From Dyella sp. C11 (GTDB lineage: Bacteria > Pseudomonadota > Gammaproteobacteria > Xanthomonadales > Rhodanobacteraceae), in assembly GCF_003121485.1 (NCBI RefSeq), contig NZ_QAVX01000002.1, forward strand, positions 124,001 through 188,000: 64,000 bases of DNA, given 5' to 3'. A model generated the notes under the pieces. It saw nothing but the letters and a program-made list of their open reading frames with translations, ran no database searches and had not been told where the DNA came from. Position numbers and translations under genes: made by a program. Position 1 is the stretch's first letter, and each line of letters begins with the position of its first letter. Below are positions 1 to 64,000 of the stretch, in pieces.

Positions 1-76
1 CGCCGCCAAGACCACACGCGCAGGCTGATCACACGATTGACGCATAACGCGCGGACAGGCATCCGCGCGTGACCAC

Positions 77-766
77 TCAGGCCTTGCCCTGCTCCACCAG
101 CGTCAGGGCAACCTTGTCCCGCAGATACACCGGCAACGCATGCTCCGGCGCATCGGCACGACCGGCCGCAAACTCGCGTGCGGCCAGTTCCGCAATGTGG
201 CGCGCCTGCGGATAACGCGCGCCTTCCGCCGAACGCAGCTCGCCGGTCAGATGACCGCGCAACACCTGTTCGTACGTGCCCCAGCCCGATCCCACGACGT
301 GCCACGCAGGCGACGCGGAGAGGATCAGCGCATCCGGCAGACACACGCGCTCGGGGTCGAGCTCGACCACGCCGCCGTTGTCGTCGCGGCGATAGCTGGC
401 CGCATAGATCTCGCCCATGCGGGCGTCGATGACGGCGAGGATGGTGGCGTCGTCCTCGGGTGCCTCCAGCGCCAGCGCGGCGAGGGATGACACTGTCACC
501 ACGGGAACATCCAGCGCCAGCGCCATGCCTTGCGCCAGCGAGATGCCCAGCCGCACGCCGGTGAAAGCACCGGGGCCGCGTCCCACGGCAATGGCGTCCA
601 GCGCATGACGACCCAGGCCGGCTTCCGCCAGCAAGGCATCCGCCATGGGCAGCACCAGTTCGGCGTGGCGCCTGGGCGCGATTTCGCTGCGGGCAATGAC
701 TTCGTCGCCGTGGATCAGGGCAACGGAGCAGGCTTCGGTCGAGGTTTCGAGGGCAAGCAGGTTCAT
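77..766 (-). CDS. tsaB: tRNA threonylcarbamoyladenosine biosynthesis protein TsaB
   Basis: TsaB is the non-catalytic, actin-like partner of TsaD in the cytoplasmic complex that puts threonylcarbamoyl groups on A37 of ANN-decoding tRNAs. The 229-residue length is normal for the family. The N-terminus has the ASKHA-type start MNLLALETST and a glycine-rich GRGPGAFTGVRLG segment lies near residues 61-74, both typical of TsaB. The ATG at 766 overlaps the TGA of creD (763-765) as ATGA, so the gene is probably translationally coupled to creD. The 76 bases downstream of its stop show nothing recognisable. The identification is firm; the pairing with creD is unusual. Confidence 0.95.
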   Translation of the reverse strand: MNLLALETSTEACSVALIHGDEVIARSEIAPRRHAELVLPMADALLAEAGLGRHALDAIAVGRGPGAFTGVRLGISLAQGMALALDVPVVTVSSLAALALEAPEDDATILAVIDARMGEIYAASYRRDDNGGVVELDPERVCLPDALILSASPAWHVVGSGWGTYEQVLRGHLTGELRSAEGARYPQARHIAELAAREFAAGRADAPEHALPVYLRDKVALTLVEQGKA

Positions 767-2106
767 GGCTGCTCCATGATAGCCGGGCCGGCCGCGCCGG
801 GCATGCTTGCATACCAGTCGATGCGTCGCGTGAGGTACATCAGCAGCGCCACAGTGATCACCAGCACGATGGCACCAATCAGCAAGGCATACGCCTCGGC
901 CGCCAGCACGACGTAAAGCATGCCGTAAACCAGCGCCAGCGCACCGCCAAGCAATGCCCCTGCGCGACGCGCGCCAAGCACGGCCATCGCATAGCCGCCA
1001 ACAATCAGCACCACCGAAGCGGCCGCTATCGCGTAGGCACCACCAAAACCGATCTGCTCGGATAAGGCCAGCAACAACACGTAGAACGAAGTAAGCGCCG
1101 CACCCACCAGCAAATACTGCACGGGATGCACGCGCAGACGCTTGAGCACCTCGAACAAAAAGAACGCCACGAACGTCATGGTGATGAACAACAGCCCGTA
1201 TTTCCCGGCGCGCACATTGCGCTGATAGACGTCCACCGGCTGAAACAACGCGACGCCGAATGTCGATGCGCGCACGGCCTGCGAAAAATGTTCGTCACCG
1301 GCGTGCCCCGATTGCCCGAAGTTGCGATTGAGGTCGAGCAAGTGCCAGCGCGCGTGGAACCCGCTGGCATCCACGGAGCGCTCCAACGGCAGTGCCGCGC
1401 CGACGAAACTCGGATCGGGCCAGGGCGCTTGCGCTTTCACCTCGGTGCTTCGCGCCAGCGGCAGCCATTGCAACGACTGTGTGCCTGCAAGCCTCAGCTT
1501 GATGGAAAACTCGATGGGCCCAGAGCCAAGGCTGTCGAGATCGATCGGCACGGCTACTGTCGCCAGGTTGCCGGCAAACGTGGCCGTCGACGAGTTGAAG
1601 CGTTGCGGCTTGCCGTTGATCAACAGCTCGGAGACCTCCTGCAGGCCGCGCAGGTCGCTTATCACGAGGCGCAGCTCGGCCTTGCTGTCGAGCCAGCTGG
1701 CGCTGTCGCCCTGTTTCGCCTGTGCGATGTCCTCCGGCAGGAAGCGACCGTGCAACTGCACATTGGAGGCGAAGACGGGCGTCTCGTAGATGCCGAAGCG
1801 CCGCTTCTCGGCCGTCATGGTGGCGTCCGTGGCGACGGTGTCGGGCATCACATATGCCGTATCGCTGATCTCGCGCACGTCGTTGCTGGCGACGCTCACC
1901 TGCTGGCGCGTGGGAACCGCGAGCACCAATCCGCCAAATACCTGCTCACCGCCCCAACCCTGCGCAATCTGCGTGATAGCGGCCTGGCGCATGTCCTGCC
2001 GCTCTTCCACCAGCGACTGCACCCGCCACAACGGCAGCAGCATCACCAACGCAAGCAACCCCACGCCAAGCACCTTGGCGGTCCATCCTTTCATCCACTG
2101 TCCCAT
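763..2106 (-). CDS. creD: Inner membrane protein CreD (cell envelope integrity)
   Basis: This is a 447-residue CreD-family inner membrane protein. An N-terminal membrane segment (about residues 11-29) is followed by a large periplasmic domain of roughly 270 residues. The C-terminal third is a run of hydrophobic helices from about residue 305, beginning with the motif GKYGLLFITMTFVAFFLFE. In enterobacteria CreD is a target of the CreBC two-component system and affects envelope and beta-lactam phenotypes; the molecular role is unclear. No creB or creC homologue is present here, and the gene instead overlaps tsaB by four bases. An AAGGGAA sequence lies upstream of the chosen ATG; a second ATG four codons in is possible. 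Confidence 0.9.
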   Translation of the reverse strand: MGQWMKGWTAKVLGVGLLALVMLLPLWRVQSLVEERQDMRQAAITQIAQGWGGEQVFGGLVLAVPTRQQVSVASNDVREISDTAYVMPDTVATDATMTAEKRRFGIYETPVFASNVQLHGRFLPEDIAQAKQGDSASWLDSKAELRLVISDLRGLQEVSELLINGKPQRFNSSTATFAGNLATVAVPIDLDSLGSGPIEFSIKLRLAGTQSLQWLPLARSTEVKAQAPWPDPSFVGAALPLERSVDASGFHARWHLLDLNRNFGQSGHAGDEHFSQAVRASTFGVALFQPVDVYQRNVRAGKYGLLFITMTFVAFFLFEVLKRLRVHPVQYLLVGAALTSFYVLLLALSEQIGFGGAYAIAAASVVLIVGGYAMAVLGARRAGALLGGALALVYGMLYVVLAAEAYALLIGAIVLVITVALLMYLTRRIDWYASMPGAAGPAIMEQP

Positions 2107-2272
2107 GACCCGTTCCCTTGTGTCGGAGCGTGCATGAGAACCGACAGGCGAGCGAACAAACGGGCCATGTGCGGCCAGGATGGCAACGACTTGTGGCAGA
2201 GACCGGGCGGCGTTCGCGGCAGCATTGTCGTGAACGCTTCATGTCACCCGGCAATTTCGATGCCTGCGTGCG

Positions 2273-2641
2273 TTACGCCGGTGGCTGCCACAGTTCCACG
2301 CGATTGCCTTCGGGGTCCATGATCCAGCCGAAACGACCGAATTCGCTTTCATCGACGCGATCATCGACGGTCACGCCGTCGGCACGAAGCTGGGCGAGCA
2401 ACGCGTGCAAGTCATCCACGCGGAAATTCATCATGAAAGGCTGCGTGCTGGGTTCGAAATACTTGGTGTCCGCAGAGAACGGCGACCAGGCGATGTAGCC
2501 ATGGCGCGTGGCGTCATCCTCGAAACGCGCGCCACCCCATTTCTCGATATTCAATCCCAGATGTTTGCCATACCACGCGTTCAACGCCTTGGGGTCTTTC
2601 GCCTTGAAGAAAATGCCGCCGAAACCGATGACCTTCGCCAT
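2273..2641 (-). CDS. VOC-family (glyoxalase/bleomycin-resistance-like) protein
   Basis: A 122-residue single-domain vicinal-oxygen-chelate protein. It starts MAKVIGFGGIFFKAKDP and ends with the typical VOC tail DPEGNRVELWQPP. Such proteins fold as paired beta-alpha-beta-beta-beta modules that usually bind a metal and act on small molecules; the substrate cannot be told from sequence. The frame stays open further upstream, but the ATG at 2641 is preceded by a strong GGGGAGGG ribosome-binding site and begins the conserved domain. It lies 76 bases downstream of yoaA on the same strand and may be co-transcribed. Confidence 0.85.
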   Translation of the reverse strand: MAKVIGFGGIFFKAKDPKALNAWYGKHLGLNIEKWGGARFEDDATRHGYIAWSPFSADTKYFEPSTQPFMMNFRVDDLHALLAQLRADGVTVDDRVDESEFGRFGWIMDPEGNRVELWQPPA

Positions 2642-2717
2642 GTGTGCGCCCTCCCCGCCAAAGTGATTGACGTATCCTCCGGCAGTCCGGCGCTGGAAAC
2701 CAGTGCCGGCCGAAGAG

Positions 2718-4652
2718 TCAGGCCGGCGCGGAAATTTCGTCGTCGAAGAAGGCCTGCACCTGCGCGAGTTCTTTCGTTCGCGGCATGGCTGGCAGGCTGT
2801 TGAGGAACAGTCGCCCATAGCCTTTGGTCGTCAGGCGCGGATCGCACAGCACGAGCACGCCGCGATCGTGCACATCGCGGATCAGGCGCCCCGCACCCTG
2901 TTTCAGCGCGATCACTGCGCTGGGCACCTGCCAGCCCATGAAGGGATTGATGCCCGACTGTTCCAGCGCTTCCAGCCGCGCCTGCAATACGGGATCGTCC
3001 GGCGACGCGAAGGGCAGCTTGTCGATCACCACCACGCTCAGGGCTTCGCCGGCAACGTCCACACCTTCCCAGAAGCTCGCCGCACCCAACAGTACGCCGT
3101 GTCCACTGGCACGAAACTCCTCCAGCAGCCGATGGCGCGGCGCCGTACCCTGCACGAACAAAGGCCACGGCACGCGCTCCTGCAACAGGTCGGCCGCGCG
3201 ACGCAGCGCGCGGTGCGAGGTGAACAACAGGAAGGCCCGTCCATGCGAGGCATGCAGCACGGGAAGCACCGCCTCGATCACGCGGTCGGTGTAATCGCGC
3301 GCAGAGGGATCAGGCAGGCCGGCGGGCAAGTAGCAAAGCGCCTGCTTGCCATAGTCGAAGGGGCTTTCCACGTGCAGCGTCTGCGGATCGTCCAGACCGA
3401 GCTGACGGGCGAAATGGTTGAAACTGGATGACACGGACAGCGTGGCGGACGTATAGATCCAGGCGGCCTGCGTCTGTTCGCGCATCGCACGCAAGGGAGC
3501 GGCGAGGTCCAAGGGGGTCGCATGCAACGCGAAGCCTCGCGGAAACAACTCGTACCAGCGTACATCGCGTTCGCTCTCGCGCTCGGCGATGCGATCGAGT
3601 CGCTCGCTCAGCAAGGCTGCGCGCTCATGGGCGTTGGCAAAACCGCGCGAACGTTCCGCCTGCGAGGCCAGTACGTCAGTCAATGCGGCAAGGACTTCAC
3701 GCACATCGTTCAGCGCGCTGTTGATGGATGCCTGCAGCTCCAGCTGATGGAACGGCCCGCGCTCGGGCAATGCGTCCATCGCCAGTCGCAATTTGCGCAC
3801 GGCATCCTGCAAGGCTTCGACCGGCTCCAGCACCAGGCCGATGGCACCGGTGACACCATTGCATTCGCTCAGGCTGTCCTGCGCAAGATCCGTGAGTTGT
3901 CGCGCACTGATGCTTTGCGAGAAGAATTGCCCGGCCAACTCGGGAATCTGATGGGCCTCATCCAGGATGAAGGCGCTGGCACCCGGCAGGATCTCGCCAA
4001 AGCCTTCCTGCTTGAGTGCCAGATCCGCGAACAGCAGGTGATGGTTCACCACGACAAGGTCCGCTTCCTGTGCGTCGCGACGCGCCTTGATCACATGGCA
4101 GTCGTCGTAGAACGGACATTCCACGCCCAGGCAGTTTTCCGGCGTGGACGTCACGCGCGGCCACAGCGGCGATTCCTCAGGCACTTCGGCCAGTTCCATG
4201 CGGTCGCCACGCTTGGTGCGCGCCGACCACGCCCGAATCGCCGCGAGCTGCGATGCCTGCGTGCGATCGAAGGTGGCGCCCTCACGCACCGTCTGGTCCA
4301 GGCGATACAGGCACAGGTAGTTGGAGCGGCCTTTCAACAGTGCCGTCTTGAGTCGCGCATCGAGTACCGAGCGCACCCGCGGCAGATCTCGGAAATAGAG
4401 CTGGTCCTGCAGGGCCTTGGTACCCGTGGACACGATGACGCGCTCGCCCGACAGCAACGCCGGCACCAGGTACGCAAAGGTCTTGCCGGTGCCCGTGCCG
4501 GCCTCGGCAATCAGTGTTTCGCGCTCGGCGATAGCGTGCTGCACCGCCCGCGCCATCTCCTGCTGAGCGGCGCGTGGAGCGAAATTGGGCAGCTCGCGGG
4601 CAAAGGGGCCTTCCGTGCCCAGCAGCGCGGCAACATCCTCGTGATCAATCAT
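2718..4652 (-). CDS. yoaA: ATP-dependent DNA helicase YoaA (DinG/XPD family)
   Basis: A 644-residue superfamily 2 Fe-S helicase of the DinG/YoaA type. Visible parts are Walker A (AEAGTGTGKT, about residues 50-59), an iron-sulfur domain with the spaced cysteines of SNYLC and ENCLGVECPFYDDC, the DEAH-like box ILDEAHQ, and the C-terminal motifs FWEGVDV and QGAGRLIR. In E. coli YoaA works with the HolC subunit of DNA polymerase III in tolerance of replication damage. The lack of a DinG-type extended C-terminus and the length favour YoaA over DinG. I see no LexA-type box upstream of the ATG at 4652. Confidence 0.9.
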   Translation of the reverse strand: MIDHEDVAALLGTEGPFARELPNFAPRAAQQEMARAVQHAIAERETLIAEAGTGTGKTFAYLVPALLSGERVIVSTGTKALQDQLYFRDLPRVRSVLDARLKTALLKGRSNYLCLYRLDQTVREGATFDRTQASQLAAIRAWSARTKRGDRMELAEVPEESPLWPRVTSTPENCLGVECPFYDDCHVIKARRDAQEADLVVVNHHLLFADLALKQEGFGEILPGASAFILDEAHQIPELAGQFFSQSISARQLTDLAQDSLSECNGVTGAIGLVLEPVEALQDAVRKLRLAMDALPERGPFHQLELQASINSALNDVREVLAALTDVLASQAERSRGFANAHERAALLSERLDRIAERESERDVRWYELFPRGFALHATPLDLAAPLRAMREQTQAAWIYTSATLSVSSSFNHFARQLGLDDPQTLHVESPFDYGKQALCYLPAGLPDPSARDYTDRVIEAVLPVLHASHGRAFLLFTSHRALRRAADLLQERVPWPLFVQGTAPRHRLLEEFRASGHGVLLGAASFWEGVDVAGEALSVVVIDKLPFASPDDPVLQARLEALEQSGINPFMGWQVPSAVIALKQGAGRLIRDVHDRGVLVLCDPRLTTKGYGRLFLNSLPAMPRTKELAQVQAFFDDEISAPA

Positions 4653-4727
4653 TTGTGAAGTATCGCCGACCCGGTGGGCAACCGCGAATGCTCTAGACTC
4701 CGGCTATTCCACCGCTGGAGTCTTGCC

Positions 4728-5105
4728 ATGTCTTCACGGATCACCGGCATCGGCCAGGTCGCCGTCACCGTCAGCGATGTCGACGCCGCGCTGTCGTTCT
4801 ATCGCGACATTCTGGAACTGCCCTTTCTGTTCCGTCCGGCAACCAACCTGGCGTTTCTCGACGCCGGCGGCGTGCGGCTGATGCTGTCCACACCGCAAGG
4901 CCACGGCAGCGTGGGCGGCAATTCCATCATCTACTTCAAGGTGGCGGACATCGAAACCGTGTTCCGCTCGCTGCTGGATCACGGTGCGGTGGGCGAGCGG
5001 GAACCGCAGGCGACGGCCGAGCTTTCCGACCACACGCTGTGGCTGGCGTTCCTGCGCGATCCGGATGGCAACCTGGTGGGGTTGATGGAAGAGCGGCGGC
5101 GCTGA
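4728..5105 (+). CDS. VOC-family protein
   Basis: A 125-residue glyoxalase/bleomycin-resistance-like protein, transcribed divergently from yoaA. The domain begins ITGIGQVAVTVSDVDAALSF and closes with LRDPDGNLVGLMEE, the usual last metal-ligand strand of the VOC fold. The frame is open further upstream, but the ATG at 4728 starts the conserved domain and follows CTGGAG at a suitable distance. It is only distantly related to the VOC protein at 2273-2641. The substrate is unknown. Confidence 0.82.
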   Translation: MSSRITGIGQVAVTVSDVDAALSFYRDILELPFLFRPATNLAFLDAGGVRLMLSTPQGHGSVGGNSIIYFKVADIETVFRSLLDHGAVGEREPQATAELSDHTLWLAFLRDPDGNLVGLMEERRR

Positions 5106-5124
5106 GGCAAGCCGCCTTACCACT

Positions 5125-5264
5125 GTAGGAGCGCACTTGTGCGCGACCCGGTGCGCGCCTTCGTCTCGATCCACCGTTTCTCCCGAACAGCGCCCGAGAG
5201 ATGGTCGCATTCTTGGAATTGAGGCTTGACCTCACCCTCCGGTCGCGCACAAGTGCGCTCCTAC
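5125..5264 (+). repeat. REP doublet (REPIN-like inverted pair)
   Basis: Two 23-base units face each other at 5125-5147 and 5242-5264, about 94 bases apart. The unit begins GTAGGAGCGC and ends GCGCGAC, with an imperfect internal palindrome around ACTTGT. The arrangement matches the REP doublets common in Pseudomonas and Xanthomonadales genomes. It lies between the convergent VOC gene and the TPR lipoprotein gene, where it could fold into a transcript end. The same unit recurs four times at 57591-57881. Confidence 0.9.
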
Positions 5265-5276
5265 AAAAAGCCGTGG

Positions 5277-5804
5277 TCAGTAGCGCTGCATGCCTTCCAC
5301 GTGGCACTGCGCCACGCTCTTGGTGGCGTCGGCCGCGCCGGCATCGTCACCGGCATGGCGGCGCAGTTCGGCAATGGTCTGCCAGTTGCGCGCGCACAGC
5401 GGCCCCAGGCGCGGGCCCAGCTCCCATGAGCGATGCGCGAGCTTCTCGGCGCTGGCGTAATCCTTCAGGCGAATGGCCACTTCGGCGCGGTCCTGCAACA
5501 GATCCGGCGAATCAGGGCTGATCTTCAGCGCCTGATCCAGCTTGACCGCCGCGTCGTTGTACTTGCCCACGCGCAGATCACCTTCTGCAGCATCCTGCAG
5601 CGCAGCCACGCCGGGGTCGCGCAAGGGATTCACGTCGATCACCGACTTTTCCTTGTCACCCGCCGCATGGATGGACGACACCATCTGGTCATCGGACACC
5701 GTGGGGCGCGTCGCCTGCACGGGTGCCGGCGGCTGGGTGCAGGCAGCCAGCATCACGGCGAGCGACAAGGGAGCGGCGGAATAACGAAGGGCGCGACGAA
5801 GCAT
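5277..5804 (-). CDS. TPR-containing lipoprotein
   Basis: A lipoprotein of about 175 residues. The signal peptide ends in a lipobox (VMLAAC) about 20 residues in, so it should be lipidated and exported. After a linker, residues about 65-140 form tetratricopeptide-like helices (GDLRVGKYNDAAVKLDQAL and following). It directly follows mrcB: the TGA of mrcB is at 5807-5809 and the chosen ATG is at 5804. A TTG at 5810 overlapping that stop is the alternative start. The tight arrangement suggests it serves PBP1b, for example as an outer-membrane-anchored partner comparable in position, not in sequence, to LpoB. That role is inferred from context only. Confidence 0.85.
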   Translation of the reverse strand: MLRRALRYSAAPLSLAVMLAACTQPPAPVQATRPTVSDDQMVSSIHAAGDKEKSVIDVNPLRDPGVAALQDAAEGDLRVGKYNDAAVKLDQALKISPDSPDLLQDRAEVAIRLKDYASAEKLAHRSWELGPRLGPLCARNWQTIAELRRHAGDDAGAADATKSVAQCHVEGMQRY

Positions 5805-5806
5805 GA

Positions 5807-8125
5807 TCAATCCCGGCTGGGGGCGGTGGAGGACGACGCGGGGGACGCGTCACCGCCGCTGAAGAAATTACCGACGTGCTGCCAGAAGCAGCCCTCGGCA
5901 TCCTGTGACAGTGTACCGGCGACCACCGGCACCTGCCGCGCTCCTTCGCAGCCCTCTTCCGAACGCTTGCCATCGGATGTATTGATCCAGGCCATCTCCA
6001 GGCCTTCGCCCGGCGTTGCCGAAAGCGGACGCGTGGGCAGCTTCTTGAACAGCTCCTGCCACGCACGCAGGCTGCCCGTGGCGCCATAGAGGCCGCTGGG
6101 CTTGTTGTCGTCGCGGCCCATCCAGAACACCGCGAGATGTTCACCGGTGAAACCGGCAAACCAGCTGTCGCGCATGTCGTTGCTGGTGCCGGTCTTGCCG
6201 GCGGCATTGAGGTACGCGAGGCCGGAGTTGCCGATGGACGCCGCCGTGCCCGAGCGCGTCACCTGCTGCATGGCCCACGTCACCAGGCGCACGGCGGGCT
6301 GGTATTCGCCGCCACCGGTTTTCACCTCGTAGCGCTTGACGGTCTGACCGCGCGCATCCACCACGCCACGCACCGCCAGCAGGGGCAGCGCATGACCATC
6401 CGCGGCGATGTACTGGTAAAGCTGCGTGGCCTGCAGCGGCGACATGTCCACGGCACCGATCAGCAGCGACGGACTTGGGTTCACGTTGGTGAGGCCGAAC
6501 GATTCCAGGAACGCCTTGATGCGCGACACGCCCACGTTCATGCCGAGGTTGATGGTGGCGAGGTTCCATGAATGCACCAGCGCATCCACCATCGGCACCG
6601 AACCGTGCACGTCGCCCTCGTCGTTCTTGGGCGTCCAGAAGCTGCCATCGGGCTGGCGCAGGCTGATCGGCGAATCTTCCACCGGGCTGGCAAGGTTCCA
6701 GCGTTCCGGATTCGTCAGTGCCACCAGGTACACCAGCGGCTTCACCAGCGAACCGATCTGGCGACGCGCATCCAGCGCGCGATTGAAGCCCTGGTCACCC
6801 GGCACCTTGCTGCCCACGATGGCAAGCACCGCACCGGTCTGCGCTTCCGTGATCACTGCGGCCGCCTGCGCGGCATCACCGCGCTTGCCCAGGCCGTTCA
6901 TGGTGGTGGTGATCGCCTGCTCGGCGTACACCTGCGCTGCCGGATCGAGCGTGGTGAAGATGCTCAGGTTTCCGTTGGAAAGCGTGTCGTCGTCGAAGTC
7001 GTTGGTGATCTGCACGCGCACCAGGTCCATGAAGGCCGGGAAGCGGTTGTGCGGCAGCTGGCCGTTGGTGACGATGCCCAGCGGCGTGGCCTTGTATCCC
7101 TTCGCTTCATCGGCGCTGATCAAACCCGTTTCCACGAACTGGTCGAGCACCAGGTTGCGGCGCGACATCGCGCGATCCGGGTAACGGCGCGGGTCGTAGT
7201 AACTCGGACCCTTCACCATGCCGATCAGCAGCGCCATCTCCTGCGGCTTGAGGTCTTCCATGCGGCGGCCGAAATAGAACTCCGACGCGGCGGCAAAACC
7301 GTGTACGGCCTGACTGCCCTGCTGGCCGAGGAACACTTCGTTGACATAGGCCTCGAGAATGCGGCTCTTGTCGTAGTGCGCTTCGATGAGGATGGACATC
7401 AGCGCTTCGTTGAACTTGCGGCTGAAGTTCTGCTCACGATCGAGGAACAGGTTGCGCACCAGCTGCTGCGTGAGCGTGGAGCCGCCCTGCACCGTATGAC
7501 CCGCGCGCAGGTTGGCGAACGAGGCGCGCGCAATGGCCGTGAGGTCGATGCCGAAGTGATGCTTGAAGTCGCGGTCTTCCACCGCCTGCAATCCGTTCAA
7601 CAGCAACGGCGGCACGTCGGTAAGGCGCACGATACGGCGCTCTTCCTGCTGCGATCCGTACACGGTGGCAATACGCGCCGGGTCCAGATGCGTGGTGTCG
7701 ATGGGCTTGCCGCTGACCGCATCCTTCACATTCGCGACCTGGCCCTTGCCCAGCGCAACACGGATGCGCTTGGGCAGTTCACCACCATCCGGACCGGCAT
7801 AGCCGCGCGAGGCTATGGTGTAGGTGCTGCCTTCCTTCGCCCAGGTGCCCGCCACGTCGGCGCGGCCATCGTTGCTGTAGCCCGCGAAGGTCAGCTCCAG
7901 TTCCAGCGCGTTCGGCGTCATGGGCGTGCCGGCCGACAAGGCCAGCGGTCGCGCGTAGATGCGCGTGGGCACGGCGAACACCAGATCGTTGAAGCGATCC
8001 TGCACGCGCTTGTTCAGCACCATCGTGTACGGCAGCACAAAGCCGAACAGCAGTCCCATGCAGACCCAGAACGGAATGCGGATCCAGGGCCAGACGGCGC
8101 TGAAGATCGTGCGAAGACGGGTCAT
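5807..8125 (-). CDS. mrcB: Penicillin-binding protein 1B, bifunctional transglycosylase/transpeptidase
   Basis: A 772-residue class A PBP that polymerises and cross-links peptidoglycan at the inner membrane. A short cytoplasmic end and one membrane helix (about residues 17-36) are followed by a UB2H-like region. The GT51 domain has the catalytic EDRDFKHHFGID and the GGSTLTQQLVRN motif. The transpeptidase domain has the nucleophile motif SLVK (in RRQIGSLVKPLVYL), SWN as the SxN box, and KTGTSND. The UB2H region identifies PBP1B rather than PBP1A. A TTG at 8134 is an alternative start; the ATG at 8125 was preferred. A lipoprotein gene follows directly. Confidence 0.95.
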   Translation of the reverse strand: MTRLRTIFSAVWPWIRIPFWVCMGLLFGFVLPYTMVLNKRVQDRFNDLVFAVPTRIYARPLALSAGTPMTPNALELELTFAGYSNDGRADVAGTWAKEGSTYTIASRGYAGPDGGELPKRIRVALGKGQVANVKDAVSGKPIDTTHLDPARIATVYGSQQEERRIVRLTDVPPLLLNGLQAVEDRDFKHHFGIDLTAIARASFANLRAGHTVQGGSTLTQQLVRNLFLDREQNFSRKFNEALMSILIEAHYDKSRILEAYVNEVFLGQQGSQAVHGFAAASEFYFGRRMEDLKPQEMALLIGMVKGPSYYDPRRYPDRAMSRRNLVLDQFVETGLISADEAKGYKATPLGIVTNGQLPHNRFPAFMDLVRVQITNDFDDDTLSNGNLSIFTTLDPAAQVYAEQAITTTMNGLGKRGDAAQAAAVITEAQTGAVLAIVGSKVPGDQGFNRALDARRQIGSLVKPLVYLVALTNPERWNLASPVEDSPISLRQPDGSFWTPKNDEGDVHGSVPMVDALVHSWNLATINLGMNVGVSRIKAFLESFGLTNVNPSPSLLIGAVDMSPLQATQLYQYIAADGHALPLLAVRGVVDARGQTVKRYEVKTGGGEYQPAVRLVTWAMQQVTRSGTAASIGNSGLAYLNAAGKTGTSNDMRDSWFAGFTGEHLAVFWMGRDDNKPSGLYGATGSLRAWQELFKKLPTRPLSATPGEGLEMAWINTSDGKRSEEGCEGARQVPVVAGTLSQDAEGCFWQHVGNFFSGGDASPASSSTAPSRD

Positions 8126-8271
8126 GAAGTCCAAGTAGGCGGAATCCTGAACAGGAAGGCTCGGGGATCATAGGGCCTGCTTCCCAGCGGGCATCTGAAC
8201 GCAGGCCGGCGCTTGTGGCGCGGATCGGGCGTGGATGAGGCACGCCCGGGGCCCTCTGACGGAAACGCCGC

Positions 8272-9117
8272 TCAGAGCGGCGGTTGCGGCACCCAGCAGG
8301 CTGCGTCGGGCCGGAACGGACGGGGCGACACGCCCAGCAGGCGGCGCAGTTCGTCGTTGTCGGCCACCAGATCCGCTTCCAGGCGGGTCAACGGTCCGCG
8401 CAGGCGAGGCACCGCCGTGCGCCCGAACCGCAGCAACGCCGCGGGAATGGGCACGGGCAAGGTGGGAGTGGTGAGGCTTTCGCGCACGCGGGCAAACATC
8501 TCACCTGCGGTGAGTCGTTCTCCGCCACCCAATGGAAGAATGCGGCCCGCCGAGGCCGGCTGGTCCATCGCCGCCACCACCGCCGCCGCGATGTCGTCGG
8601 CATGCACGGGCTGGCGCAGACCACGCCCCGCCGGCAGCGGAAACACGTGCAAGCGACTGGCCCGCTGCGCGATGGGCGTCAGGCTTTTGTCGATACCGGC
8701 ACCGTAGATGATGGTGGGCCGAAAAATGGTCCACGGCATGTTTTTGGCGTCACAGGCGGCGGCGACGGCGCTTTCGCCATCGCGCAACATCTGCGAAAGC
8801 GCACGCTCGGCAGGTACATCCGACGCCTGCTTCGATTCGGCGCTCATCGAACTGGTGGCGATGACACGCGTTGACGAAGGCAAACGTGTAGAAGCCAGCC
8901 ACTCGGCGAACGTCTTCAACGGGCCGAAGCTGATCACCGCCGAGGGCTGCCCCACGTCAGGTACCTCCCCCGGCAACTCGCCCTGCAACCAGGCCACGCC
9001 GGCCTGCGCGGGACGCGGCTTGCGGCTCAGCGCCAGCACCGATTCACCACGCGCACGAAGACGCGGCAGCAGGAAGTGGCCAATCTGACTGCTGGCCCCG
9101 AACACGACGATGGACAT
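8272..9117 (-). CDS. NAD(P)-dependent epimerase/dehydratase-like protein (atypical SDR)
   Basis: A 281-residue Rossmann-fold protein. The nucleotide-binding glycine motif is GASSQIG at residues 8-14. The segment TRVIATSSMSAESK replaces the usual TSS...YxxxK active-site pattern of extended SDRs, so catalytic chemistry is uncertain. A RPTIIYGAG motif and a QPVHADDIA segment further in are typical of NAD-dependent epimerases and NmrA-like proteins. It ends ten bases from the start of the 3' end of the TPR gene that precedes it on the same strand, so the two are probably co-transcribed. The substrate is unknown. Confidence 0.82.
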   Translation of the reverse strand: MSIVVFGASSQIGHFLLPRLRARGESVLALSRKPRPAQAGVAWLQGELPGEVPDVGQPSAVISFGPLKTFAEWLASTRLPSSTRVIATSSMSAESKQASDVPAERALSQMLRDGESAVAAACDAKNMPWTIFRPTIIYGAGIDKSLTPIAQRASRLHVFPLPAGRGLRQPVHADDIAAAVVAAMDQPASAGRILPLGGGERLTAGEMFARVRESLTTPTLPVPIPAALLRFGRTAVPRLRGPLTRLEADLVADNDELRRLLGVSPRPFRPDAACWVPQPPL

Positions 9118-9127
9118 GCCGTTGTCC

Positions 9128-10852
9128 TCAGCCGCCCGATTGCAGGCGTGCCATCAGGCTGGCCAGGCGCGGATTGTTCGGCGCCAGCTTGCGCGCGCTG
9201 TCCAGCGCCTGCGCCGCGCTGGCGCGATCGCCGTTCTGCAACTCCTGCTCGGCCTGGTCCATCCACGCACCGGCAAGGCGCAGTCGCAGTTCACCCTGGT
9301 TCGTGTTGCCGGGCGAAAGGTCCGACAGATCCGCAAGGCGATTGCCCGCCGCAGGCAGGTTGCCACTGGACAGCGCCTGGTTGAACTGGTTCAGGGCGAG
9401 ACCCGGCAAGGCTTCCAGCCCGCGTCGCGCCGCGTCGTTGTTGCCATCCATCGCCAAGGCCTGACGATAGAGGTCGTACGCGCTGTCGCCGGGCGGCAGC
9501 ATCAGGTTGCCGCGACTGGCAGCCGCATCTGCACGCTGCACGATGCGCGCCAGCTCGGCGCTCTGCTGCGGCGTCATCGGCGGATGCTGAAGGTTGTCGC
9601 CGTTGTCGGCGGCCACATCGCCGGCGACGTCATTGGCCACCTGCGAAGCATTTGAGCGACGGCCCTCACCAAGGCGGCCACGTGCCGCGGCGAGATCGGC
9701 CGAATGCGGCGCAATGGCGGTTGCCTGGTCAAGCAACTGGCGTGCATGTGCGCTGTCGCCGTGATCGATCGCCGCGTTCGCCTGCACGATCAGGGCCTGT
9801 GCCACCTGTCCCAGGCCAGCCTTCGCATCGGCATTATCCGGATCGATGGCCAGCGCCGCCTTGAAGTGTGCCAGCGCGGTGTCGTTGCCATCACCGACGA
9901 TGCGGCCATCGCGCAGTGCGTCCTGGCCCTGCTTGATGGCGTCGGTGAGCGCACCGTTGTCCTGCTGTCCCACCTGCACCAGGGCCGCGCGCAGTTCAGG
10001 CAGTTCGGCGTAGTTGGGAAGCAGCACGGCGAGATGGTCGACCAGCGTCGACGCCGTGGTGCGGTCGCCTGCATCCAGCGCCTTGTGCACTTGCACGGCC
10101 ATGGCATCGCCAACCTTGTCCAGGCCATGCTTGGCGACGGCGTTGTTGGGATCGGCGGTAAGCACGCGGCGATACAGCGGACCGGCGCCGTCGTCGCCAT
10201 CCAGCTTGCCGGCGTCGAAGGCCTGTTGCGCCTGTTCGACCAGGCTGTCGGTGGGCACGCCATGGCTGCGTGCGGCGGCGATCGCCTGGGTCAGGCGATC
10301 CACATCGCTGCCACCACCCAGCAGTTCACGCGCGGAAACAAGCGCCTGGTCCGCCTCGTCGAGCTTGCCGGCCTGCAGCGCGGCATCGGCCTGGGCGATT
10401 TCCGCCTGCCCCACATTGCGCAAGCCATCGCGCGCGCGGTCGTTGTCCGGCTGCAAGGCGCGCGCGGCCTCGAACAGTTCACGCGCACTGGTGCCGTCGT
10501 TGCCGTCCAGGGGACCTTGCTGAAGTGCGGTTTCCGCACGCCCCAGGATGCCGTCGAGTTCGGTGTTCGGCACGAGGCCGCGCAACTTGTCCTGCCCGAT
10601 CCACAGCGACGTGCCGACGCCAATCACGATCAGCAGAACCACCGGCACCAGCCATCCGCGACGCTTGGGTCGGCGAACCGGCGGCCGGGGCGAACCACCG
10701 CCGCGGCGCAGGTCGGCATCCTGCGTGAACTTGGGCAGGCCGTCGTCCGCCTGGGACTTGGGCGCAGGTCCGTCCAGGTTGTCGAGGTTGCCAAGAGTGG
10801 GCTCGGTGCGTCCGGGCGACCCGTGGTCGTGCTGGTCTTTGCGTCCGTTCAT
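9128..10852 (-). CDS. Membrane-anchored tetratricopeptide-repeat protein
   Basis: A 574-residue protein with a charged, low-complexity cytoplasmic N-terminus. One hydrophobic helix (about residues 67-84, WLVPVVLLIVIGVGTSLWI) follows a basic RRPKRRG stop-transfer sequence. The rest is helical repeats in which a phrase like LDGDDGAGPLYRRVLTADPNNAVA recurs roughly every 80 residues, a TPR-like solenoid expected in the periplasm. Translation probably starts at the ATG at 10852, since the frame upstream has no family support. No enzymatic motif is visible; a scaffold or binding role is likely. It lies between relA and the epimerase-like gene on the same strand. Confidence 0.8.
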   Translation of the reverse strand: MNGRKDQHDHGSPGRTEPTLGNLDNLDGPAPKSQADDGLPKFTQDADLRRGGGSPRPPVRRPKRRGWLVPVVLLIVIGVGTSLWIGQDKLRGLVPNTELDGILGRAETALQQGPLDGNDGTSARELFEAARALQPDNDRARDGLRNVGQAEIAQADAALQAGKLDEADQALVSARELLGGGSDVDRLTQAIAAARSHGVPTDSLVEQAQQAFDAGKLDGDDGAGPLYRRVLTADPNNAVAKHGLDKVGDAMAVQVHKALDAGDRTTASTLVDHLAVLLPNYAELPELRAALVQVGQQDNGALTDAIKQGQDALRDGRIVGDGNDTALAHFKAALAIDPDNADAKAGLGQVAQALIVQANAAIDHGDSAHARQLLDQATAIAPHSADLAAARGRLGEGRRSNASQVANDVAGDVAADNGDNLQHPPMTPQQSAELARIVQRADAAASRGNLMLPPGDSAYDLYRQALAMDGNNDAARRGLEALPGLALNQFNQALSSGNLPAAGNRLADLSDLSPGNTNQGELRLRLAGAWMDQAEQELQNGDRASAAQALDSARKLAPNNPRLASLMARLQSGG

Positions 10853-10930
10853 GGGTTCACGTGGGTGGGGATTGAACAGCCGCAGCTTAACATTGCGCTG
10901 GCGGGCCACTCAGGCGGTAACGCGCGGCGT

Positions 10931-13063
10931 TCAGGCACCGCTGACGCGGCGCGCGTCCACCACATTGGGCAGCGCCACCAGTCGGCCGAGCAGGCCTGAG
11001 AGCTGTTCGAAGTCACGTACACGAAGGGTGAAACGCATCTCCACCTCGCCGGTTTGCGCAAACACACGGCTGGACGAGGCGATGATGTGGGTGCCCATGT
11101 TGCTGATCAGGCTGGTGACGTCCTTCTGCAGGCCCTTGCGATCGTAGCCGCGCAGTTCGATATCCACTTCATAAGCCTGCGATGCGGCCTTGCCCCACTC
11201 CACGTCGATCACGCGATCCGGATCGCGGCGGGCCAGCCGCGCCAGGCTGGGGCAATCGGCACGATGCACCGAGACGCCACGTCCACGCGTCACGAAGCCA
11301 CGCACGGGATCGCCCGGCAAGGGCTGGCAGCAGCGGGCCAGCGTGGTGAGCAGGTTGCCAATGCCTTCGATGCTGAGCGCACTCTGATCGCGCAGCGCCT
11401 GGCGTGCCTGGCTGGCGGTGGAAGGCACGGGCGGCATGGGCGGCGCGGCAGCTTCCTGCAACGCTCGCGAAATCTGGCCCGGCGCGACTTCGCCCAGCGC
11501 CAACGCGACAAGCAATTCGTCATGCGTCTTCAGATGGAAATGCGCAGGCAGCTTGCTGATGTCCGCGGCCGGCAGTGCAAGGCGCTTGATCTCCTTTTCG
11601 AAGATGGTGCGACCCGCGGCGAGATTGGCGTCGTGCGCAATGCGGCGGAACCACGTGCGTACCTTTTCCTTCGCACGCGAGGTATGCAGATAGCCGTGAT
11701 GCGTGGAGAGCCAGTCACGACTCGGCTCGGCCACCTTGGCCGTGAGCACCTCGATGCGGTCGCCACTGGTCGGCTGGAACGTCAGCGGCACAATGCGCCC
11801 ATTGACCTTCGCGCCACGGCAGCGATGACCCACTTCGGTGTGCACGTGGTAGGCGAAGTCGAGCACCGTCGCGCCACGCGGCAGGTCCACCACTTCGCCC
11901 TTGGGCGTGAGCACGTAGACGCGGTCTTCCAGCAGTTCGGTGTGCAGTTCCGCGGCAAGATCGCCTTCGCTTTCCGGACGCGGTTCCAGCAGGCGGCGCA
12001 TCCAGGCGATCTTGGCCTCGAATTCGCTGTCGCCGGTGCCGCCTTCCTTGTAACGCCAGTGCGCGGCCACGCCCAGCTCGTTGATGCGATGCATCTCGTG
12101 CGTGCGTATCTGCACTTCCAGCGTCTTGCCGCGCGGCCCGATCACCGCCGTGTGCAGCGAGCGATAGTCGTTGCCCTTCGGGCGTGCGATGTAATCGTCG
12201 AACTCGCCCGGCAGGTGCGGCCAAAGGGCATGCACCACGCCCAGCGCGCCATAGCAGTCGGCGATGGAATCGACCAGCACGCGAATGGCGCGTATGTCGT
12301 AGAGATCGGAGAACTCCAGCGCCTTGCGCTGCATCTTCTTCCAGATCGAATAAATATGCTTTGGACGTCCGGCCAGCTCTGCACGGATGCCGGCGGCTTC
12401 CAGCGAACCCTGCAAGGTGGTCAGCGATTCGCGGATGAAGTCCTCGCGATCCACACGTCGCTCGTCGAGCAGGCGTGCGATGCGCTTGTACGTATCCGGC
12501 TGCAGGTAGCGGAAACTGAGATCCTCCAGCTCCCACTTCAACTGCCAGATGCCGAGCCGGTTGGCGAGCGGCGCGTGGATGTCTCGCGTCAGGCGTGCGA
12601 GCGGTTGCCGCTCGTCGTCGGGCAGGCCACTGGCCGCACGCATGCGCGCCAGCTGCCGCGCCAGCAGGATGAACACCACGCGCAAGTCGCGAATGATCGC
12701 CAGCAACAGGCGTCGGAGGCCTTCGGCGCCGTGGTCGGCGCCATGCTGCGCATGCAGGGCCCACACGCGTTCGGCAGCCACCTGGCCGCCGACCAGACGC
12801 TGCAACTCCTGCGGCAGATGGGGTTCGCGCAGGGCCCACAGCGCAGGATCGATGCGCGACACTTCGAACCACAAGGCAGCTGCCTGGGTTTGCGTGTCGC
12901 AGCCGAGCATGGCCAGCAGCTCCAGCACGTCCACGCATTCGGCCTGGTTCATGGGCAGCAGTGCGCACGTATCCAGCGCCTCGCCCAGCACGGGCGGCAC
13001 GCTGCCGGCGCGTTCGCGCCACTCGGCGAGTCCCGAGCTTGCATGGAGGGCGGCTTGAACCAT
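10931..13063 (-). CDS. relA: (p)ppGpp synthetase RelA
   Basis: A 710-residue long RSH protein that makes (p)ppGpp on stalled ribosomes during amino-acid starvation. The N-terminal hydrolase-like region lacks the HD pair needed for ppGpp hydrolysis, as expected for RelA rather than SpoT. The synthetase domain is intact, with RPKHIYSIWKKM, DIRAIRVLV and GNDYRSLHTAV. A TGS domain follows (VYVLTPKGEVVDLPRGAT) and the C-terminus carries an ACT-type domain (about residues 635-705). The start ATG at 13063 is close to the divergent start of the secreted protein gene. The call is firm. Confidence 0.95.
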   Translation of the reverse strand: MVQAALHASSGLAEWRERAGSVPPVLGEALDTCALLPMNQAECVDVLELLAMLGCDTQTQAAALWFEVSRIDPALWALREPHLPQELQRLVGGQVAAERVWALHAQHGADHGAEGLRRLLLAIIRDLRVVFILLARQLARMRAASGLPDDERQPLARLTRDIHAPLANRLGIWQLKWELEDLSFRYLQPDTYKRIARLLDERRVDREDFIRESLTTLQGSLEAAGIRAELAGRPKHIYSIWKKMQRKALEFSDLYDIRAIRVLVDSIADCYGALGVVHALWPHLPGEFDDYIARPKGNDYRSLHTAVIGPRGKTLEVQIRTHEMHRINELGVAAHWRYKEGGTGDSEFEAKIAWMRRLLEPRPESEGDLAAELHTELLEDRVYVLTPKGEVVDLPRGATVLDFAYHVHTEVGHRCRGAKVNGRIVPLTFQPTSGDRIEVLTAKVAEPSRDWLSTHHGYLHTSRAKEKVRTWFRRIAHDANLAAGRTIFEKEIKRLALPAADISKLPAHFHLKTHDELLVALALGEVAPGQISRALQEAAAPPMPPVPSTASQARQALRDQSALSIEGIGNLLTTLARCCQPLPGDPVRGFVTRGRGVSVHRADCPSLARLARRDPDRVIDVEWGKAASQAYEVDIELRGYDRKGLQKDVTSLISNMGTHIIASSSRVFAQTGEVEMRFTLRVRDFEQLSGLLGRLVALPNVVDARRVSGA

Positions 13064-13174
13064 GCAGCTATTCTAGTGCACCCGGGGGGCACCCTAGCCA
13101 CGCATGAACGCGCGGTTCATGCCGTGTATGCTGCGCCGGCAACGCTTTCCCTTGCTCCCGATGAGGATGACCCC

Positions 13175-13651
13175 ATGCGTCTGGCTCGCCTGCTGCCCTT
13201 GCTGTTCAGTGCTGCCCTTGTTGTCCCGATGGTTTCCCTTGCTGCCGATCAATACGTGCCGCTGCAGCAGCGCATGACGCCGGAAGAGTTCAAGGCCGCG
13301 GGCCTGGACAAGCTTTCCCCGGATGAACTGAAGACCCTCGATACCTGGCTGAGTGGTCACGGCAAGGTGGTGACCAAGACGGTCGACCAGGAAGGCAAGC
13401 CCGTGTTCTATCCCAGCAGTGAAAAGGCGGGCCCGATCCAGGCGCACGTGCAGGGTGGTTTCAGCGGGTTCTCCGGCCACACCCAGTTGACGCTCGACAA
13501 CGGTCAGGTGTGGCAGCAAGTGGACAGCACCAAGCTGTCGTGCATGACCAGCCAGAACCCGAAGATCACCATTCGCCGGTCGCTGATGGGCAACTGGTTG
13601 GCCGACGTGAACGGTTGCAACGACACGGCGCCGCTCACGCGCGTGAAGTAA
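13175..13651 (+). CDS. Small secreted protein of unknown function
   Basis: A 158-residue protein with a clear Sec signal peptide: a basic start MRLAR, a hydrophobic core to about residue 20, and cleavage after SLAA. The mature part has a helical segment (MTPEEFKAAGLDKLSPDEL) and a C-terminal beta-rich half with two cysteines (SCMTS, NGCND) that could form a disulfide. The RMTPEEF...LSPEEL pattern occurs in uncharacterised Xanthomonadales exported proteins. A GAGGATGA sequence precedes the ATG at 13175. The gene diverges from relA and converges on hrpA. I do not recognise a function. Confidence 0.8.
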   Translation: MRLARLLPLLFSAALVVPMVSLAADQYVPLQQRMTPEEFKAAGLDKLSPDELKTLDTWLSGHGKVVTKTVDQEGKPVFYPSSEKAGPIQAHVQGGFSGFSGHTQLTLDNGQVWQQVDSTKLSCMTSQNPKITIRRSLMGNWLADVNGCNDTAPLTRVK

Positions 13652-13662
13652 GCCTTCTCTTT

Positions 13663-13730
13663 GTGGGAGCGCAGCCTGTGCGCGATTGGCGTGTCCATGC
13701 CTGCCAGTCGCGCACAGGCTGCGCTCCCAC
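13663..13730 (+). repeat. REP-like inverted pair, second subtype
   Basis: Two 23-base units in opposite orientation (13663-13685 and 13708-13730), starting GTGGGAGCGC and carrying GCCTGTGCGCG. The sequence differs from the doublets at 5.1 kb and 57.6 kb (GTGGG against GTAGG, and GCCTG against ACTTG), so it is a second REP subtype. It fills the 91-base gap between the convergent 13175-13651 gene and hrpA and probably forms a two-way transcript end. Confidence 0.85.
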
Positions 13731-13742
13731 AATGCTTTCGGG

Positions 13743-16700
13743 TCAGGCCAGGTTTTCCAGCGCGCGCATCAGCCGCTTCGCCGAGACCGGCTCCGGCGTC
13801 TTCAATTCCTGCGCGAACAGCGATACGCGCCATTCCTCGATCAACCAGCGCAACTCGTCGAGCCCCTGCGTGCCGGCGGCGCGATGCTTGAGGTAGTCGC
13901 GCCAGAACGGCAACACCTGCAACAGGCGCTGCTGGTCCTTTGCCGGGTCCTGCCGCAAACGCTCGGCGCGCAGGCGCATGGCCTTGAGATAACGCGGATA
14001 GTGCGCAAGGCGTGACGTCGGCAGCTCGCGCAGGAAACCCGGCGTGAGCAGCGCGTCGAATTGTTCGCGCAGGTCGTCGTAGCTGGCGCGTGCAAAACCC
14101 ATCAGTGGCGGTTGCAGCCACGACTTCAGATCGGCCTGCGCTTCGATGATCGGCTCGGCCAGCTTCAACCGTTCCACGGCCGCGCCGAACAGTTCGCGCG
14201 CCGCCTGCGTGTGCAGCGCTTCGAACTTGCCCGCGGTGCGTACATCCAGCGCGTAGCGAGCCAGCAGGTCCTGGAAGCCGCCTTCCACCAGATCCTCGCG
14301 CAGGCCATCCACGCCACCCAGCGGCGCGTACTTCAGCGCCAGCGGGTTGCCGACGGGCAGGCGACGACGCGCCTGTTTCATGTCACTGGCCAACGCATTG
14401 CGCAGCAGGCGAATCACGCCCTGCACATGCGCTTCGCGCGCCTCGTCGCTGCGCTCGAACACGCGCAACGCGACGGCATCACCCAGGTCGACGAGTGCCG
14501 GGAAGGCGAGCAAACCACCCGCTGAGCGCACCTGCGCCGGGATTTCCTCGAAATCCCAGCTGGCGACGTTCTCGCGCGTGAGCTCGATGTCCGTCTTGCG
14601 CGAGAACGCCTCGCGCGCCTGCCCTTCCCACTGCGCGCGGATGACGGCCAGGTCGCGACCCGTCGCCAGGGTCTTGCCGTTTTCGTCGTGAAGGCGATAA
14701 CGCATGCGGAAATGCGCAGGCAGTTCCACCGTATCGAATTCGGCAGCAGCGATGTCCACGCCGGTCGCGCGCTTGAGGAAAGTTGCCAGCGCCTTCGTCA
14801 GCGATTCATCGCGTGGCGCCTCCGCTTCCACGAACGCACGTGCAAAATCCGGCGCGGGCACGAAGTTGCGACGCAGCGCCTTCGGCAAGCCACGAATCAA
14901 TTCCGCCACTTTCTCGGCCAGCAAGCCGGGCACCAGCCATTCGCAACGTGCGGCAGGCAGCGCATTGAGCATGGCCAGCGGCAGGTGCAATGTCACGCCG
15001 TCTGCGTCGTCGCCTGGCACGAAGCGATATTCCAGGCGGTATTTCTGGGGCCGCTCCTGCGCATCCTGCGCTCGCGGCACTCGACCATCCATGGTCATCG
15101 GTGGAACATCGAGCGACGCCGGGAACGCCTTGGGGTCCAGCCCAGCACCACCGCTCATCACATCGTCAAGCGACCAGCGCAGCGCGGCCTGTTCCGCCGG
15201 ACGCGCCTTGCGATACCACGCATCCAGCGCGCGGCTATCGGCGATGTCCTGCGGCAGCTTGCCTTCGAAGAAGCCGACGAGTTCGTCTTCGCTGCGCAGC
15301 AGGCCTTCCCGGCGCTGCTTGGCTTCGATGCCGCGTGCGTCTTCGAGCACGCGCAGGTTGGCGCGCACGAAGTCGGCTCGCGCGTCGATGTCGCCGCGCG
15401 CCAGCGCCTCGCGCAGGAAGATCTGATGCGCCAGCGCCGGGTCCTGTTTCTGGAACGTCACCGGGCGACGCTCGACCAGCGTCAGCCCGAACAGACTTAC
15501 CTGCTCGTAAGCGACCACGTGACCGCGCTTGCGCGACCAGTGCGCATCGCGGCACGACGAGCGCAACAGATGCGCCGCCTGCTGCTCGATCCACACTGGC
15601 TCGATGCGGGCGCACATCATGCCCCACACGCGACCACCCACGTCGAGGATCTGCGCGGCGAAGATCCAGTTGGGTGGGACTTTGGATAGCGCCGAACCAG
15701 GGAACACCTGGAAGCGGCGTTCGCGTGTGCTGCGATAGACGCCCTTCTCGTCCTTGTGGCCGACCTGCGTGGGCAAGCCCGTCAGCAGACTGCGATGGAT
15801 GGCTTCGTATTGCTTCGCCGCCTCGTCGCCGTCACTCCCTCTCCCCTCCGGGGAGAGGGCTGGGGTGAGGGGTGGGTGCTCGCGGGAACCCCGCCTACCC
15901 GAGTTCTTTTCAACAGCCACGACCTTGGCTTGCGAAGCGCCCCGCGAGGCTCGCCCCTCACCCCGCCCCTCTCCCCGGAGGGAAGAGGGAGAGTCCAAGG
16001 TCCAGCCAAGCTCCTGCACCACCAGCAGCAACTGCCGATGCAGCTCGCGCCATTCGCGCATGCGCATGAAGCTCAGGAAGTGCCGCGAGCACCAGTCGCG
16101 CAACTTCGATTGCGTGAGTTCCTCGTGCGCCTTGCCGTACTCGCGCCACAGATTGAGCACACCCACGAAATCGGATTTTGGATCGGCAAACGCCGCATGC
16201 GCCGCATCGGCCTGTTGCCGTGCATCGGCCGGACGTTCGCGAGGGTCCTGGATGCTGAGGAACGACACGATGGCCATCAGTTCGCGCAGGCTGTGCAACT
16301 GCTGTGCTTCGACCAGCATGCGCGCCAGCTGCACGTCGATGGGCAACCTGGCGACAGTGCGGCCAATGGCCGTCAGGCGGCGCGCGTCGTCGATCGCGGA
16401 AATTTCGGCGAGCCGGCGATAGCCATCCGCCACGACGCGCGGGTCGGGCGCTTCCAGGAACGGGAAGTCCTCCACCTCACCCAGCTGCAGCGACAGCATG
16501 CGCAGGATGACGTTGGCCAGCGACGAGCGCAGCAGCTCCGGATCGGTATACGCGGCGCGGCTTTCGTAGTCGGCTTCGTCGTACAGCCGATAGCAGATGC
16601 CCGGTCCCACGCGACCGCAGCGGCCCTTGCGCTGGTCGGCCGCGGCCCGGGAAATCGGTTCGACGTGCAGGCGCTCCAACTGGCTGCGCTGGCTGTAACG

Positions 16701-17846
16701 CTTGACGCGCGCCTGTCCCGTGTCCACCACATAACGAATGCGCGGCACCGTCAGCGAGGTTTCCGCCACGTTGGTGGCGAGCACCACGCGGCGCTTGGTG
16801 CCGGGCTTGAACACGCGGTCCTGATCGCCGGCCGACAACCGCGCGTAGAGCGGCAGCACTTCGGTCTCGCGGTATTGGCGGCGCGACAGCAACAAGTGCG
16901 CGTCGCGGATTTCTCGCTCACCAGGCAGGAAGATCAGCACGTCGCCGCGCGGATCGTCGTGCGTAATTTCATCCAGCACGGCCGCCACATGGTCCGCACC
17001 ACCCTGTTGCAGGTCGCCTGCCCGCTGATTGCGTCGCGCGGCGACCTCGTCAACGGAACGCCAGCGCACTTCCACCGGATAGGTGCGGCCCTCCACGGAG
17101 ACGATGGGCGCACCATCGAAATGCTCCGCGAAGCGTTCCGTATCGATGGTGGCGGACGTCACGATGATCTTCAGCGATGGCCGCTTTACCGCCAGGCGCT
17201 TCAGATAGCCGAGCAGGAAATCAATGTTGAGGCTGCGCTCGTGCGCCTCGTCGATGATGATGGTGTCGTACGCGCTCAGCCACGGATCGCCCTGCGTCTC
17301 GGCAAGCAGGATGCCGTCCGTCATGAACTTGATCAGCGAGCGATCGGATACCTGGTCGTTGAAGCGCACCTGGAAACCGACCTGGTCGCCCAGCTGCGTT
17401 CCCAATTCTTCCGCTACGCGACGTGCCACGGATCGCGCGGCCAGGCGTCGCGGCTGCGTACAGCCGATCATGCCGGCCTCGCCACGACCGGCCGCGAGGC
17501 ACAGCTTGGGCAGCTGCGTGGTCTTGCCGGAGCCGGTTTCGCCGGCAATCACCACCACCTGGTGCTTGCGGATCAGCTCGACGATTTCGTCGGCACGCGC
17601 GGTGATGGGCAGCGATTCGTCGAGGCGAATCGCCGGCTTGGCGTCGGCGCGTGCCTTGCGCCGAGCGAGCGAGGCGTCGATATCCGCGGTGAGCGCGGCC
17701 AGCTTCTTTTCGTCAAAGCGGCGCGTCAGCTCGCGCCACCGGCCGAGCAAACGGCCATAGTCGCGGCTGGACACGTCGTCGAGCGCCTGGCGCAGCGGAC
17801 GCAGACGCGCGTCGGTGGAGGCGGCGTTGGATGCAGTGGAGGTCAT
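13743..17846 (-). CDS. hrpA: ATP-dependent RNA helicase HrpA (with in-frame repeat insertion)
   Basis: A DEAH-box helicase of 1367 residues from the ATG at 17846; it acts on RNA, and in E. coli HrpA rescues stalled ribosomes. Visible motifs are Walker A (GETGSGKTTQLPK), DEAH (IIIDEAHERS), SATI (TSATID) and motif VI (QRKGRCGRVGPG), followed by the HrpA-specific C-terminal region (RRNFVPAPDFARAF). The coding sequence carries an inserted palindromic element (15835-15993) encoding about 53 extra residues in a linker between the helicase core and the conserved segment YEAIHRSLLTGLP. The frame is intact on both sides, so the gene should still be functional. An open frame continues upstream of 17846 without conserved sequence. 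Confidence 0.93.
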   Translation of the reverse strand: MTSTASNAASTDARLRPLRQALDDVSSRDYGRLLGRWRELTRRFDEKKLAALTADIDASLARRKARADAKPAIRLDESLPITARADEIVELIRKHQVVVIAGETGSGKTTQLPKLCLAAGRGEAGMIGCTQPRRLAARSVARRVAEELGTQLGDQVGFQVRFNDQVSDRSLIKFMTDGILLAETQGDPWLSAYDTIIIDEAHERSLNIDFLLGYLKRLAVKRPSLKIIVTSATIDTERFAEHFDGAPIVSVEGRTYPVEVRWRSVDEVAARRNQRAGDLQQGGADHVAAVLDEITHDDPRGDVLIFLPGEREIRDAHLLLSRRQYRETEVLPLYARLSAGDQDRVFKPGTKRRVVLATNVAETSLTVPRIRYVVDTGQARVKRYSQRSQLERLHVEPISRAAADQRKGRCGRVGPGICYRLYDEADYESRAAYTDPELLRSSLANVILRMLSLQLGEVEDFPFLEAPDPRVVADGYRRLAEISAIDDARRLTAIGRTVARLPIDVQLARMLVEAQQLHSLRELMAIVSFLSIQDPRERPADARQQADAAHAAFADPKSDFVGVLNLWREYGKAHEELTQSKLRDWCSRHFLSFMRMREWRELHRQLLLVVQELGWTLDSPSSLRGEGRGEGRASRGASQAKVVAVEKNSGRRGSREHPPLTPALSPEGRGSDGDEAAKQYEAIHRSLLTGLPTQVGHKDEKGVYRSTRERRFQVFPGSALSKVPPNWIFAAQILDVGGRVWGMMCARIEPVWIEQQAAHLLRSSCRDAHWSRKRGHVVAYEQVSLFGLTLVERRPVTFQKQDPALAHQIFLREALARGDIDARADFVRANLRVLEDARGIEAKQRREGLLRSEDELVGFFEGKLPQDIADSRALDAWYRKARPAEQAALRWSLDDVMSGGAGLDPKAFPASLDVPPMTMDGRVPRAQDAQERPQKYRLEYRFVPGDDADGVTLHLPLAMLNALPAARCEWLVPGLLAEKVAELIRGLPKALRRNFVPAPDFARAFVEAEAPRDESLTKALATFLKRATGVDIAAAEFDTVELPAHFRMRYRLHDENGKTLATGRDLAVIRAQWEGQAREAFSRKTDIELTRENVASWDFEEIPAQVRSAGGLLAFPALVDLGDAVALRVFERSDEAREAHVQGVIRLLRNALASDMKQARRRLPVGNPLALKYAPLGGVDGLREDLVEGGFQDLLARYALDVRTAGKFEALHTQAARELFGAAVERLKLAEPIIEAQADLKSWLQPPLMGFARASYDDLREQFDALLTPGFLRELPTSRLAHYPRYLKAMRLRAERLRQDPAKDQQRLLQVLPFWRDYLKHRAAGTQGLDELRWLIEEWRVSLFAQELKTPEPVSAKRLMRALENLA
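15835..15993. mobile_element. Short palindromic-arm element inside hrpA (MITE-like, copy A)
   Basis: About 159 bases bounded by two inverted arms. Each arm has a 10-base stem CCCTCTCCCC (or one-base variant) around a three-base loop (15837-15859 and 15967-15989), with GGGGTGAGGGG on the inner side. The left arm continues into GGGTGCTCGCG, which is also found at the nuclease-start side of the DUF559-bearing copy at 36700-37156. The roughly 58-base core carries no gene. The length is a multiple of three and contains no stop in the hrpA frame, so hrpA reads through it. The exact ends and any target-site duplication could not be fixed by eye. Confidence 0.85.
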
Positions 17847-18016
17847 CGGACCGCACATGATAGCCGGTGAGAAGCCTGCCAGCGCCCTGCGCCTGTGCCG
17901 GCCCTGCTGGCGTCCTCTCTCACCAGCCCGTTCGCGCTGCGGCGGGTTGCCGCGTGTCGGTCGATTTTCGCGCCCGACGTCGCCAGCTTGAACATGACAC
18001 CCCCAGCGAACCAGCA

Positions 18017-18053
18017 ATAGGCACGAGCTATCACCGGCATCGGAAGGATTCAT
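18017..18053 (+). promoter_or_regulatory. OxyR-like binding site upstream of dps
   Basis: The bases read ATAG-N7-CTAT-N7-ATCG-N7-TCAT. The OxyR consensus is ATAG-N7-CTAT-N7-ATAG-N7-CTAT, so all three seven-base spacers are exact, the first two blocks match fully, and the last two differ by one or two bases. It lies 70 bases before the dps start, where it could cover a -35 region. dps is a classic OxyR target in enterobacteria. The assignment is a motif match, not a demonstrated site. Confidence 0.6.
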
Positions 18054-18122
18054 TTCCTCGATTCAAGAGGGCTCACTAAGCTGGCTCCAGGTTCGATCCC
18101 CACCCCTCCAAAGGAGCACGTC

Positions 18123-18590
18123 ATGGCCATTTCCATCGGTATCGCCAAGAAGGACCGGGAACAGATCGGCGAACAGCTGTCCAAGCTGCTGGCCGACACG
18201 TATTCGCTGTACCTGAAGACCCACAGCTTCCACTGGAACATCACCGGGCCGCAGTTCAACAGCCTGCACACGATGTTCGAGACCCAATACAACGAGTTGT
18301 GGCTGGCCGCGGATGAAGTAGCCGAACGCATCCGCACGCTGGACGTGTTTGCGCCGGGCTCCTATAGCCAGTTCGGCAAGCTCAGCTCCATCAAGGAAGA
18401 GCCCGGCGTGCCGGACTGGAAGGACATGGTGGGCCAGCTGGTCGAAGGTCACGAGATTGCCGCCCACACCGCACGCCAGGTCATCAAGGTGGCCGACGAG
18501 GGCGGCGACGAAGGCACCGCCGACATCGTCACCGGGCGCCTGAAAGAGCACGAAAAGACCGCCTGGATGTTGCGCTCGCTGCTCAAGTAA
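18123..18590 (+). CDS. dps: DNA-protecting ferritin-like protein Dps
   Basis: A 155-residue Dps of the ferritin fold. It forms dodecamers that oxidise and store iron with hydrogen peroxide and shield DNA in stationary phase. The first helix carries the ferroxidase histidine in [13 protein letters not shown], and the partner acidic residues lie in [13 protein letters not shown]. The length fits the family, and a strong AAAGGAG lies eight bases before the ATG. The gene stands alone; an OxyR-like motif lies upstream (18017-18053) and a hairpin downstream, so it is probably a peroxide-responsive single-gene transcript. Confidence 0.95.
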
Positions 18591-18598
18591 ACGCAGCC

Positions 18599-18629
18599 CG
18601 TCCCTGCGAGGGCACCCCTCTCAGGGACG
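18599..18629. terminator. Hairpin between convergent dps and methyltransferase genes
   Basis: CGTCCCTG pairs with CAGGGACG, and inside it GAGGG pairs with CCCTC around a CAC loop. It overlaps the stop codon of the methyltransferase gene and follows the dps stop by nine bases. There is no T tract, so intrinsic termination is uncertain. Confidence 0.5.
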
Positions 18630-19673
18630 AGCCTCAAGCACGATATTGAAGGGCGTTTCGGCGGCGCGGCGGAATCGTTGAAAACCTCCGCCGCCCACGA
18701 CAACGTCACGCAGTTTCGCTTCACCAGCCTGTGCACCCAGCGCGGGCCCATGGCGCGCGAGTGAAACGGGCACGCAGATTTGCGTGGATGCTGCGAAGTA
18801 CACGCGCCCGACGGGATTGAGGTTGTCCTTCACGCTGTCTCCCGCGAACGGCTCCACGATCATGCAGTTGCCGTCGCTTTTGAGCGCACCTCGGGCATGT
18901 CGCGCGGCGCCGACGGGATCACCCATGTCGTGCAGGCAATCGAAGAACGCGATGAGATCGAAATCCCTGCCGTCATAACTGGTGGCATCGGCCACCTCGA
19001 ACGACGCATTCGCCACACCAACGGCCTTGGCGCGAGTGCGTGCCACCTCGACGGAGGGTGCGTGATAGTCGTAGCCCACGAAATGCGATTGCGAAAACGC
19101 CTGCGCCATCAGGATGGTGCTTGCGCCGTGACCGCAGCCCACGTCCGCAGCCTTGCCGCCTCGACGCAGCTTCTCCACGACACCGTCCAGCGCCGGCAAC
19201 CATGCACCGATCAGGTTGGCGTTGTAACCGGCGCGGAAAAAGCGCTCGGTGCCGTGGAACAGGCACGGGTGATGCTCACCCCACTCCATGCCCTGGCCGC
19301 TGCGGAAATGCTCCTCGGTGCGCTCCCTGGCGTGAAACATGGCCTCGACGATGGCATAGGCACCTGGCAGGTCCACCGGGCCGTTCGGATCGGCCAGGCA
19401 TAGCGCCTGCTCCTCGCTGAGCCCGTATCGGCCGCTCGCTTCGTCGTACTCCACATAGCCGCCCGCCGCCTGGTTGCCCAGCCACTCGCGGATATAGCGC
19501 TCATGGGTACCGGTGCGTTCGGCCAGCTCGGCCGGCGTCAGTCGTTCGTCAGCCAGGGCTTTATAGAAGCCCAGTGCGTCGCCGATCTGGATCAGGGTGG
19601 CACTGATCGCGGCCCCCAGATCGGTCACCGCCTTGCCGAGGAAAGCATTGAGTCGTTGCTCGTCGATAGCCAT
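18621..19673 (-). CDS. Class I SAM-dependent methyltransferase with winged-helix N-terminus
   Basis: A 350-residue protein. The N-terminal region (about residues 15-75) looks like the dimerising winged helix of small-molecule methyltransferases (LTPAELAERTGTHERYIREW). The SAM-binding glycine motif AADVGCGHGAST lies near residue 178, with FDLIAFFDCLHDMGDP as the later motif. The substrate is not evident. Translation most likely starts at the ATG at 19673, where the conserved helix begins. The gene diverges from the LuxR-type regulator and only 25 bases separate the two starts, so the regulator may control it; that is inference. Confidence 0.85.
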   Translation of the reverse strand: MAIDEQRLNAFLGKAVTDLGAAISATLIQIGDALGFYKALADERLTPAELAERTGTHERYIREWLGNQAAGGYVEYDEASGRYGLSEEQALCLADPNGPVDLPGAYAIVEAMFHARERTEEHFRSGQGMEWGEHHPCLFHGTERFFRAGYNANLIGAWLPALDGVVEKLRRGGKAADVGCGHGASTILMAQAFSQSHFVGYDYHAPSVEVARTRAKAVGVANASFEVADATSYDGRDFDLIAFFDCLHDMGDPVGAARHARGALKSDGNCMIVEPFAGDSVKDNLNPVGRVYFAASTQICVPVSLARHGPALGAQAGEAKLRDVVVGGGGFQRFRRAAETPFNIVLEARP

Positions 19674-19698
19674 GGCCGTCACTACCCGATGGAGTACG

Positions 19699-20445
19699 AT
19701 GGAATCTCCTGCATACGCCGCCAGCGATCTCAACGCCTGTCCCATACCGGACAGCGACGAAGCACCCGGCCTGCGGCGGAAGTCCGCCATGTCACGAGCG
19801 ACACGACACTCAAACGCAGGGGAACACCTCGTACCGGCGTTGTCCGACGCCGACGCATCGGCCGTGCTGCCATCCCTGCTCGATCAGTTGCTGATCGGCG
19901 TGGTGCTAGCCGATGCGCACGGCCACCCTCGCTACGCCAACCGCGCCGCACGCGATTTGCTCGCCAGGCACGACGGCCTCACCAACGGCGCTGGCGGCCT
20001 TCTGGCGGAGACATCCACGGACACACGCCGCCTTCGTCAAGCCCTGGCGTTGACGGCTGCCCTGGCGGAAAGCCCGCACGACTCGGCACCCGCCACCCGC
20101 TATCTGGGCATGCCGCGGCGCCTTCATCACATATCGCCGCTGTTGCTGCGCCTGTCGCCGTCACCCGGACCGCCGCCGGGCGTCGCGATCTTCATCACGG
20201 CTCCTGAACATTTGCAGCCCATGCCACGCGAGGCGCTGGCCGTTGCATTCGGGTTGACCCCTCGCGAAGCGGCCTTGGCCGGCTTGCTCGCGGACGGGCA
20301 CGAACTGCGCGATTGCGCGCGCCTGCTTGACATGGGCGAAGGCACCGCACGCAACCATCTGAAGCATGTCTTTGCCAAGACCGTCAGGCACAGTCAGGCG
20401 ACCCTGGTGGCAGCGCTCTGCCGCCTGGCGGGCCCCTGCCGGTAG
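19699..20445 (+). CDS. LuxR-type transcriptional regulator with PAS-like sensor
   Basis: A protein of about 248 residues. A central PAS-like stretch (LLIGVVLADAHGHPRYANRA) precedes a C-terminal LuxR/GerE helix-turn-helix (LTPREAALAGLLADG, then LDMGEGTARNHLKHVFAKT). This matches a family of HTH regulators in Proteobacteria that lack a receiver domain. The start is uncertain: the ATG at 19699 has GGAG in front of it, and the ATG at 19789 would also keep both domains. It diverges from the methyltransferase gene, its likeliest local target. Confidence 0.8.
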   Translation: MESPAYAASDLNACPIPDSDEAPGLRRKSAMSRATRHSNAGEHLVPALSDADASAVLPSLLDQLLIGVVLADAHGHPRYANRAARDLLARHDGLTNGAGGLLAETSTDTRRLRQALALTAALAESPHDSAPATRYLGMPRRLHHISPLLLRLSPSPGPPPGVAIFITAPEHLQPMPREALAVAFGLTPREAALAGLLADGHELRDCARLLDMGEGTARNHLKHVFAKTVRHSQATLVAALCRLAGPCR

Positions 20446-20497
20446 ACGCTGCAACACATGCAACTGACCTCGCGCTGACCATCATCGACCCTATTGA

Positions 20498-20525
20498 TTG
20501 AGCCAAAAGCGCTCCCTGGTTAAGC
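20498..20525 (+). promoter_or_regulatory. Candidate sigma-70 promoter for the NdvB-like gene
   Basis: TTGAGC (20498-20503) and TTAAGC (20520-20525) are separated by 16 bases, 45 bases before the start codon at 20571. Both boxes deviate from the consensus. The position is right for a promoter of the glucan synthase gene, but support rests on these hexamers only. Confidence 0.35.
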
Positions 20526-20570
20526 TCAACAGGCTTTTCGGCCTCGTGTGAGGCAGCCACGGGGATCGTT

Positions 20571-23198
20571 TTGAGCGCGACATCGACTACCAACCACGAC
20601 AGCCGGCACCCGCTGCTCGCAGCCATCCTGCTCGCCCTGATCGTGGCGGCCATGAATATCGGCCTCTGGTGGTGGAGCAACCTGCCGCACGGCCCGGAAA
20701 ACTGGGATGGCCCGATTGGCGGTTTCGCCCTGTCCGCGTTCCAGCGCTACCAGAACCCGCTGAAGAACGATTTCCCGTCCGACGACGAGATCGACGGCGA
20801 CCTGAAGCTGCTCAAGCGCTATACCTCGCGCATCCGCACCTATTCCACGCTGCAGAACCCGCAGATGTATCGCCTGGCGGAGAAGGACGGCCTGCAGGTG
20901 ATGGCCGGCGCGTGGATCGATCGGCGCCTGGACAACAACGAGAAGGAAATCGAAACGCTGATCGCGCAGGCGCGGCGTTATCCCAACTCGATCAACCGCG
21001 TGGTCGTGGGCAACGAAGTGTTGTTCCGCAACGACATTCCGCCGGAAGAGCTGATGGCGTACGCCGACCGCGTGCGCGCTGCCATCCACCAGCCGGTGAC
21101 CATCGCCGAACCGTGGCACATCTGGGCCAAGTATCCGGAGCTGGCCGAGCACGTCGACTTCATCACGGTGCACTTGTTCCCTTACTGGAACGGCATTGCG
21201 GTCACGGGCCAGGGCAAGGGCCTTGAGGCCTTCCCCGCGGTGAGCGATGCGCTGGGCAGCTATGAAGCCCTGCAGAAGATGTTCCCCAACAAGAAGATCG
21301 TGATCGGCGAAATCGGCTGGCCGTCCAACGGCGACCGCTTCAAGTACGCCGACCCGTCGGTGTCGAACGAGGCGATCTTCCTGCGCACGTGGTTCAACGA
21401 AGCCAAGAAGCGCAACATCGATTACTACGTGATGGAAGCGTTCGACCAGCCGTGGAAGGAAGCGCTGTCGGGACGCACCGAAGCGTACTGGGGCATGTTC
21501 AACGCCGATCGCCAGCTGAAATTCCCGTTCACCGGCCCGGTGACCGAGGACACCGCGTGGCCGTGGAAGGCGCTGGGCGCCAGCCTGCTCGCGCTGATCC
21601 CGATGATCTGGTTCGCCACGCGCTACAGCCGCTTCAAGCTGATGGGGCGCTTCTTCTTCTGCGCGCTGATCCAGCTGGCCTGCGGCCTGGTGACGTGGTC
21701 GGCCACCCTGCCCTTCAACTTCTACCTGAGCTGGATCGACTGGACGATGCTGGTGCTGCTGTTCCCGGCACAGATCGCCATTCTCGCCATCCTGCTGATC
21801 AACGGCTTCGAATTCACCGAGGTGCTGTGGCGTCGCAAGTGGGTGCGCGAAGCCGGCCTGCTCACGCCCGATCCGGTGGAGAAGCAGCCGTTCGTGTCCA
21901 TCCACCTGGCCTGCTACAACGAACCGCCGGAGATGGTCATCGTCACGCTCGACTCGCTGGCTGCGCTTCAGTACGAGAACTACGAAGTGCTGGTGATCGA
22001 CAACAACACCAAGGATCCGGCCATCTGGAAGCCGGTGCAGGAATACTGCGAAAAGCTCGGGTCGAAGTTCCGCTTCTTCCATCTGGAACCCTGGCCGGGC
22101 TTCAAGGCCGGTGCGCTGAATTTCGGCCTGAAGGAAACGGACGAACGCGCCGACGTGGTGGCCGTGATCGACGCCGACTACGTGGTGCGCGAAGACTGGC
22201 TGGCCGCGCTCACCGGTTACTTCCACGACCCGAAGGTGGCCGTGGTGCAGTGCCCGCAGGCGCATCGCGATTACGAGCACAACCGCTTCCGCCGCATGAC
22301 CGCGTGGGAATACGACGGCTTCTTCCGCATCGGCATGCACCATCGCAACGAGCGCAACGCCATCATCCAGCACGGCACCATGACCATGGTCCGTCGTTCG
22401 GCGCTGGAAGGCACCGGCGGCTGGTCGGAATGGACCATCTGCGAGGACGCCGAACTCGGCCTGCGCCTGATGCACGCCGGCTACGAGCTGGTGTACGTCG
22501 ATGAGCTGATGGGCAAGGGCCTGACGCCGGCCGACTTCAAGGCATACAAGAGCCAGCGTTATCGCTGGGCGTTCGGTGCCATGCAGATCCTCAAGGGTCG
22601 CTGGGACTGGATGACCAAGAAGGGCCCGCTGGGTTCCGGTCAGCGCTTCCACTTCCTCACCGGCTGGTTCAGCTGGTTCGCCGATGCGCTGCATCTCATC
22701 TTCACGATGATGGCGATCTTCTGGACCGCGGGCATGGTGGCCTTCCCCACCATCTTCAACCTGCCGATGCAGTTGTTCCTGATCCCCGTGATCGGCTTCT
22801 TCTTCGCCAAGGCCATCTTCGGCATCGTGCTGTATCGCGTGCGCGTGCCCTGCAGCTGGTACGACACGCTGATGGCGTCGCTGGCCAGCATGAGCCTGTC
22901 GCACGCCATCGCACGCGGCATCCTGCATGGCCTGACGCGCGAAAAGACCTCGTTCGTGGTGACGGCGAAGAGCCGCCGCCTGGGTGGCAGCAACTTCGCC
23001 GCGTTTGCGCCGGTACGCGAGGAATTCCTCATGGCCATCGCGCTGGTGGGCTGCATCGTGGGCATGGGCCTGCGCTTCGGCACGCACTACATCGAAGGCA
23101 CATTGTGGATGTTCATCCTCGCCGCGCAATCGATTCCTTACGTTTCCGCCGTGATCGGTGCCTGGATTGCGCACAAAGCCGGTGACAAGGCAGGCTGA
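20571..23198 (+). CDS. ndvB: NdvB-like membrane protein with GH17 and GT2 domains (beta-glucan synthase)
   Basis: An 875-residue inner membrane protein. After one N-terminal helix comes a periplasmic GH17-type domain with the acid/base and nucleophile glutamates in VVVGNEVLFRN and IVIGEIGWPSNGD. Membrane helices follow (about residues 325-420), then a cytoplasmic GT2 domain with VIDADYVV, CEDAELGLRL and the QRYRW motif of processive synthases, then more helices. The order resembles Pseudomonas NdvB, which makes periplasmic cyclic beta-1,3-glucans linked to biofilm drug tolerance; that product is inferred here. The start codon is TTG at 20571, behind GGGG. Confidence 0.85.
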   Translation: MSATSTTNHDSRHPLLAAILLALIVAAMNIGLWWWSNLPHGPENWDGPIGGFALSAFQRYQNPLKNDFPSDDEIDGDLKLLKRYTSRIRTYSTLQNPQMYRLAEKDGLQVMAGAWIDRRLDNNEKEIETLIAQARRYPNSINRVVVGNEVLFRNDIPPEELMAYADRVRAAIHQPVTIAEPWHIWAKYPELAEHVDFITVHLFPYWNGIAVTGQGKGLEAFPAVSDALGSYEALQKMFPNKKIVIGEIGWPSNGDRFKYADPSVSNEAIFLRTWFNEAKKRNIDYYVMEAFDQPWKEALSGRTEAYWGMFNADRQLKFPFTGPVTEDTAWPWKALGASLLALIPMIWFATRYSRFKLMGRFFFCALIQLACGLVTWSATLPFNFYLSWIDWTMLVLLFPAQIAILAILLINGFEFTEVLWRRKWVREAGLLTPDPVEKQPFVSIHLACYNEPPEMVIVTLDSLAALQYENYEVLVIDNNTKDPAIWKPVQEYCEKLGSKFRFFHLEPWPGFKAGALNFGLKETDERADVVAVIDADYVVREDWLAALTGYFHDPKVAVVQCPQAHRDYEHNRFRRMTAWEYDGFFRIGMHHRNERNAIIQHGTMTMVRRSALEGTGGWSEWTICEDAELGLRLMHAGYELVYVDELMGKGLTPADFKAYKSQRYRWAFGAMQILKGRWDWMTKKGPLGSGQRFHFLTGWFSWFADALHLIFTMMAIFWTAGMVAFPTIFNLPMQLFLIPVIGFFFAKAIFGIVLYRVRVPCSWYDTLMASLASMSLSHAIARGILHGLTREKTSFVVTAKSRRLGGSNFAAFAPVREEFLMAIALVGCIVGMGLRFGTHYIEGTLWMFILAAQSIPYVSAVIGAWIAHKAGDKAG

Positions 23199-23257
23199 AA
23201 ACCAGAGGTTTCACGACGCTCCATTCACCGGCATGGACCGGTTGATCGGCTAAGCTT

Positions 23258-23297
23258 GGGCCGCATGCGTTTGATCGCGCATGCGGCCCACTTTTTT
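23258..23297 (+). terminator. Rho-independent terminator after the NdvB-like gene
   Basis: A perfect 12-base stem (23258-23269 with 23278-23289, GGGCCGCATGCG against its complement) has an eight-base loop. Six T residues follow after AC. It ends the glucan-synthase transcript and separates it from tamA, whose start is only 23 bases further on. Confidence 0.9.
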
Positions 23298-23319
23298 CCA
23301 GGACGGAAACCAGGAGCGC

Positions 23320-25080
23320 ATGCGCCGAATTCGACGCCTCATGCTGTTGCCGCTGTTGCTGGCCCCCTGGCTGGCGCATGCAGGCGTGCAGGTGGTGGTG
23401 GATGGCGTGGACGACCCGCTGAAGCTTGCCGTGAGCTCGGGCGTCGACATTTCGCAGTACGCCAATCGCGACGTCACGGATGCACAAGCGCATCGCCTCT
23501 ACGAGCAGGCGCTGGATCAAGCCAAAACGGCGCTTGAGCCTTACGGCTATTACGAAGCGAAAGTCACCGGACAGATCGATCCCGTCGGCACCGACTGGCG
23601 CGTCACGCTGCATGTCGTGCCGGGGCAGCCCGTCGTGGTCACCGAGGTCGATCTCAAGCTCGATGCCACGGCAGCGAAGATCGGTGCCATCCGGCGCGCG
23701 CAGGCGGCAATCCAGAACCTCAAGGGCCAGACGCTCAATCACGGCGTTTACGATGCCGACCGTGATGCGCTGAGCGGCACGCTCACGGCCAACGGCTTTC
23801 TCGATGCAAAGCTGGTCACGCATCGTGTGGACGTGAATCGTGGCGAGCGCAGCGCAGTGATCCATCTCGCGTGGGAAGCAGGTCCGCGCTACAAGTTCGG
23901 CCAGGTCCACTTCGAAGGCTCGCAATTCAAGGAAGGCTTCCTGCAGCGCTACGTGCCCTTCAAGGCCGGTGACTATTTCGCGCAGGACAAACTGCTGCAG
24001 CTCCAGCAGGCCCTGAATGGCGCCGACTATTTTTCCGTGGTGAACGTGCTGCCCGATGTCGACGACAAGAAAGACGGCGTGGTCGATGTGAAGGTGGAAC
24101 TGTCCCCCGCCAAGCGCACCGTCTACACCGGCGGTCCTTTCATCGGCACCGATACGGGTTTTGGCGTGCGCGCCGGCATGGAGCGCCGCTGGGTAAATGC
24201 CAGCGGCCACAAGTGGAAGAACGAGGTCATCGTCGCGCAGAAACTCAAGACGGTGTCGACGCTGTACACGGTACCCATGCCGGGTCCGAATCAGCGCAGC
24301 TTCAACTACGGTGCCACGTACCGCGATTCCAATACCGACACGTCCAAATCCAAGACACTGGAACTGGTCGCCAACGAAACGCGCGAATGGCACGGCTGGG
24401 TACGCACCATTGGCCTGCATGCCCTGGATGGCACGTTCACCGTCGGCCAGAAGGCGGGCGAGGCGGACAACGTGACGGGCCTGGAGCATGGCCAGAGCAA
24501 CCTGTTCTATCCCGAAGCCTCGCTGTCGAAGAAATCAGGCGACAACCCCATCTTCGTGCGCAACGGCTGGTCACTGGTGTTCACGGCACGCACCACGGTG
24601 GGTTCGCTGCTTTCGGATGCGAGCTTCAGCCAGGTCACGGCTGACGGCAAATGGATCACGTCGTTCTGGGGCAACAACCGCTTCATCGTGCGCGGCTCGG
24701 CCGGCGCCACCTGGACGAACAATTTCGATGACCTGCCGCCACAGCTGCGCTTTTTCGCGGGCGGCGATCGATCGGTACGCGGCTACAGCTACCAGAGCAT
24801 CGGCCCGGAGAACGCCTATGGCCGCGTCATCGGCGGCAAGAATCTCCTCGTGGGCAGTACCGAAGTGGAGCACTACTTCACCCGCCAATGGGGCATGGCG
24901 GCCTTCGTGGATGCGGGCAACGCGTTCAACGGCACCGACTACCGCCCCAAGATCGGCGCAGGCCTGGGCGTTCGCTGGCTGTCACCGGTGGGTATGATCC
25001 GGGTGGACCTGGGCACACCGGTGGCCAATCCGGATGTGCACGGTGTGGAGCTGCACATCGTGATCGGCCCGGATCTGTGA
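23320..25080 (+). CDS. tamA: Outer-membrane translocation and assembly protein TamA
   Basis: A 586-residue Omp85-family outer-membrane protein that works with TamB in outer-membrane biogenesis. A signal peptide ends near PWLAHA. POTRA domains follow (about residues 30-260, including KFGQVHFEGSQFKEGFL). The C-terminal third is a 16-strand barrel, with the Omp85 signature GGDRSVRGYSYQSIGP and a final strand ELHIVIGPDL. The ATG at 23320 follows CAGGAG; an earlier in-frame ATG lies inside the terminator hairpin and is rejected. tamB starts ten bases after its stop, so the two form an operon. Confidence 0.93.
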   Translation: MRRIRRLMLLPLLLAPWLAHAGVQVVVDGVDDPLKLAVSSGVDISQYANRDVTDAQAHRLYEQALDQAKTALEPYGYYEAKVTGQIDPVGTDWRVTLHVVPGQPVVVTEVDLKLDATAAKIGAIRRAQAAIQNLKGQTLNHGVYDADRDALSGTLTANGFLDAKLVTHRVDVNRGERSAVIHLAWEAGPRYKFGQVHFEGSQFKEGFLQRYVPFKAGDYFAQDKLLQLQQALNGADYFSVVNVLPDVDDKKDGVVDVKVELSPAKRTVYTGGPFIGTDTGFGVRAGMERRWVNASGHKWKNEVIVAQKLKTVSTLYTVPMPGPNQRSFNYGATYRDSNTDTSKSKTLELVANETREWHGWVRTIGLHALDGTFTVGQKAGEADNVTGLEHGQSNLFYPEASLSKKSGDNPIFVRNGWSLVFTARTTVGSLLSDASFSQVTADGKWITSFWGNNRFIVRGSAGATWTNNFDDLPPQLRFFAGGDRSVRGYSYQSIGPENAYGRVIGGKNLLVGSTEVEHYFTRQWGMAAFVDAGNAFNGTDYRPKIGAGLGVRWLSPVGMIRVDLGTPVANPDVHGVELHIVIGPDL

Positions 25081-25090
25081 GTCATCCATC

Positions 25091-28000
25091 ATGACAGAAA
25101 CGACCACGCCCGCTCCCGCATCCAAGCCCCGCCGCCACTGGCTGCGCTGGGCATTGTTTTCGCTGCTGGCATTGCTGCTGGTGCTCGTGGCCTTCGTTGC
25201 CTGGCTGCTGGGCACGGCACCCGGCCTGCGATTTGCGCTGGATCGGGCCGAGGGTTTCCTGCCCGGTCTCTCGGTGCAATCGGCAAGCGGACGACTCGTG
25301 GGCCCGCTGGACCTCACCGGGCTGCGCTACGCGGATGGCACGGGTTTGGACGTCCAGATCGCCAAGGCGCATCTCGACCTGAAGGCCGCTTCCTTGCTGC
25401 GCAAGCGACTGCATGTACTGGACCTCAATGTCGATGGCGTGGTCGTCGCCCTTGCGCCCAGCCAGCCGGAACAACCGGAAAGCGAAAGCAGTTTTTCGTG
25501 GCAGGCACCGCTGGACATGGTGCTTGACCGAGCGCATGTGGGTTCGGTGAAGATCACGCAAGCCGGTGCTCCCATCTTCGCTTCCGATTCGCTCGACCTC
25601 GCCGGCAGCTGGACGGGCAATCAGGGCATCGCACTGCGCCAGCTCGCGTTGCGTGCGCCCGAAGGCCATGCCGACCTTACCGGCACTCTCGTCATCGGCA
25701 GCAAATACCAGGGCGATGGCAAGACGGATTTTGCGTGGACCATCGATGGCACCCCGTACGCCGGCGAACTTGCCGCGCGCGGCGATGGCAAGCAGGCCCA
25801 CATCGACTTGCAGCTCACCCAGCCCATGGCGGCGCGCCTGCAACTGGAGATGGCGCAAGGTGATGACTACGCATGGACGGGCACGCTCGACGCACCGCGC
25901 TTTGATCCCAAGCCGTTCATCGGCGAAAGCTCGATCAGCGGGCTCGCGGTCAAGCTCACCGGCAACGGCAATCGCCGCAGCGGTAACGTGACGGGCCAGC
26001 TGGGCATCAACGACTACCAGATGATGTTGCAGCCGTTGCGCGCGAGCTTCAGCGAAAACCTGGACACACTCACGCTGGAACAACTCGGCGTTACATCACC
26101 GCAATACAAGGGCGCGGTGAACGCGCACGGTGTGGTGAAGCTCGCGGCAAAACCGTTGTCAGCCGACCTTGCCGTCGAATGGAAAGACGTGGTGTTCCCC
26201 GAGGAAGTGGCGGGGCAAACACTGCTGAGTCATGGCAGTCTCAGCGCCAAGGGCAGCATCGATCAGTTCCACGCTGAAGGCGCGCTCGCCATCGGCCCTC
26301 AGGACCAGCTTGCAGATGTGGCGCTCAATCTGGACGGCACGCAGAAACTCATCGAGCTGCATGCGCTGACCGTGAAGCAGGCGCAGGGCGACCTGCAGGC
26401 CAAGGGCACACTCACCTTGCAGCCGGCGCTGGGATGGCAGATCGAGGCCATCGCCAACAAGTTCGATCCGGGCCACCTGCTGGCGAAATGGAATGGTTCG
26501 CTGGATTTCGACATCGCTTCGCAAGGGTCGCTGCCGCAGGATCACCCCGATGTCACGCTGGACATCAGGAAATTCGACGGTCGCCTGCGCGACCGCACCG
26601 TGCATGGCGATGGCAAATTGCATCTGCCACCCGAAGGCGTGGTGGACGGCAAACTGCATCTCATCTCCGGTGGCAGCGACGCGCTGATCGACGCGAAACC
26701 CAGCAACACGAACAACATCACCGTGACACTTGCCGTGGCGTCGCTGGGCGACTGGTTGCCCGAAGCGGCGGGCCGCTTGCAGGGTACGATCCAGGTGCGT
26801 GGCAAGCATCCCGCGCTGGCGGTGGATGCGAACCTGCAAGGCAGCGCGTTGAGCTATGCGGGACAGCGCGTAGATAGTCTGCGGCTGGTCGCCAACGTGC
26901 CGGACATCAGCCATCCCGGCGGCAAGCTCGATTTGCAGACCAGCGGCGTCACTGCAGGCGGCCTCGCTTTCACGCAGGTGAATGTGCAGGGCAACGGCAC
27001 GGCGGAGCGACACAGTCTTACGCTCAGCGCGCACGGCTCGCCGCTGTCCACTGACCTGGCGCTCAGTGGTGGCCTCAAGGGTTCGGCGTGGAACGGCACG
27101 CTGTCCACGTTCAACATCGACTTCGCCGGCCTGCCCCGCTGGCGCTTGCAGCAATCGACGCAGCTTTCGTACAACGACGGCGCACTCAACCTCTCCGAAC
27201 TGTGTCTTACGGCTGGCGAACCGCTGCTGTGTGCGGCAGCCAAGCAGGACAAGGCGGGCAATCTGGATGCGAACTATCGCCTGCATGGCTTGCCCATCGC
27301 GCTGATCATGAGCGCAGTGAGCACCAGCAAGGTGCCGATGCGCGTGGAAGGTTCACTCGACGGCAATGGCAGTATTCGTCGCAACACGGCAGGTGCGCTG
27401 ACGGGTCAGGCATCGATCACGTCGCCGCGTGGCTCCGTCGCTTATGCCGATCGCGCGGATCAACCGCTGGTGACCTATGACAACCTCGCCCTCACCGCGC
27501 AGCTCAGTCCTTCCAGCCAGCAGTTGCAACTGCACGCGGGGTTGACCAACAGCGGACGCATCGATGGCAACGTCACGCTCACCGGCGCGCAGCAAGCGCT
27601 CGGCGGCCACGTCGGCATCCATGTCAGCAACCTCAAGCTGCTGGAAATATTCACTACTGAAGTGGTGAACCCCAAGGGCGCGATGAATGGCGACTTCAAC
27701 CTCGCCGGCACGCTCTCGCAACCGGCCATCAGCGGCCAGGCCAATCTCACCGATTTCTCGGCGGAAATTCCCGGCATGGGCCTCAAGCTCACGCAGGGGC
27801 GCGTGACCATCGGCACCACCGATGCACAGCATTACCGCATCGACGGCACGCTGCATTCGGGTGACGGCAACGTGGTTCTCGCGGGCACGGCTGCACTCGG
27901 CGCCGATGCGCAGAGCGTGCTCTCGGTGAAAGGCAGCAACTTCAAGGCGATCGACATTCCCGCCGCCAAGGTGGCCATTTCGCCGGACCTTGCGGTGAAG

Positions 28001-28882
28001 CACGACAACAACGGATTGAACATCACAGGCAACGTCACGCTCGACAGCGCCGACGTGAACCTCGACAAGCTGCCCGGCGCCGGTGCTACCAAGGCCTCGT
28101 CCGATGTCGTGATCGTCGACGAAAAGCAGCAGGAGGAAGCCGCCAGCCAGAAGCCGCATTCCGCCACCGTCCCGGTGAATCTTGGCAAGAAGGCGCATCT
28201 CGTCGGCATGGGCCTGGATGGCACGTTGAGCGGTCAGCTGGTGGTCGCCGACCGACCGGGCCGCGCGACCACCGGCCAGGGACAGGTCGAAGTCAGCGGC
28301 ACCTACAAGGCGTACGGCCAGAATCTGCAGATCGACCGCGGCCAGCTGCTGTTCGCCAGCACGCCCATCGACAATCCGGGCCTGAACATTCGCGCCATCC
28401 GCAAACTCAATCCCAACGCCACCATCGACGATGGCCAGCAGGTGGGCTTGAACATCGCCGGCACGGCGCAGCGCCCCGTGCTCACCGTGTTCTCGCAACC
28501 CACCATGGAACAGTCAGATGCCCTCTCCTACCTCATTACCGGCAAACCGCTGTCGCAGGTAAAGGGGGGTGAAGGCAACATGGTGGGCGCTGCGGCGCAG
28601 GCGCTGGGATCGGCCACGGGCAACCTGCTGGCCAAGAGCATCGGTTCACGCCTGGGCGTGGACGACATCGGCGTGAGCAGCAGCGACGCCTTGAACGGCA
28701 GCTCCGCGTTTACGGTGGGCAAATACCTTTCGCCGCGTCTCTACATCAGCTACGGCGTAGGCCTTTTCGATCCGGGTCAGGTGATCGTGCTGCGCTACCA
28801 CTTCAACGCCCGCTGGAACTTCGAAGCGCAAAGCGCCACCGACTTCAACCGCGCCTCGCTCAATTACCGGATCGAGCGCTGA
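25091..28882 (+). CDS. tamB: Inner-membrane-anchored AsmA/TamB-type bridge protein TamB
   Basis: A 1263-residue protein. One signal anchor (about residues 17-40, LALLLVLVAFVAWLL) is followed by a very long repeated beta-sheet region and a conserved C-terminal TamB domain (DUF490) ending in YNYRIER-like SLNYRIER. Such proteins form a periplasm-spanning groove and are implicated in phospholipid transport to the outer membrane and in assembly with TamA. It is adjacent to tamA and shares its operon. Its stop is seven bases from the stop of the convergent oxygenase gene, with no obvious terminator between. Confidence 0.93.
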   Translation: MTETTTPAPASKPRRHWLRWALFSLLALLLVLVAFVAWLLGTAPGLRFALDRAEGFLPGLSVQSASGRLVGPLDLTGLRYADGTGLDVQIAKAHLDLKAASLLRKRLHVLDLNVDGVVVALAPSQPEQPESESSFSWQAPLDMVLDRAHVGSVKITQAGAPIFASDSLDLAGSWTGNQGIALRQLALRAPEGHADLTGTLVIGSKYQGDGKTDFAWTIDGTPYAGELAARGDGKQAHIDLQLTQPMAARLQLEMAQGDDYAWTGTLDAPRFDPKPFIGESSISGLAVKLTGNGNRRSGNVTGQLGINDYQMMLQPLRASFSENLDTLTLEQLGVTSPQYKGAVNAHGVVKLAAKPLSADLAVEWKDVVFPEEVAGQTLLSHGSLSAKGSIDQFHAEGALAIGPQDQLADVALNLDGTQKLIELHALTVKQAQGDLQAKGTLTLQPALGWQIEAIANKFDPGHLLAKWNGSLDFDIASQGSLPQDHPDVTLDIRKFDGRLRDRTVHGDGKLHLPPEGVVDGKLHLISGGSDALIDAKPSNTNNITVTLAVASLGDWLPEAAGRLQGTIQVRGKHPALAVDANLQGSALSYAGQRVDSLRLVANVPDISHPGGKLDLQTSGVTAGGLAFTQVNVQGNGTAERHSLTLSAHGSPLSTDLALSGGLKGSAWNGTLSTFNIDFAGLPRWRLQQSTQLSYNDGALNLSELCLTAGEPLLCAAAKQDKAGNLDANYRLHGLPIALIMSAVSTSKVPMRVEGSLDGNGSIRRNTAGALTGQASITSPRGSVAYADRADQPLVTYDNLALTAQLSPSSQQLQLHAGLTNSGRIDGNVTLTGAQQALGGHVGIHVSNLKLLEIFTTEVVNPKGAMNGDFNLAGTLSQPAISGQANLTDFSAEIPGMGLKLTQGRVTIGTTDAQHYRIDGTLHSGDGNVVLAGTAALGADAQSVLSVKGSNFKAIDIPAAKVAISPDLAVKHDNNGLNITGNVTLDSADVNLDKLPGAGATKASSDVVIVDEKQQEEAASQKPHSATVPVNLGKKAHLVGMGLDGTLSGQLVVADRPGRATTGQGQVEVSGTYKAYGQNLQIDRGQLLFASTPIDNPGLNIRAIRKLNPNATIDDGQQVGLNIAGTAQRPVLTVFSQPTMEQSDALSYLITGKPLSQVKGGEGNMVGAAAQALGSATGNLLAKSIGSRLGVDDIGVSSSDALNGSSAFTVGKYLSPRLYISYGVGLFDPGQVIVLRYHFNARWNFEAQSATDFNRASLNYRIER

Positions 28883-28888
28883 ACCGGC

Positions 28889-29809
28889 TCAACGGCGATA
28901 TCGCACATAGAGTCGCTTGAACAGATAGAGAAGGTGTCCGCCAAAGCCCTTGTCCTGTGCTTGAAGCAGGCGGCTGTTTTCATCGTAAAGGTTCCGCAGC
29001 TGCTCGTCGCGCTGTGCGATCAGCTGCCGGATATGTGCCACATCCGCATCGGTCAGCATTCGCCCAGGCGCCATGTGTTCCGGAAGCTGTGCATTGACGT
29101 AGTGAGTCGTATGGCGGCCAGCCGTTTCTTCACTGGGGCGAGCGGCGCTGTAGAAGTACAACGCAACAGACCTGCGGCTCAGGTGCCGCTGTTCCTCCGG
29201 CATGTTGATCATGTCGAAGCCATGCCAGCTCTTCTCGTTCGTCTCGAAGATCACACAGCGATTGAACAGCGGCGCAACCCGTACCTGAGGCTTTGTGGCG
29301 GCATAGGGATCACGATACAGATCAAACATGCCGCCCCATGACTCGTCCCATTCATGGTTGAGGTACACGATGAGATTGAGTCGGCGATGCCAACGTTCGC
29401 TCGGGTGATAGTTGAAGTCGATATGTGCCCGCAGCGCCTGGCCGTGGCGGTTCTCGTGGGTACCGCCGCCGAGGTAGAAGGGATCGTAGATAAGGTCGTC
29501 GATGCCCGTAATACGCCCCACGAAATCCAGAAACTCACGTGTCTGGATGACGTCGTCCAGCTTCTGGTAGGCCTCACCCAGGCCGCGCACGCGATCAACT
29601 GTCGACTTGCCACCGGGGCGGCCGTCATCGCCAATGTAGTTTCCCTTTTCGAACGTCGGGAACGAGGCCAGCAACGCGTCCGCAAAACGGGGGGCAAGAA
29701 AATCATCGATGATCACGTGCCGAAACGGTTCGGCCGACGCGAACTGCACCTTCAAGGCGTTTTCCCGTTCGAGGACTTTGGTGTCAACGACGGAGCGAAG
29801 ACTTTCCAC
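28889..29809 (-). CDS. 2-oxoglutarate/Fe(II)-dependent oxygenase
   Basis: A 306-residue prolyl-4-hydroxylase-like dioxygenase. The metal triad is visible as H129 and D131 (in RAHIDFNYH) and H196 (in KSWHGF), with an arginine near residue 213 placed to bind 2-oxoglutarate. The fold core is followed by a heptad-like coiled segment (LIAQRDEQLRNLYDENSRLL), often found attached to enzymes acting in surface-sugar synthesis. The start is GTG at 29809 with AAGGAAGG upstream. It is transcribed towards tamB. Free amino acid, protein and glycan substrates are all possible. Confidence 0.85.
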   Translation of the reverse strand: MESLRSVVDTKVLERENALKVQFASAEPFRHVIIDDFLAPRFADALLASFPTFEKGNYIGDDGRPGGKSTVDRVRGLGEAYQKLDDVIQTREFLDFVGRITGIDDLIYDPFYLGGGTHENRHGQALRAHIDFNYHPSERWHRRLNLIVYLNHEWDESWGGMFDLYRDPYAATKPQVRVAPLFNRCVIFETNEKSWHGFDMINMPEEQRHLSRRSVALYFYSAARPSEETAGRHTTHYVNAQLPEHMAPGRMLTDADVAHIRQLIAQRDEQLRNLYDENSRLLQAQDKGFGGHLLYLFKRLYVRYRR

Positions 29810-29987
29810 GCAAACCTTCCTTGGCGGTTGACCGCAATCTTCTTAAACAGGCGCTAAAGCCTACCGCATCCATCGCAAGTTTCAGCGGCCGTCTTGTCCT
29901 TGGCGGTGCACTTATAGGCCATAAGTCACGCTCGCGACAGCGAATTGAGCGACTATCGTTACCCTTTCCCGTTTCAGGAGACCGCCC

Positions 29988-32066
29988 ATGCGGCAACTTC
30001 GTTGGATTCTCACGGCCGCGGCAATGACCACCACGTGCACCATGGCGGCCACGGCAACCCAGCCGGCTCCCACCCATACTGCAGCGCGTGGCCCCAGCGG
30101 CATCGATCTGGCGGGCATCGACCACAGCGTGTTGCCGGGGAATGACTTCGACAACTACGCCAACGGCAACTGGAAGAAGACGGCGGAGATTCCGGCGGAC
30201 CGTTCCAGCACCGGCATCTTCCTGCAGGTGTTCCAGAAGGCCGAGAAGCGCAATGCGGACCTGATCCAGGCCGCGGGCAACAGCAAGCCGGCGCCGGGCA
30301 GCAACGAGCGCAAGATCGCCGATTACTACGCGGCCTTCATGGACGAGGCCACCATCGAGAAGCGCGGCCTGGAACCGCTGCAGCCCGAGCTGAAGCAGAT
30401 TGACGCCATCAGCACCAAGGCCGATCTCGCCCGCGTGCTGGGCGATGGCCTGCGCGCTGACGTGGACCCGGTGAATGCCACCAACTTCCACACGGAACAC
30501 CTGTTCGGCCTGTTCGTGTCGCACGGCCTGCAGGATGCATCGCAGAATATTCCGTACCTGCTGCAGGGAGGCCTGGGCATGCCCACGCGCGACTACTACC
30601 TGTCCGACGACAAGGCGATGGTGGATACGCGCGGCAAGTACCAGGCGTACATCGTCGCGTTGCTGAAGCAGGCGAACATCGCCGACGCGGATGCGAAGGC
30701 CAAATCCATCCTCGATCTTGAAACGAAGATCGCCAAGGCACAGGTCGACATCGTCGACAGCCAGGACATCCACAAGGCCAACAATCCGTGGGCGATCGAT
30801 GCCTTCGTCAAGAATGCGCCGGGCCTGGACTGGAACGCGTACTTCAAGGCTGCCGGCTTGGATCAGCAAAAGACCGTGGACGTATGGCAGGTGCCCGCCA
30901 TCAAGTCGCTCTCTGCCCTTACCGCCAGCGAGCCGCTGCAGGCATGGAAGGACTACCTCACCTTCCACGCGCTGAATGAAAGCGCTCCGCTGCTGCCCAA
31001 GGCGTTTGCCGATCTCAACTTCGGCTTCTACGGCCAGGCGCTGTCGGGCACACCCAAGCAGCGCGATCGCTGGAAGCGCGCGGTGGGCAGCACCAACAAC
31101 GCACTGGGCGATGCCGTGGGCAAGCTCTATGTGGACAAGTACTTCCCTGCCTCGTCCAAGCAGCAGGTCGAGCAGATGGTGACGAACATCCTCGCCGCCT
31201 TCGACGAACGCGTGGATCACCTTGACTGGATGGCGCCGGAAACGCGCCAGAAGGCCAAGGCCAAGATCGCCAGCATTCGCGTGAGCGTGGGTTACCCGGA
31301 AACGTGGCGTGACTACAGCACGCTGGAAGTGCGCGCCAACGATGCACTGGGCAACCAGCAGCGCGCGGACAAGTACGAGTACGAACATCAGCTGGCCAAG
31401 CTCGGCAAGCCGGTGGATCGCAACGAGTGGTGGATGACGCCGCAGACGGTGAATGCGGTGAATCTGCCGCTGCAGAACGCGCTGAATTTCCCTGCGGCCA
31501 TTCTCGAAGCGCCGTTCTTCGATCCGAAGGCCGATGCCGCCGCCAACTACGGTTCCATCGGTGCGGTGATCGGCCACGAGATCAGCCACAGCTTCGACAA
31601 CCTTGGTGCGGAGTTCGATGCGCAAGGCAACCTCGCCAACTGGTGGACGCCGGAAGATCAGGCGCACTTCAAGGCCGCGGGCCAGAAGCTGGTCGAGCAG
31701 TACAACGCTTATGAAGCACTGCCGGGCCTGCACATCAACGGTCAGCAGACGCTGGGAGAGAACATCGCCGACGTGTCGGGCCTCACCGTGGCTTACGTGG
31801 CGTACCACAAGTCACTCGGCGGCAAGCCTGCTCCGGTGATCGACGGCCTTACCGGCGACCAGCGCTTCTTCCTCGCCTTCGGCCAGAGCTGGCGCGAGAA
31901 GATCCGCGATGCCGCCATGCGTCGCCAGGTGATCGGCAACGAGCACTCGCCGGGCCGTTTCCGCGCGCAGACCGTGCGCAATCTCGACGGCTGGTACGAT
32001 GCGTTCCAGCCGAAGCCGGGCGAAACCCTGTACCTCGCCCCGGCGGATCGCGTGAAGATCTGGTAA
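29988..32066 (+). CDS. Secreted M13-family zinc metallopeptidase (neprilysin/PepO type)
   Basis: A 692-residue protein with a Sec signal peptide (about residues 1-22). The N-terminal M13 domain begins NYANGNWKKTAEIPADRSS. The catalytic zinc site is intact: HEISH in IGAVIGHEISHSFD, with the third ligand in GENIADVSG. The family-typical C-terminus includes FRAQTVRNLDGWYDAF. M13 enzymes cleave peptides up to about 40 residues; here it should act in the periplasm or outside the cell. A CAGGAGA sequence precedes the ATG at 29988. It stands alone with a terminator behind it. Confidence 0.95.
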   Translation: MRQLRWILTAAAMTTTCTMAATATQPAPTHTAARGPSGIDLAGIDHSVLPGNDFDNYANGNWKKTAEIPADRSSTGIFLQVFQKAEKRNADLIQAAGNSKPAPGSNERKIADYYAAFMDEATIEKRGLEPLQPELKQIDAISTKADLARVLGDGLRADVDPVNATNFHTEHLFGLFVSHGLQDASQNIPYLLQGGLGMPTRDYYLSDDKAMVDTRGKYQAYIVALLKQANIADADAKAKSILDLETKIAKAQVDIVDSQDIHKANNPWAIDAFVKNAPGLDWNAYFKAAGLDQQKTVDVWQVPAIKSLSALTASEPLQAWKDYLTFHALNESAPLLPKAFADLNFGFYGQALSGTPKQRDRWKRAVGSTNNALGDAVGKLYVDKYFPASSKQQVEQMVTNILAAFDERVDHLDWMAPETRQKAKAKIASIRVSVGYPETWRDYSTLEVRANDALGNQQRADKYEYEHQLAKLGKPVDRNEWWMTPQTVNAVNLPLQNALNFPAAILEAPFFDPKADAAANYGSIGAVIGHEISHSFDNLGAEFDAQGNLANWWTPEDQAHFKAAGQKLVEQYNAYEALPGLHINGQQTLGENIADVSGLTVAYVAYHKSLGGKPAPVIDGLTGDQRFFLAFGQSWREKIRDAAMRRQVIGNEHSPGRFRAQTVRNLDGWYDAFQPKPGETLYLAPADRVKIW

Positions 32067-32089
32067 TTCCGCGAATGCCTTGAAACAGG

Positions 32090-32122
32090 AAAAGCCGTGC
32101 CTCATCGAGGCGCGGCTTTTTT
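32090..32122 (+). terminator. Rho-independent terminator after the M13 peptidase gene
   Basis: A 13-base stem (AAAGCCGTGCCTC against GAGGCGCGGCTTT, one G-T pair) with an ATC loop runs into a stretch of T residues. It lies 24 bases after the stop codon. Confidence 0.9.
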
Positions 32123-32237
32123 CTTGGCTGACGATCAAGCGTTGTTTCAGATCGCCATGCTGATGCGTGACCCAGCGCGCCACCGTACTGATTCACTACG
32201 ATCAAGAGACCGCCCCGCCACGTCGATCACGGGTGCA

Positions 32238-32891
32238 TCAACCTTTGCGCAGTGATTGTCGATGCGGCCAGATGGCGCGGAATACATTGACGAGCATGAC
32301 CACGAAAATCACCCGCACAAATAAACCACCTGTGTTGGGGCGTTCACCCGCTGCGGCCTGCATGCCGAGTGTGGCAATACCGTCGACGGCCAGCAGCGCC
32401 ATCGCCAGACCCAGAGCGATCAGAGAGTACCGGCGGTGAACGAAACAGCCCAGGACGGCCATAACCACTGCGATAAGGCACCCGGCGAGAAACCCGTCCG
32501 GATTGTTGGCAACGAACTGCATGACGATGCCACCGACAACATTGAAGCCGGCAATCCAGTAGAGCAGCACGGCAGCCGACTTCGCGGCCTGTTTGGCATG
32601 CAAGGCAGTCCCGATGGATCCAGGCAGGACAACGCCATCGAGTTTCGCCACCATGCCGACGAGCTTGAAGATGTTCCCGGCCATCAACTGGATCGTGATG
32701 ACCGACCCATTGCCATAGGGAAAGCTCATGCCCTCTTTCAGTTGCTTGGTTAACTGCCTGGTCGGGACGTCCGCGACCAACGGCTGCCCATCAAGCGTGA
32801 TGCTTCCCTTTCTGAAGGGTTTCAATTTGACAACCAGGCGTTCCGGGCCACCCGGTTCCAAGGCAAAGACGGCGTTCACGGCAGACAGCAT
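32238..32891 (-). CDS. Hypothetical membrane protein
   Basis: About 217 residues from the ATG at 32891, or 254 from an upstream GTG at 33002 whose extra residues look unconserved. The N-terminal third is soluble and beta-like (RLVVKLKPFRKGSITLDGQPL). Four hydrophobic helices follow from about residue 105, including WIAGFNVVGGIVMQFV and YSLIALGLAMALLAVDGIA. The last helix ends in a basic tail, RAIWPHRQSLRKG. I do not recognise the family. It follows the DUF6632-like gene on the same strand after a gap of about 150 bases. Neither start has a convincing ribosome-binding site. Confidence 0.6.
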   Translation of the reverse strand: MLSAVNAVFALEPGGPERLVVKLKPFRKGSITLDGQPLVADVPTRQLTKQLKEGMSFPYGNGSVITIQLMAGNIFKLVGMVAKLDGVVLPGSIGTALHAKQAAKSAAVLLYWIAGFNVVGGIVMQFVANNPDGFLAGCLIAVVMAVLGCFVHRRYSLIALGLAMALLAVDGIATLGMQAAAGERPNTGGLFVRVIFVVMLVNVFRAIWPHRQSLRKG

Positions 32892-33041
32892 CCAGCTCAC
32901 TAAGAAGATGCATATTTTGTGCGCCTCTCGCACGCAGGCACATGAGAGTCCTCTGAAACCGCGTCGCGATTCGACGCTTGCCGTTACCGAACGCACCGTC
33001 ACGCGCGACAGTGCCGCACTGGTGTTCGTCAGGTCGGTGAC

Positions 33042-33419
33042 TCAATAGGCCGCGGGCCGGGGTGTAAGCAGCGCAAGCACCAGGGCGGCAATAAACAAGG
33101 CGGGCACATCGCCAGCCAAGTGCCCCATATGCCCCGGATGCATGAACGACTGCACTGCCATGATGGCGCCGTGCACCGCGCTCGACCACACGGTGAACCA
33201 GATCAGGCTGAGATTGGCCAGCGGATCGCGCGCGGCACGGATCAGGAACACGCCGAGTGTCGCGTACACGCCTACGATCATCAGCGGGTAATCCGAATAG
33301 CCTTCATGCCAAGACCAGCCGGATGGCCACAGCTGCATCAAGGGATAGATCAGCAGACAGATCACGCCCAGGGCCACCAGGGCGATGCGAAGAAGCTGCA
33401 GGCGCTGCGTGTCGTTCAT
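33042..33419 (-). CDS. Small four-helix membrane protein (DUF6632-like)
   Basis: A 125-residue integral membrane protein with four hydrophobic helices, at roughly residues 10-30, 44-60, 68-88 and 100-118. A conserved-looking stretch GYSDYPLMIVGVYATLGVFL and a histidine cluster (HPGHMGHL) suggest the DUF6632 family, which has no known function. The ATG at 33419 was chosen because GGAGGTGG lies just before it; an in-frame start six codons upstream exists. It follows the acetyltransferase gene on the same strand. Confidence 0.75.
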   Translation of the reverse strand: MNDTQRLQLLRIALVALGVICLLIYPLMQLWPSGWSWHEGYSDYPLMIVGVYATLGVFLIRAARDPLANLSLIWFTVWSSAVHGAIMAVQSFMHPGHMGHLAGDVPALFIAALVLALLTPRPAAY

Positions 33420-33494
33420 GATCGCCACCTCCGCCATGTCGACGAGAGCGGCAGTCTATGCCCCACGATCGCGGGTTGATGCTGGACGAACGGC

Positions 33495-33956
33495 CTAGAG
33501 CGTTCGCGTCATGAACACACTGAAGGCGTCATCCAGGTAATCCCCGAACGGCCCGCAAAACACGAATCCAAAGCGCGCATACAACTGTCGCGCCGGTTCG
33601 AAGGCGGCCGGAGAGCCGGTTTCCAGGCTCACGCGACGATAACCCCGACGTGTCGCTTCATCCAGCATGTGCTGCAGCACGAATGCCGCCACGCCCTTGC
33701 GGCGATGGTGATTGGACGTCCGCATGGACTTGATCTCGGCATGCGTCGCGTCGAGCTGGCGCAGCGCGCCGCAACCGACCAGTTCGCCCTGCTCCCACAC
33801 GGTCCAGAAGGTGATTTCCGGCTTTCGCAGGCGCTCCAGGTCGAGCGCGTGGATGCTTTCAGGCGGCGACCATTTCGCCATGTCGTCGAGGTGCTCTTGC
33901 AGCAACGCGGCGATCTCCGGGCCGCGCAAATCATCGACACGGATCTCGAAGCGCAT
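33495..33956 (-). CDS. GNAT-family N-acetyltransferase
   Basis: A 153-residue GNAT protein. The acetyl-CoA binding segment is SMRTSNHHRRKGVAAFVLQ, the variant of the R/QxxGxG/A motif, and the C-terminal FGFVFCGPFGDY follows. The closest family pattern is the small putative acetyltransferases of the YhbS/PhnO type; the acceptor is unknown. Its ATG at 33956 lies 12 bases after the murD2 stop, and a GTG one codon earlier is also possible. The distance suggests it is carried on the murL-murD2 transcript. Confidence 0.85.
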   Translation of the reverse strand: MRFEIRVDDLRGPEIAALLQEHLDDMAKWSPPESIHALDLERLRKPEITFWTVWEQGELVGCGALRQLDATHAEIKSMRTSNHHRRKGVAAFVLQHMLDEATRRGYRRVSLETGSPAAFEPARQLYARFGFVFCGPFGDYLDDAFSVFMTRTL

Positions 33957-33968
33957 CACAGGCTTCCT

Positions 33969-35339
33969 TCAGTGAATGCCCAGGCCGTCGATGCCAGCGA
34001 TGTCGCGGCCGTCGAAGCCGGCCATATCGGCGAAATGACGACCGCGGTCGGCGTAGTCGTGGAATTGGTCGAAGCTGGGCGCACCAGGCGATAGCAGGAT
34101 GCTGCCACCTGCAGGCGTCAGCTCGCGTGCGCGCTTCACCGCGGCATCGAGCTTATCCGCTTCTTCAACCGCGACGCCGGCCTCGCGCAATGCCTGCGCG
34201 ATGCGGGGACCGTTGGCACCCTGCGCCACGATGGCGTGGGGCCGGTGCGCCTTCATCTCGTCGACAAAGTCCTTCCAGTCCAGGCCGCGATCGTGGCCGC
34301 CGACAATCACCGTCACCGCGCGACCCGACAGGCTGGCCAGGGCCGCCAGCGTGGCTTGCGGTGTGGTGCTGATGGAATCGTTGATCCAGTGAAAACCGCC
34401 ATGCTCGCCCAGCGGCTGCAGACGATGCGGCAAGGGGCGGAAGGTGGCCAACGATGGCGCAGCCTCCAGCGTATCAAAACCCATGGTTTCCAGCGCCATC
34501 AAGGCCGCGCAGGCATTGAGCGCATTATGTTCGCCCGGCGCACGCAACTGCGCGATGTCGAACACCGCCTGTGCGCCGCGACGAATATGGCCGCCCGCCA
34601 CATGCCAGCCGCCCGCCGTACCGAACGTGAAGCGATCCGGATGGCGCGCGGTCCGCTGCAGCAGCGATGGCTGCGCGGCGCTGACCAGCAGCTTGGCGGA
34701 TACATCGGCCAGCTTGAGCTTGTCTTCGATATAGCGCTCGCGCGAGCCGTGCCAATCGAGGTGTTCTTCGTAAAGGCTGGTGATCACGCCGAGTTCGAGC
34801 GGGCCCGCCTCACCGGTCTGGAAACTCGACAGTTCGATGGCCCACAGATCAGCGTGTTGATCGAGCAATTCCAGCAGCGGCATGCCGATATTGCCGGCCA
34901 GCGCCGTGCGCACACCAAGACTGCGCGCGAGATGCGCGAGCATCGCCGTGGTGGTGCTCTTGCCCTTGGTGCCGGTGATGGCGACCACGCGCGCCGCTGG
35001 GTTTTCTGCAAACCATAGCGCGGTGCCCGAGGTCACCCGAACACCGGCGTCGCGGGCAGCCAGCAGCGCTGGCTTGTATGCCGAAATGCCGGGCGATTTC
35101 ACCACTACATCGAATGCGGACAGCGCTGTCGCATCCGGCTCGCAGCCCTGCACCACCAGGCTTGCATCGAAGGCCTGGGCGGCAGCGACTTCTGCCTCGC
35201 TGCAGAACAAGCTCAGCGGCAAGCCGGGCAAGCGCGAGCGGACCGCCGTGATCGCTGCCTTGCCTTCGCGACCAAAACCCCAGATCGCCACGCGCTGTGC
35301 AGCGAGATCAGCGATGCGCAGCGGCGTCGCCTGCGTCAC
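33969..35339 (-). CDS. murD2: UDP-N-acetylmuramoyl-L-alanine--L-glutamate ligase MurD2
   Basis: A 456-residue Mur ligase. The ATP-binding loop is ITGTKGKSTTTAML, the middle domain has the family's SLYEEHLDWHGS, and the C-terminal domain has GGHDRGLDW. In Xanthomonas MurD2 adds L-glutamate, not D-glutamate, to UDP-MurNAc-L-Ala; the MurL epimerase then converts the residue. The direct overlap with murL (its GTG start shares four bases with the murL stop) is why I call it MurD2 rather than a normal MurD. The enzyme is cytoplasmic. The specificity is inferred from the pairing. Confidence 0.88.
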   Translation of the reverse strand: MTQATPLRIADLAAQRVAIWGFGREGKAAITAVRSRLPGLPLSLFCSEAEVAAAQAFDASLVVQGCEPDATALSAFDVVVKSPGISAYKPALLAARDAGVRVTSGTALWFAENPAARVVAITGTKGKSTTTAMLAHLARSLGVRTALAGNIGMPLLELLDQHADLWAIELSSFQTGEAGPLELGVITSLYEEHLDWHGSRERYIEDKLKLADVSAKLLVSAAQPSLLQRTARHPDRFTFGTAGGWHVAGGHIRRGAQAVFDIAQLRAPGEHNALNACAALMALETMGFDTLEAAPSLATFRPLPHRLQPLGEHGGFHWINDSISTTPQATLAALASLSGRAVTVIVGGHDRGLDWKDFVDEMKAHRPHAIVAQGANGPRIAQALREAGVAVEEADKLDAAVKRARELTPAGGSILLSPGAPSFDQFHDYADRGRHFADMAGFDGRDIAGIDGLGIH

Positions 35340-36679
35340 GCGAAGAAGGCCAGCGCCGGTTTCAGGCGCGCGGGAAGGCGCTGCTCATCCGAGCCTTGCA
35401 GCCAGGGTTCGAGCGCCAGTTCGCTGGTGTCGAGTTGCGGCAGGATCTCGTGGATGAAGCGTGCGACCAGCGCATCTTCCTGCCACTCCGATCGCTGGCT
35501 CAGCGCATACATGGCCGCGCGCGCCTCGGCGCCCTCGCCCACGCATTCGAACGGCTTGTGATCCTGGTATTCCAGCAACGCATCGAACCCCGGCGCGAGG
35601 TTTTCATCGTCCAGCAGTTTGCGCCCGAAGATGGACAGCAGGCGCGGCTTGGCCAGGAACGGCGCCAGCGCGAGAAACACGAAGTGACACTTCGGACACT
35701 GCCCGCACCAGCGATCCGCCGGCTTGGGGCCGAGGATCTTGAAATTGCGGTTGCAGCTGGAGAATACGTCGAAATACGGCGTGAGCTTGGCGAAGGCACG
35801 CGTGACGGCCAGCTCGGAGAACGGACGCAACAGCGAGCAGTAATCCAGGTCGGCAGCGACATGCGAGTGCAGCCAGTCGCCGAGCAGTTGCTCGAACGCG
35901 TAGCCCTTGCTCCACTGGTGGTTCACTTGCTGGCCGTCGTATTCCAGCGTTGCAGCGGACGCAGAGCGCTCGTTGGCGAAGGCGATGCTGTCGAAGCCGT
36001 AGAGAATGGCGGCCACGGCGAGGATGGCGGAGTTCACCGCCGTCACCGGGATATGGCCGTTCCATGCACCCAGGCGGTTGAGTTCGAACAGACCCGGGGC
36101 GAGCTCGCGCTGGATGTTGAGCATGGGCAAGCCGGTGCGCTCGGCGCAGGCGGCGATCAGCGGCGAGTTGCCGACCCAGACGGCGGTGGCGTCGCCATCG
36201 ATGGATTTGATGGCTTCCACTGCAACCAGCGAATCCTTGCCGCCGCCGATGGGAACCAGGGTGCGATGCGGGAGGCCGAGCGCCTTCGCCTCAGGCTGCT
36301 TCACACCACCACGCGGGAAGTTGATGCGACCGCGCAGATCCAGGCCATTGCGATAAGCGAACTCGGCCAGGCCGTGCAGATACAGCGCATCGAGCAGGTC
36401 CGCCGTGTTGTCATCGAGCGGACCACTGGCCACCTCGATGCGCGGCGGCACGCCGGCCTTGTAGTAGCTCACGCCCGCGACCAGGTGCAGGATCTTCAAC
36501 GCCTGCTCGAACGCCGCCTGATGACTGGCCGGCAGCGTCGGCGCGTTCGGGAAACGCACGCGCTCGATCAGCTCATCGCCGTGATCGAAGGCGTAGACCA
36601 GCTCGGCCACGCCATCGGCGTAGCTGCACCGCACGAAGCGGAATACCTGGGTCAGGCGGGGGTTGATGTTGGTGGTCAC
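35336..36679 (-). CDS. murL: UDP-MurNAc-L-Ala-L-Glu epimerase MurL
   Basis: A 447-residue member of the MurL family. It converts the terminal L-Glu of UDP-MurNAc-L-Ala-L-Glu to D-Glu, replacing the glutamate racemase route. The PP-loop-like segment is VPIGGGKDSLVAVEAI. A zinc-type pair of CxxC appears in RWCGQCPKCHF, with conserved SSCNRNFKI before it. The start is GTG at 36679, eight bases after GGAG. The open frame continues upstream without a stop through a palindromic arm into a DUF559 nuclease gene, so a fused product is formally possible. It overlaps murD2 by four bases. Confidence 0.9.
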   Translation of the reverse strand: MTTNINPRLTQVFRFVRCSYADGVAELVYAFDHGDELIERVRFPNAPTLPASHQAAFEQALKILHLVAGVSYYKAGVPPRIEVASGPLDDNTADLLDALYLHGLAEFAYRNGLDLRGRINFPRGGVKQPEAKALGLPHRTLVPIGGGKDSLVAVEAIKSIDGDATAVWVGNSPLIAACAERTGLPMLNIQRELAPGLFELNRLGAWNGHIPVTAVNSAILAVAAILYGFDSIAFANERSASAATLEYDGQQVNHQWSKGYAFEQLLGDWLHSHVAADLDYCSLLRPFSELAVTRAFAKLTPYFDVFSSCNRNFKILGPKPADRWCGQCPKCHFVFLALAPFLAKPRLLSIFGRKLLDDENLAPGFDALLEYQDHKPFECVGEGAEARAAMYALSQRSEWQEDALVARFIHEILPQLDTSELALEPWLQGSDEQRLPARLKPALAFFA

Positions 36680-37078
36680 GCCTCGGTCTCCATCGCATGC
36701 TCCCTCTCCCCTCCGGGGAGAGGGTTGGGGTGAGGGGTTGGGGCTGGCTAGAGCCTCCAGAATTGCCTCGAGCACGCCTTCAATGTTCGTCAGGACATCA
36801 TTGTTCCAGAAACGCAGCACGCGGTAGCCCTCTTCTCTGAGCTTTCGCGTGCGCGCCTCGTCGTAAGCCATCTGTTCGCCATGTTGACCGCCGTCCAGCT
36901 CCACGATCAAGCCAGCATCCGGGCAGACGAAGTCGGCGATGTACAGGCCGATTTCATTTTGGCGCCGGAATTTCCAGCCTTGCAGGCGGCGATTGCGTAG
37001 CTGATGCCAAAGCAGCTGCTCGGCATCCGTTTGGCCGGCGCGCAGCGTTCTTGCGCGGTCTACGTGCAAACGCTTCAT
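36680..37078 (-). CDS. DUF559-family (Vsr-like, PD-(D/E)XK) endonuclease of a mobile element, open into murL
   Basis: A DUF559 domain of about 115 residues from the ATG at 37078. The nuclease core is visible as IADFVCPDAGLIVELDGGQH, with the acidic D and ExD positions of the PD-(D/E)XK fold, and RVLRFWNNDVL follows, as in Vsr-type enzymes. No stop codon closes the frame: it runs through the left arm as SPNPSPQPSPRRGEG and on into the murL frame. No DNA methylase lies nearby, so a restriction-modification role is unlikely. I infer that it is the mobilising nuclease of the element at 36700-37156. The end given here is the base before the murL GTG. Confidence 0.8.
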
Positions 37079-37156
37079 CCTTGAGCGTCCTTGATTGAAA
37101 CCTTGTCGCGAGCACCCGCCCCTCACCCCAGCCCTCTCCCCGGAGGGGAGAGGGAG
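36700..37156. mobile_element. DUF559 nuclease element with palindromic inverted arms (copy B)
   Basis: About 457 bases between two arms at 36702-36724 and 37132-37154. Each arm has a perfect 10-base stem CCCTCTCCCC around three loop bases, followed inward by GGGGTGAGGGG. The arms are in opposite orientation and enclose the DUF559 gene. The inner side of the right arm (GGGTGCTCGCG, then AAGGTTTCAA) matches the right end of copy C and partly the left end of copy A. The element separates lysAC from murL, genes otherwise in the same direction. This is the only copy of the three with a coding core. Confidence 0.82.
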
Positions 37157-37175
37157 TGAATGGCGGGACCGAGGC

Positions 37176-39794
37176 TTATTCGAGGATGATCTCTTCCGCC
37201 TCATCCCGCAGGTTGTAAGGCGAGGACATCACCTTGCCGTACGCACCGGCCTGCGCCACCAGCACCACGTCGCCTTCCTGCGGTTCCGGCAGGCGGCGGT
37301 CGGTGCCCAGCACGTCGCCGCTTTCGCAGATCGGGCCGACCACCTGGAACAGCGACGTGGCCGGCTCATCCAGCCGCGTGAGATTCACGATCTCGTGCCA
37401 GGCCTCGTACAGCGCCGGACGAATCAGGCTGTTCATGCCCGTGTCCACGCCCAGATAACGGATCTGGCCGTTGCCCTTGCCCTTGGTCTGCGTGACCTTG
37501 GTGATCAGCACGCCCGCGTCGGCGACGAGGTAACGGCCCGGCTCCATCCACAGCTTGTAGTGCGGATAGGCGGCCTTGACTTCGCGCAGCACCTTGTCGA
37601 GTGCGGCGATATCCAGCCGCGCTTCGCCCGGATGCGACGGCACGCCAAGGCCACCGCCGATATCCAGGAAGGTGACGCTGCCGATGCGCTCGGCAAGGCT
37701 GGCCAGCTGACCGTAGACCTCACCCCAGTGACCGTCATCGAGGATGCCCGACCCAAGGTGCGCGTGCAGGCCGCGCACGGTGACGCCATGTGTGTCGGCG
37801 AGACGAAGGAACGCATCCAGCTGTTCCACCGGCAGACCGAACTTGCTGCCGCTGCCGCCCGTGCGCACTTTCTCGTGATGACCCAGGCCGCGACCGAGAT
37901 CGAGGCGAAGCACCACTTCCTTGCCACGGAACAATTCGCCCCAGCTCTCCAGCTGGTACAACGAATCCAGCGACAACGTGGCGCGCGTGGTGAGCGCCCA
38001 GGCGTAGTCCTCGCGGGGAGCGAAGTTGGGAGTGAACAGCAGCGGCGCCGATTCCGGCACCACCGCCATCACGGCCTTCAACTCGCCCGGCGACACGCAT
38101 TCAAAACCGAAACCTTCCTCGGCGAGGGCCTTGAGGATGGCCGGATGCGTATTGGCCTTCACCGCGTAATGCAGGCGATCCACCGCGCCCAGCGTCTTCA
38201 GCTCGCGTGCCTGCTGACGCACGGTAGGAAGGTGATACACGTAGCGCGGCGTGGCACCGGCGCCGATCTTCAGCAGATCGTCACGACGCTCCTGTCGCCA
38301 CCACGACGCTGCCGGCGGCAACACGTCGCCCGTGCCGTACAACGCCTGCCAGCTGGGACCGAACAGCGCGCTATCGTCGGTGCGCAGAGCACCGGCCGTG
38401 ATCAGCAATTCATGCAGGTGCGGCAGCAGATCGTCGACCACGTTCTCGTCAACCACGAACGTGAGATTCAGATTGTTGGACGACTGCGAAATCATGTGCA
38501 CGCGCAGCTGGCCGAACTCGGCGAGCACGGCTGACAGCGTGTGCAGCATGGAACGCATGCCACGACCGACCAGCGTGATCGCCGCGCACGGTGCAATCAC
38601 CTTTACGCGACACACTTTCGCCAGATCACTCGCGAGTGCGGCAAGCGCGTCGGAATCGAGCAGGTTCTCCGTGGGGTCCAGCGACACGGTGACGTTGGTT
38701 TCGGCCGAGCCGATCATGTCCACCGACAAACCGTGCTGCTTGAACTGGGCGAACACGTCGGCAAGAAAGCCGACCTGCTGCCACATGCCGACCGACTCCA
38801 TCGACACCAGCGTGATGCCCTTGCGCGCGCTGATGGCTTTCACACTGGGCGCGTGTTCACGCACTTCCGGACCAATCAGCGTGCCTTCCAGTTCCGGACG
38901 GTTGGTGTCCTTGATCAGCAGTGGCACGCGCGGTTCGCGCAGCGGGGACAGGCAGCGCGGATGCAACACCTTGGCACCGGTGGAGGCGATTTCCTGGGCT
39001 TCTTCGTAATCCAGGCGCTGCAGCAGGCGTGCGCTCGGCACCTGGCGTGGATTGGCGGTGAACATGCCCGCCACGTCCGTCCAGATTTCCACGCGCTGTG
39101 CCTTCAACAACGCACCGAAATACGACGCCGACGTATCCGAGCCGCCACGTCCCAGCAGCACCGTGCGGCCCTGCGATTCACGCGCAATGAAGCCCTGCGT
39201 GATGAACACCTCGCCCAGACCCGCCAGACGTGCGTTGAGCGCGGGATCAGGCTTGCACTCGACCATGGCCGAGAGCAGCTTGGTGCGCTCGTTCTGGTTG
39301 GGCAGCGCGATGGCCGCGAGGCAATCGCGTGCATCCAGCCACTGCGTGTTCAAGCCGCTGTGGGTAAGGAAGGCCGAACCCAGCGCGCTGGACATCAGCT
39401 CGCCGTGCGCCTGGATCAGCGCCGACCACGCAAGCTCGCCCAGCAGCGTGGGGCCGTCCTCAGCCAGCTGTGCAAGTTCGGCGAGTCGTGCACCGAGTGT
39501 TTCCGGAACCGCCAGCTGCATGTGATCGAGCAGGTCGTAATGACGCTGTGCGATCGCTTTGGCAGCCTCGATACGTTTGCCCTTGTCTTCCTGTGCGCAC
39601 ATTTGTTTGAGTGCGTCGGTGATGCCTGACAGTGCCGAAACGACGACGAGCACGCGGGCGCCTTCGGCGCGGCGGCTGGCCACCAGTTCCAGAATGTTCT
39701 GCCAGCGCGGCAGGGTGGCGACACTGGTGCCGCCAAACTTCATCACGATCCAGGGAGCGTCGTTAGACAGCGACGCGGGGCTTTGCGGGTTCAC
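37176..39794 (-). CDS. lysAC: Bifunctional aspartate kinase / diaminopimelate decarboxylase
   Basis: An 872-residue fusion of the first and last enzymes of lysine synthesis. The N-terminal half is aspartokinase: VMKFGGTSVATLPRW near residue 18, GRGGSDTSA, and ACT domains around residues 320-450. The C-terminal half is a PLP-dependent diaminopimelate decarboxylase, with the lysine in HYAVKANTHP, a GGGLGVP phosphate loop and CESGDVLG near the end. Such fusions are known from Xanthomonas and relatives. It draws on diaminopimelate, a peptidoglycan precursor, and sits upstream of murL-murD2 on the same strand. The start is GTG at 39794 behind GAAGGT. Confidence 0.95.
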   Translation of the reverse strand: MNPQSPASLSNDAPWIVMKFGGTSVATLPRWQNILELVASRRAEGARVLVVVSALSGITDALKQMCAQEDKGKRIEAAKAIAQRHYDLLDHMQLAVPETLGARLAELAQLAEDGPTLLGELAWSALIQAHGELMSSALGSAFLTHSGLNTQWLDARDCLAAIALPNQNERTKLLSAMVECKPDPALNARLAGLGEVFITQGFIARESQGRTVLLGRGGSDTSASYFGALLKAQRVEIWTDVAGMFTANPRQVPSARLLQRLDYEEAQEIASTGAKVLHPRCLSPLREPRVPLLIKDTNRPELEGTLIGPEVREHAPSVKAISARKGITLVSMESVGMWQQVGFLADVFAQFKQHGLSVDMIGSAETNVTVSLDPTENLLDSDALAALASDLAKVCRVKVIAPCAAITLVGRGMRSMLHTLSAVLAEFGQLRVHMISQSSNNLNLTFVVDENVVDDLLPHLHELLITAGALRTDDSALFGPSWQALYGTGDVLPPAASWWRQERRDDLLKIGAGATPRYVYHLPTVRQQARELKTLGAVDRLHYAVKANTHPAILKALAEEGFGFECVSPGELKAVMAVVPESAPLLFTPNFAPREDYAWALTTRATLSLDSLYQLESWGELFRGKEVVLRLDLGRGLGHHEKVRTGGSGSKFGLPVEQLDAFLRLADTHGVTVRGLHAHLGSGILDDGHWGEVYGQLASLAERIGSVTFLDIGGGLGVPSHPGEARLDIAALDKVLREVKAAYPHYKLWMEPGRYLVADAGVLITKVTQTKGKGNGQIRYLGVDTGMNSLIRPALYEAWHEIVNLTRLDEPATSLFQVVGPICESGDVLGTDRRLPEPQEGDVVLVAQAGAYGKVMSSPYNLRDEAEEIILE

Positions 39795-39923
39795 GAGTAC
39801 CTTCGGTAGTGGTTGAGGAAATGAATTGACTGAGTGTTGCGCCGCAGCAGGCGGATTGCAACCTCGAATGCGTGTAGCCGTTTGGATGGCTAAATGCGGG
39901 AGCGTATGGGAAGTTCTCTTAGC

Positions 39924-40062
39924 ACCCTCTCCCCTCCGGCGAGAGGGTTGGGGTGAGGGGCTGCTCTTGCCTCGGTTTCAGGCCGCAAAAAAGCTCGCAC
40001 TTGAAACCTTTCCACGAGCACCCGCCCCCCACCCTGCCCTCTCCCCGGAGGGGAGAGGGAAA
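39924..40062. mobile_element. Short palindromic-arm element between lysAC and fumarase (MITE-like, copy C)
   Basis: About 139 bases with inverted arms at 39925-39947 and 40037-40059. The left stem has one mismatch (GGCGAGAGGG); the right one is perfect. Inside the right arm, GGGTGCTCG followed by AAGGTTTCAA matches the nuclease-start side of copy B, as if the DUF559 gene had been lost by internal deletion. The core has no open frame of note. It lies 11 bases after the fumarase stop and 129 bases before the lysAC start, so it could also act as a transcript-end hairpin. Confidence 0.85.
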
Positions 40063-40073
40063 AGCACGTGGCG

Positions 40074-41588
40074 TTACGCCACCACCACAGGAATCTTGCC
40101 AATCCGCGCCTGCCATTCCTTTGGGCCCGTCTGGTGCACCGACGTACCCGCGGAATCGACAGCCACCGTCACCGGCATGTCCTGCACTTCAAATTCGTAG
40201 ATCGCTTCCATGCCCAGATCGGCAAAGCCGACCACGCGCGAGGCCTTGATGGCCTTGGACACGAGGTAGGCGGCGCCACCCACGGCCATCAGGTACACCG
40301 ACTGGTGCTTCTTGATCGCCTCGATGGCGGCCGGGCCACGCTCGGCCTTGCCGACCATGCCGAGCAGACCGGTCTGCGCCAGCACCTGCTCGGTGAACTT
40401 GTCCATGCGCGTGGCGGTGGTCGGGCCGGCCGGGCCCACCACCTCGTCGCGCACCGGATCGACCGGGCCCACGTAATAGATGAAGCGGTTCTTGAAATCG
40501 ACCGGCAGCGGCTCGCCCTTGTTGAGCATGTCGACCATGCGCTTGTGTGCGGCGTCGCGACCGGTGAGCAGCTTGCCGTTGAGCAGCAGCACTTCGCCGG
40601 GCTTCCAGCTGGCCACTTCTTCATGCGTCACGGTGTCGAGGTTCACGCGACGGCCCTTGCTCGAGTCGTACGTCAGCTTCGGCCAGTCTTCCAGCGACGG
40701 CGGATCGAGCGCGACCGGGCCTGAACCATCCAGTGTGAAGTGCGCATGGCGCGTGGCGGCGCAGTTGGGGATCAGCGCCACCGGCAGGTTTGCCGCGTGC
40801 GTCGGGTAATCCTTGATCTTGATGTCGAGCACGGTGGTGAGGCCACCCAGACCCTGCGCACCGATGCCCAGCGCGTTGACCTTCTCATACAGTTCGATGC
40901 GCAGTTCTTCGATGCGGTTCTGCGGGCCGCGGGTGATCAGCTCCTGGATGTCGATGTGTTCCATCAACGATTCCTTGGCCAGCAGCATCGCCTTCTCGGC
41001 GGTGCCGCCGATGCCGATGCCCAGCATGCCCGGCGGGCACCAGCCGGCGCCCATGGTCGGCACGGTCTTGAGCACCCAGTCGACGATGGAGTCGGACGGG
41101 TTGAGCATGGCGAACTTGGACTTGGCTTCCGAACCGCCGCCCTTGGCCGCCACGATCACCTCGACGGTGTCGCCCGGCACGATGGAGACGTTGATTACCG
41201 CCGGCGTGTTGTCCTTGGTGTTGGTGCGCTTGCCGGCCGGGTCGGCCAGCACGCTGGCGCGCAGCTTGTTGTCCGGGTCGTTGTAGGCGCGGCGCACGCC
41301 TTCGTTGACCATGTCGTCCAACGACATCGTGGCGTCCCAGCGCACGTTCATGCCGACTTTCAGGAACACGGTGACGATGCCGGTGTCCTGGCACAACGGG
41401 CGATGGCCTTCGGCGGCCATGCGCGAATTGATCAGGATCTGCGCCATGGCGTCTTTCGCCGCCGGCGATTCCTCGCGCTCGTAGGCGGCGGCGAGGTTGG
41501 TGATGTAGTCGACGGGGTGGTAGTAGCTGATGTACTGCAGGGCGTCGGCGACGGACTGGATCAAATCGTCTTGCTTGATGGTGGTCAT
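40074..41588 (-). CDS. fumA: Class I (iron-sulfur) fumarate hydratase
   Basis: A 504-residue class I fumarase that interconverts fumarate and malate in the TCA cycle with a [4Fe-4S] cluster. The three cluster cysteines are visible in RPLCQDTGIV, GAGWCPPGMLG and IPNCAATRHAHF. The C-terminal beta part (DKFTEQVLAQTGLLGMVGKAERG) is fused in the same chain, as in E. coli FumA and FumB. The start ATG at 41588 is clear. The gene is unrelated to lysAC in function but shares its direction. The symbol is used for the class, not to claim orthology to one E. coli isozyme. Confidence 0.93.
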   Translation of the reverse strand: MTTIKQDDLIQSVADALQYISYYHPVDYITNLAAAYEREESPAAKDAMAQILINSRMAAEGHRPLCQDTGIVTVFLKVGMNVRWDATMSLDDMVNEGVRRAYNDPDNKLRASVLADPAGKRTNTKDNTPAVINVSIVPGDTVEVIVAAKGGGSEAKSKFAMLNPSDSIVDWVLKTVPTMGAGWCPPGMLGIGIGGTAEKAMLLAKESLMEHIDIQELITRGPQNRIEELRIELYEKVNALGIGAQGLGGLTTVLDIKIKDYPTHAANLPVALIPNCAATRHAHFTLDGSGPVALDPPSLEDWPKLTYDSSKGRRVNLDTVTHEEVASWKPGEVLLLNGKLLTGRDAAHKRMVDMLNKGEPLPVDFKNRFIYYVGPVDPVRDEVVGPAGPTTATRMDKFTEQVLAQTGLLGMVGKAERGPAAIEAIKKHQSVYLMAVGGAAYLVSKAIKASRVVGFADLGMEAIYEFEVQDMPVTVAVDSAGTSVHQTGPKEWQARIGKIPVVVA

Positions 41589-42156
41589 GGCGGCTGCTTC
41601 GACTCCGGGGGTTACGGCGTCGAAAACGGGGACTGTCCACGACGCACAACCCTACTATTGTGCCGCAAATGGCGTACTTGCCCCAAAACCTCGGTCGTAT
41701 CGCCCCCGGGCGGCCTTTCACTCGCGGCCTGCCTCCAGATCAGTGAGTTCAATGAACCCGCCAGGGGTGCCTTCCGGGCCCCCACCCGGCGCCGGCCGCC
41801 AAATCACTTATGCGTTCCGTGATTCCGGCTATTCCGTGCCTGCATGCCGGCACCGGAAGGCCGGCAAGGCCTGATTTCGAAGCATCAAATGCTTAGGCCA
41901 AACGGCCTATCCGAAATTTATTGCGGCAACCTTTGAGGCCTGGCCTCAATGCCATTATTTCTTGCGGCAGGCCGGGCACTTCACGGTATGCCGAGTTCGG
42001 CGCTAGCTTGGCCGCGCCGGCGCGAGAAATTTCCAGGGGGCCCGTCGGTTTGGGGAGTGCAATCGAAGCCCGTCTTATGACCCGCCGAAGGGCGTGGTGG
42101 CGCACAGGGGCGCTGCCAACGCGCGGTCAGGGTCATATCTACCCTGGAGAAACAAC
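41589..42156. other. 568-base non-coding region with palindromes
   Basis: No gene is supported here. The stretch separates the divergent fumarase and S53 peptidase genes and must hold both promoters. It contains two small hairpins in a row (AAGCAT/ATGCTT then AGGCC/GGCCT, about 41880-41908). A near-perfect 17-base palindrome lies at 41933-41949 (TTGAGGCC around one base). TTATTGCGGCA lies on one side of it and TTCTTGCGGCA on the other. The part around 41910-41965 is noticeably AT-richer than its surroundings. These could be regulator sites; none matches a motif I know. Confidence 0.6.
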
Positions 42157-44082
42157 ATGCTCTCGACGCTGCATCGCAAGTCGCTCGCGGTCTCTCTCGG
42201 CCTTCTTTTCTTCGGCGGTGCCACTTCGGTGGCCATGGCCGCAGGGTCGTCACCGACCGATCTAGGGCCCAGCAACACCAGCCAGAAGGTCAACGTCACG
42301 CTCGTCCTTGGTCTGCGCAACCAGGCGGGTTTGGAAAGCTTCATCAGCAGCACGGTGACCCAGGGTAGTCCCTCCTACCACCGCTTCCTCACCACGGACC
42401 AGTTCGCCGACCAGTACGGCGCGTCAGCGAGCGACATCGCCAAGGTGCAGGCCTTCATCAAGCAGCAGGGCCTGACGCAGGTCGAACTGTTGCCCAATCA
42501 CATCGCCATCAAGGTGAGCGGCACCATCGGCCAGTTCAATCAGGCCTTCCAGACGTCCATACACGACTATCGCAATGCGGATGGCACGACCTTCCATCGT
42601 CCGAACGCGAAGCCGACGCTGCCGTCGTCCCTGTCGGGCACGCTGGTGGTGGCGTCAGGCCTCAGCAGCGAGGCGAAGTTCCATTCCAATCGCATGTCGG
42701 CCATCGAGCCCATTGCATCGACGTCGACAGCGTCGTCCGCATCCACGATGAGTCCCATGGCGAAAACCACTGCGGCAGCCGCACCGGCAGCCAGCTGCAC
42801 GGGCAACGCGACGGCAACCTGCACGCCCGGCGCGTTCACCGTGGGCGATGTGGCCAATCGCTACAACATCAATCCGCTCTACAAGGCCGGCGTGAACGGC
42901 AAGGGTTCCACCATCGGCATCGCCACGCTGGCGGATTTCCTGCCGGCAGACGCCTACACGTACTGGAGCACCATCGGTCTGGCCGTGAAGCCCAACCGCA
43001 TCACGCAGGTGCATGTGGACGGCGGCGGCCCGTTGAGCGGCCCTGATGGCTCCGGCGAAACGTCACTGGACGTGGAACAGTCCGGCGGCCTGGCGCCATG
43101 GGCGGACATCATCGTGTACGACGCGCCCAACACGGACGCCGGCTTCTTCGACGTGTTCAACCAGTCCATCTCGGACAACAAGGTGGACAGCCTGTCAGTA
43201 AGCTGGGGCGAGCCGGAAATCCTGTATTTCCCGCAGACGGAAGGCGGTGAAGACTTCACCGACGAACTGCGCGCCTTCCACCAGGTGTTCATGGAAGCGG
43301 CTGCCCAGGGCATCTCCATGTTCGCCACGGCCGGCGACTCAGGCGCCTACGACACGGTGCGTGACTTCGGCGGTTCGTTGAGCGATCCCGTACCGCCGCC
43401 GCTGACGGCGGATGCGCCCGGATCGGATCCGTACATCACCACGGCCGGCGGTACCACGGTGCCCTTCAGCTACAGTTTCCGCGGCGGCCCGACACAGTCG
43501 ATCAAGCAGGAAAGCGTCTGGGGCTGGGATTACATCCAGACGTATTTCCAGAAGTACCTTGGGCTAAGCGTCGGCGTGTTCTCGGTCGGCGGCGGCGGTG
43601 GTGTCAGCGTGTTCTGGCCGCTGCCGCTGTATCAGGCGTTCACGCCCGGCATCAAGAAGAGCGAGAAGAACCAGACATGGCTGTTCCCCGAATACGGCAT
43701 CGATTACACGCTGCCGGCCAACTTCAAGGGCCGCAACCTGCCGGATATCTCGCTGAACGCTGATCCGGAATCGGGCTACAGTTTCGTGTCGTCGCTGGAT
43801 GGCCCGGGCCTGCTCACCGGCGAAGGCGGCACCAGCTTCGTGGCACCGCAGCTCAACGGCATCAGCGCCCTGCTGAAGCAGGCCACGCACGGTCGCCAGG
43901 GCTTCTGGAACCCGCAGATCTATCCGCTGCAGAACATCTTCGGCTACGGCCCGTTCTCGCCGTTCAACGACATCAAGGCTGGCGACAACTGGTTCTACAA
44001 GGGTGTGAGCGGGTATGAACCGGGTGCGGGCCTCGGCACGCTCAACGTGACCAACCTGGCGTTGTTCCTCACGGTGTTCTGA
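42157..44082 (+). CDS. Secreted S53-family serine-carboxyl peptidase (sedolisin/kumamolisin type)
   Basis: A 641-residue protein with a signal peptide (about residues 1-30) and an activation domain of roughly 160 residues starting near VNVTLVLGLRNQ. The catalytic domain has glutamate and aspartate in SGETSLDVEQSGG (near residues 303-307), an oxyanion aspartate in FATAGDSGAYD, and the nucleophile serine in GEGGTSFVAPQ (near residue 560). A calcium-site-like FNDIKAGDNW lies near the end. Such enzymes are secreted acid-acting proteases that cleave off their own pro-domain. The ATG at 42157 after TGGAGA is the start, although the frame is open further upstream. Confidence 0.93.
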   Translation: MLSTLHRKSLAVSLGLLFFGGATSVAMAAGSSPTDLGPSNTSQKVNVTLVLGLRNQAGLESFISSTVTQGSPSYHRFLTTDQFADQYGASASDIAKVQAFIKQQGLTQVELLPNHIAIKVSGTIGQFNQAFQTSIHDYRNADGTTFHRPNAKPTLPSSLSGTLVVASGLSSEAKFHSNRMSAIEPIASTSTASSASTMSPMAKTTAAAAPAASCTGNATATCTPGAFTVGDVANRYNINPLYKAGVNGKGSTIGIATLADFLPADAYTYWSTIGLAVKPNRITQVHVDGGGPLSGPDGSGETSLDVEQSGGLAPWADIIVYDAPNTDAGFFDVFNQSISDNKVDSLSVSWGEPEILYFPQTEGGEDFTDELRAFHQVFMEAAAQGISMFATAGDSGAYDTVRDFGGSLSDPVPPPLTADAPGSDPYITTAGGTTVPFSYSFRGGPTQSIKQESVWGWDYIQTYFQKYLGLSVGVFSVGGGGGVSVFWPLPLYQAFTPGIKKSEKNQTWLFPEYGIDYTLPANFKGRNLPDISLNADPESGYSFVSSLDGPGLLTGEGGTSFVAPQLNGISALLKQATHGRQGFWNPQIYPLQNIFGYGPFSPFNDIKAGDNWFYKGVSGYEPGAGLGTLNVTNLALFLTVF

Positions 44083-44104
44083 TCCGCGATGTTGCTCGTA
44101 CACG

Positions 44105-44131
44105 CAAGGGCCGGCACCACGCCGGCCCTTG
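44105..44131 (+). terminator. Hairpin terminator after the S53 peptidase gene
   Basis: An 11-base perfect stem (CAAGGGCCGGC, 44105-44115, with 44121-44131) and an ACCAC loop, followed by TCGTTT. The T run is short, so efficiency is uncertain, but position and stem strength fit a terminator. Confidence 0.75.
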
Positions 44132-44217
44132 TCGTTTGAGGCAGCGCGCCATCCAAGGGCTTGCTGACGACGGCCCCAATTGCCATGCTCGCCGCACTTT
44201 CCCGCAGCGAAGCTTCC

Positions 44218-45543
44218 ATGAGCGATACCTCGACGCCCACCGGTTACGTCCGTCGCCTCCGCCCCTGGGACGCGGCCCTGATCGTGGTTGGTGGACTGAT
44301 CGGCGGCGGCATCTTCCTCAACCCCTATATCGCTGCCAACCGCACGGAATCCGGGCTGGCCCTGCTGCTGGTGTGGGTGGGTGCCGGTGTGCTCACGCTG
44401 ATTGGCGCGCTGTGCTATGCGGAACTGGGCGCACGTCGCCCGCACGCTGGCGGCAGCTACGTGTACCTGCGTGATGCGTTCGGACCATTGGCGGGCTTCC
44501 TGTTCGGCTGGACGATGCTGCTGGTGATCTATTCCGGCTCAAGCGCCGCCGTGGCCACGATCTTCGCCAGCTACGCCGCTGCGGTATTCGGCCTGCCTGC
44601 CACCATGGTCACGCCACTCGCCGCAGGTGCGCTGGCGTTCGTGGCGCTGATCAACCTGTTTGGCTTGAAGCTGGGTGCGCAGGTGCACAACCTGTTCACG
44701 CTGCTGAAATTGCTGGCCGTGGCGGTGCTGGTGGTGTGCGGCCTGTTTCTGGCGGGCGCCGGTGGCAACAACGTGCTGGCAGCCGATCCCGCGCGTGAAG
44801 GGGTGGGCTTCATGGGCGCGGCCCTGCCGGTGCTGTTTGCGTATTCGGGCTTCACCTACCTCAACAATCTCGCTGGCGAAGTGGCCGAACCGCAGCGCAC
44901 GCTGCCCCGCGCGCTGGTCATCGGCATGGTGCTGGTGATTGCGGCCTATGCGCTGGGCAACCTCGCCTACCTCGCCGTGCTGGGCCATGACGGCCTGGCG
45001 GCCAGCCATACGCCCGCGGCGGACGTGATGCAGCGCGTGTTCGGCACCACCGGCGCCAAGATCATGGCCGTGGGCATTGCCATTTCCACGCTGGGTTTCT
45101 GCAACATCACACTGGTGTCCGGTGCGCGCGTGCTGCAGGTGATGGGCGAAGACGGGCTGTTCTTCCGCAGCGTGGCGCGCCTGCACCCGGTGCATCGCAC
45201 GCCCAATATCGCGCTGCTGCTGCTGTCGGGCTGGGCCATCGTGCTGGTGCTGTCGGGCAGCTACGGCCAGTTGCTCGACTACGCCACGTTCGGCGACTGG
45301 CTGGCCTGCGCGGTGGGCGTGGGCACGCTGTTCTGGTATCGCCGCCACGAGGGGGCGCAGGCCAGCTTCCGCGTGCCGGGCTACCCCGTGCTGCCGCTCA
45401 TTTTCATCGGCACGGTGGGTCTGGTGGTGGTGCAAAGCCTGCAGGCCAGCCCTAGGAATACGGGGATGGGCCTGCTGATCATGGCCGCCGGCATCCCGGT
45501 TTACCTGGTCTGGCGACGCCTGTTCAGCCGGGTTACCTCCTAA
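44218..45543 (+). CDS. APC-family amino-acid permease
   Basis: A 441-residue inner membrane transporter of the amino acid-polyamine-organocation family, with about 12 hydrophobic helices. The first helix has the substrate-binding glycine loop GGLIGGGIFLNP, and the family pattern PRALVIGMVLVIAAYALGNLAYLA follows in the middle. It looks most like the LAT/YfnA-like APC members; whether it is a uniporter or exchanger, and for which amino acid, is not visible. The ATG at 44218 is preferred, while an upstream TTG in frame lacks support. It lies between the S53 peptidase and the molybdenum hydroxylase pair, with 134-base and 70-base gaps. Confidence 0.88.
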   Translation: MSDTSTPTGYVRRLRPWDAALIVVGGLIGGGIFLNPYIAANRTESGLALLLVWVGAGVLTLIGALCYAELGARRPHAGGSYVYLRDAFGPLAGFLFGWTMLLVIYSGSSAAVATIFASYAAAVFGLPATMVTPLAAGALAFVALINLFGLKLGAQVHNLFTLLKLLAVAVLVVCGLFLAGAGGNNVLAADPAREGVGFMGAALPVLFAYSGFTYLNNLAGEVAEPQRTLPRALVIGMVLVIAAYALGNLAYLAVLGHDGLAASHTPAADVMQRVFGTTGAKIMAVGIAISTLGFCNITLVSGARVLQVMGEDGLFFRSVARLHPVHRTPNIALLLLSGWAIVLVLSGSYGQLLDYATFGDWLACAVGVGTLFWYRRHEGAQASFRVPGYPVLPLIFIGTVGLVVVQSLQASPRNTGMGLLIMAAGIPVYLVWRRLFSRVTS

Positions 45544-45613
45544 GAATCGGCTCGCAATGCCACAATGGGTGGATCAAGGGATGTCCTGATCCATCCCACG
45601 GAGCCCCGAAGCG

Positions 45614-46144
45614 ATGGCGAGCGCGCAAGACCAGTTACCGACACCCGGAACGAGCAACACCATCGTGCCCGAGAAGGTGCGCGAGGGCGTCGACCTGGAG
45701 ATCAACGGCAGAAGCTATCGCCACACCGGCGATGACCAGATGCCCCTGCTCTGGTATCTGCGTGACGTGCTGCGCCTCACCGGCACCAAATACAGCGGTG
45801 AACACGGCGAAGGTGGCTACGATCTGGTGCTGGTCGACGGCAAGCTCGCCTCGGCGACCACCCTGCCGGTCGCCAAGCTGGCCGGCAAAGCGGTGACCAC
45901 CGTGGAAGGCCTGGCCGCTTCGGACGGCAAGCTGCATCCGCTGCAGCAGGCCTTCGTGGACGAAGACGCCATCGGCTGCGGCTACTGCACGCCGGGCTGG
46001 TTGATGGCGTCGCTCGATCTGCTGAACCGTCATCCGCAACCTTCCGACAACGACATCGACCAGTTGCCCAACCTTTGCCGTTGCGGCTGCCAGACCCGCG
46101 TGCGACGCGCCATCAAGCGCGCCGCCAAGGGAGCACACGCATGA
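45614..46144 (+). CDS. IorA-like small subunit of a molybdenum hydroxylase, lacking one Fe-S site
   Basis: A 176-residue protein of the xanthine oxidase-family small-subunit type (isoquinoline 1-oxidoreductase alpha-like). The C-terminal helical [2Fe-2S] domain is intact: GCGYCTPGW and LCRCGCQTRV hold the four cysteines. The N-terminal ferredoxin-like domain aligns as GTKYSGEHGEGGYDLVLVDG, where family members have GCGEGQCGACT and a fourth cysteine about 20 residues later. All four ligands are missing, without any frameshift. The large subunit overlaps its stop as ATGA. One electron-transfer cluster therefore appears lost or replaced. Confidence 0.85.
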   Translation: MASAQDQLPTPGTSNTIVPEKVREGVDLEINGRSYRHTGDDQMPLLWYLRDVLRLTGTKYSGEHGEGGYDLVLVDGKLASATTLPVAKLAGKAVTTVEGLAASDGKLHPLQQAFVDEDAIGCGYCTPGWLMASLDLLNRHPQPSDNDIDQLPNLCRCGCQTRVRRAIKRAAKGAHA

Positions 46145-48408
46145 GTCACCCGCACGACACCACCACGATGGCGTTGTCGCGTCGTCGCTTCCTGAAAGTG
46201 CTCGCCGGTACGGCGGGCGCCCTCATCGTCGGCATTCCCTTCGCCGATGCCGCCGATGCACCCGTGCCGGCCGCGTTGCTGGGCGACACGCTTTACGGCC
46301 TGGGCGCGTACGTGCGCATCGATGCAGACGGCAACGTGCTCATCGGCATCCGCGATCCGGATACCGGCACCGGCACATCCACGTCACTCGCGCGCATCAT
46401 CGCCGACGAACTGGATGCGGACTGGACGCTCGTCAGCGTCGTATCCCTGGGCCTTGGCGTGGAAGACGACAACGGCAAGCCCCGCTGGACCTATGGCCAT
46501 CAAACCAGTGGCCTCGGCGATTCCGTCCCGGCTGCATGGGCCGATTTGCGCGAAGCCGGTGCGCTCGCACGCTGGCTGCTGATGCAGGCGGCCGCACGGC
46601 GTCTTGGCGTTCCTGCCGATCGACTGCGTTGCGAGGAAGGCAGCGTCATCGCGCCGGATGGCCGCCGTTTCGGTTATGGCTCGCTGGCCGAAGCCGCCGC
46701 GAAAATCGCCCCGCCCGCCAATCCCGTGCCGACGAAGGCGCCCGAACACTACACGCTGATCGGCCAGCCGGCCGGCGACATCGACGCACGCGCCATCGTC
46801 ACCGGCCAGACGGCGTACGCGCTCGATACGTACATGGCCGAAGCCCTGGTCGCCGTGCTGTCGCACTGTCCCTGGAGCGACGGCAGCGTCGACAGCCTCG
46901 ACACCACCGAAACGCTGGCGGTGAAGGGTGTGGTCAAGGTGGTACAGCTCAAGCCTGAAGCAGGCATTCCGCTGGGACAGACCGTCCGCTCACCCGCTGT
47001 CGCCGTGCTGGCGGAGAACACGTGGGCGGCACTGCAAGGCCGTGCGAAGCTCAAGCTGCAGTGGAAGGCCGGCGCACAAAGCGAGAGCAGTGCGTGGTTC
47101 GAGCAGCAGGCCGCCGATGTCGTCAACGACAAGGACGCACAACCCGCGGCACGCGTGCGCAACGATGGCGATGTCGATGCCGTGGCGAAGAAATCCAAGA
47201 ACCGCCTCGAGGCGACCTACGTGCAGCCGTGGCTTGCCCACGCCACGCCGGAGCCGATGAATTGCCTGGCGAAGATCGACAAGGACGGCGCCACGCTGGT
47301 CGTGCCCACGCAGGCGCCGCAGCAGGCGTGGAAGGTGGTGCAGCGCCTTACAGGCCTTGCACCCGCGCAGATCCAGATCAGCGTGCCGCGCGTGGGCGGC
47401 GGCTACGGTCGTCGCCTGGATCACGACTTCGTCGCCGAAGCCGTGATGCTCGCCAAGGCCGTCGAAAAGCCGGTCAAGCTGATGTGGACGCGCGACGAAG
47501 ACCTCACGCAGGATTTCTACCGCTCCGGCAGCGTGCACAAGTTCAGCGCCACGCTCGACGGCAAGCGCCAGATCGTCACCTGGAATCAGCGCATGGCCAG
47601 TGCCTCGGCGCTTGCGCAACGCGGGCTTGGCGACAATCGCCTGTGGACGTCCGAAGTGGATGCTCATCAGTTGCCTGCCGGGCTCGTGCCCAATCTGCGC
47701 AGCGACTGGTACTCGTTGCCGTCGGCGATGTTGCGCGGTCCGTCGCGCGGCATGCCGCACGTCAGCAACGCTTTCGCGGTTGAAAGCTTCATCGATGAAA
47801 TCGCGCACTCGCTGAAGGAAGACCCGCTGGTCACGCGCCTGCGTCTTATCGGCGAGCCGCGCATGATTCCGCTCGGCGATGGCCGCACGCTGGACACGGG
47901 GCGGCTTGCCAACGTGCTCAAGCTCGTTGCCGATCGCATCGAGTGGAAGAACTGGCTGCGCACGGTGAATGGCCTGGGCATGGCGTGCTGGCACGTCAAT
48001 GGCGCTTATGTCGCGCACGCCATCGAAACGTCCCTGCAGGGCGACAAGCTCAACATCGAGCGCGTGGTCTGCGCGGTGGACGTGGGTCGTGTCATCAACC
48101 CCATGGGGCTTGAGGGTCAAGTGGCTGGCGCCACGCTGGATGCGCTGTCCACGGCGTTGAATCTCTCGCTGAGCTACAAGGACAGCCAGATCCAGCAGCA
48201 CAACTGGAAGGACTACCCACTGGCCAGCATGGCGCAACTGCCCGACACCACCGAGGTGATCATCGTGCCGGGCGATGGCGATCCGGCAGGCGCGAGTTTC
48301 CTGGGCATGCCGAGTGCGGCACCGGCGCTCGCCAATGCCGTGTTCCGCGTGAGCGCGGTGCGTGTGCGTCGCCTGCCGTTGCTGAAGGAAATGCTGCGCA
48401 TGCTGTAA
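46141..48408 (+). CDS. IorB-like molybdopterin-binding large subunit
   Basis: A 755-residue large subunit of the isoquinoline 1-oxidoreductase / aldehyde dehydrogenase group. A twin-arginine signal (SRRRFLKVLAG) directs export of the folded enzyme. Typical cofactor motifs are present: VGGGYGRRLDHDF, LAHATPEPMNC, NAFAVESFIDEIA and CAVDVGRVINP. Near the end, the stretch usually written GVGEPGxPPxAPALANAIF reads GASFLGMPSAAPALANAVF, so the glutamate that normally acts as catalytic base is a phenylalanine. Substrate and activity are therefore uncertain. It is translationally coupled to the small subunit; no cytochrome or XdhC-like gene is adjacent. Confidence 0.85.
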   Translation: MSHPHDTTTMALSRRRFLKVLAGTAGALIVGIPFADAADAPVPAALLGDTLYGLGAYVRIDADGNVLIGIRDPDTGTGTSTSLARIIADELDADWTLVSVVSLGLGVEDDNGKPRWTYGHQTSGLGDSVPAAWADLREAGALARWLLMQAAARRLGVPADRLRCEEGSVIAPDGRRFGYGSLAEAAAKIAPPANPVPTKAPEHYTLIGQPAGDIDARAIVTGQTAYALDTYMAEALVAVLSHCPWSDGSVDSLDTTETLAVKGVVKVVQLKPEAGIPLGQTVRSPAVAVLAENTWAALQGRAKLKLQWKAGAQSESSAWFEQQAADVVNDKDAQPAARVRNDGDVDAVAKKSKNRLEATYVQPWLAHATPEPMNCLAKIDKDGATLVVPTQAPQQAWKVVQRLTGLAPAQIQISVPRVGGGYGRRLDHDFVAEAVMLAKAVEKPVKLMWTRDEDLTQDFYRSGSVHKFSATLDGKRQIVTWNQRMASASALAQRGLGDNRLWTSEVDAHQLPAGLVPNLRSDWYSLPSAMLRGPSRGMPHVSNAFAVESFIDEIAHSLKEDPLVTRLRLIGEPRMIPLGDGRTLDTGRLANVLKLVADRIEWKNWLRTVNGLGMACWHVNGAYVAHAIETSLQGDKLNIERVVCAVDVGRVINPMGLEGQVAGATLDALSTALNLSLSYKDSQIQQHNWKDYPLASMAQLPDTTEVIIVPGDGDPAGASFLGMPSAAPALANAVFRVSAVRVRRLPLLKEMLRML

Positions 48409-48410
48409 CA

Positions 48411-48437
48411 AACGGAGCGGCGACCTGCCGCCCCGTT
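48411..48437 (+). terminator. Hairpin after the molybdenum hydroxylase genes
   Basis: AACGG and GCGGC pair with GCCGC and CCGTT around GACCT, with one A-C mismatch. It lies two bases after the stop codon. There is no T tract, so it is a weak terminator candidate. Confidence 0.45.
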
Positions 48438-48578
48438 GCACCACAAAGCTTCTGGCGGGTTCAACGCAGACAGCTTTGTGAGGAAATCGTGTACGCATTC
48501 GCGCGCAAAATGTCCGCTGTGTCTGAGTAATTTCACGGACGCACGAATCCATTTTCTGCCTTACGATGCCTCGACTTC

Positions 48579-48598
48579 GGCGCTACTCGCGTAGCGCC
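48579..48598 (+). promoter_or_regulatory. Hairpin in the leader of the patatin/barrel gene
   Basis: GGCGCTAC and GTAGCGCC form a perfect eight-base stem around TCGC, ending 22 bases before the start codon and just before the ribosome-binding site. It could influence translation or mRNA stability. Upstream, another inverted repeat (CACAAAGCT at 48442-48450 and AGCTTTGTG at 48472-48480) lies in the same leader. Confidence 0.4.
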
Positions 48599-48620
48599 GT
48601 TCTCTTGTCCGGGGGTGGTA

Positions 48621-50873
48621 ATGCGTCGTTGGCTCGCGTCGATCGCCGTGCTCTGGTTGTGCATCGTGCCGCTGTCGTGGGCACAAACTGCGCCGTCTCC
48701 CACTCCCAGTCGCTGTATCGGTCTTGTGCTTGGTGGTGGCGGCGCGCGAGGCGCCGCGCACATCGGCGTACTGGAAGTGCTCGAGCGCGAGCACATTCCC
48801 ATCTGCCGCATTTCCGGCACCAGCATGGGTTCCATCGTGGGCGGCATGTATGCGGCGGGCTATTCGCCGGAGGAAATGCACCACATCATCACCACGCTCG
48901 ACTGGGCCGACCTGTTCTCCGACAACCCGGCACGCGTGGAACTTCCCATGCGGCGCAAGGATGCCGATTACCGCTACCTGCTCAACTTCGAGGTCGGCTA
49001 CAAGAACGGCCACATCATTACGCCGGCAGGTGTGGTGCAGGGACAGAAGTTGTTGCTGTTGTTGCGGCGCCTGCTCATTTCGACGTGGGACGTGCACGAC
49101 TTCGATCAGCTGTCCGTGCCCTTCCGCGCGGTGGCCACCGACATCGTGGCCGGCAAGCCCGTGGTGTTCGGCACCGGCGACCTGGCACTGTCGATCCGTT
49201 CCAGCATGTCCGTCCCGGGTGCCTTTGCCCCCACCAACGTCGACGACAAGTTGCTGGTCGATGGCGGCCTGATGGACAACGTCCCCATCGATGTCGCGCG
49301 AAGCATGGGAGCCACCGAACTCATCGTGGTGAACGTGGGCTCGCCCTTGCTGGATCGCGAACAGCTCAGCAATCCCGTGGCCGTGCTCAACCAGATGGTG
49401 AGTGCGCTGATGGAGGAAAAGACACAGCGGCAGCTCGCCACGCTTGGCAGCAATGACATCCTGATCACGCCTGCGCTCGGGAACATGAGTGCCGCCGAGT
49501 TCAACCGTGGTGCAGAAGCCATCGCCATCGGCAAGGCGGCAGCCGAAGCGGCGCTGCCACGACTGCGCGCCATGTCGGCAGGCCCCGAGGAATGGAATGC
49601 CTTCATCGCGCAGCACCGCCAGCGACACTTTGATCCCGGCCTCGTCGCGTTCCTCAAGGTCGACGCCCAGCACACGGAAACGGCCGACTACGTGCAGGAA
49701 AGCCTCGCCAAGGACGTGGGCCAGACCTTCGATCCGACCAAGCTCGAATCGCAGATCGGCAGCATCTACGGCCGCGGCAACTATCAGCAGATCGACTATC
49801 GGCTTGAACAGCAGGACAACCAGCGAGGCTTGCTGATCATCCCGCGCGACAAACCGTGGGGGCCGGTGTACGGCAAGCTCGGTTTCGAACTCGACGATGA
49901 TTTTGCAGGGCGTAGCGAATACCTGATCTCAGGCGAAGTCACCGCCACCAACCTCAACAAGCTCGGCGCGGAATGGCGCAGCACCTTGTGGGCGGGGCGC
50001 ATCGGCGGACTGGCCAGCGAGTTCTATCAACCGTTCGGCCAGGGCGCGTCCACCTACGTCATGCCCTACGGGTTGATCCGCAACGAAGACTTCCCCGTGT
50101 TCAACGATGCGGGCGAAAAACAGTTGGCCGAATACCGCGTCAAGCGCAGCTACCTGGGTTTCGAGACAGGCTGGACGCCGGCATCGTACTGGCGTGTGCT
50201 GGCGGCGTACACGCGCGGCCGCGACAAGGGCGACCTGCGCATCGGCAATCCGGAAGACTTTTTCAACGAGAAAGAAGACTACAGCCAGGCCAAGGTCGGT
50301 CTGGACTGGGACAGCCTGGACGACGCGCAATTCCCGTCCAAGGGCGCACACGTCAACTTCTCCTACAACTTCTACCGGCCCTGGCTGGGCGGCGACCAGA
50401 CCGGCGATGTGGCGCAACTGAAAGCCGACTGGGTACCGGATTTCGGCCTTGCGCAGACGCGCTACCACGTGCTGCTGGGCATGTATGCCAGCAGCGCGAT
50501 AACCCACGACAAGCAGATGGACCAGTTCTTCGAGGCGCAGAGTTTCCTGGGCGGATTCCTGAACCTTTCCGGCTATCCCGAGCGCTCGCTGCACGGCGAC
50601 CAGTCCATTCTCGGTCGTGCCGTGGTGTACCGGCGTACCGGCGCCACGGATGCCATCTTTTCCACCCCCATCTATGTCGGCGCCAGCCTGGAAGCGGGCA
50701 ACACCTGGCAGACGAAGAGCCAGGTGCAGCTCGACTCGCTGATCTATGCGGGCAGCCTTTTCCTGGGCATCCAGACACCGCTGGGGCCGCTGTTCCTCGG
50801 ATACGGCTACGCCCAGGGTGGGCACAACTCGGTCTACCTCACGTTCGGGTCCTTGCTGCGACCCAATCCGTGA
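48621..50873 (+). CDS. Patatin-like phospholipase fused to an outer-membrane barrel (PlpD-like)
   Basis: A protein of about 750 residues from the ATG at 48621; a GTG two codons earlier is possible. A signal peptide ends near SWA. The patatin domain has the oxyanion loop GLVLGGGGARGAAH, the nucleophile GTSMGS and the catalytic DGGLMDN. A POTRA-like segment (about residues 355-420) leads to a C-terminal Omp85-type barrel of about 330 residues ending VYLTFGSLLRPNP. This order is that of type Vd autotransporters such as Pseudomonas PlpD. The lipase should face the outside or be shed; no cleavage site is visible. Confidence 0.9.
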   Translation: MRRWLASIAVLWLCIVPLSWAQTAPSPTPSRCIGLVLGGGGARGAAHIGVLEVLEREHIPICRISGTSMGSIVGGMYAAGYSPEEMHHIITTLDWADLFSDNPARVELPMRRKDADYRYLLNFEVGYKNGHIITPAGVVQGQKLLLLLRRLLISTWDVHDFDQLSVPFRAVATDIVAGKPVVFGTGDLALSIRSSMSVPGAFAPTNVDDKLLVDGGLMDNVPIDVARSMGATELIVVNVGSPLLDREQLSNPVAVLNQMVSALMEEKTQRQLATLGSNDILITPALGNMSAAEFNRGAEAIAIGKAAAEAALPRLRAMSAGPEEWNAFIAQHRQRHFDPGLVAFLKVDAQHTETADYVQESLAKDVGQTFDPTKLESQIGSIYGRGNYQQIDYRLEQQDNQRGLLIIPRDKPWGPVYGKLGFELDDDFAGRSEYLISGEVTATNLNKLGAEWRSTLWAGRIGGLASEFYQPFGQGASTYVMPYGLIRNEDFPVFNDAGEKQLAEYRVKRSYLGFETGWTPASYWRVLAAYTRGRDKGDLRIGNPEDFFNEKEDYSQAKVGLDWDSLDDAQFPSKGAHVNFSYNFYRPWLGGDQTGDVAQLKADWVPDFGLAQTRYHVLLGMYASSAITHDKQMDQFFEAQSFLGGFLNLSGYPERSLHGDQSILGRAVVYRRTGATDAIFSTPIYVGASLEAGNTWQTKSQVQLDSLIYAGSLFLGIQTPLGPLFLGYGYAQGGHNSVYLTFGSLLRPNP

Positions 50874-50978
50874 CGCTCGAAGGAACGAAGTGGTTTATCG
50901 CGCAGCCTGCACGATCGTCGCCGCACACTTCATTGCCGCCCATCCGTCGAGCTGGGCCATTTACCAGGAGCCTTCATC

Positions 50979-51560
50979 ATGAAAGCGTTGCGTTTCATCG
51001 TCATCGCAGCCGGTCTGGTCTTGAGCGCATGTTCCAACGTGAGCGTCACCAATCAGTGGCGCGATCCATCCTGGCCGGGACCGCCGGCTTCCAACGTGGT
51101 GGTGGTGGGCATTTCCCGCAGCGACACCATGCGCCATATCTTTGAAGACACCTTCTCGCAGCAGCTGCAGGCAGCTGGCATCCAGGCATCGCCCAGCTAT
51201 ACGCAGATTCCGGCCGGCACCACCGGCGCCATTGGCTTGCGTGACCTGGTGAAATCCAGCGGCGCACAAGCCGTGCTGGTGACGCGCGTGCAACGCGTGG
51301 AGCAGAAGACCAGCGTAACGCCCAGCGGCCCGATGTACGGCGGCTTCTACGGCTGGTACGGCGGCGCGTGGGCCTCGGTGCCCGACGTGCAGCAGTACGA
51401 CGTGGTGACGCTGGAAACCAGTGTGTGGGACCCGCGCACGGAGAAGCTCGTCTGGACCGTGACCACCCAGGGCATCGGCACCAACGACATTCCGAAGGCC
51501 ACCACGCAACTGGCGCAGACGCTGATTCCGAAGCTGAAGACTGACGGCATCCTGCGCTGA
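50979..51560 (+). CDS. Lipoprotein of unknown function
   Basis: A 193-residue lipoprotein: the signal peptide ends in the lipobox VLSAC at about residue 18. The mature part begins VSVTNQWRDPSWPGPPASNV, followed by an alternating alpha/beta pattern (GISRSDTMRHIFEDTFSQQL) and a glycine- and tyrosine-rich loop (YGGFYGWYGGAW). The tail is TQLAQTLIPKLKTDGILR. Small outer-membrane lipoproteins with this pattern occur widely in Proteobacteria without a known role. CAGGAG precedes the ATG at 50979. It follows the patatin gene by 105 bases and converges on the proline-rich protein gene. Confidence 0.82.
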   Translation: MKALRFIVIAAGLVLSACSNVSVTNQWRDPSWPGPPASNVVVVGISRSDTMRHIFEDTFSQQLQAAGIQASPSYTQIPAGTTGAIGLRDLVKSSGAQAVLVTRVQRVEQKTSVTPSGPMYGGFYGWYGGAWASVPDVQQYDVVTLETSVWDPRTEKLVWTVTTQGIGTNDIPKATTQLAQTLIPKLKTDGILR

Positions 51561-51591
51561 GCGGCATCGTCCGTTGGAAAACCGGCAAGCG

Positions 51592-53520
51592 TCAGTGGAA
51601 CTGATCGCTTGCCGGAACCCACGTGGTGCTGCTGCGAGCAGGGCCTGTCGGCAGGGTAACGTCCGCCGGACAACCTGGCGGTAGCGGGCCGCCTGCCACA
51701 CGCGCCGCGGCGCACTGCGCGCTGTTGTCCAGCTTTATCGTTGCCACGGTCGGCACCGCGCCGGCCGATGGCGACGGCGGTACCAGCGGGTTGGTCGGCG
51801 CCAGTTTCATCTTGTCGTAGACGACATCGTCCACCGGCGCAGGCGGCGGATTGCCGTCGCCGCAACCGAACAGGGCCATCGGGAACAGCGGCATCACCAC
51901 GCATTCCACGCGTACACCGCGCGGCAGGTTGAAGGTGTGCCGCATGGTGGTCTTTTCGACGGCGTGGCGCAGCGCGGTGTCGATCGAGCTTTCACCTTCC
52001 GGCGTCCAGTCCTTTTCGAAACGCGTGGGCGTGTAGCCAATATTCGGCGTGCCGTGCGACATCACTTCCGTGTTGCCATGCGGCTTGAGCTGCACGTCCG
52101 TGCCGACGACGCCTTCGGGCTGCTCACCCTGTCCCTTGCCACCGTTCCCATTGCTGTTGCCGTTGCCCTGTCCAGGCGGCAACGCAAGGTTGAGCCCCTT
52201 GCCGGCCGCCACGCTCGGCGAGCGCTCGACGCCATTGGGCTGACCGGGCGTACCGCTGCGGCTGCCCTGCGGCGTGGCGTTGGGTGCGCTGCTTTCACCG
52301 CTTTCGCCGGTGTGGCTGGCTTCGCTGCTGGCGCTGTTTGCCTGCGCGGTGGACGCGCTCTGGGAAGACGCATTCGACGCCGACGAGGTGGCTGCGCTTT
52401 GCGCCGGCGCCGATTCCGCCGGTGTTTCGGACAGCTGGGGACGTTCGATGGACGGCTTGTTGTCCAGCGCGACGGCCTTCGGTGCCACCATATCCAGGTG
52501 CGGCGCCTGCGGCTGGTTGATGGTGGGTTGCGCGTTGGGCGGCAAGGGCACCGCTTCCAGCTGGGGTTCTTCCGCCACGCGGATGGCCGGCGACTCCACC
52601 TTGGGTTGTTCGCGCGGCACCACCGGCACCACAGGGGTTGGTTGCGGCTGCAGGTTCACCGTGGGTGCGGCCTGAGCCGGCAGCGGCACGGCCTGCATCT
52701 CCGGCTCGGGCGGCGACGCGGGTTCTTCAGGGCGTGCCACCGGCGCAATGCTCGGCTTGGTGTCGGCGGGCACGGCCTTCTCCATCGCCACCGTGGGCGG
52801 CGTGACGACGGGCGCCGACTGCGGCGGCACTTCGGGAATGGCCAGCGACGCTGGCGGCGGCATGGGCTGGCTGCCGTCGGCCTGCGGCTTGCGCACGGGC
52901 TCGGGCTCGGGCTGGAATTTCGGCGGCACCGGCTTGTCGATGGCCGGCGTTTCCAACGCCACCTGCGGCGGCTCCTGCGCGGTAGGCACGGGCTGCAGCT
53001 GCTCAGCCGACGCCGGCTTGGGCACCGTCACGGGAGGCAGCGGCGCGGCAGTTGCTTCGACCTTGGGCGCCTCGGCCTTGGGCACGTCGGTGACGACCGG
53101 CGTCTGTATGGCAGGCACCGGCACGGGAGCAAGATCGTTGTTGGTACGCGTGGACGAACTGCTGCGGCGTGCCGTGTGCGGCGCATCGCTTGCATTGCCC
53201 TTGTGCACCGGCCCCACTTGCTTGGGCGGCGTGCCGCGCACGGGTGGTGGCGGCGGTGGTTCTTCCTTGGGATGGTCGATCAGGCGCACGACGAGCGGTG
53301 GTGTCTCATCGTTGATTTCTTCCATCTCGTAAGCAGGCCCGAGGATGGCGCCGAACAGGAAAACGAGATGGACCATGAGCGCGCCGGCCAGCGCGAGTAT
53401 GCGCAACCAGCGATCGCGAGGCCGCTCGCCGCGCCGCCGACGATACACAGCCGCGCTCTCCGCCGCCGACTTTGGCGATGGAAGCGTCACGGTCAGCCGG
53501 CTAACGGAATCCCTGTTCAT
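51592..53520 (-). CDS. Proline-rich TonB-like single-pass membrane protein (paralogue 1)
   Basis: A 642-residue protein: a basic cytoplasmic start (YRRRRGERPRDRW), one hydrophobic helix (about residues 41-60), then a proline-rich stretch of some 280 residues and a serine/alanine-rich linker. The C-terminal domain (about residues 480-642) has TRFEKDW, SSIDTALRHAVEK, GVRVECVV and CGDGNPPPAP. The architecture recalls TonB or TolA (energised periplasmic reach), but I see no TonB C-terminal domain. The C-terminal domain is shared with the neighbour at 53578-54636. Function unknown. Confidence 0.8.
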   Translation of the reverse strand: MNRDSVSRLTVTLPSPKSAAESAAVYRRRRGERPRDRWLRILALAGALMVHLVFLFGAILGPAYEMEEINDETPPLVVRLIDHPKEEPPPPPPVRGTPPKQVGPVHKGNASDAPHTARRSSSSTRTNNDLAPVPVPAIQTPVVTDVPKAEAPKVEATAAPLPPVTVPKPASAEQLQPVPTAQEPPQVALETPAIDKPVPPKFQPEPEPVRKPQADGSQPMPPPASLAIPEVPPQSAPVVTPPTVAMEKAVPADTKPSIAPVARPEEPASPPEPEMQAVPLPAQAAPTVNLQPQPTPVVPVVPREQPKVESPAIRVAEEPQLEAVPLPPNAQPTINQPQAPHLDMVAPKAVALDNKPSIERPQLSETPAESAPAQSAATSSASNASSQSASTAQANSASSEASHTGESGESSAPNATPQGSRSGTPGQPNGVERSPSVAAGKGLNLALPPGQGNGNSNGNGGKGQGEQPEGVVGTDVQLKPHGNTEVMSHGTPNIGYTPTRFEKDWTPEGESSIDTALRHAVEKTTMRHTFNLPRGVRVECVVMPLFPMALFGCGDGNPPPAPVDDVVYDKMKLAPTNPLVPPSPSAGAVPTVATIKLDNSAQCAAARVAGGPLPPGCPADVTLPTGPARSSTTWVPASDQFH

Positions 53521-53577
53521 TGGGGAAGTGTAGCGGGCACCGGTTACGTTCTGAGAAGTCCCCTGCGAATAGACGGC

Positions 53578-54636
53578 TCAATGGCCGTCCTGGCTCGCCG
53601 GGTGCGCGGCCCGCTCCTGTATTTCGGCATCCACGGCGCGCGTGGGCGTGTCGACCGGGCAGCCATACGGCAAGGGCTTGTCCGCGCGATAGATGGCGAT
53701 GCATTCCTCCACGCTGGGCTTGGCGGGCTCGGGCGAACCCGGCGCCAGCTGGCTGGCCGGTGCCATGTTCAAACGCATGTCGCGATTCTTGTAGGACGGC
53801 GGTGGCGGCGGATCGCCTCCGCAACCGCCACCCAGCATCGCCAGCGACAGCGAGCAGTGAATTCGCACGCCAGGCGCCACGTGGAAGGTGTGCTCCACGG
53901 TGCTTTTGTCCACGGCTTTTTGCAGGGCATCGTCCACCGAACTGCCACCGCCCTTTTGCCAGTCTTTTTCGAAGCGCGTGGCTTTGTAGGGCACGGTGGT
54001 GGTGTGCTGCATGATGCTGGTGTCGCCCTGCGGTGTCCTGTCGACGTAGCCCGGCTCCGCCGGTGGCGCCACAGTCGTTGCCTTGGTCGGCAACGCGGCC
54101 TCGCCGGTTGCGTTGCCGATGGGCGGCTGTGTCGATGGCGGACTTGAGGTGGCTGGCGCCGGCGGTTCCGGCGGAAGACTGACCGTCATGGCGTTCTTCG
54201 CTGGCGGCTCGTGCACCACAGGCCGACTTACCGGGGGCGGAGGCGGTGCGGGCTCGGGTGGCGGCGGCGGCACCAGTTCTGGCGGCGCTACCGGACCCTG
54301 CGACGAGAAGGCACGCGGAATCAACCGCACCTGCAGCGCACCGGCACGGTCTTCCCGCACCATTTCGGAAGCCTTCCTCAGCTGCATTTCATGCCAGGTC
54401 AGCCAGCCGAACAGGACGTGCAGCACCAGCACGATGCCCAACACCAGCCAGCGACGCCCGCGGTTGGGCGGAGCCTTTCGCCAGCGAAGCTGATGCAGCA
54501 ACGCGCGTGTGGGTCCATCGAGAGGCGCCAGCCCGCGGGAGTACGGGCCTGGAGGTGTCCAGCGATGGTGTTCGACCTGCTCGGTGTGCTCGATGGGGAT
54601 TCCCTTCTTTGCCTGGGGAAAGCGCACGGCGGACAT
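53578..54636 (-). CDS. Proline-rich TonB-like single-pass membrane protein (paralogue 2)
   Basis: A 352-residue relative of the protein at 51592-53520. A basic N-terminus (RWRKAPPNRGRR) precedes one membrane helix (about residues 63-81), a short proline-rich linker (VPPPPPEPAPPPPP) and a C-terminal domain: TRFEKDW, SSVDDALQKAVDK, GVRIHCSLSLAM and GCGGDPPPPP. The later part has cysteines (EECIAIY, YGCPVD) that could form disulfides. It is transcribed first and sits 57 bases upstream of its longer paralogue, so the two probably form one transcript. No clear ribosome-binding site precedes the ATG at 54636. Confidence 0.8.
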   Translation of the reverse strand: MSAVRFPQAKKGIPIEHTEQVEHHRWTPPGPYSRGLAPLDGPTRALLHQLRWRKAPPNRGRRWLVLGIVLVLHVLFGWLTWHEMQLRKASEMVREDRAGALQVRLIPRAFSSQGPVAPPELVPPPPPEPAPPPPPVSRPVVHEPPAKNAMTVSLPPEPPAPATSSPPSTQPPIGNATGEAALPTKATTVAPPAEPGYVDRTPQGDTSIMQHTTTVPYKATRFEKDWQKGGGSSVDDALQKAVDKSTVEHTFHVAPGVRIHCSLSLAMLGGGCGGDPPPPPSYKNRDMRLNMAPASQLAPGSPEPAKPSVEECIAIYRADKPLPYGCPVDTPTRAVDAEIQERAAHPASQDGH

Positions 54637-54905
54637 CCCGGCCGACCGTGCAAGGGGTAGTCACTAAAGACAACCCGACAGGCTGGCCGGTTCCCCTTTC
54701 ACCGCACTGCAACTTGACCCCGGGGGCGGATGGCGAAAACCTACGCAGACGGCCACCCCGGCCGTAACCCGCCATGACCGCCCCCGCGTCCTGCACGCCT
54801 GGACGACCATGACGGCCCGCCATCGTCAGCCGCTTGCGCGGCTTCGTGCGGCGCCGCAGGTCATTGCCGGCACGATTCCGCGCCCAGCCATGGGAGGGTC
54901 GCATC

Positions 54906-56945
54906 GTGTCGTACACCACGGAAAATATCCGCAACATCGCACTCGCCGGACATGCCGGCGCCGGCAAGACCACGTTGTTCGAAGCATTGCTGCACGCCGC
55001 TGGCGTCATCCAGAACCCAGGTTCGGTCGAGCGCGGCACCACGCAATCGGATGTGGACGAACAGGAAAAAGCGCGCGGTCATTCCATCGATACCGCCATC
55101 GCCGGCATCCCGTTCGGCAAGAGCCACATCAACCTCATCGATACGGCGGGCTACGCGGATTTCCGCGGCCCCACCCTCTCCGCCTTCGCCGCGGTGGAGA
55201 CCGTGGCCATCGTGGTCAACGCGTCCAATGGCGTCGAATACGGTACGCGACGCATCATGGAGCGCGCCGCCGAACGCAAACTCGCACGCGTGCTGGTGGT
55301 CAACAAGATCGACTGCGACGTGGCAAAACTGGGTCCACTGGTGGATGCGTTGCGCGAGGAATTCGGCACGCAGTGCCTGCCCGTCAATCTTCCCGCCGAT
55401 GGCGGAACCAAGGTGCTCGACTGTTTTTTCCACAGTGACGGCGCCACCGATTTTTCATCGCTCGCCGAAGCGCATCAACGCATCCTCGATCAAGTGGTCG
55501 AGGTCAACGAAACGGTGATGGGTCACTACCTGGATGCCGGTGAAGGCGATCTCTCGCCGCAGGAACTGCACGATGCGTTCGAGCAATGCCTGCGCGAAGG
55601 TCATCTGGTGCCCATCTGTTTCGTGAGCACGCGCAATGGCGCCGGCGTGAAGGAATTCCTTGAGCTGGCGGATCGACTGCTACCGAATCCTGCCGAAGGC
55701 AATCCACCGCCCTTCCTCAACGGCGACAACGAAGAAATCACCGTTGAAGCTGATCCGAAACAGCACGTCGTCGCCGACGTGTTCAAGATCGTCAACGATC
55801 CCTTCGTCGGCAAGCTTGGCGTGTTTCGCGTATGGCAAGGCACGATCAAGCGCGACACGCAGCTGTTCATCGACGACAGCAAAAAGCCTTTCAAGGTGGG
55901 CCACTTGTTCCGACTGCGCGGCAAGGCGCATGAGGAGATCGAGCAGGCCATTCCCGGCGACATCGCCGCCGTTGCCAAGGTGGAAGAAATCCATTTCGAT
56001 GCCGTGTTGCACGACTCGCATGACGAAGACCGCATCCACCTGGCGCCGATTCGTTTCCCGCAGCCCATGTTCGGGCTTGCGCTGGAACCCAAGCACAAGG
56101 GGCAGGAACAGAAACTCTCGCAAGCCATTGCGCGCCTGGCCGAGGAAGATCCCTGCTTCCGGCTTGAGCATCACAAGGAACTCAACGAAACCGTGGTGCG
56201 TGGCCTGTCCGACCTGCATCTGAAGATCATGCTCGAGCGCATGAAAGAGCGTTACAGCGTGGAAGTAACCACGCATCCACCGCGAATCGCTTATCGCGAG
56301 ACCATCGCCGGACGTGCGGAAGGTCACCATCGCCACAAGAAACAGACCGGTGGTGCTGGCCAGTTCGGCGAAGTCTTCCTGCGCGTGGAACCACTGGATC
56401 GCGGCAGCGGCTTTGAATTTGTCGATGCGATCAAAGGCGGCGTCATACCCGGGCAATTCCTGCCCGCCATCGAGAAAGGCGTACGCCAGGCTTTGGATTC
56501 CGGCGCGGTTGCCGGCTATCCCATCCAGGACGTGCGCGTCACCGTCTACGACGGCAAATACCATCCCGTGGATTCCAAGGAAGTGGCCTTCATCAGCGCC
56601 GGCAAGAAAGCCTTCCTCGACGCCATCGGCAAGGCACGTCCGGTGGTGCTGGAGCCGATTGTGGATGTCGAGGTATCCATTCCCGAAGCCAACGTAGGCG
56701 ATGTCACCGGCGGACTCGCGGGCAAGCGAGCGCGCATCATGGGTACGGACACGCTGCGTGGTGGCGAGCTGGTAATCAAGGCGCAGGCGCCGTTGGCCGA
56801 ACTCACCGATTACCCCACGGAACTGAAGGCCATGACGGGCGGCCGCGGGCGCTACAGCCTCGATCTCAGCCACTACGAACCGGTGCCGCCACCGGTGCAG
56901 AAGCAACTGAGCGAAGCGTGGAAGCCGCACGTGGAAGAGGACTGA
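54906..56945 (+). CDS. Elongation factor G paralogue (EF-G2-like)
   Basis: A 679-residue translational GTPase. The P-loop is LAGHAGAGKTT, G3 is IDTAGYADFRG and G4 is VVNKID, and domains II to V follow to the end. In place of the RGITI switch motif of ordinary EF-G, the sequence reads ARGHSIDTA. This and the short G domain place it with the EF-G2-like paralogues, not with the main fusA product. Such paralogues are often GTP-binding proteins with altered or ribosome-recycling roles. The GTG at 54906 is preceded by GGGAGGG, better than the earlier in-frame ATG at 54834. Confidence 0.88.
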   Translation: MSYTTENIRNIALAGHAGAGKTTLFEALLHAAGVIQNPGSVERGTTQSDVDEQEKARGHSIDTAIAGIPFGKSHINLIDTAGYADFRGPTLSAFAAVETVAIVVNASNGVEYGTRRIMERAAERKLARVLVVNKIDCDVAKLGPLVDALREEFGTQCLPVNLPADGGTKVLDCFFHSDGATDFSSLAEAHQRILDQVVEVNETVMGHYLDAGEGDLSPQELHDAFEQCLREGHLVPICFVSTRNGAGVKEFLELADRLLPNPAEGNPPPFLNGDNEEITVEADPKQHVVADVFKIVNDPFVGKLGVFRVWQGTIKRDTQLFIDDSKKPFKVGHLFRLRGKAHEEIEQAIPGDIAAVAKVEEIHFDAVLHDSHDEDRIHLAPIRFPQPMFGLALEPKHKGQEQKLSQAIARLAEEDPCFRLEHHKELNETVVRGLSDLHLKIMLERMKERYSVEVTTHPPRIAYRETIAGRAEGHHRHKKQTGGAGQFGEVFLRVEPLDRGSGFEFVDAIKGGVIPGQFLPAIEKGVRQALDSGAVAGYPIQDVRVTVYDGKYHPVDSKEVAFISAGKKAFLDAIGKARPVVLEPIVDVEVSIPEANVGDVTGGLAGKRARIMGTDTLRGGELVIKAQAPLAELTDYPTELKAMTGGRGRYSLDLSHYEPVPPPVQKQLSEAWKPHVEED

Positions 56946-56964
56946 ACCCTGCGGTTCATCGCCT

Positions 56965-57000
56965 GAACGGGTGCGACCGACGTCGCGCCCGTTCGTCTTT
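56965..57000 (+). terminator. Hairpin terminator after the EF-G paralogue
   Basis: A 13-base stem (GAACGGGTGCGAC, 56965-56977, with 56982-56994, one G-T pair) has a CGAC loop. It is followed by GTCTTT, a short T run. Confidence 0.65.
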
Positions 57001-57078
57001 CGGCAGTTGAGGCGTGCCAATACGCCGCCATGTCCATCGTGATGATTGCGCTGCCACGCGCGGCGCTGGAGGCATGTG

Positions 57079-57582
57079 ATGAGCCGCTCCTTCGTGAAGG
57101 ATGCGGACGAGTCCGTCGGCGAACGGCTGCCGGATATCCCGCTGAGCGAACATCCCAACTACGTCACGCCGCGTGGGCTGGCGCAATTGCGCGCGCGGTT
57201 GCTGGAGGTGCGAGAGCGACGCGACGCTTTGCGTGCCTCTACCGAGGCGCTGCCGCAGCAGCGCGAGCTGGCTGCCATTGAACGCGAGCTGCGCTGGCTC
57301 AATACGCGCGTCGGCAGCGCCATCGAAGTGGATCTTGCGCAGCAGCCGCGTGATCGCGTGGCCTTCGGTGCACTCGTTACGGTGGACAGCGACGAAGGCG
57401 AGGCGCACTACCGCATCGTGGGCGAAGACGAGGCCGACGTGGAGCATGGTTGGGTGAGTTACGTATCACCGCTGGCCAAAGCGTTGCTGGGTGCGCGCGT
57501 GGGTGATGAGGTGACGTGGCAGCGGCCGGCGGGTGACCTGGCCGTCGAGATCACCGCGATCGAGTACCCCGGGGACGACTAA
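57079..57582 (+). CDS. Gre-family transcription factor-like protein without the acidic coiled-coil tip
   Basis: A 167-residue protein of the GreA/GreB type with a family-typical extra N-terminus (SRSFVKDADE). The start NYVTPRGLAQLRARLLEV matches the first helix of the coiled coil, and the C-terminal FKBP-like domain ends EITAIEYPGDD. The loop that in GreA and GreB reads GDLSENAEY and carries the acidic residues reaching the RNA polymerase active site here reads RASTEALPQQRELA. Transcript cleavage activity is thus doubtful; it may bind polymerase in another way. The ATG at 57079 has GGAGG upstream. Confidence 0.82.
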   Translation: MSRSFVKDADESVGERLPDIPLSEHPNYVTPRGLAQLRARLLEVRERRDALRASTEALPQQRELAAIERELRWLNTRVGSAIEVDLAQQPRDRVAFGALVTVDSDEGEAHYRIVGEDEADVEHGWVSYVSPLAKALLGARVGDEVTWQRPAGDLAVEITAIEYPGDD

Positions 57583-57884
57583 GCTTTTTTGTAGGAGCGC
57601 ACTTGTGCGCGACCGTACGGCGACAACGGGCATCAATACCTGGTTGATTCGACTCTCGCCACCAAGGCTGCGCCCCAGGACGAGGCACACCCTGGCTCTG
57701 CGGTCGCGCACAAGTGCGCTCCTACAAGGACGACTAAGCTTTTTTGTAGGAGCGCACTTGTGCGCGACCGTATTGCGACAACGGGCATCAGTACCTGGTT
57801 GATTCGACTCTCGCCACCAAAGGCTGCACCCCACGACGTGGCACACCCTGGCTCTGCGGTCGCGCACAAGTGCGCTCCTACAAG
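57573..57884 (+). repeat. Tandemly duplicated REP doublet
   Basis: Four REP units of 23 bases (57591-57613, 57703-57725, 57746-57768, 57859-57881) are arranged as two inverted pairs. The whole 155-base segment is repeated: 57573-57727 and 57728-57884 differ by few bases, plus one inserted A in the second copy. The repeat unit includes the last codons and stop of the Gre-like gene (GGACGACTAAGC). The unit matches the doublet at 5125-5264. Together they fill the gap to the SET-domain gene. Confidence 0.92.
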
Positions 57885-57905
57885 AAGGCAGGGTGTGCGC
57901 CAGGC

Positions 57906-58427
57906 TTAGCGCTTGGACTTCAGCAACGTTCCGCTGCATTTCGGCGAACCGCACAGGCACTGCCACAGCTTCTTGAGGCGCGCGGTATGCGGTACATCCA
58001 GCGTGATGCCGTAGTCGTAGGTCAGCTCTTCGCCGGGCTTGATGTTGCGGATGGCTTCGATCAGCACGCGATCCTTTTTCGGATTGCCATCGGCGTTTTC
58101 TTCGATCACCGCCTGGCAGTTCGGATCGCAGCTGTGATTGATCCAGCGTGCGGTGTTGCCCTTGCGGTTGGCGTCGATCAGGTAGTCGTCGTTGAGCGTG
58201 AACAGGAACGTATGACCCGTTTCGCCACCATCGCCGTACAGCACGTCGGCCTCGGCGTGGCTCATCAGCGTGCCCTTGTACTCGATGATTTCCTCGCCCT
58301 TCTTGATCGGGGCGACGGCGAACACGCCATTACCGTGGATGGGGGAGCGGCGGGCAACGATACGTCGGGTCATGGGCAGCAAGATGTCAGGGATGAGTCC
58401 GCGATGATGCCTGCTGCGCCGCGACAT
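57906..58427 (-). CDS. SET-domain protein-lysine methyltransferase
   Basis: A 173-residue protein. The SET core begins RIVARRSPIHGNGVFAV and contains INHSCDPNCQ and the YDYG motif of SAM-dependent lysine methyltransferases. A post-SET element CLCGSPKCSGTLL carries cysteines that normally bind zinc. It should methylate lysine on a protein substrate; bacterial members have been linked to ribosomal or nucleoid proteins, so the target is open. The ATG at 58427 follows GGGAGG. The ATG at 58373, where the domain proper begins, lacks such a site. Confidence 0.85.
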   Translation of the reverse strand: MSRRSRHHRGLIPDILLPMTRRIVARRSPIHGNGVFAVAPIKKGEEIIEYKGTLMSHAEADVLYGDGGETGHTFLFTLNDDYLIDANRKGNTARWINHSCDPNCQAVIEENADGNPKKDRVLIEAIRNIKPGEELTYDYGITLDVPHTARLKKLWQCLCGSPKCSGTLLKSKR

Positions 58428-58537
58428 GGGAACCTCCCGCGCGCCCGCGAATCTGTCATTCGGACGCGATCGCATGCGCGTCGAGACCCGACCATACGGG
58501 GCGACCGTGGACAGATGCCAAAGCCGTCCCCTAAGAT

Positions 58538-58553
58538 TCAAACAATCGTTTGA
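58538..58553 (+). promoter_or_regulatory. PsrA-type operator (CAAAC-N4-GTTTG)
   Basis: TCAAAC, four bases, then GTTTGA form a perfect inverted repeat. The core fits the published PsrA pattern (C/G)AAAC-N2-4-GTTTG(C/G), except that the final base is A. PsrA is a TetR-family, fatty-acid-responsive regulator of beta-oxidation genes in Pseudomonas. The site overlaps the ribosome-binding region of the lipoprotein gene (start 58563), which precedes an acyl-CoA dehydrogenase gene. Repression by a fatty-acid-sensing regulator is inferred. Confidence 0.55.
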
Positions 58554-58562
58554 GGTGAACTC

Positions 58563-59045
58563 ATGAAACGACTCTTCGGCTGTATCACGCTGCTCGTGCT
58601 GGTGGCTGGCCTGGTGGCCTGCGGGCCGCCAAAGAAGAGCGTGTTTCCGCCGACCGTGAGCATCCAGGAAATGGCGACGCGGCCCGATGGCCAGTGGCGC
58701 CTGACCCTGCGCATCCAGAACAACAGCTACGGCTCGATGGATTTCCATTCCATCGACGGCCAGCTCGCCGTCGCCAACAGCCTGCCGGTGCGCCTGCACG
58801 CGCGCTTCGACCTGGACATTCCGCCGTTCGCCGCGGATGTCACGCAGATCGACGTGCTGCCGACGCCCGAGATGACGGCCGCGATCAAGGCCGCCGCCGT
58901 GAAAGGCAGCGCCGGCAGCGTGCCGTACTCGGTCACGGGCACCTCAAATGCCAAACCCGAGCAGGAAAAGGACTCCCGCGATTTCAGTTTCCACGGCAAT
59001 GACTGGCTTTCGCCGGTGCCGGGAATTCCCAACACCTGGCGCTGA
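58563..59045 (+). CDS. LEA-type (LEA14-like) lipoprotein
   Basis: A 160-residue lipoprotein with the lipobox GLVAC at about residue 20. The mature part is a beta-sandwich pattern (RLTLRIQNNSYGSMDFHSID) of the LEA14/NDR1 kind, found in many small bacterial exported proteins. Its role is unknown. The start ATG has GAGGTGAA in front and lies 10 bases after a PsrA-like palindrome. The acyl-CoA dehydrogenase gene starts 38 bases after its stop, so the two are probably one operon, which would put it in a fatty-acid-responsive unit. Confidence 0.82.
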   Translation: MKRLFGCITLLVLVAGLVACGPPKKSVFPPTVSIQEMATRPDGQWRLTLRIQNNSYGSMDFHSIDGQLAVANSLPVRLHARFDLDIPPFAADVTQIDVLPTPEMTAAIKAAAVKGSAGSVPYSVTGTSNAKPEQEKDSRDFSFHGNDWLSPVPGIPNTWR

Positions 59046-59082
59046 TAGCCAGCGCTTGCATGACCCACTCAGGAACTTCGCC

Positions 59083-60858
<1,776 letters not shown>

Positions 60859-60872
60859 TGTAAGGCGTTCAA

Positions 60873-60906
60873 GGGGGCCCTTCCGCCGAGGAAGGGCCCG
60901 CTTTTT
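60873..60906 (+). terminator. Rho-independent terminator after acyl-CoA dehydrogenase
   Basis: A 10-base stem (GGGCCCTTCC, 60875-60884, with 60890-60899) and a GCCGA loop are followed by GC and a run of five T residues. Confidence 0.9.
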
Positions 60907-60997
60907 GTTGGGGTGTTCTTCACACCTTCGGTACTTCCGCGTCCACGCCGCCGGGTGTAGAAACGGCGAACCTTTCTCGCGAATCCGGTTGTTCCGC

Positions 60998-61471
60998 ATG
61001 AGCGACGCCACGTACCTGATCCGCCTGGCCGAAGACGACGACGACTTCATCCTTGGCCTTGTCCCCCGCTTCGTGGACTTCACCCTGCCGCCCTGGCGAC
61101 GACGCCACGAATGCATCGAGGGCATCCGCAAGGATCTCCGCCGGCACCTGGATGAGCAGCCAGCCAACAGCTACCTGTTCGTCGCCGAGGATGACGATGG
61201 CGAACCGGTGGGCTTTGTCCACCTGCAGAAGACGCTGGATTACTTCACGGGCAGGAACAACTGCCACATCAACGACATCGCGGTCGCCGCCGCGCACGAA
61301 GGTCGCGGCATCGCTCGCGCACTGCTGGAACATGCCGAAAGCTGGGCGCGCGAGCACCGTTGCCAATTGATGACGCTGGCCGTGTTTCCCGGCAACGAGC
61401 GCGCGAAAGCCATCTACGAAAACGCAGGCTTTGCCACGGACCTGCTGCGCATGGCCAAGCCGGTGCGTTGA
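60998..61471 (+). CDS. GNAT-family N-acetyltransferase
   Basis: A 157-residue acetyltransferase. The acetyl-CoA loop is AAAHEGRGIARALLEHAE, preceded by NDIAVAA and followed by LMTLAVFPGNERAKAIYENAGF, the typical last strand and helix. It looks most like the RimI/YhbS-like group acting on small molecules or protein N-termini; the acceptor is unknown. The chosen ATG at 60998 begins the domain; an upstream open frame overlaps the acyl-CoA dehydrogenase gene and its terminator and is not used. No strong ribosome-binding site is visible. Confidence 0.85.
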   Translation: MSDATYLIRLAEDDDDFILGLVPRFVDFTLPPWRRRHECIEGIRKDLRRHLDEQPANSYLFVAEDDDGEPVGFVHLQKTLDYFTGRNNCHINDIAVAAAHEGRGIARALLEHAESWAREHRCQLMTLAVFPGNERAKAIYENAGFATDLLRMAKPVR

Positions 61472-61526
61472 GTACGTGCATGCATGGACGGCTGCCACGC
61501 CGGCAGTCGTGCAACGGGAGAGCGTC

Positions 61527-62234
61527 ATGACCGAACCGCTTCATACCGTTCGATTTCCCGGTGAAAGTCACGCCTATCGCGTCGCGCGTGACCGCCTGCT
61601 GCGCGCGGAAATGGATTTGCGGCGACAGACCGAAGCCACCGCCGCGCTACGGCGCGCGCTGCCGCTGGGCGGTGCGATTCCGGTGGACTACCACTTCGAT
61701 GACGAAGGCGACACGCCGCTGGATACCGATATCGAACGGCAGACACGCTTGTCGGACCTGTTCGCCGAGGGCAAGGATTCGCTGGTCGTCTACAGCTTCA
61801 TGTACGGCCCCGCCATGTCCGCGCCCTGCCCGTCGTGTTCGTCCATCCTCGATGCGCTCGATGGCGAGATGCCTCATCTGCGGCAGCGCGTGAACGTCGC
61901 CGTGGTGGCCAAGTCGCCCATACAACGCATTCGCCATTTCGCCCGCGAACGCGGCTGGCGACATCTGCATCTGCTCTCGTCCGCGCACAACACCTACAAC
62001 GCGGATTACCACGGCGAAACAGCAGACGGTCGACAGATGCCGGCGCTCAACATCTTCCTGAAGCGCGACGGGCAGATTCATCACACGTGGTGCAGCGAAT
62101 TGATGTTCGTGCCCTCGGAACCCGGGCAAGACCCGCGCCATGTCGATCCCATCTGGCCGTTATGGAGCCTGCTGGATTGCCTCCCCGAGGGGCGAGGCGT
62201 CGATTGGCGGCCAGGCCTGACATACGGCGATTGA
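61527..62234 (+). CDS. DUF899-family thioredoxin-like protein
   Basis: A 235-residue member of the DUF899 family. These proteins keep a thioredoxin-like fold, with the cysteine pair in APCPSCSSILDAL. The N-terminal segment (ARDRLLRAEMDLRRQTEATAA) and MYGPAMSAPCPSC are the usual landmarks. A WCSELMF phrase lies near residue 190. Function is unknown; a redox or small-molecule binding role is possible. The ATG at 61527 follows GGGAGAG. It is 55 bases downstream of the acetyltransferase gene, on the same strand. Confidence 0.88.
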   Translation: MTEPLHTVRFPGESHAYRVARDRLLRAEMDLRRQTEATAALRRALPLGGAIPVDYHFDDEGDTPLDTDIERQTRLSDLFAEGKDSLVVYSFMYGPAMSAPCPSCSSILDALDGEMPHLRQRVNVAVVAKSPIQRIRHFARERGWRHLHLLSSAHNTYNADYHGETADGRQMPALNIFLKRDGQIHHTWCSELMFVPSEPGQDPRHVDPIWPLWSLLDCLPEGRGVDWRPGLTYGD

Positions 62235-62245
62235 TCGATCCGACA

Positions 62246-62647
62246 TCAGGGCAGTGGCAAACCCATCTGCTGGAAGATGGACGCGGTATCGCGCACGCCC
62301 CAGCGCCGCGCGATATGGCCTTCCTTCACCACGAACCATTCCATCGCGAGCACTTCGTAATCGCGTCCAGTCACCGGGCCACCACGGAACGACTGCACGG
62401 AACGTCCGCGCTCCGTGTAACGCACGGCAACCACATCGCCTTCCGCAGCCACCGCATCGACTTCCAGGCTCATCTGGAAACAGCGCATCCACTGATCCCA
62501 TAAGGGCCGCGCGACATCGAGGCCGCCCCAGCCAAGCGCGCCATGGATGAGCGCATCGCCAGCGAACATGGCGCACACGCCATCGAGGTCGCCGCGATTG
62601 AAAGCGTCGACATACGACATCACCACGCGTTTGTTCTGCTCGGACAT
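62246..62647 (-). CDS. SnoaL-like / NTF2-fold protein
   Basis: A 133-residue protein of the NTF2-like superfamily (SnoaL-like polyketide-cyclase/ester-cyclase group). It begins with a helix typical of the fold (VVMSYVDAFNRGDLDGVCAMFAGDALIHG). Conserved tryptophans and the MEWFVVKEGHIARRWGVRD strand are visible. It could be a small enzyme or a ligand-binding protein; no catalytic residue set is diagnostic. The ATG at 62647 is the start. Its stop lies 12 bases from the end of the DUF899 gene, to which it is convergent. Confidence 0.85.
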   Translation of the reverse strand: MSEQNKRVVMSYVDAFNRGDLDGVCAMFAGDALIHGALGWGGLDVARPLWDQWMRCFQMSLEVDAVAAEGDVVAVRYTERGRSVQSFRGGPVTGRDYEVLAMEWFVVKEGHIARRWGVRDTASIFQQMGLPLP

Positions 62648-62783
62648 GTCTGCCCCGGCACGGGTCGCGCCGAGGAATGCGCGTCACCGCCCTTCCAAGC
62701 ATATCGCCCAGTCCTGCGTGGACGACGTGAGGACACCCGCCAAGGCAGGGAGCCCATCCCGACGCATTGCGCGCCAGCAGGCA

Positions 62784-62813
62784 ACGTCACGGCACCCGTG
62801 GGTGCCGTGACGT
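62784..62813. terminator. Hairpin downstream of the SapC gene
   Basis: A 14-base perfect stem (ACGTCACGGCACCC with its complement) with almost no loop lies eight bases after the end of the SapC gene. No T run follows on either strand. It is a strong hairpin but an uncertain terminator. Confidence 0.5.
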
Positions 62814-62821
62814 ACGGAACA

Positions 62822-63586
62822 TCAGTTCGTCAGCGCCGGCTTGGCGCCTTCGCCCTGCTCGCGCTGGCTGAGGCGCGTCGACACACGGTCGATGTTGGCC
62901 AGCGACAGCAGGTGGGCGTAGACCCAGCCCAGCACGCCTTCGCGCAGGAACTCGTGCGTGGTCTTCTCGTCCAGCGCGCGCAGCTTTTCTTCGTTCACCA
63001 CGAACAGGCCGTTGAGGTTGATGGTCTTGCCATCCTTCTCCAGGCGGATGTTCCGCGGCTCAAGCAGGTTGTGCTTGCGCAGCTGCTCCATGAACCACTG
63101 GGTGCGGCTCACGTGCTGCTGGAATTCGCCCAGGAAACGCACGGCGCTGGTGAGCACCTCGGTTTCGCTGCCGTCATCCTTGAACAGGGCTTCGCCCTCG
63201 CTGGTGTTGAAGCCTTCATAGGCTTCGTCCAGGAACACGGTGAAGTCGTCGCCTTCCGCACCGGCCGGCTTCTCGGCCAGCACGAACGGATAGCGGCGCA
63301 CGAAGGCCGGGATGTAGATGTTCTGTTCCCAACGGCCGTCGGCGTCGATGAACAGGTTCTCGTTCTCGCGCAGGCCCAGCAGCGCCATCGGACCGCAGTC
63401 TTCAACGGTGAGGCCGCCGAACAGGATCGGCAGGTCGCGCGCCGCAGCGGGGAATTCCACGCCAGTCAGCGGCACCGAGTGGATCTGGCTCGCGAACTTC
63501 AGGTTCGGGATCGGCTTGATGCGCAGATCCTTGTGCTGGTTGCGATTGAGCGGAACAGGACGCTCGTAGAAAAGAACTTCAGCCAC
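62822..63586 (-). CDS. SapC-family protein
   Basis: A 254-residue SapC-family protein. The family start is VLFYERPVPLNRNQHKDLRI, with FPAAARDLPILFG and FVRRYPFVLA as further landmarks. SapC proteins occur near S-layer or TonB-dependent receptor genes in Proteobacteria; the biochemical role is not settled. There is no signal peptide, so it should be cytoplasmic or peripheral. The start is GTG at 63586 with GAGAGGT upstream. It diverges from the HNH endonuclease gene; the 256 bases between them must hold both promoters. Confidence 0.88.
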   Translation of the reverse strand: MAEVLFYERPVPLNRNQHKDLRIKPIPNLKFASQIHSVPLTGVEFPAAARDLPILFGGLTVEDCGPMALLGLRENENLFIDADGRWEQNIYIPAFVRRYPFVLAEKPAGAEGDDFTVFLDEAYEGFNTSEGEALFKDDGSETEVLTSAVRFLGEFQQHVSRTQWFMEQLRKHNLLEPRNIRLEKDGKTINLNGLFVVNEEKLRALDEKTTHEFLREGVLGWVYAHLLSLANIDRVSTRLSQREQGEGAKPALTN

Positions 63587-63842
63587 GTTAACTACCTCTC
63601 CCCAGCCGCGCCGGGGTCGCCACCCAGGCTCCCCCTCCCAAACCCGGCCTCGGGTCTACAGATGAATGGACACTATATCAGCGCCCCTGCCGGCGGGAGA
63701 ACACTTGCCCCGGGAGCCACCTTCCCCTGCCCTGACAACCATTTGCGTGTGTTCTGTCATGGAATTGGTCTATCCTCCGGTCAGATACAAGCCTTTTGCT
63801 GCACCGGAACGTTAACTCCCTCGGGTTGAAGGACGGTTTTGC

Positions 63843-64000
63843 ATGCTGATGGAAGTACCTGGACGCGTTGTCGACCTTCATTCGACCCGCGTGCTGTCGC
63901 TGGACGCCGCCGGACGGATTCTCGACTGGATCAGCTGGCAGGAAGCGGTTTGCCTCTATGTCCGCGACGCGGTGGCCTGGACGCTGGGTGATCCCTGCAT
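63843..64000 (+). CDS. HNH endonuclease-like protein, N-terminal fragment (runs off the window)
   Basis: Only the first 52 codons are inside the window. They read like the N-terminus of a common bacterial HNH endonuclease family, with RVLSLDAAGRILDW and SWQEAVCLYVRDAVAWTLGD. The catalytic HNH motif would lie beyond the edge, so the call rests on the N-terminal pattern alone. The ATG at 63843 follows AAGGACG; a second ATG two codons on is possible. Confidence 0.65.
   Translation, partial: MLMEVPGRVVDLHSTRVLSLDAAGRILDWISWQEAVCLYVRDAVAWTLGDPC

Follow-up and report, generated by a model that had tools for sequence, protein, structure and literature searches.

What is a small nuclease gene doing between two inverted palindromic arms that recur, without the gene, elsewhere on the same stretch of chromosome? 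The question is raised by a 64,000-nucleotide region of Dyella sp. C11 (hereafter the window), for which the initial annotation had proposed that a DUF559 nuclease mobilises the arms enclosing it.

The nuclease locus and its gene-less copies

The nuclease locus lies downstream of a gene for a bifunctional aspartokinase/diaminopimelate decarboxylase (lysA; 37176..39794, minus strand; NF006515) and upstream of murL (35339..36688, minus strand; NF041275, E 8e-235). Its left arm, a palindrome of BoxC/triplex type A with a 10-bp stem and the inward tail GGGGTGAGGGG (36700..36748, plus strand), and its right arm, an inverted copy of the left with the inner leader motif CGGGTGCTCG (37108..37156, minus strand), form a 49-nt inverted repeat with 90% complementarity. 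The enclosed gene (36749..37078, minus strand) encodes a Vsr-like PD-(D/E)XK nuclease of the DUF559 family (PF04480, E 2.6e-41), and the framing first described for this locus is thus confirmed. Between the right arm and the start codon lies a leader (37079..37107, minus strand) that is in part common to the gene-less copies. A solved structural relative of the nuclease is 3hrl (E 3.8e-27), and among 165 DUF559 sequences the D, E and D-G (E-x-D-G core) and the Q-H are conserved at 97-100%; we take these to be the catalytic residues. No stop codon interrupts the DUF559 frame ahead of the left arm, and the frame continues into murL (a 622-aa open frame, 35336-37204), from which a DUF559-murL fusion protein is possible. 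A defence role for the locus was considered and rejected, PADLOC giving weak matches only.

Each of the two arms of the nuclease locus has a stem of 10 bp without mismatch, capped by a loop of 3 bases, and the G-rich tail on its inner side repeats the purine strand of that stem as a mirror image in 9/10 bases. Six stems of the form CCCTCTCCCC-NNN-GGGGAGAGGG are present in the window at no more than three mismatches, with an expectation of 0 from 100 window shuffles. This architecture is that of the BoxC repeats, which were discovered in E. coli during the 1990s, have since been named PIT or TM, and according to PMC4666352 occur in more than 260 genomes, at times as inverted pairs; the same paper reports no association with mobile elements or with flanking-gene function, and describes an intrastrand triplex formed by the E. 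coli motif in vitro. When compared with a few E. coli sequences from Table 1 of PMC4666352, the arms of the nuclease locus have the same three blocks, one of pyrimidines, one of purines and a third rich in G, with mirror symmetry (9/10), and judged by this sequence likeness they are BoxC/PIT/triplex repeats. What sets them apart is the pairing with DUF559 seen here. We found no mobiliser reported for BoxC/PIT/triplex repeats in the open-access literature searched, and no link between DUF559 and repeats in its titles and abstract openings; the arms and the protein family are already known, and it is their pairing that we did not find reported there.

Two nearby copies without the gene were confirmed, both with inverted arms. 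Copy A (15835..15993, without strand) comprises 159 nt, or about 53 codons, in frame within hrpA, and its arms are inverted over 15835-15991 (38 nt, 92%); the HrpA model match is split into two stretches, the better of which ends at residue 688. A terminator role for the arms was rejected, copy A sitting within an open reading frame. Copy C (39924..40062, without strand) lies between the fumarase and aspartokinase/lysA genes, has arms inverted over 39925-40059 (35 nt, 83%), folds end to end (single-strand fold z -7.1), and does keep the two inner sequences previously noted as common with the nuclease element, GGGTGCTCG and AAGGTTTCAA. Across the organism's own genome (4.73 Mb), one DUF559 match stands against 136 stems at no more than three mismatches, the reversed control pattern giving 0. 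We also scanned 855,841 bases for pairs, namely the window and 40 stretches of which some were chosen for holding stems; 52/53 stems were polarised, and among 19 inward-facing pairs of 120-759 bp a single one had DUF559 inside. The own genome also holds a second class of arm pair (560-759 bp; L017, L018, L020, L022, L025-L028, L034 and L041-L043), without DUF559 and with look-alike interiors holding other repeats.

The gene-less copies A and C had been read as internal-deletion derivatives (MITEs) of an autonomous transposon consisting of the arms and DUF559. The arms are indeed common to both, the leader motif (CGGGTGCTCGCG and following bases) exceeds the 99% shuffle level at 17/32 ends tested and in 12/18 gene-less pairs, and in two genomes (G072 and G140) the sole two type-A stems frame DUF559. 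Against this, the coding 3' end of the nuclease element was above shuffle level at only 2/32 ends of gene-less copies; since these copies lack the coding 3' end and keep the leader end, simple deletion within that element does not account for them. Further, target duplications were seen at 0/19 pairs (2-9 bases directly outside the arms), and the type-A nuclease occupies a fixed site, lysA-murL, in 40 loci from 9 genera. The query used here also matches only 3/50,697 phage records and 44/72,556 plasmid records, some of the latter chromosome-sized. With a fixed site, no duplications and an unshared 3' end, the transposon reading of the initial annotation is not supported, and we regard it as quite improbable.

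DUF559 loci and dispersed stems across genomes

Framing of DUF559 genes beyond chance, an expectation carried over from the first reading of the locus, was borne out in each of three samples. In a family census of 147 genomes, inverted arms were identified at 108/129 DUF559 loci (one of the 108, L227, scoring through a simple repeat) compared with 8/254 positional controls, while the weaker-scoring family loci had arms at 7/12 compared with 0/23. A multi-phylum set of 101 loci (80 relatives in named genomes and 29 family loci, the latter shared with the census, less 8 short-flanked ones) gave inverted arms above the controls' 99th percentile at 85/101 loci against 2/277 controls, and an arm score of at least 20 at 80/101 against 0/277. 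For the phylum sample the corresponding figures were 16/29 best-scoring DUF559 loci and 0/57 controls, and among plasmid-collection records 4/8 loci had arms. DUF559 genes without arms, which had been named beforehand as counter-evidence, thus do exist, and were counted at 21/129 family loci, 5/12 weaker-scoring loci, 13/29 phylum loci and 4/8 plasmid-collection loci, E. coli ycjD being one of these last.

In genomes rich in arms some gene is bound to fall between two of them, and DUF559 might then be there by accident, in arms that RAYT or another transposase has spread. About 1.1% of the 855,841 scanned bases, in stretches partly selected for stems, lie inside arm pairs, to be set against the 108/129 framed DUF559 loci, and nuclease clades match arm types (see below). 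Y1_Tnp (RAYT) was unrelated to stems among the 147 family genomes (at least ten stems in 45/98 genomes with it vs 26/49 without; OR 0.8), and BoxC-like words were absent at 7/7 testable Y1 loci, these being the best-scoring ones. Y1_Tnp/RAYT was rejected as mobiliser for this lack of association, and a passenger role for DUF559 appears very improbable.

The presence of DUF559, by contrast with Y1_Tnp, tracks the stems. At least ten stems occurred in 68/98 family genomes with DUF559 (presence at E<=1e-3; 147 genomes in all) vs 3/49 without (OR 34.8), and a within-genus permutation of DUF559 presence against stem counts gave p 5e-5. The phylum sample (398 genomes) behaved alike, with at least four copies of a generic motif in 46/110 genomes with a strong DUF559 match vs 11/288 without (OR 18). 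Stem-rich genomes lacking DUF559, another observation expected to count against the proposal, are rare in the family (the 3/49, namely G092 with 89 stems, G107 with 21 and G075 with 11), but the phylum exceptions reach 136 copies. These 11 (at least four copies) include genomes with 136 (G294; assembly 87% complete), 94 (G452; weak match), 65 (G352) and 31 copies, and 8 genomes hold at least ten motifs without a strong match. Because of these exceptions, some of them copy-rich, the link between DUF559 and stems is strong and not absolute. Apart from such exceptions, the initial proposal for the most part withstood both of these tests, DUF559 genes without arms and stem-rich genomes without DUF559.

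The same tracking (68/98 vs 3/49) could also arise if the arms spread by other means and their carriers need a nuclease fitted to process the hairpin or triplex. One DUF559 member is in fact already tied to the DNA-damage response: PMC12907096 describes Caulobacter VsrA, a DUF559 protein, as required for the SOS response in cells without the ScmA methyltransferase. Such policing leaves unexplained that the arms around the nuclease gene are of its own type, and Y1_Tnp, the single further carrier family examined, showed no link to stems, so that we consider this account hardly more than a slim prospect.

Arm types and their matching nucleases

Arm sequences differ among loci, and based on these differences we recognised type A (CCCTCTCCCC), type B (CCCTCCCCTGC), type C (CCCCTCTCCC) and others. 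Types A, B or C were assigned to 94/150 loci, 30 of the 94 from one side only, and a nuclease tree was reconstructed from 93 of the 94. Arm type changes twice on this tree, the minimum possible for three states, and the nearest nuclease in another genus carried the same arm type at 92/93 loci overall. The same held at 48/48 of the loci whose genome also has a DUF559 of a different type: there too, the nearest nuclease from a foreign genus had the locus's own arm type. The type-A congruence is mostly vertical descent at one site (40/48 loci), and grouping the loci by common flanking proteins gave six distinct contexts for type A, seven for B and six for C (single linkage, rough).

Dispersed stems match the resident nuclease in type. 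Subtracting the nuclease's own arms and setting a threshold of at least five stems, own-type dispersed stems were found in 41/47 genomes with a type-A nuclease vs 19/100 without, 16/17 vs 16/130 for type B, and 22/27 vs 20/120 for type C. Among DUF559-bearing genomes, within-genus permutation gave p 0.0006, 0.0002 and 0.0002 for own types A, B and C, respectively, while nuclease type did not predict dispersed stems of other types (p 0.32-0.92). Contrasts taken once per genus and type ran 26:3 for matching types and 25:25 for mismatched ones (8 ties left out), and are not fully independent because the three types are pooled; type B alone gave 6:2 at genus level (p 0.29, not significant). In the own genus, type C separates 4/4 from 0/8 genomes, a result that gets little weight because it comprises two changes and one independent pair on supported branches. 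Nuclease and arm types therefore agree (two changes on the 93-nuclease tree; contrasts 26:3), and a type-for-type pairing of nuclease and arms is well supported by these comparisons of sequence.

The DUF559 nuclease is kept by purifying selection. The own genus has 20 lysA-murL copies, of which 14 retain the whole domain, 2 are interrupted by a single internal stop and 3 are partial; the remaining one has no profile match and is a remnant by eye. Median dN/dS between intact copies is about 0.12 (90/91 pairs, with synonymous sites close to saturation). None of the three window sites yielded a clean empty site, all being occupied or holding remnants in 20/20 species-level genomes of the genus (partly by eye). 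All three sites look old, and no fresh insertion was seen. Across the 20 genus genomes the hrpA site is mostly type A, with type B in two (L348, L353), degenerate traces only in L343 and L352, an N run in L358 and a broken frame in L355. Site C holds type A in some genomes and type C/D in others, some with a single arm left. At site C of one genome (L328, G113), the pair has collapsed to one hairpin with one half of each arm, likely a deletion footprint.

A change of arm type at a constant site fits conversion or replacement, and the strongest rival explanation is accordingly that of maintenance in place of transposition: the nuclease would cut decayed or foreign arms, gene conversion would homogenise its own type, and new sites would be rare. 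Conserved sites with differing arm types between species (type A in some and B in others in hrpA; A in some and C/D in others at site C) are as this account predicts, and so is G102, a genome with no DUF559 match and a lysA-murL remnant only, which has 8 stems and in which the arms of both gene-less sites have decayed. Maintenance leaves the origin of over a hundred sites unexplained, and G113, with its broken lysA-murL copy and one weak DUF559 match (E 5e-4), yet keeps 109 stems. We regard maintenance alone as unlikely, and it may be the same activity as the nicking and copying proposed below.

Known systems and a two-part reading of the locus

REPIN-RAYT systems consist of a resident nuclease gene flanked by palindromes and of dispersed inward-facing pairs, and are inherited vertically. 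The present locus resembles them in its resident nuclease flanked by cognate palindromes, its many inward-facing pairs and its vertical inheritance, a comparison that draws mostly on general background for REPIN-RAYT and otherwise on PMC3733652 and PMC8266576. Dispersed inverted pairs cognate to a resident nuclease gene, a trait of REPIN-RAYT, were found here, whereas the GTAG/CGTC tags of that system are absent from both strands of the window's six arms. The enzymes also differ, being Y1/HUH there and DUF559, a Vsr-like PD-(D/E)XK nuclease, here. With an unrelated enzyme and no tag, the DUF559-arm system is not a member of REPIN-RAYT. Rickettsia palindromic elements likewise include in-frame palindromic inserts in protein genes, as copy A in hrpA, and we know of no nuclease partner for them. 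Vsr-like homing endonucleases, which home into a single cognate site, tie a related fold to the spread of DNA; they differ from the many dispersed repeats seen here.

On balance we favour, by a modest preference, reading the locus as the resident half of a two-part, REPIN-RAYT-like repeat system with an unrelated Vsr-like nuclease. A single DUF559 gene at a fixed site, enclosed by an inverted pair of arms that each consist of a hairpin and a G-rich tail, would form one half. Its non-autonomous partners would be more than 100 arms of that type lacking the gene, many of them paired and facing inward. The nuclease would act in trans, recognising its own arm type, probably in an extruded or single-stranded hairpin or triplex form, and nicking at the hairpin foot; repair would then copy the arm pair elsewhere, or, where a site is already occupied by a decayed or foreign pair, copy it anew in place of that pair. 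T:G mismatches are nicked by Vsr itself, and given this precedent a nick at the hairpin foot with repair copying, which would leave no target duplication, is the simplest scheme for arm recognition, cutting, and copying or upkeep. We infer that the nuclease mobilises the arms, as first proposed, in this modified sense.

Beyond this locus, the matching of types suggests that the enzyme is a partner of the widespread BoxC repeat family. More tentatively, and with somewhat less than even confidence, we propose that in bacteria at large, with YcjD of E. coli among its members, DUF559 is the missing cognate enzyme of BoxC/PIT/triplex repeats. This would be a second independent nuclease-palindrome partnership beside RAYT-REP, in which the enzyme acts in trans to spread its own type of hairpin and keep it homogeneous. 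These results suggest two or more separate origins for palindromic repeats coupled to a nuclease, and a type-for-type partner enzyme makes the spread of BoxC repeats directly testable.

Several distant loci were also inspected. At the E. coli DUF559 gene ycjD (L194, L202) the only BoxC-like arm lies 3' of the gene, and there is no inverted pair. A sapF-ycjD-fabI query was covered to at least 80% at one place in 3361/5426 E. coli genomes; ycjD was considered as a strain-level empty site and rejected, the ycjD-less site not being clean because efflux genes adjoin sapF in 3/3 strains checked (from 5 listed sapF-only strains). By eye, BoxC-like arms surround DUF559 in direct orientation in N. gonorrhoeae (L389), and a DUF559 gene on a cyanobacterial plasmid (L201) has related arms. 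Finally, one locus (L318; G029:C3:275814-277317) carries three tandem DUF559 genes with arms, in units of 501 bp whose identity to the next unit is 97% and 76%.
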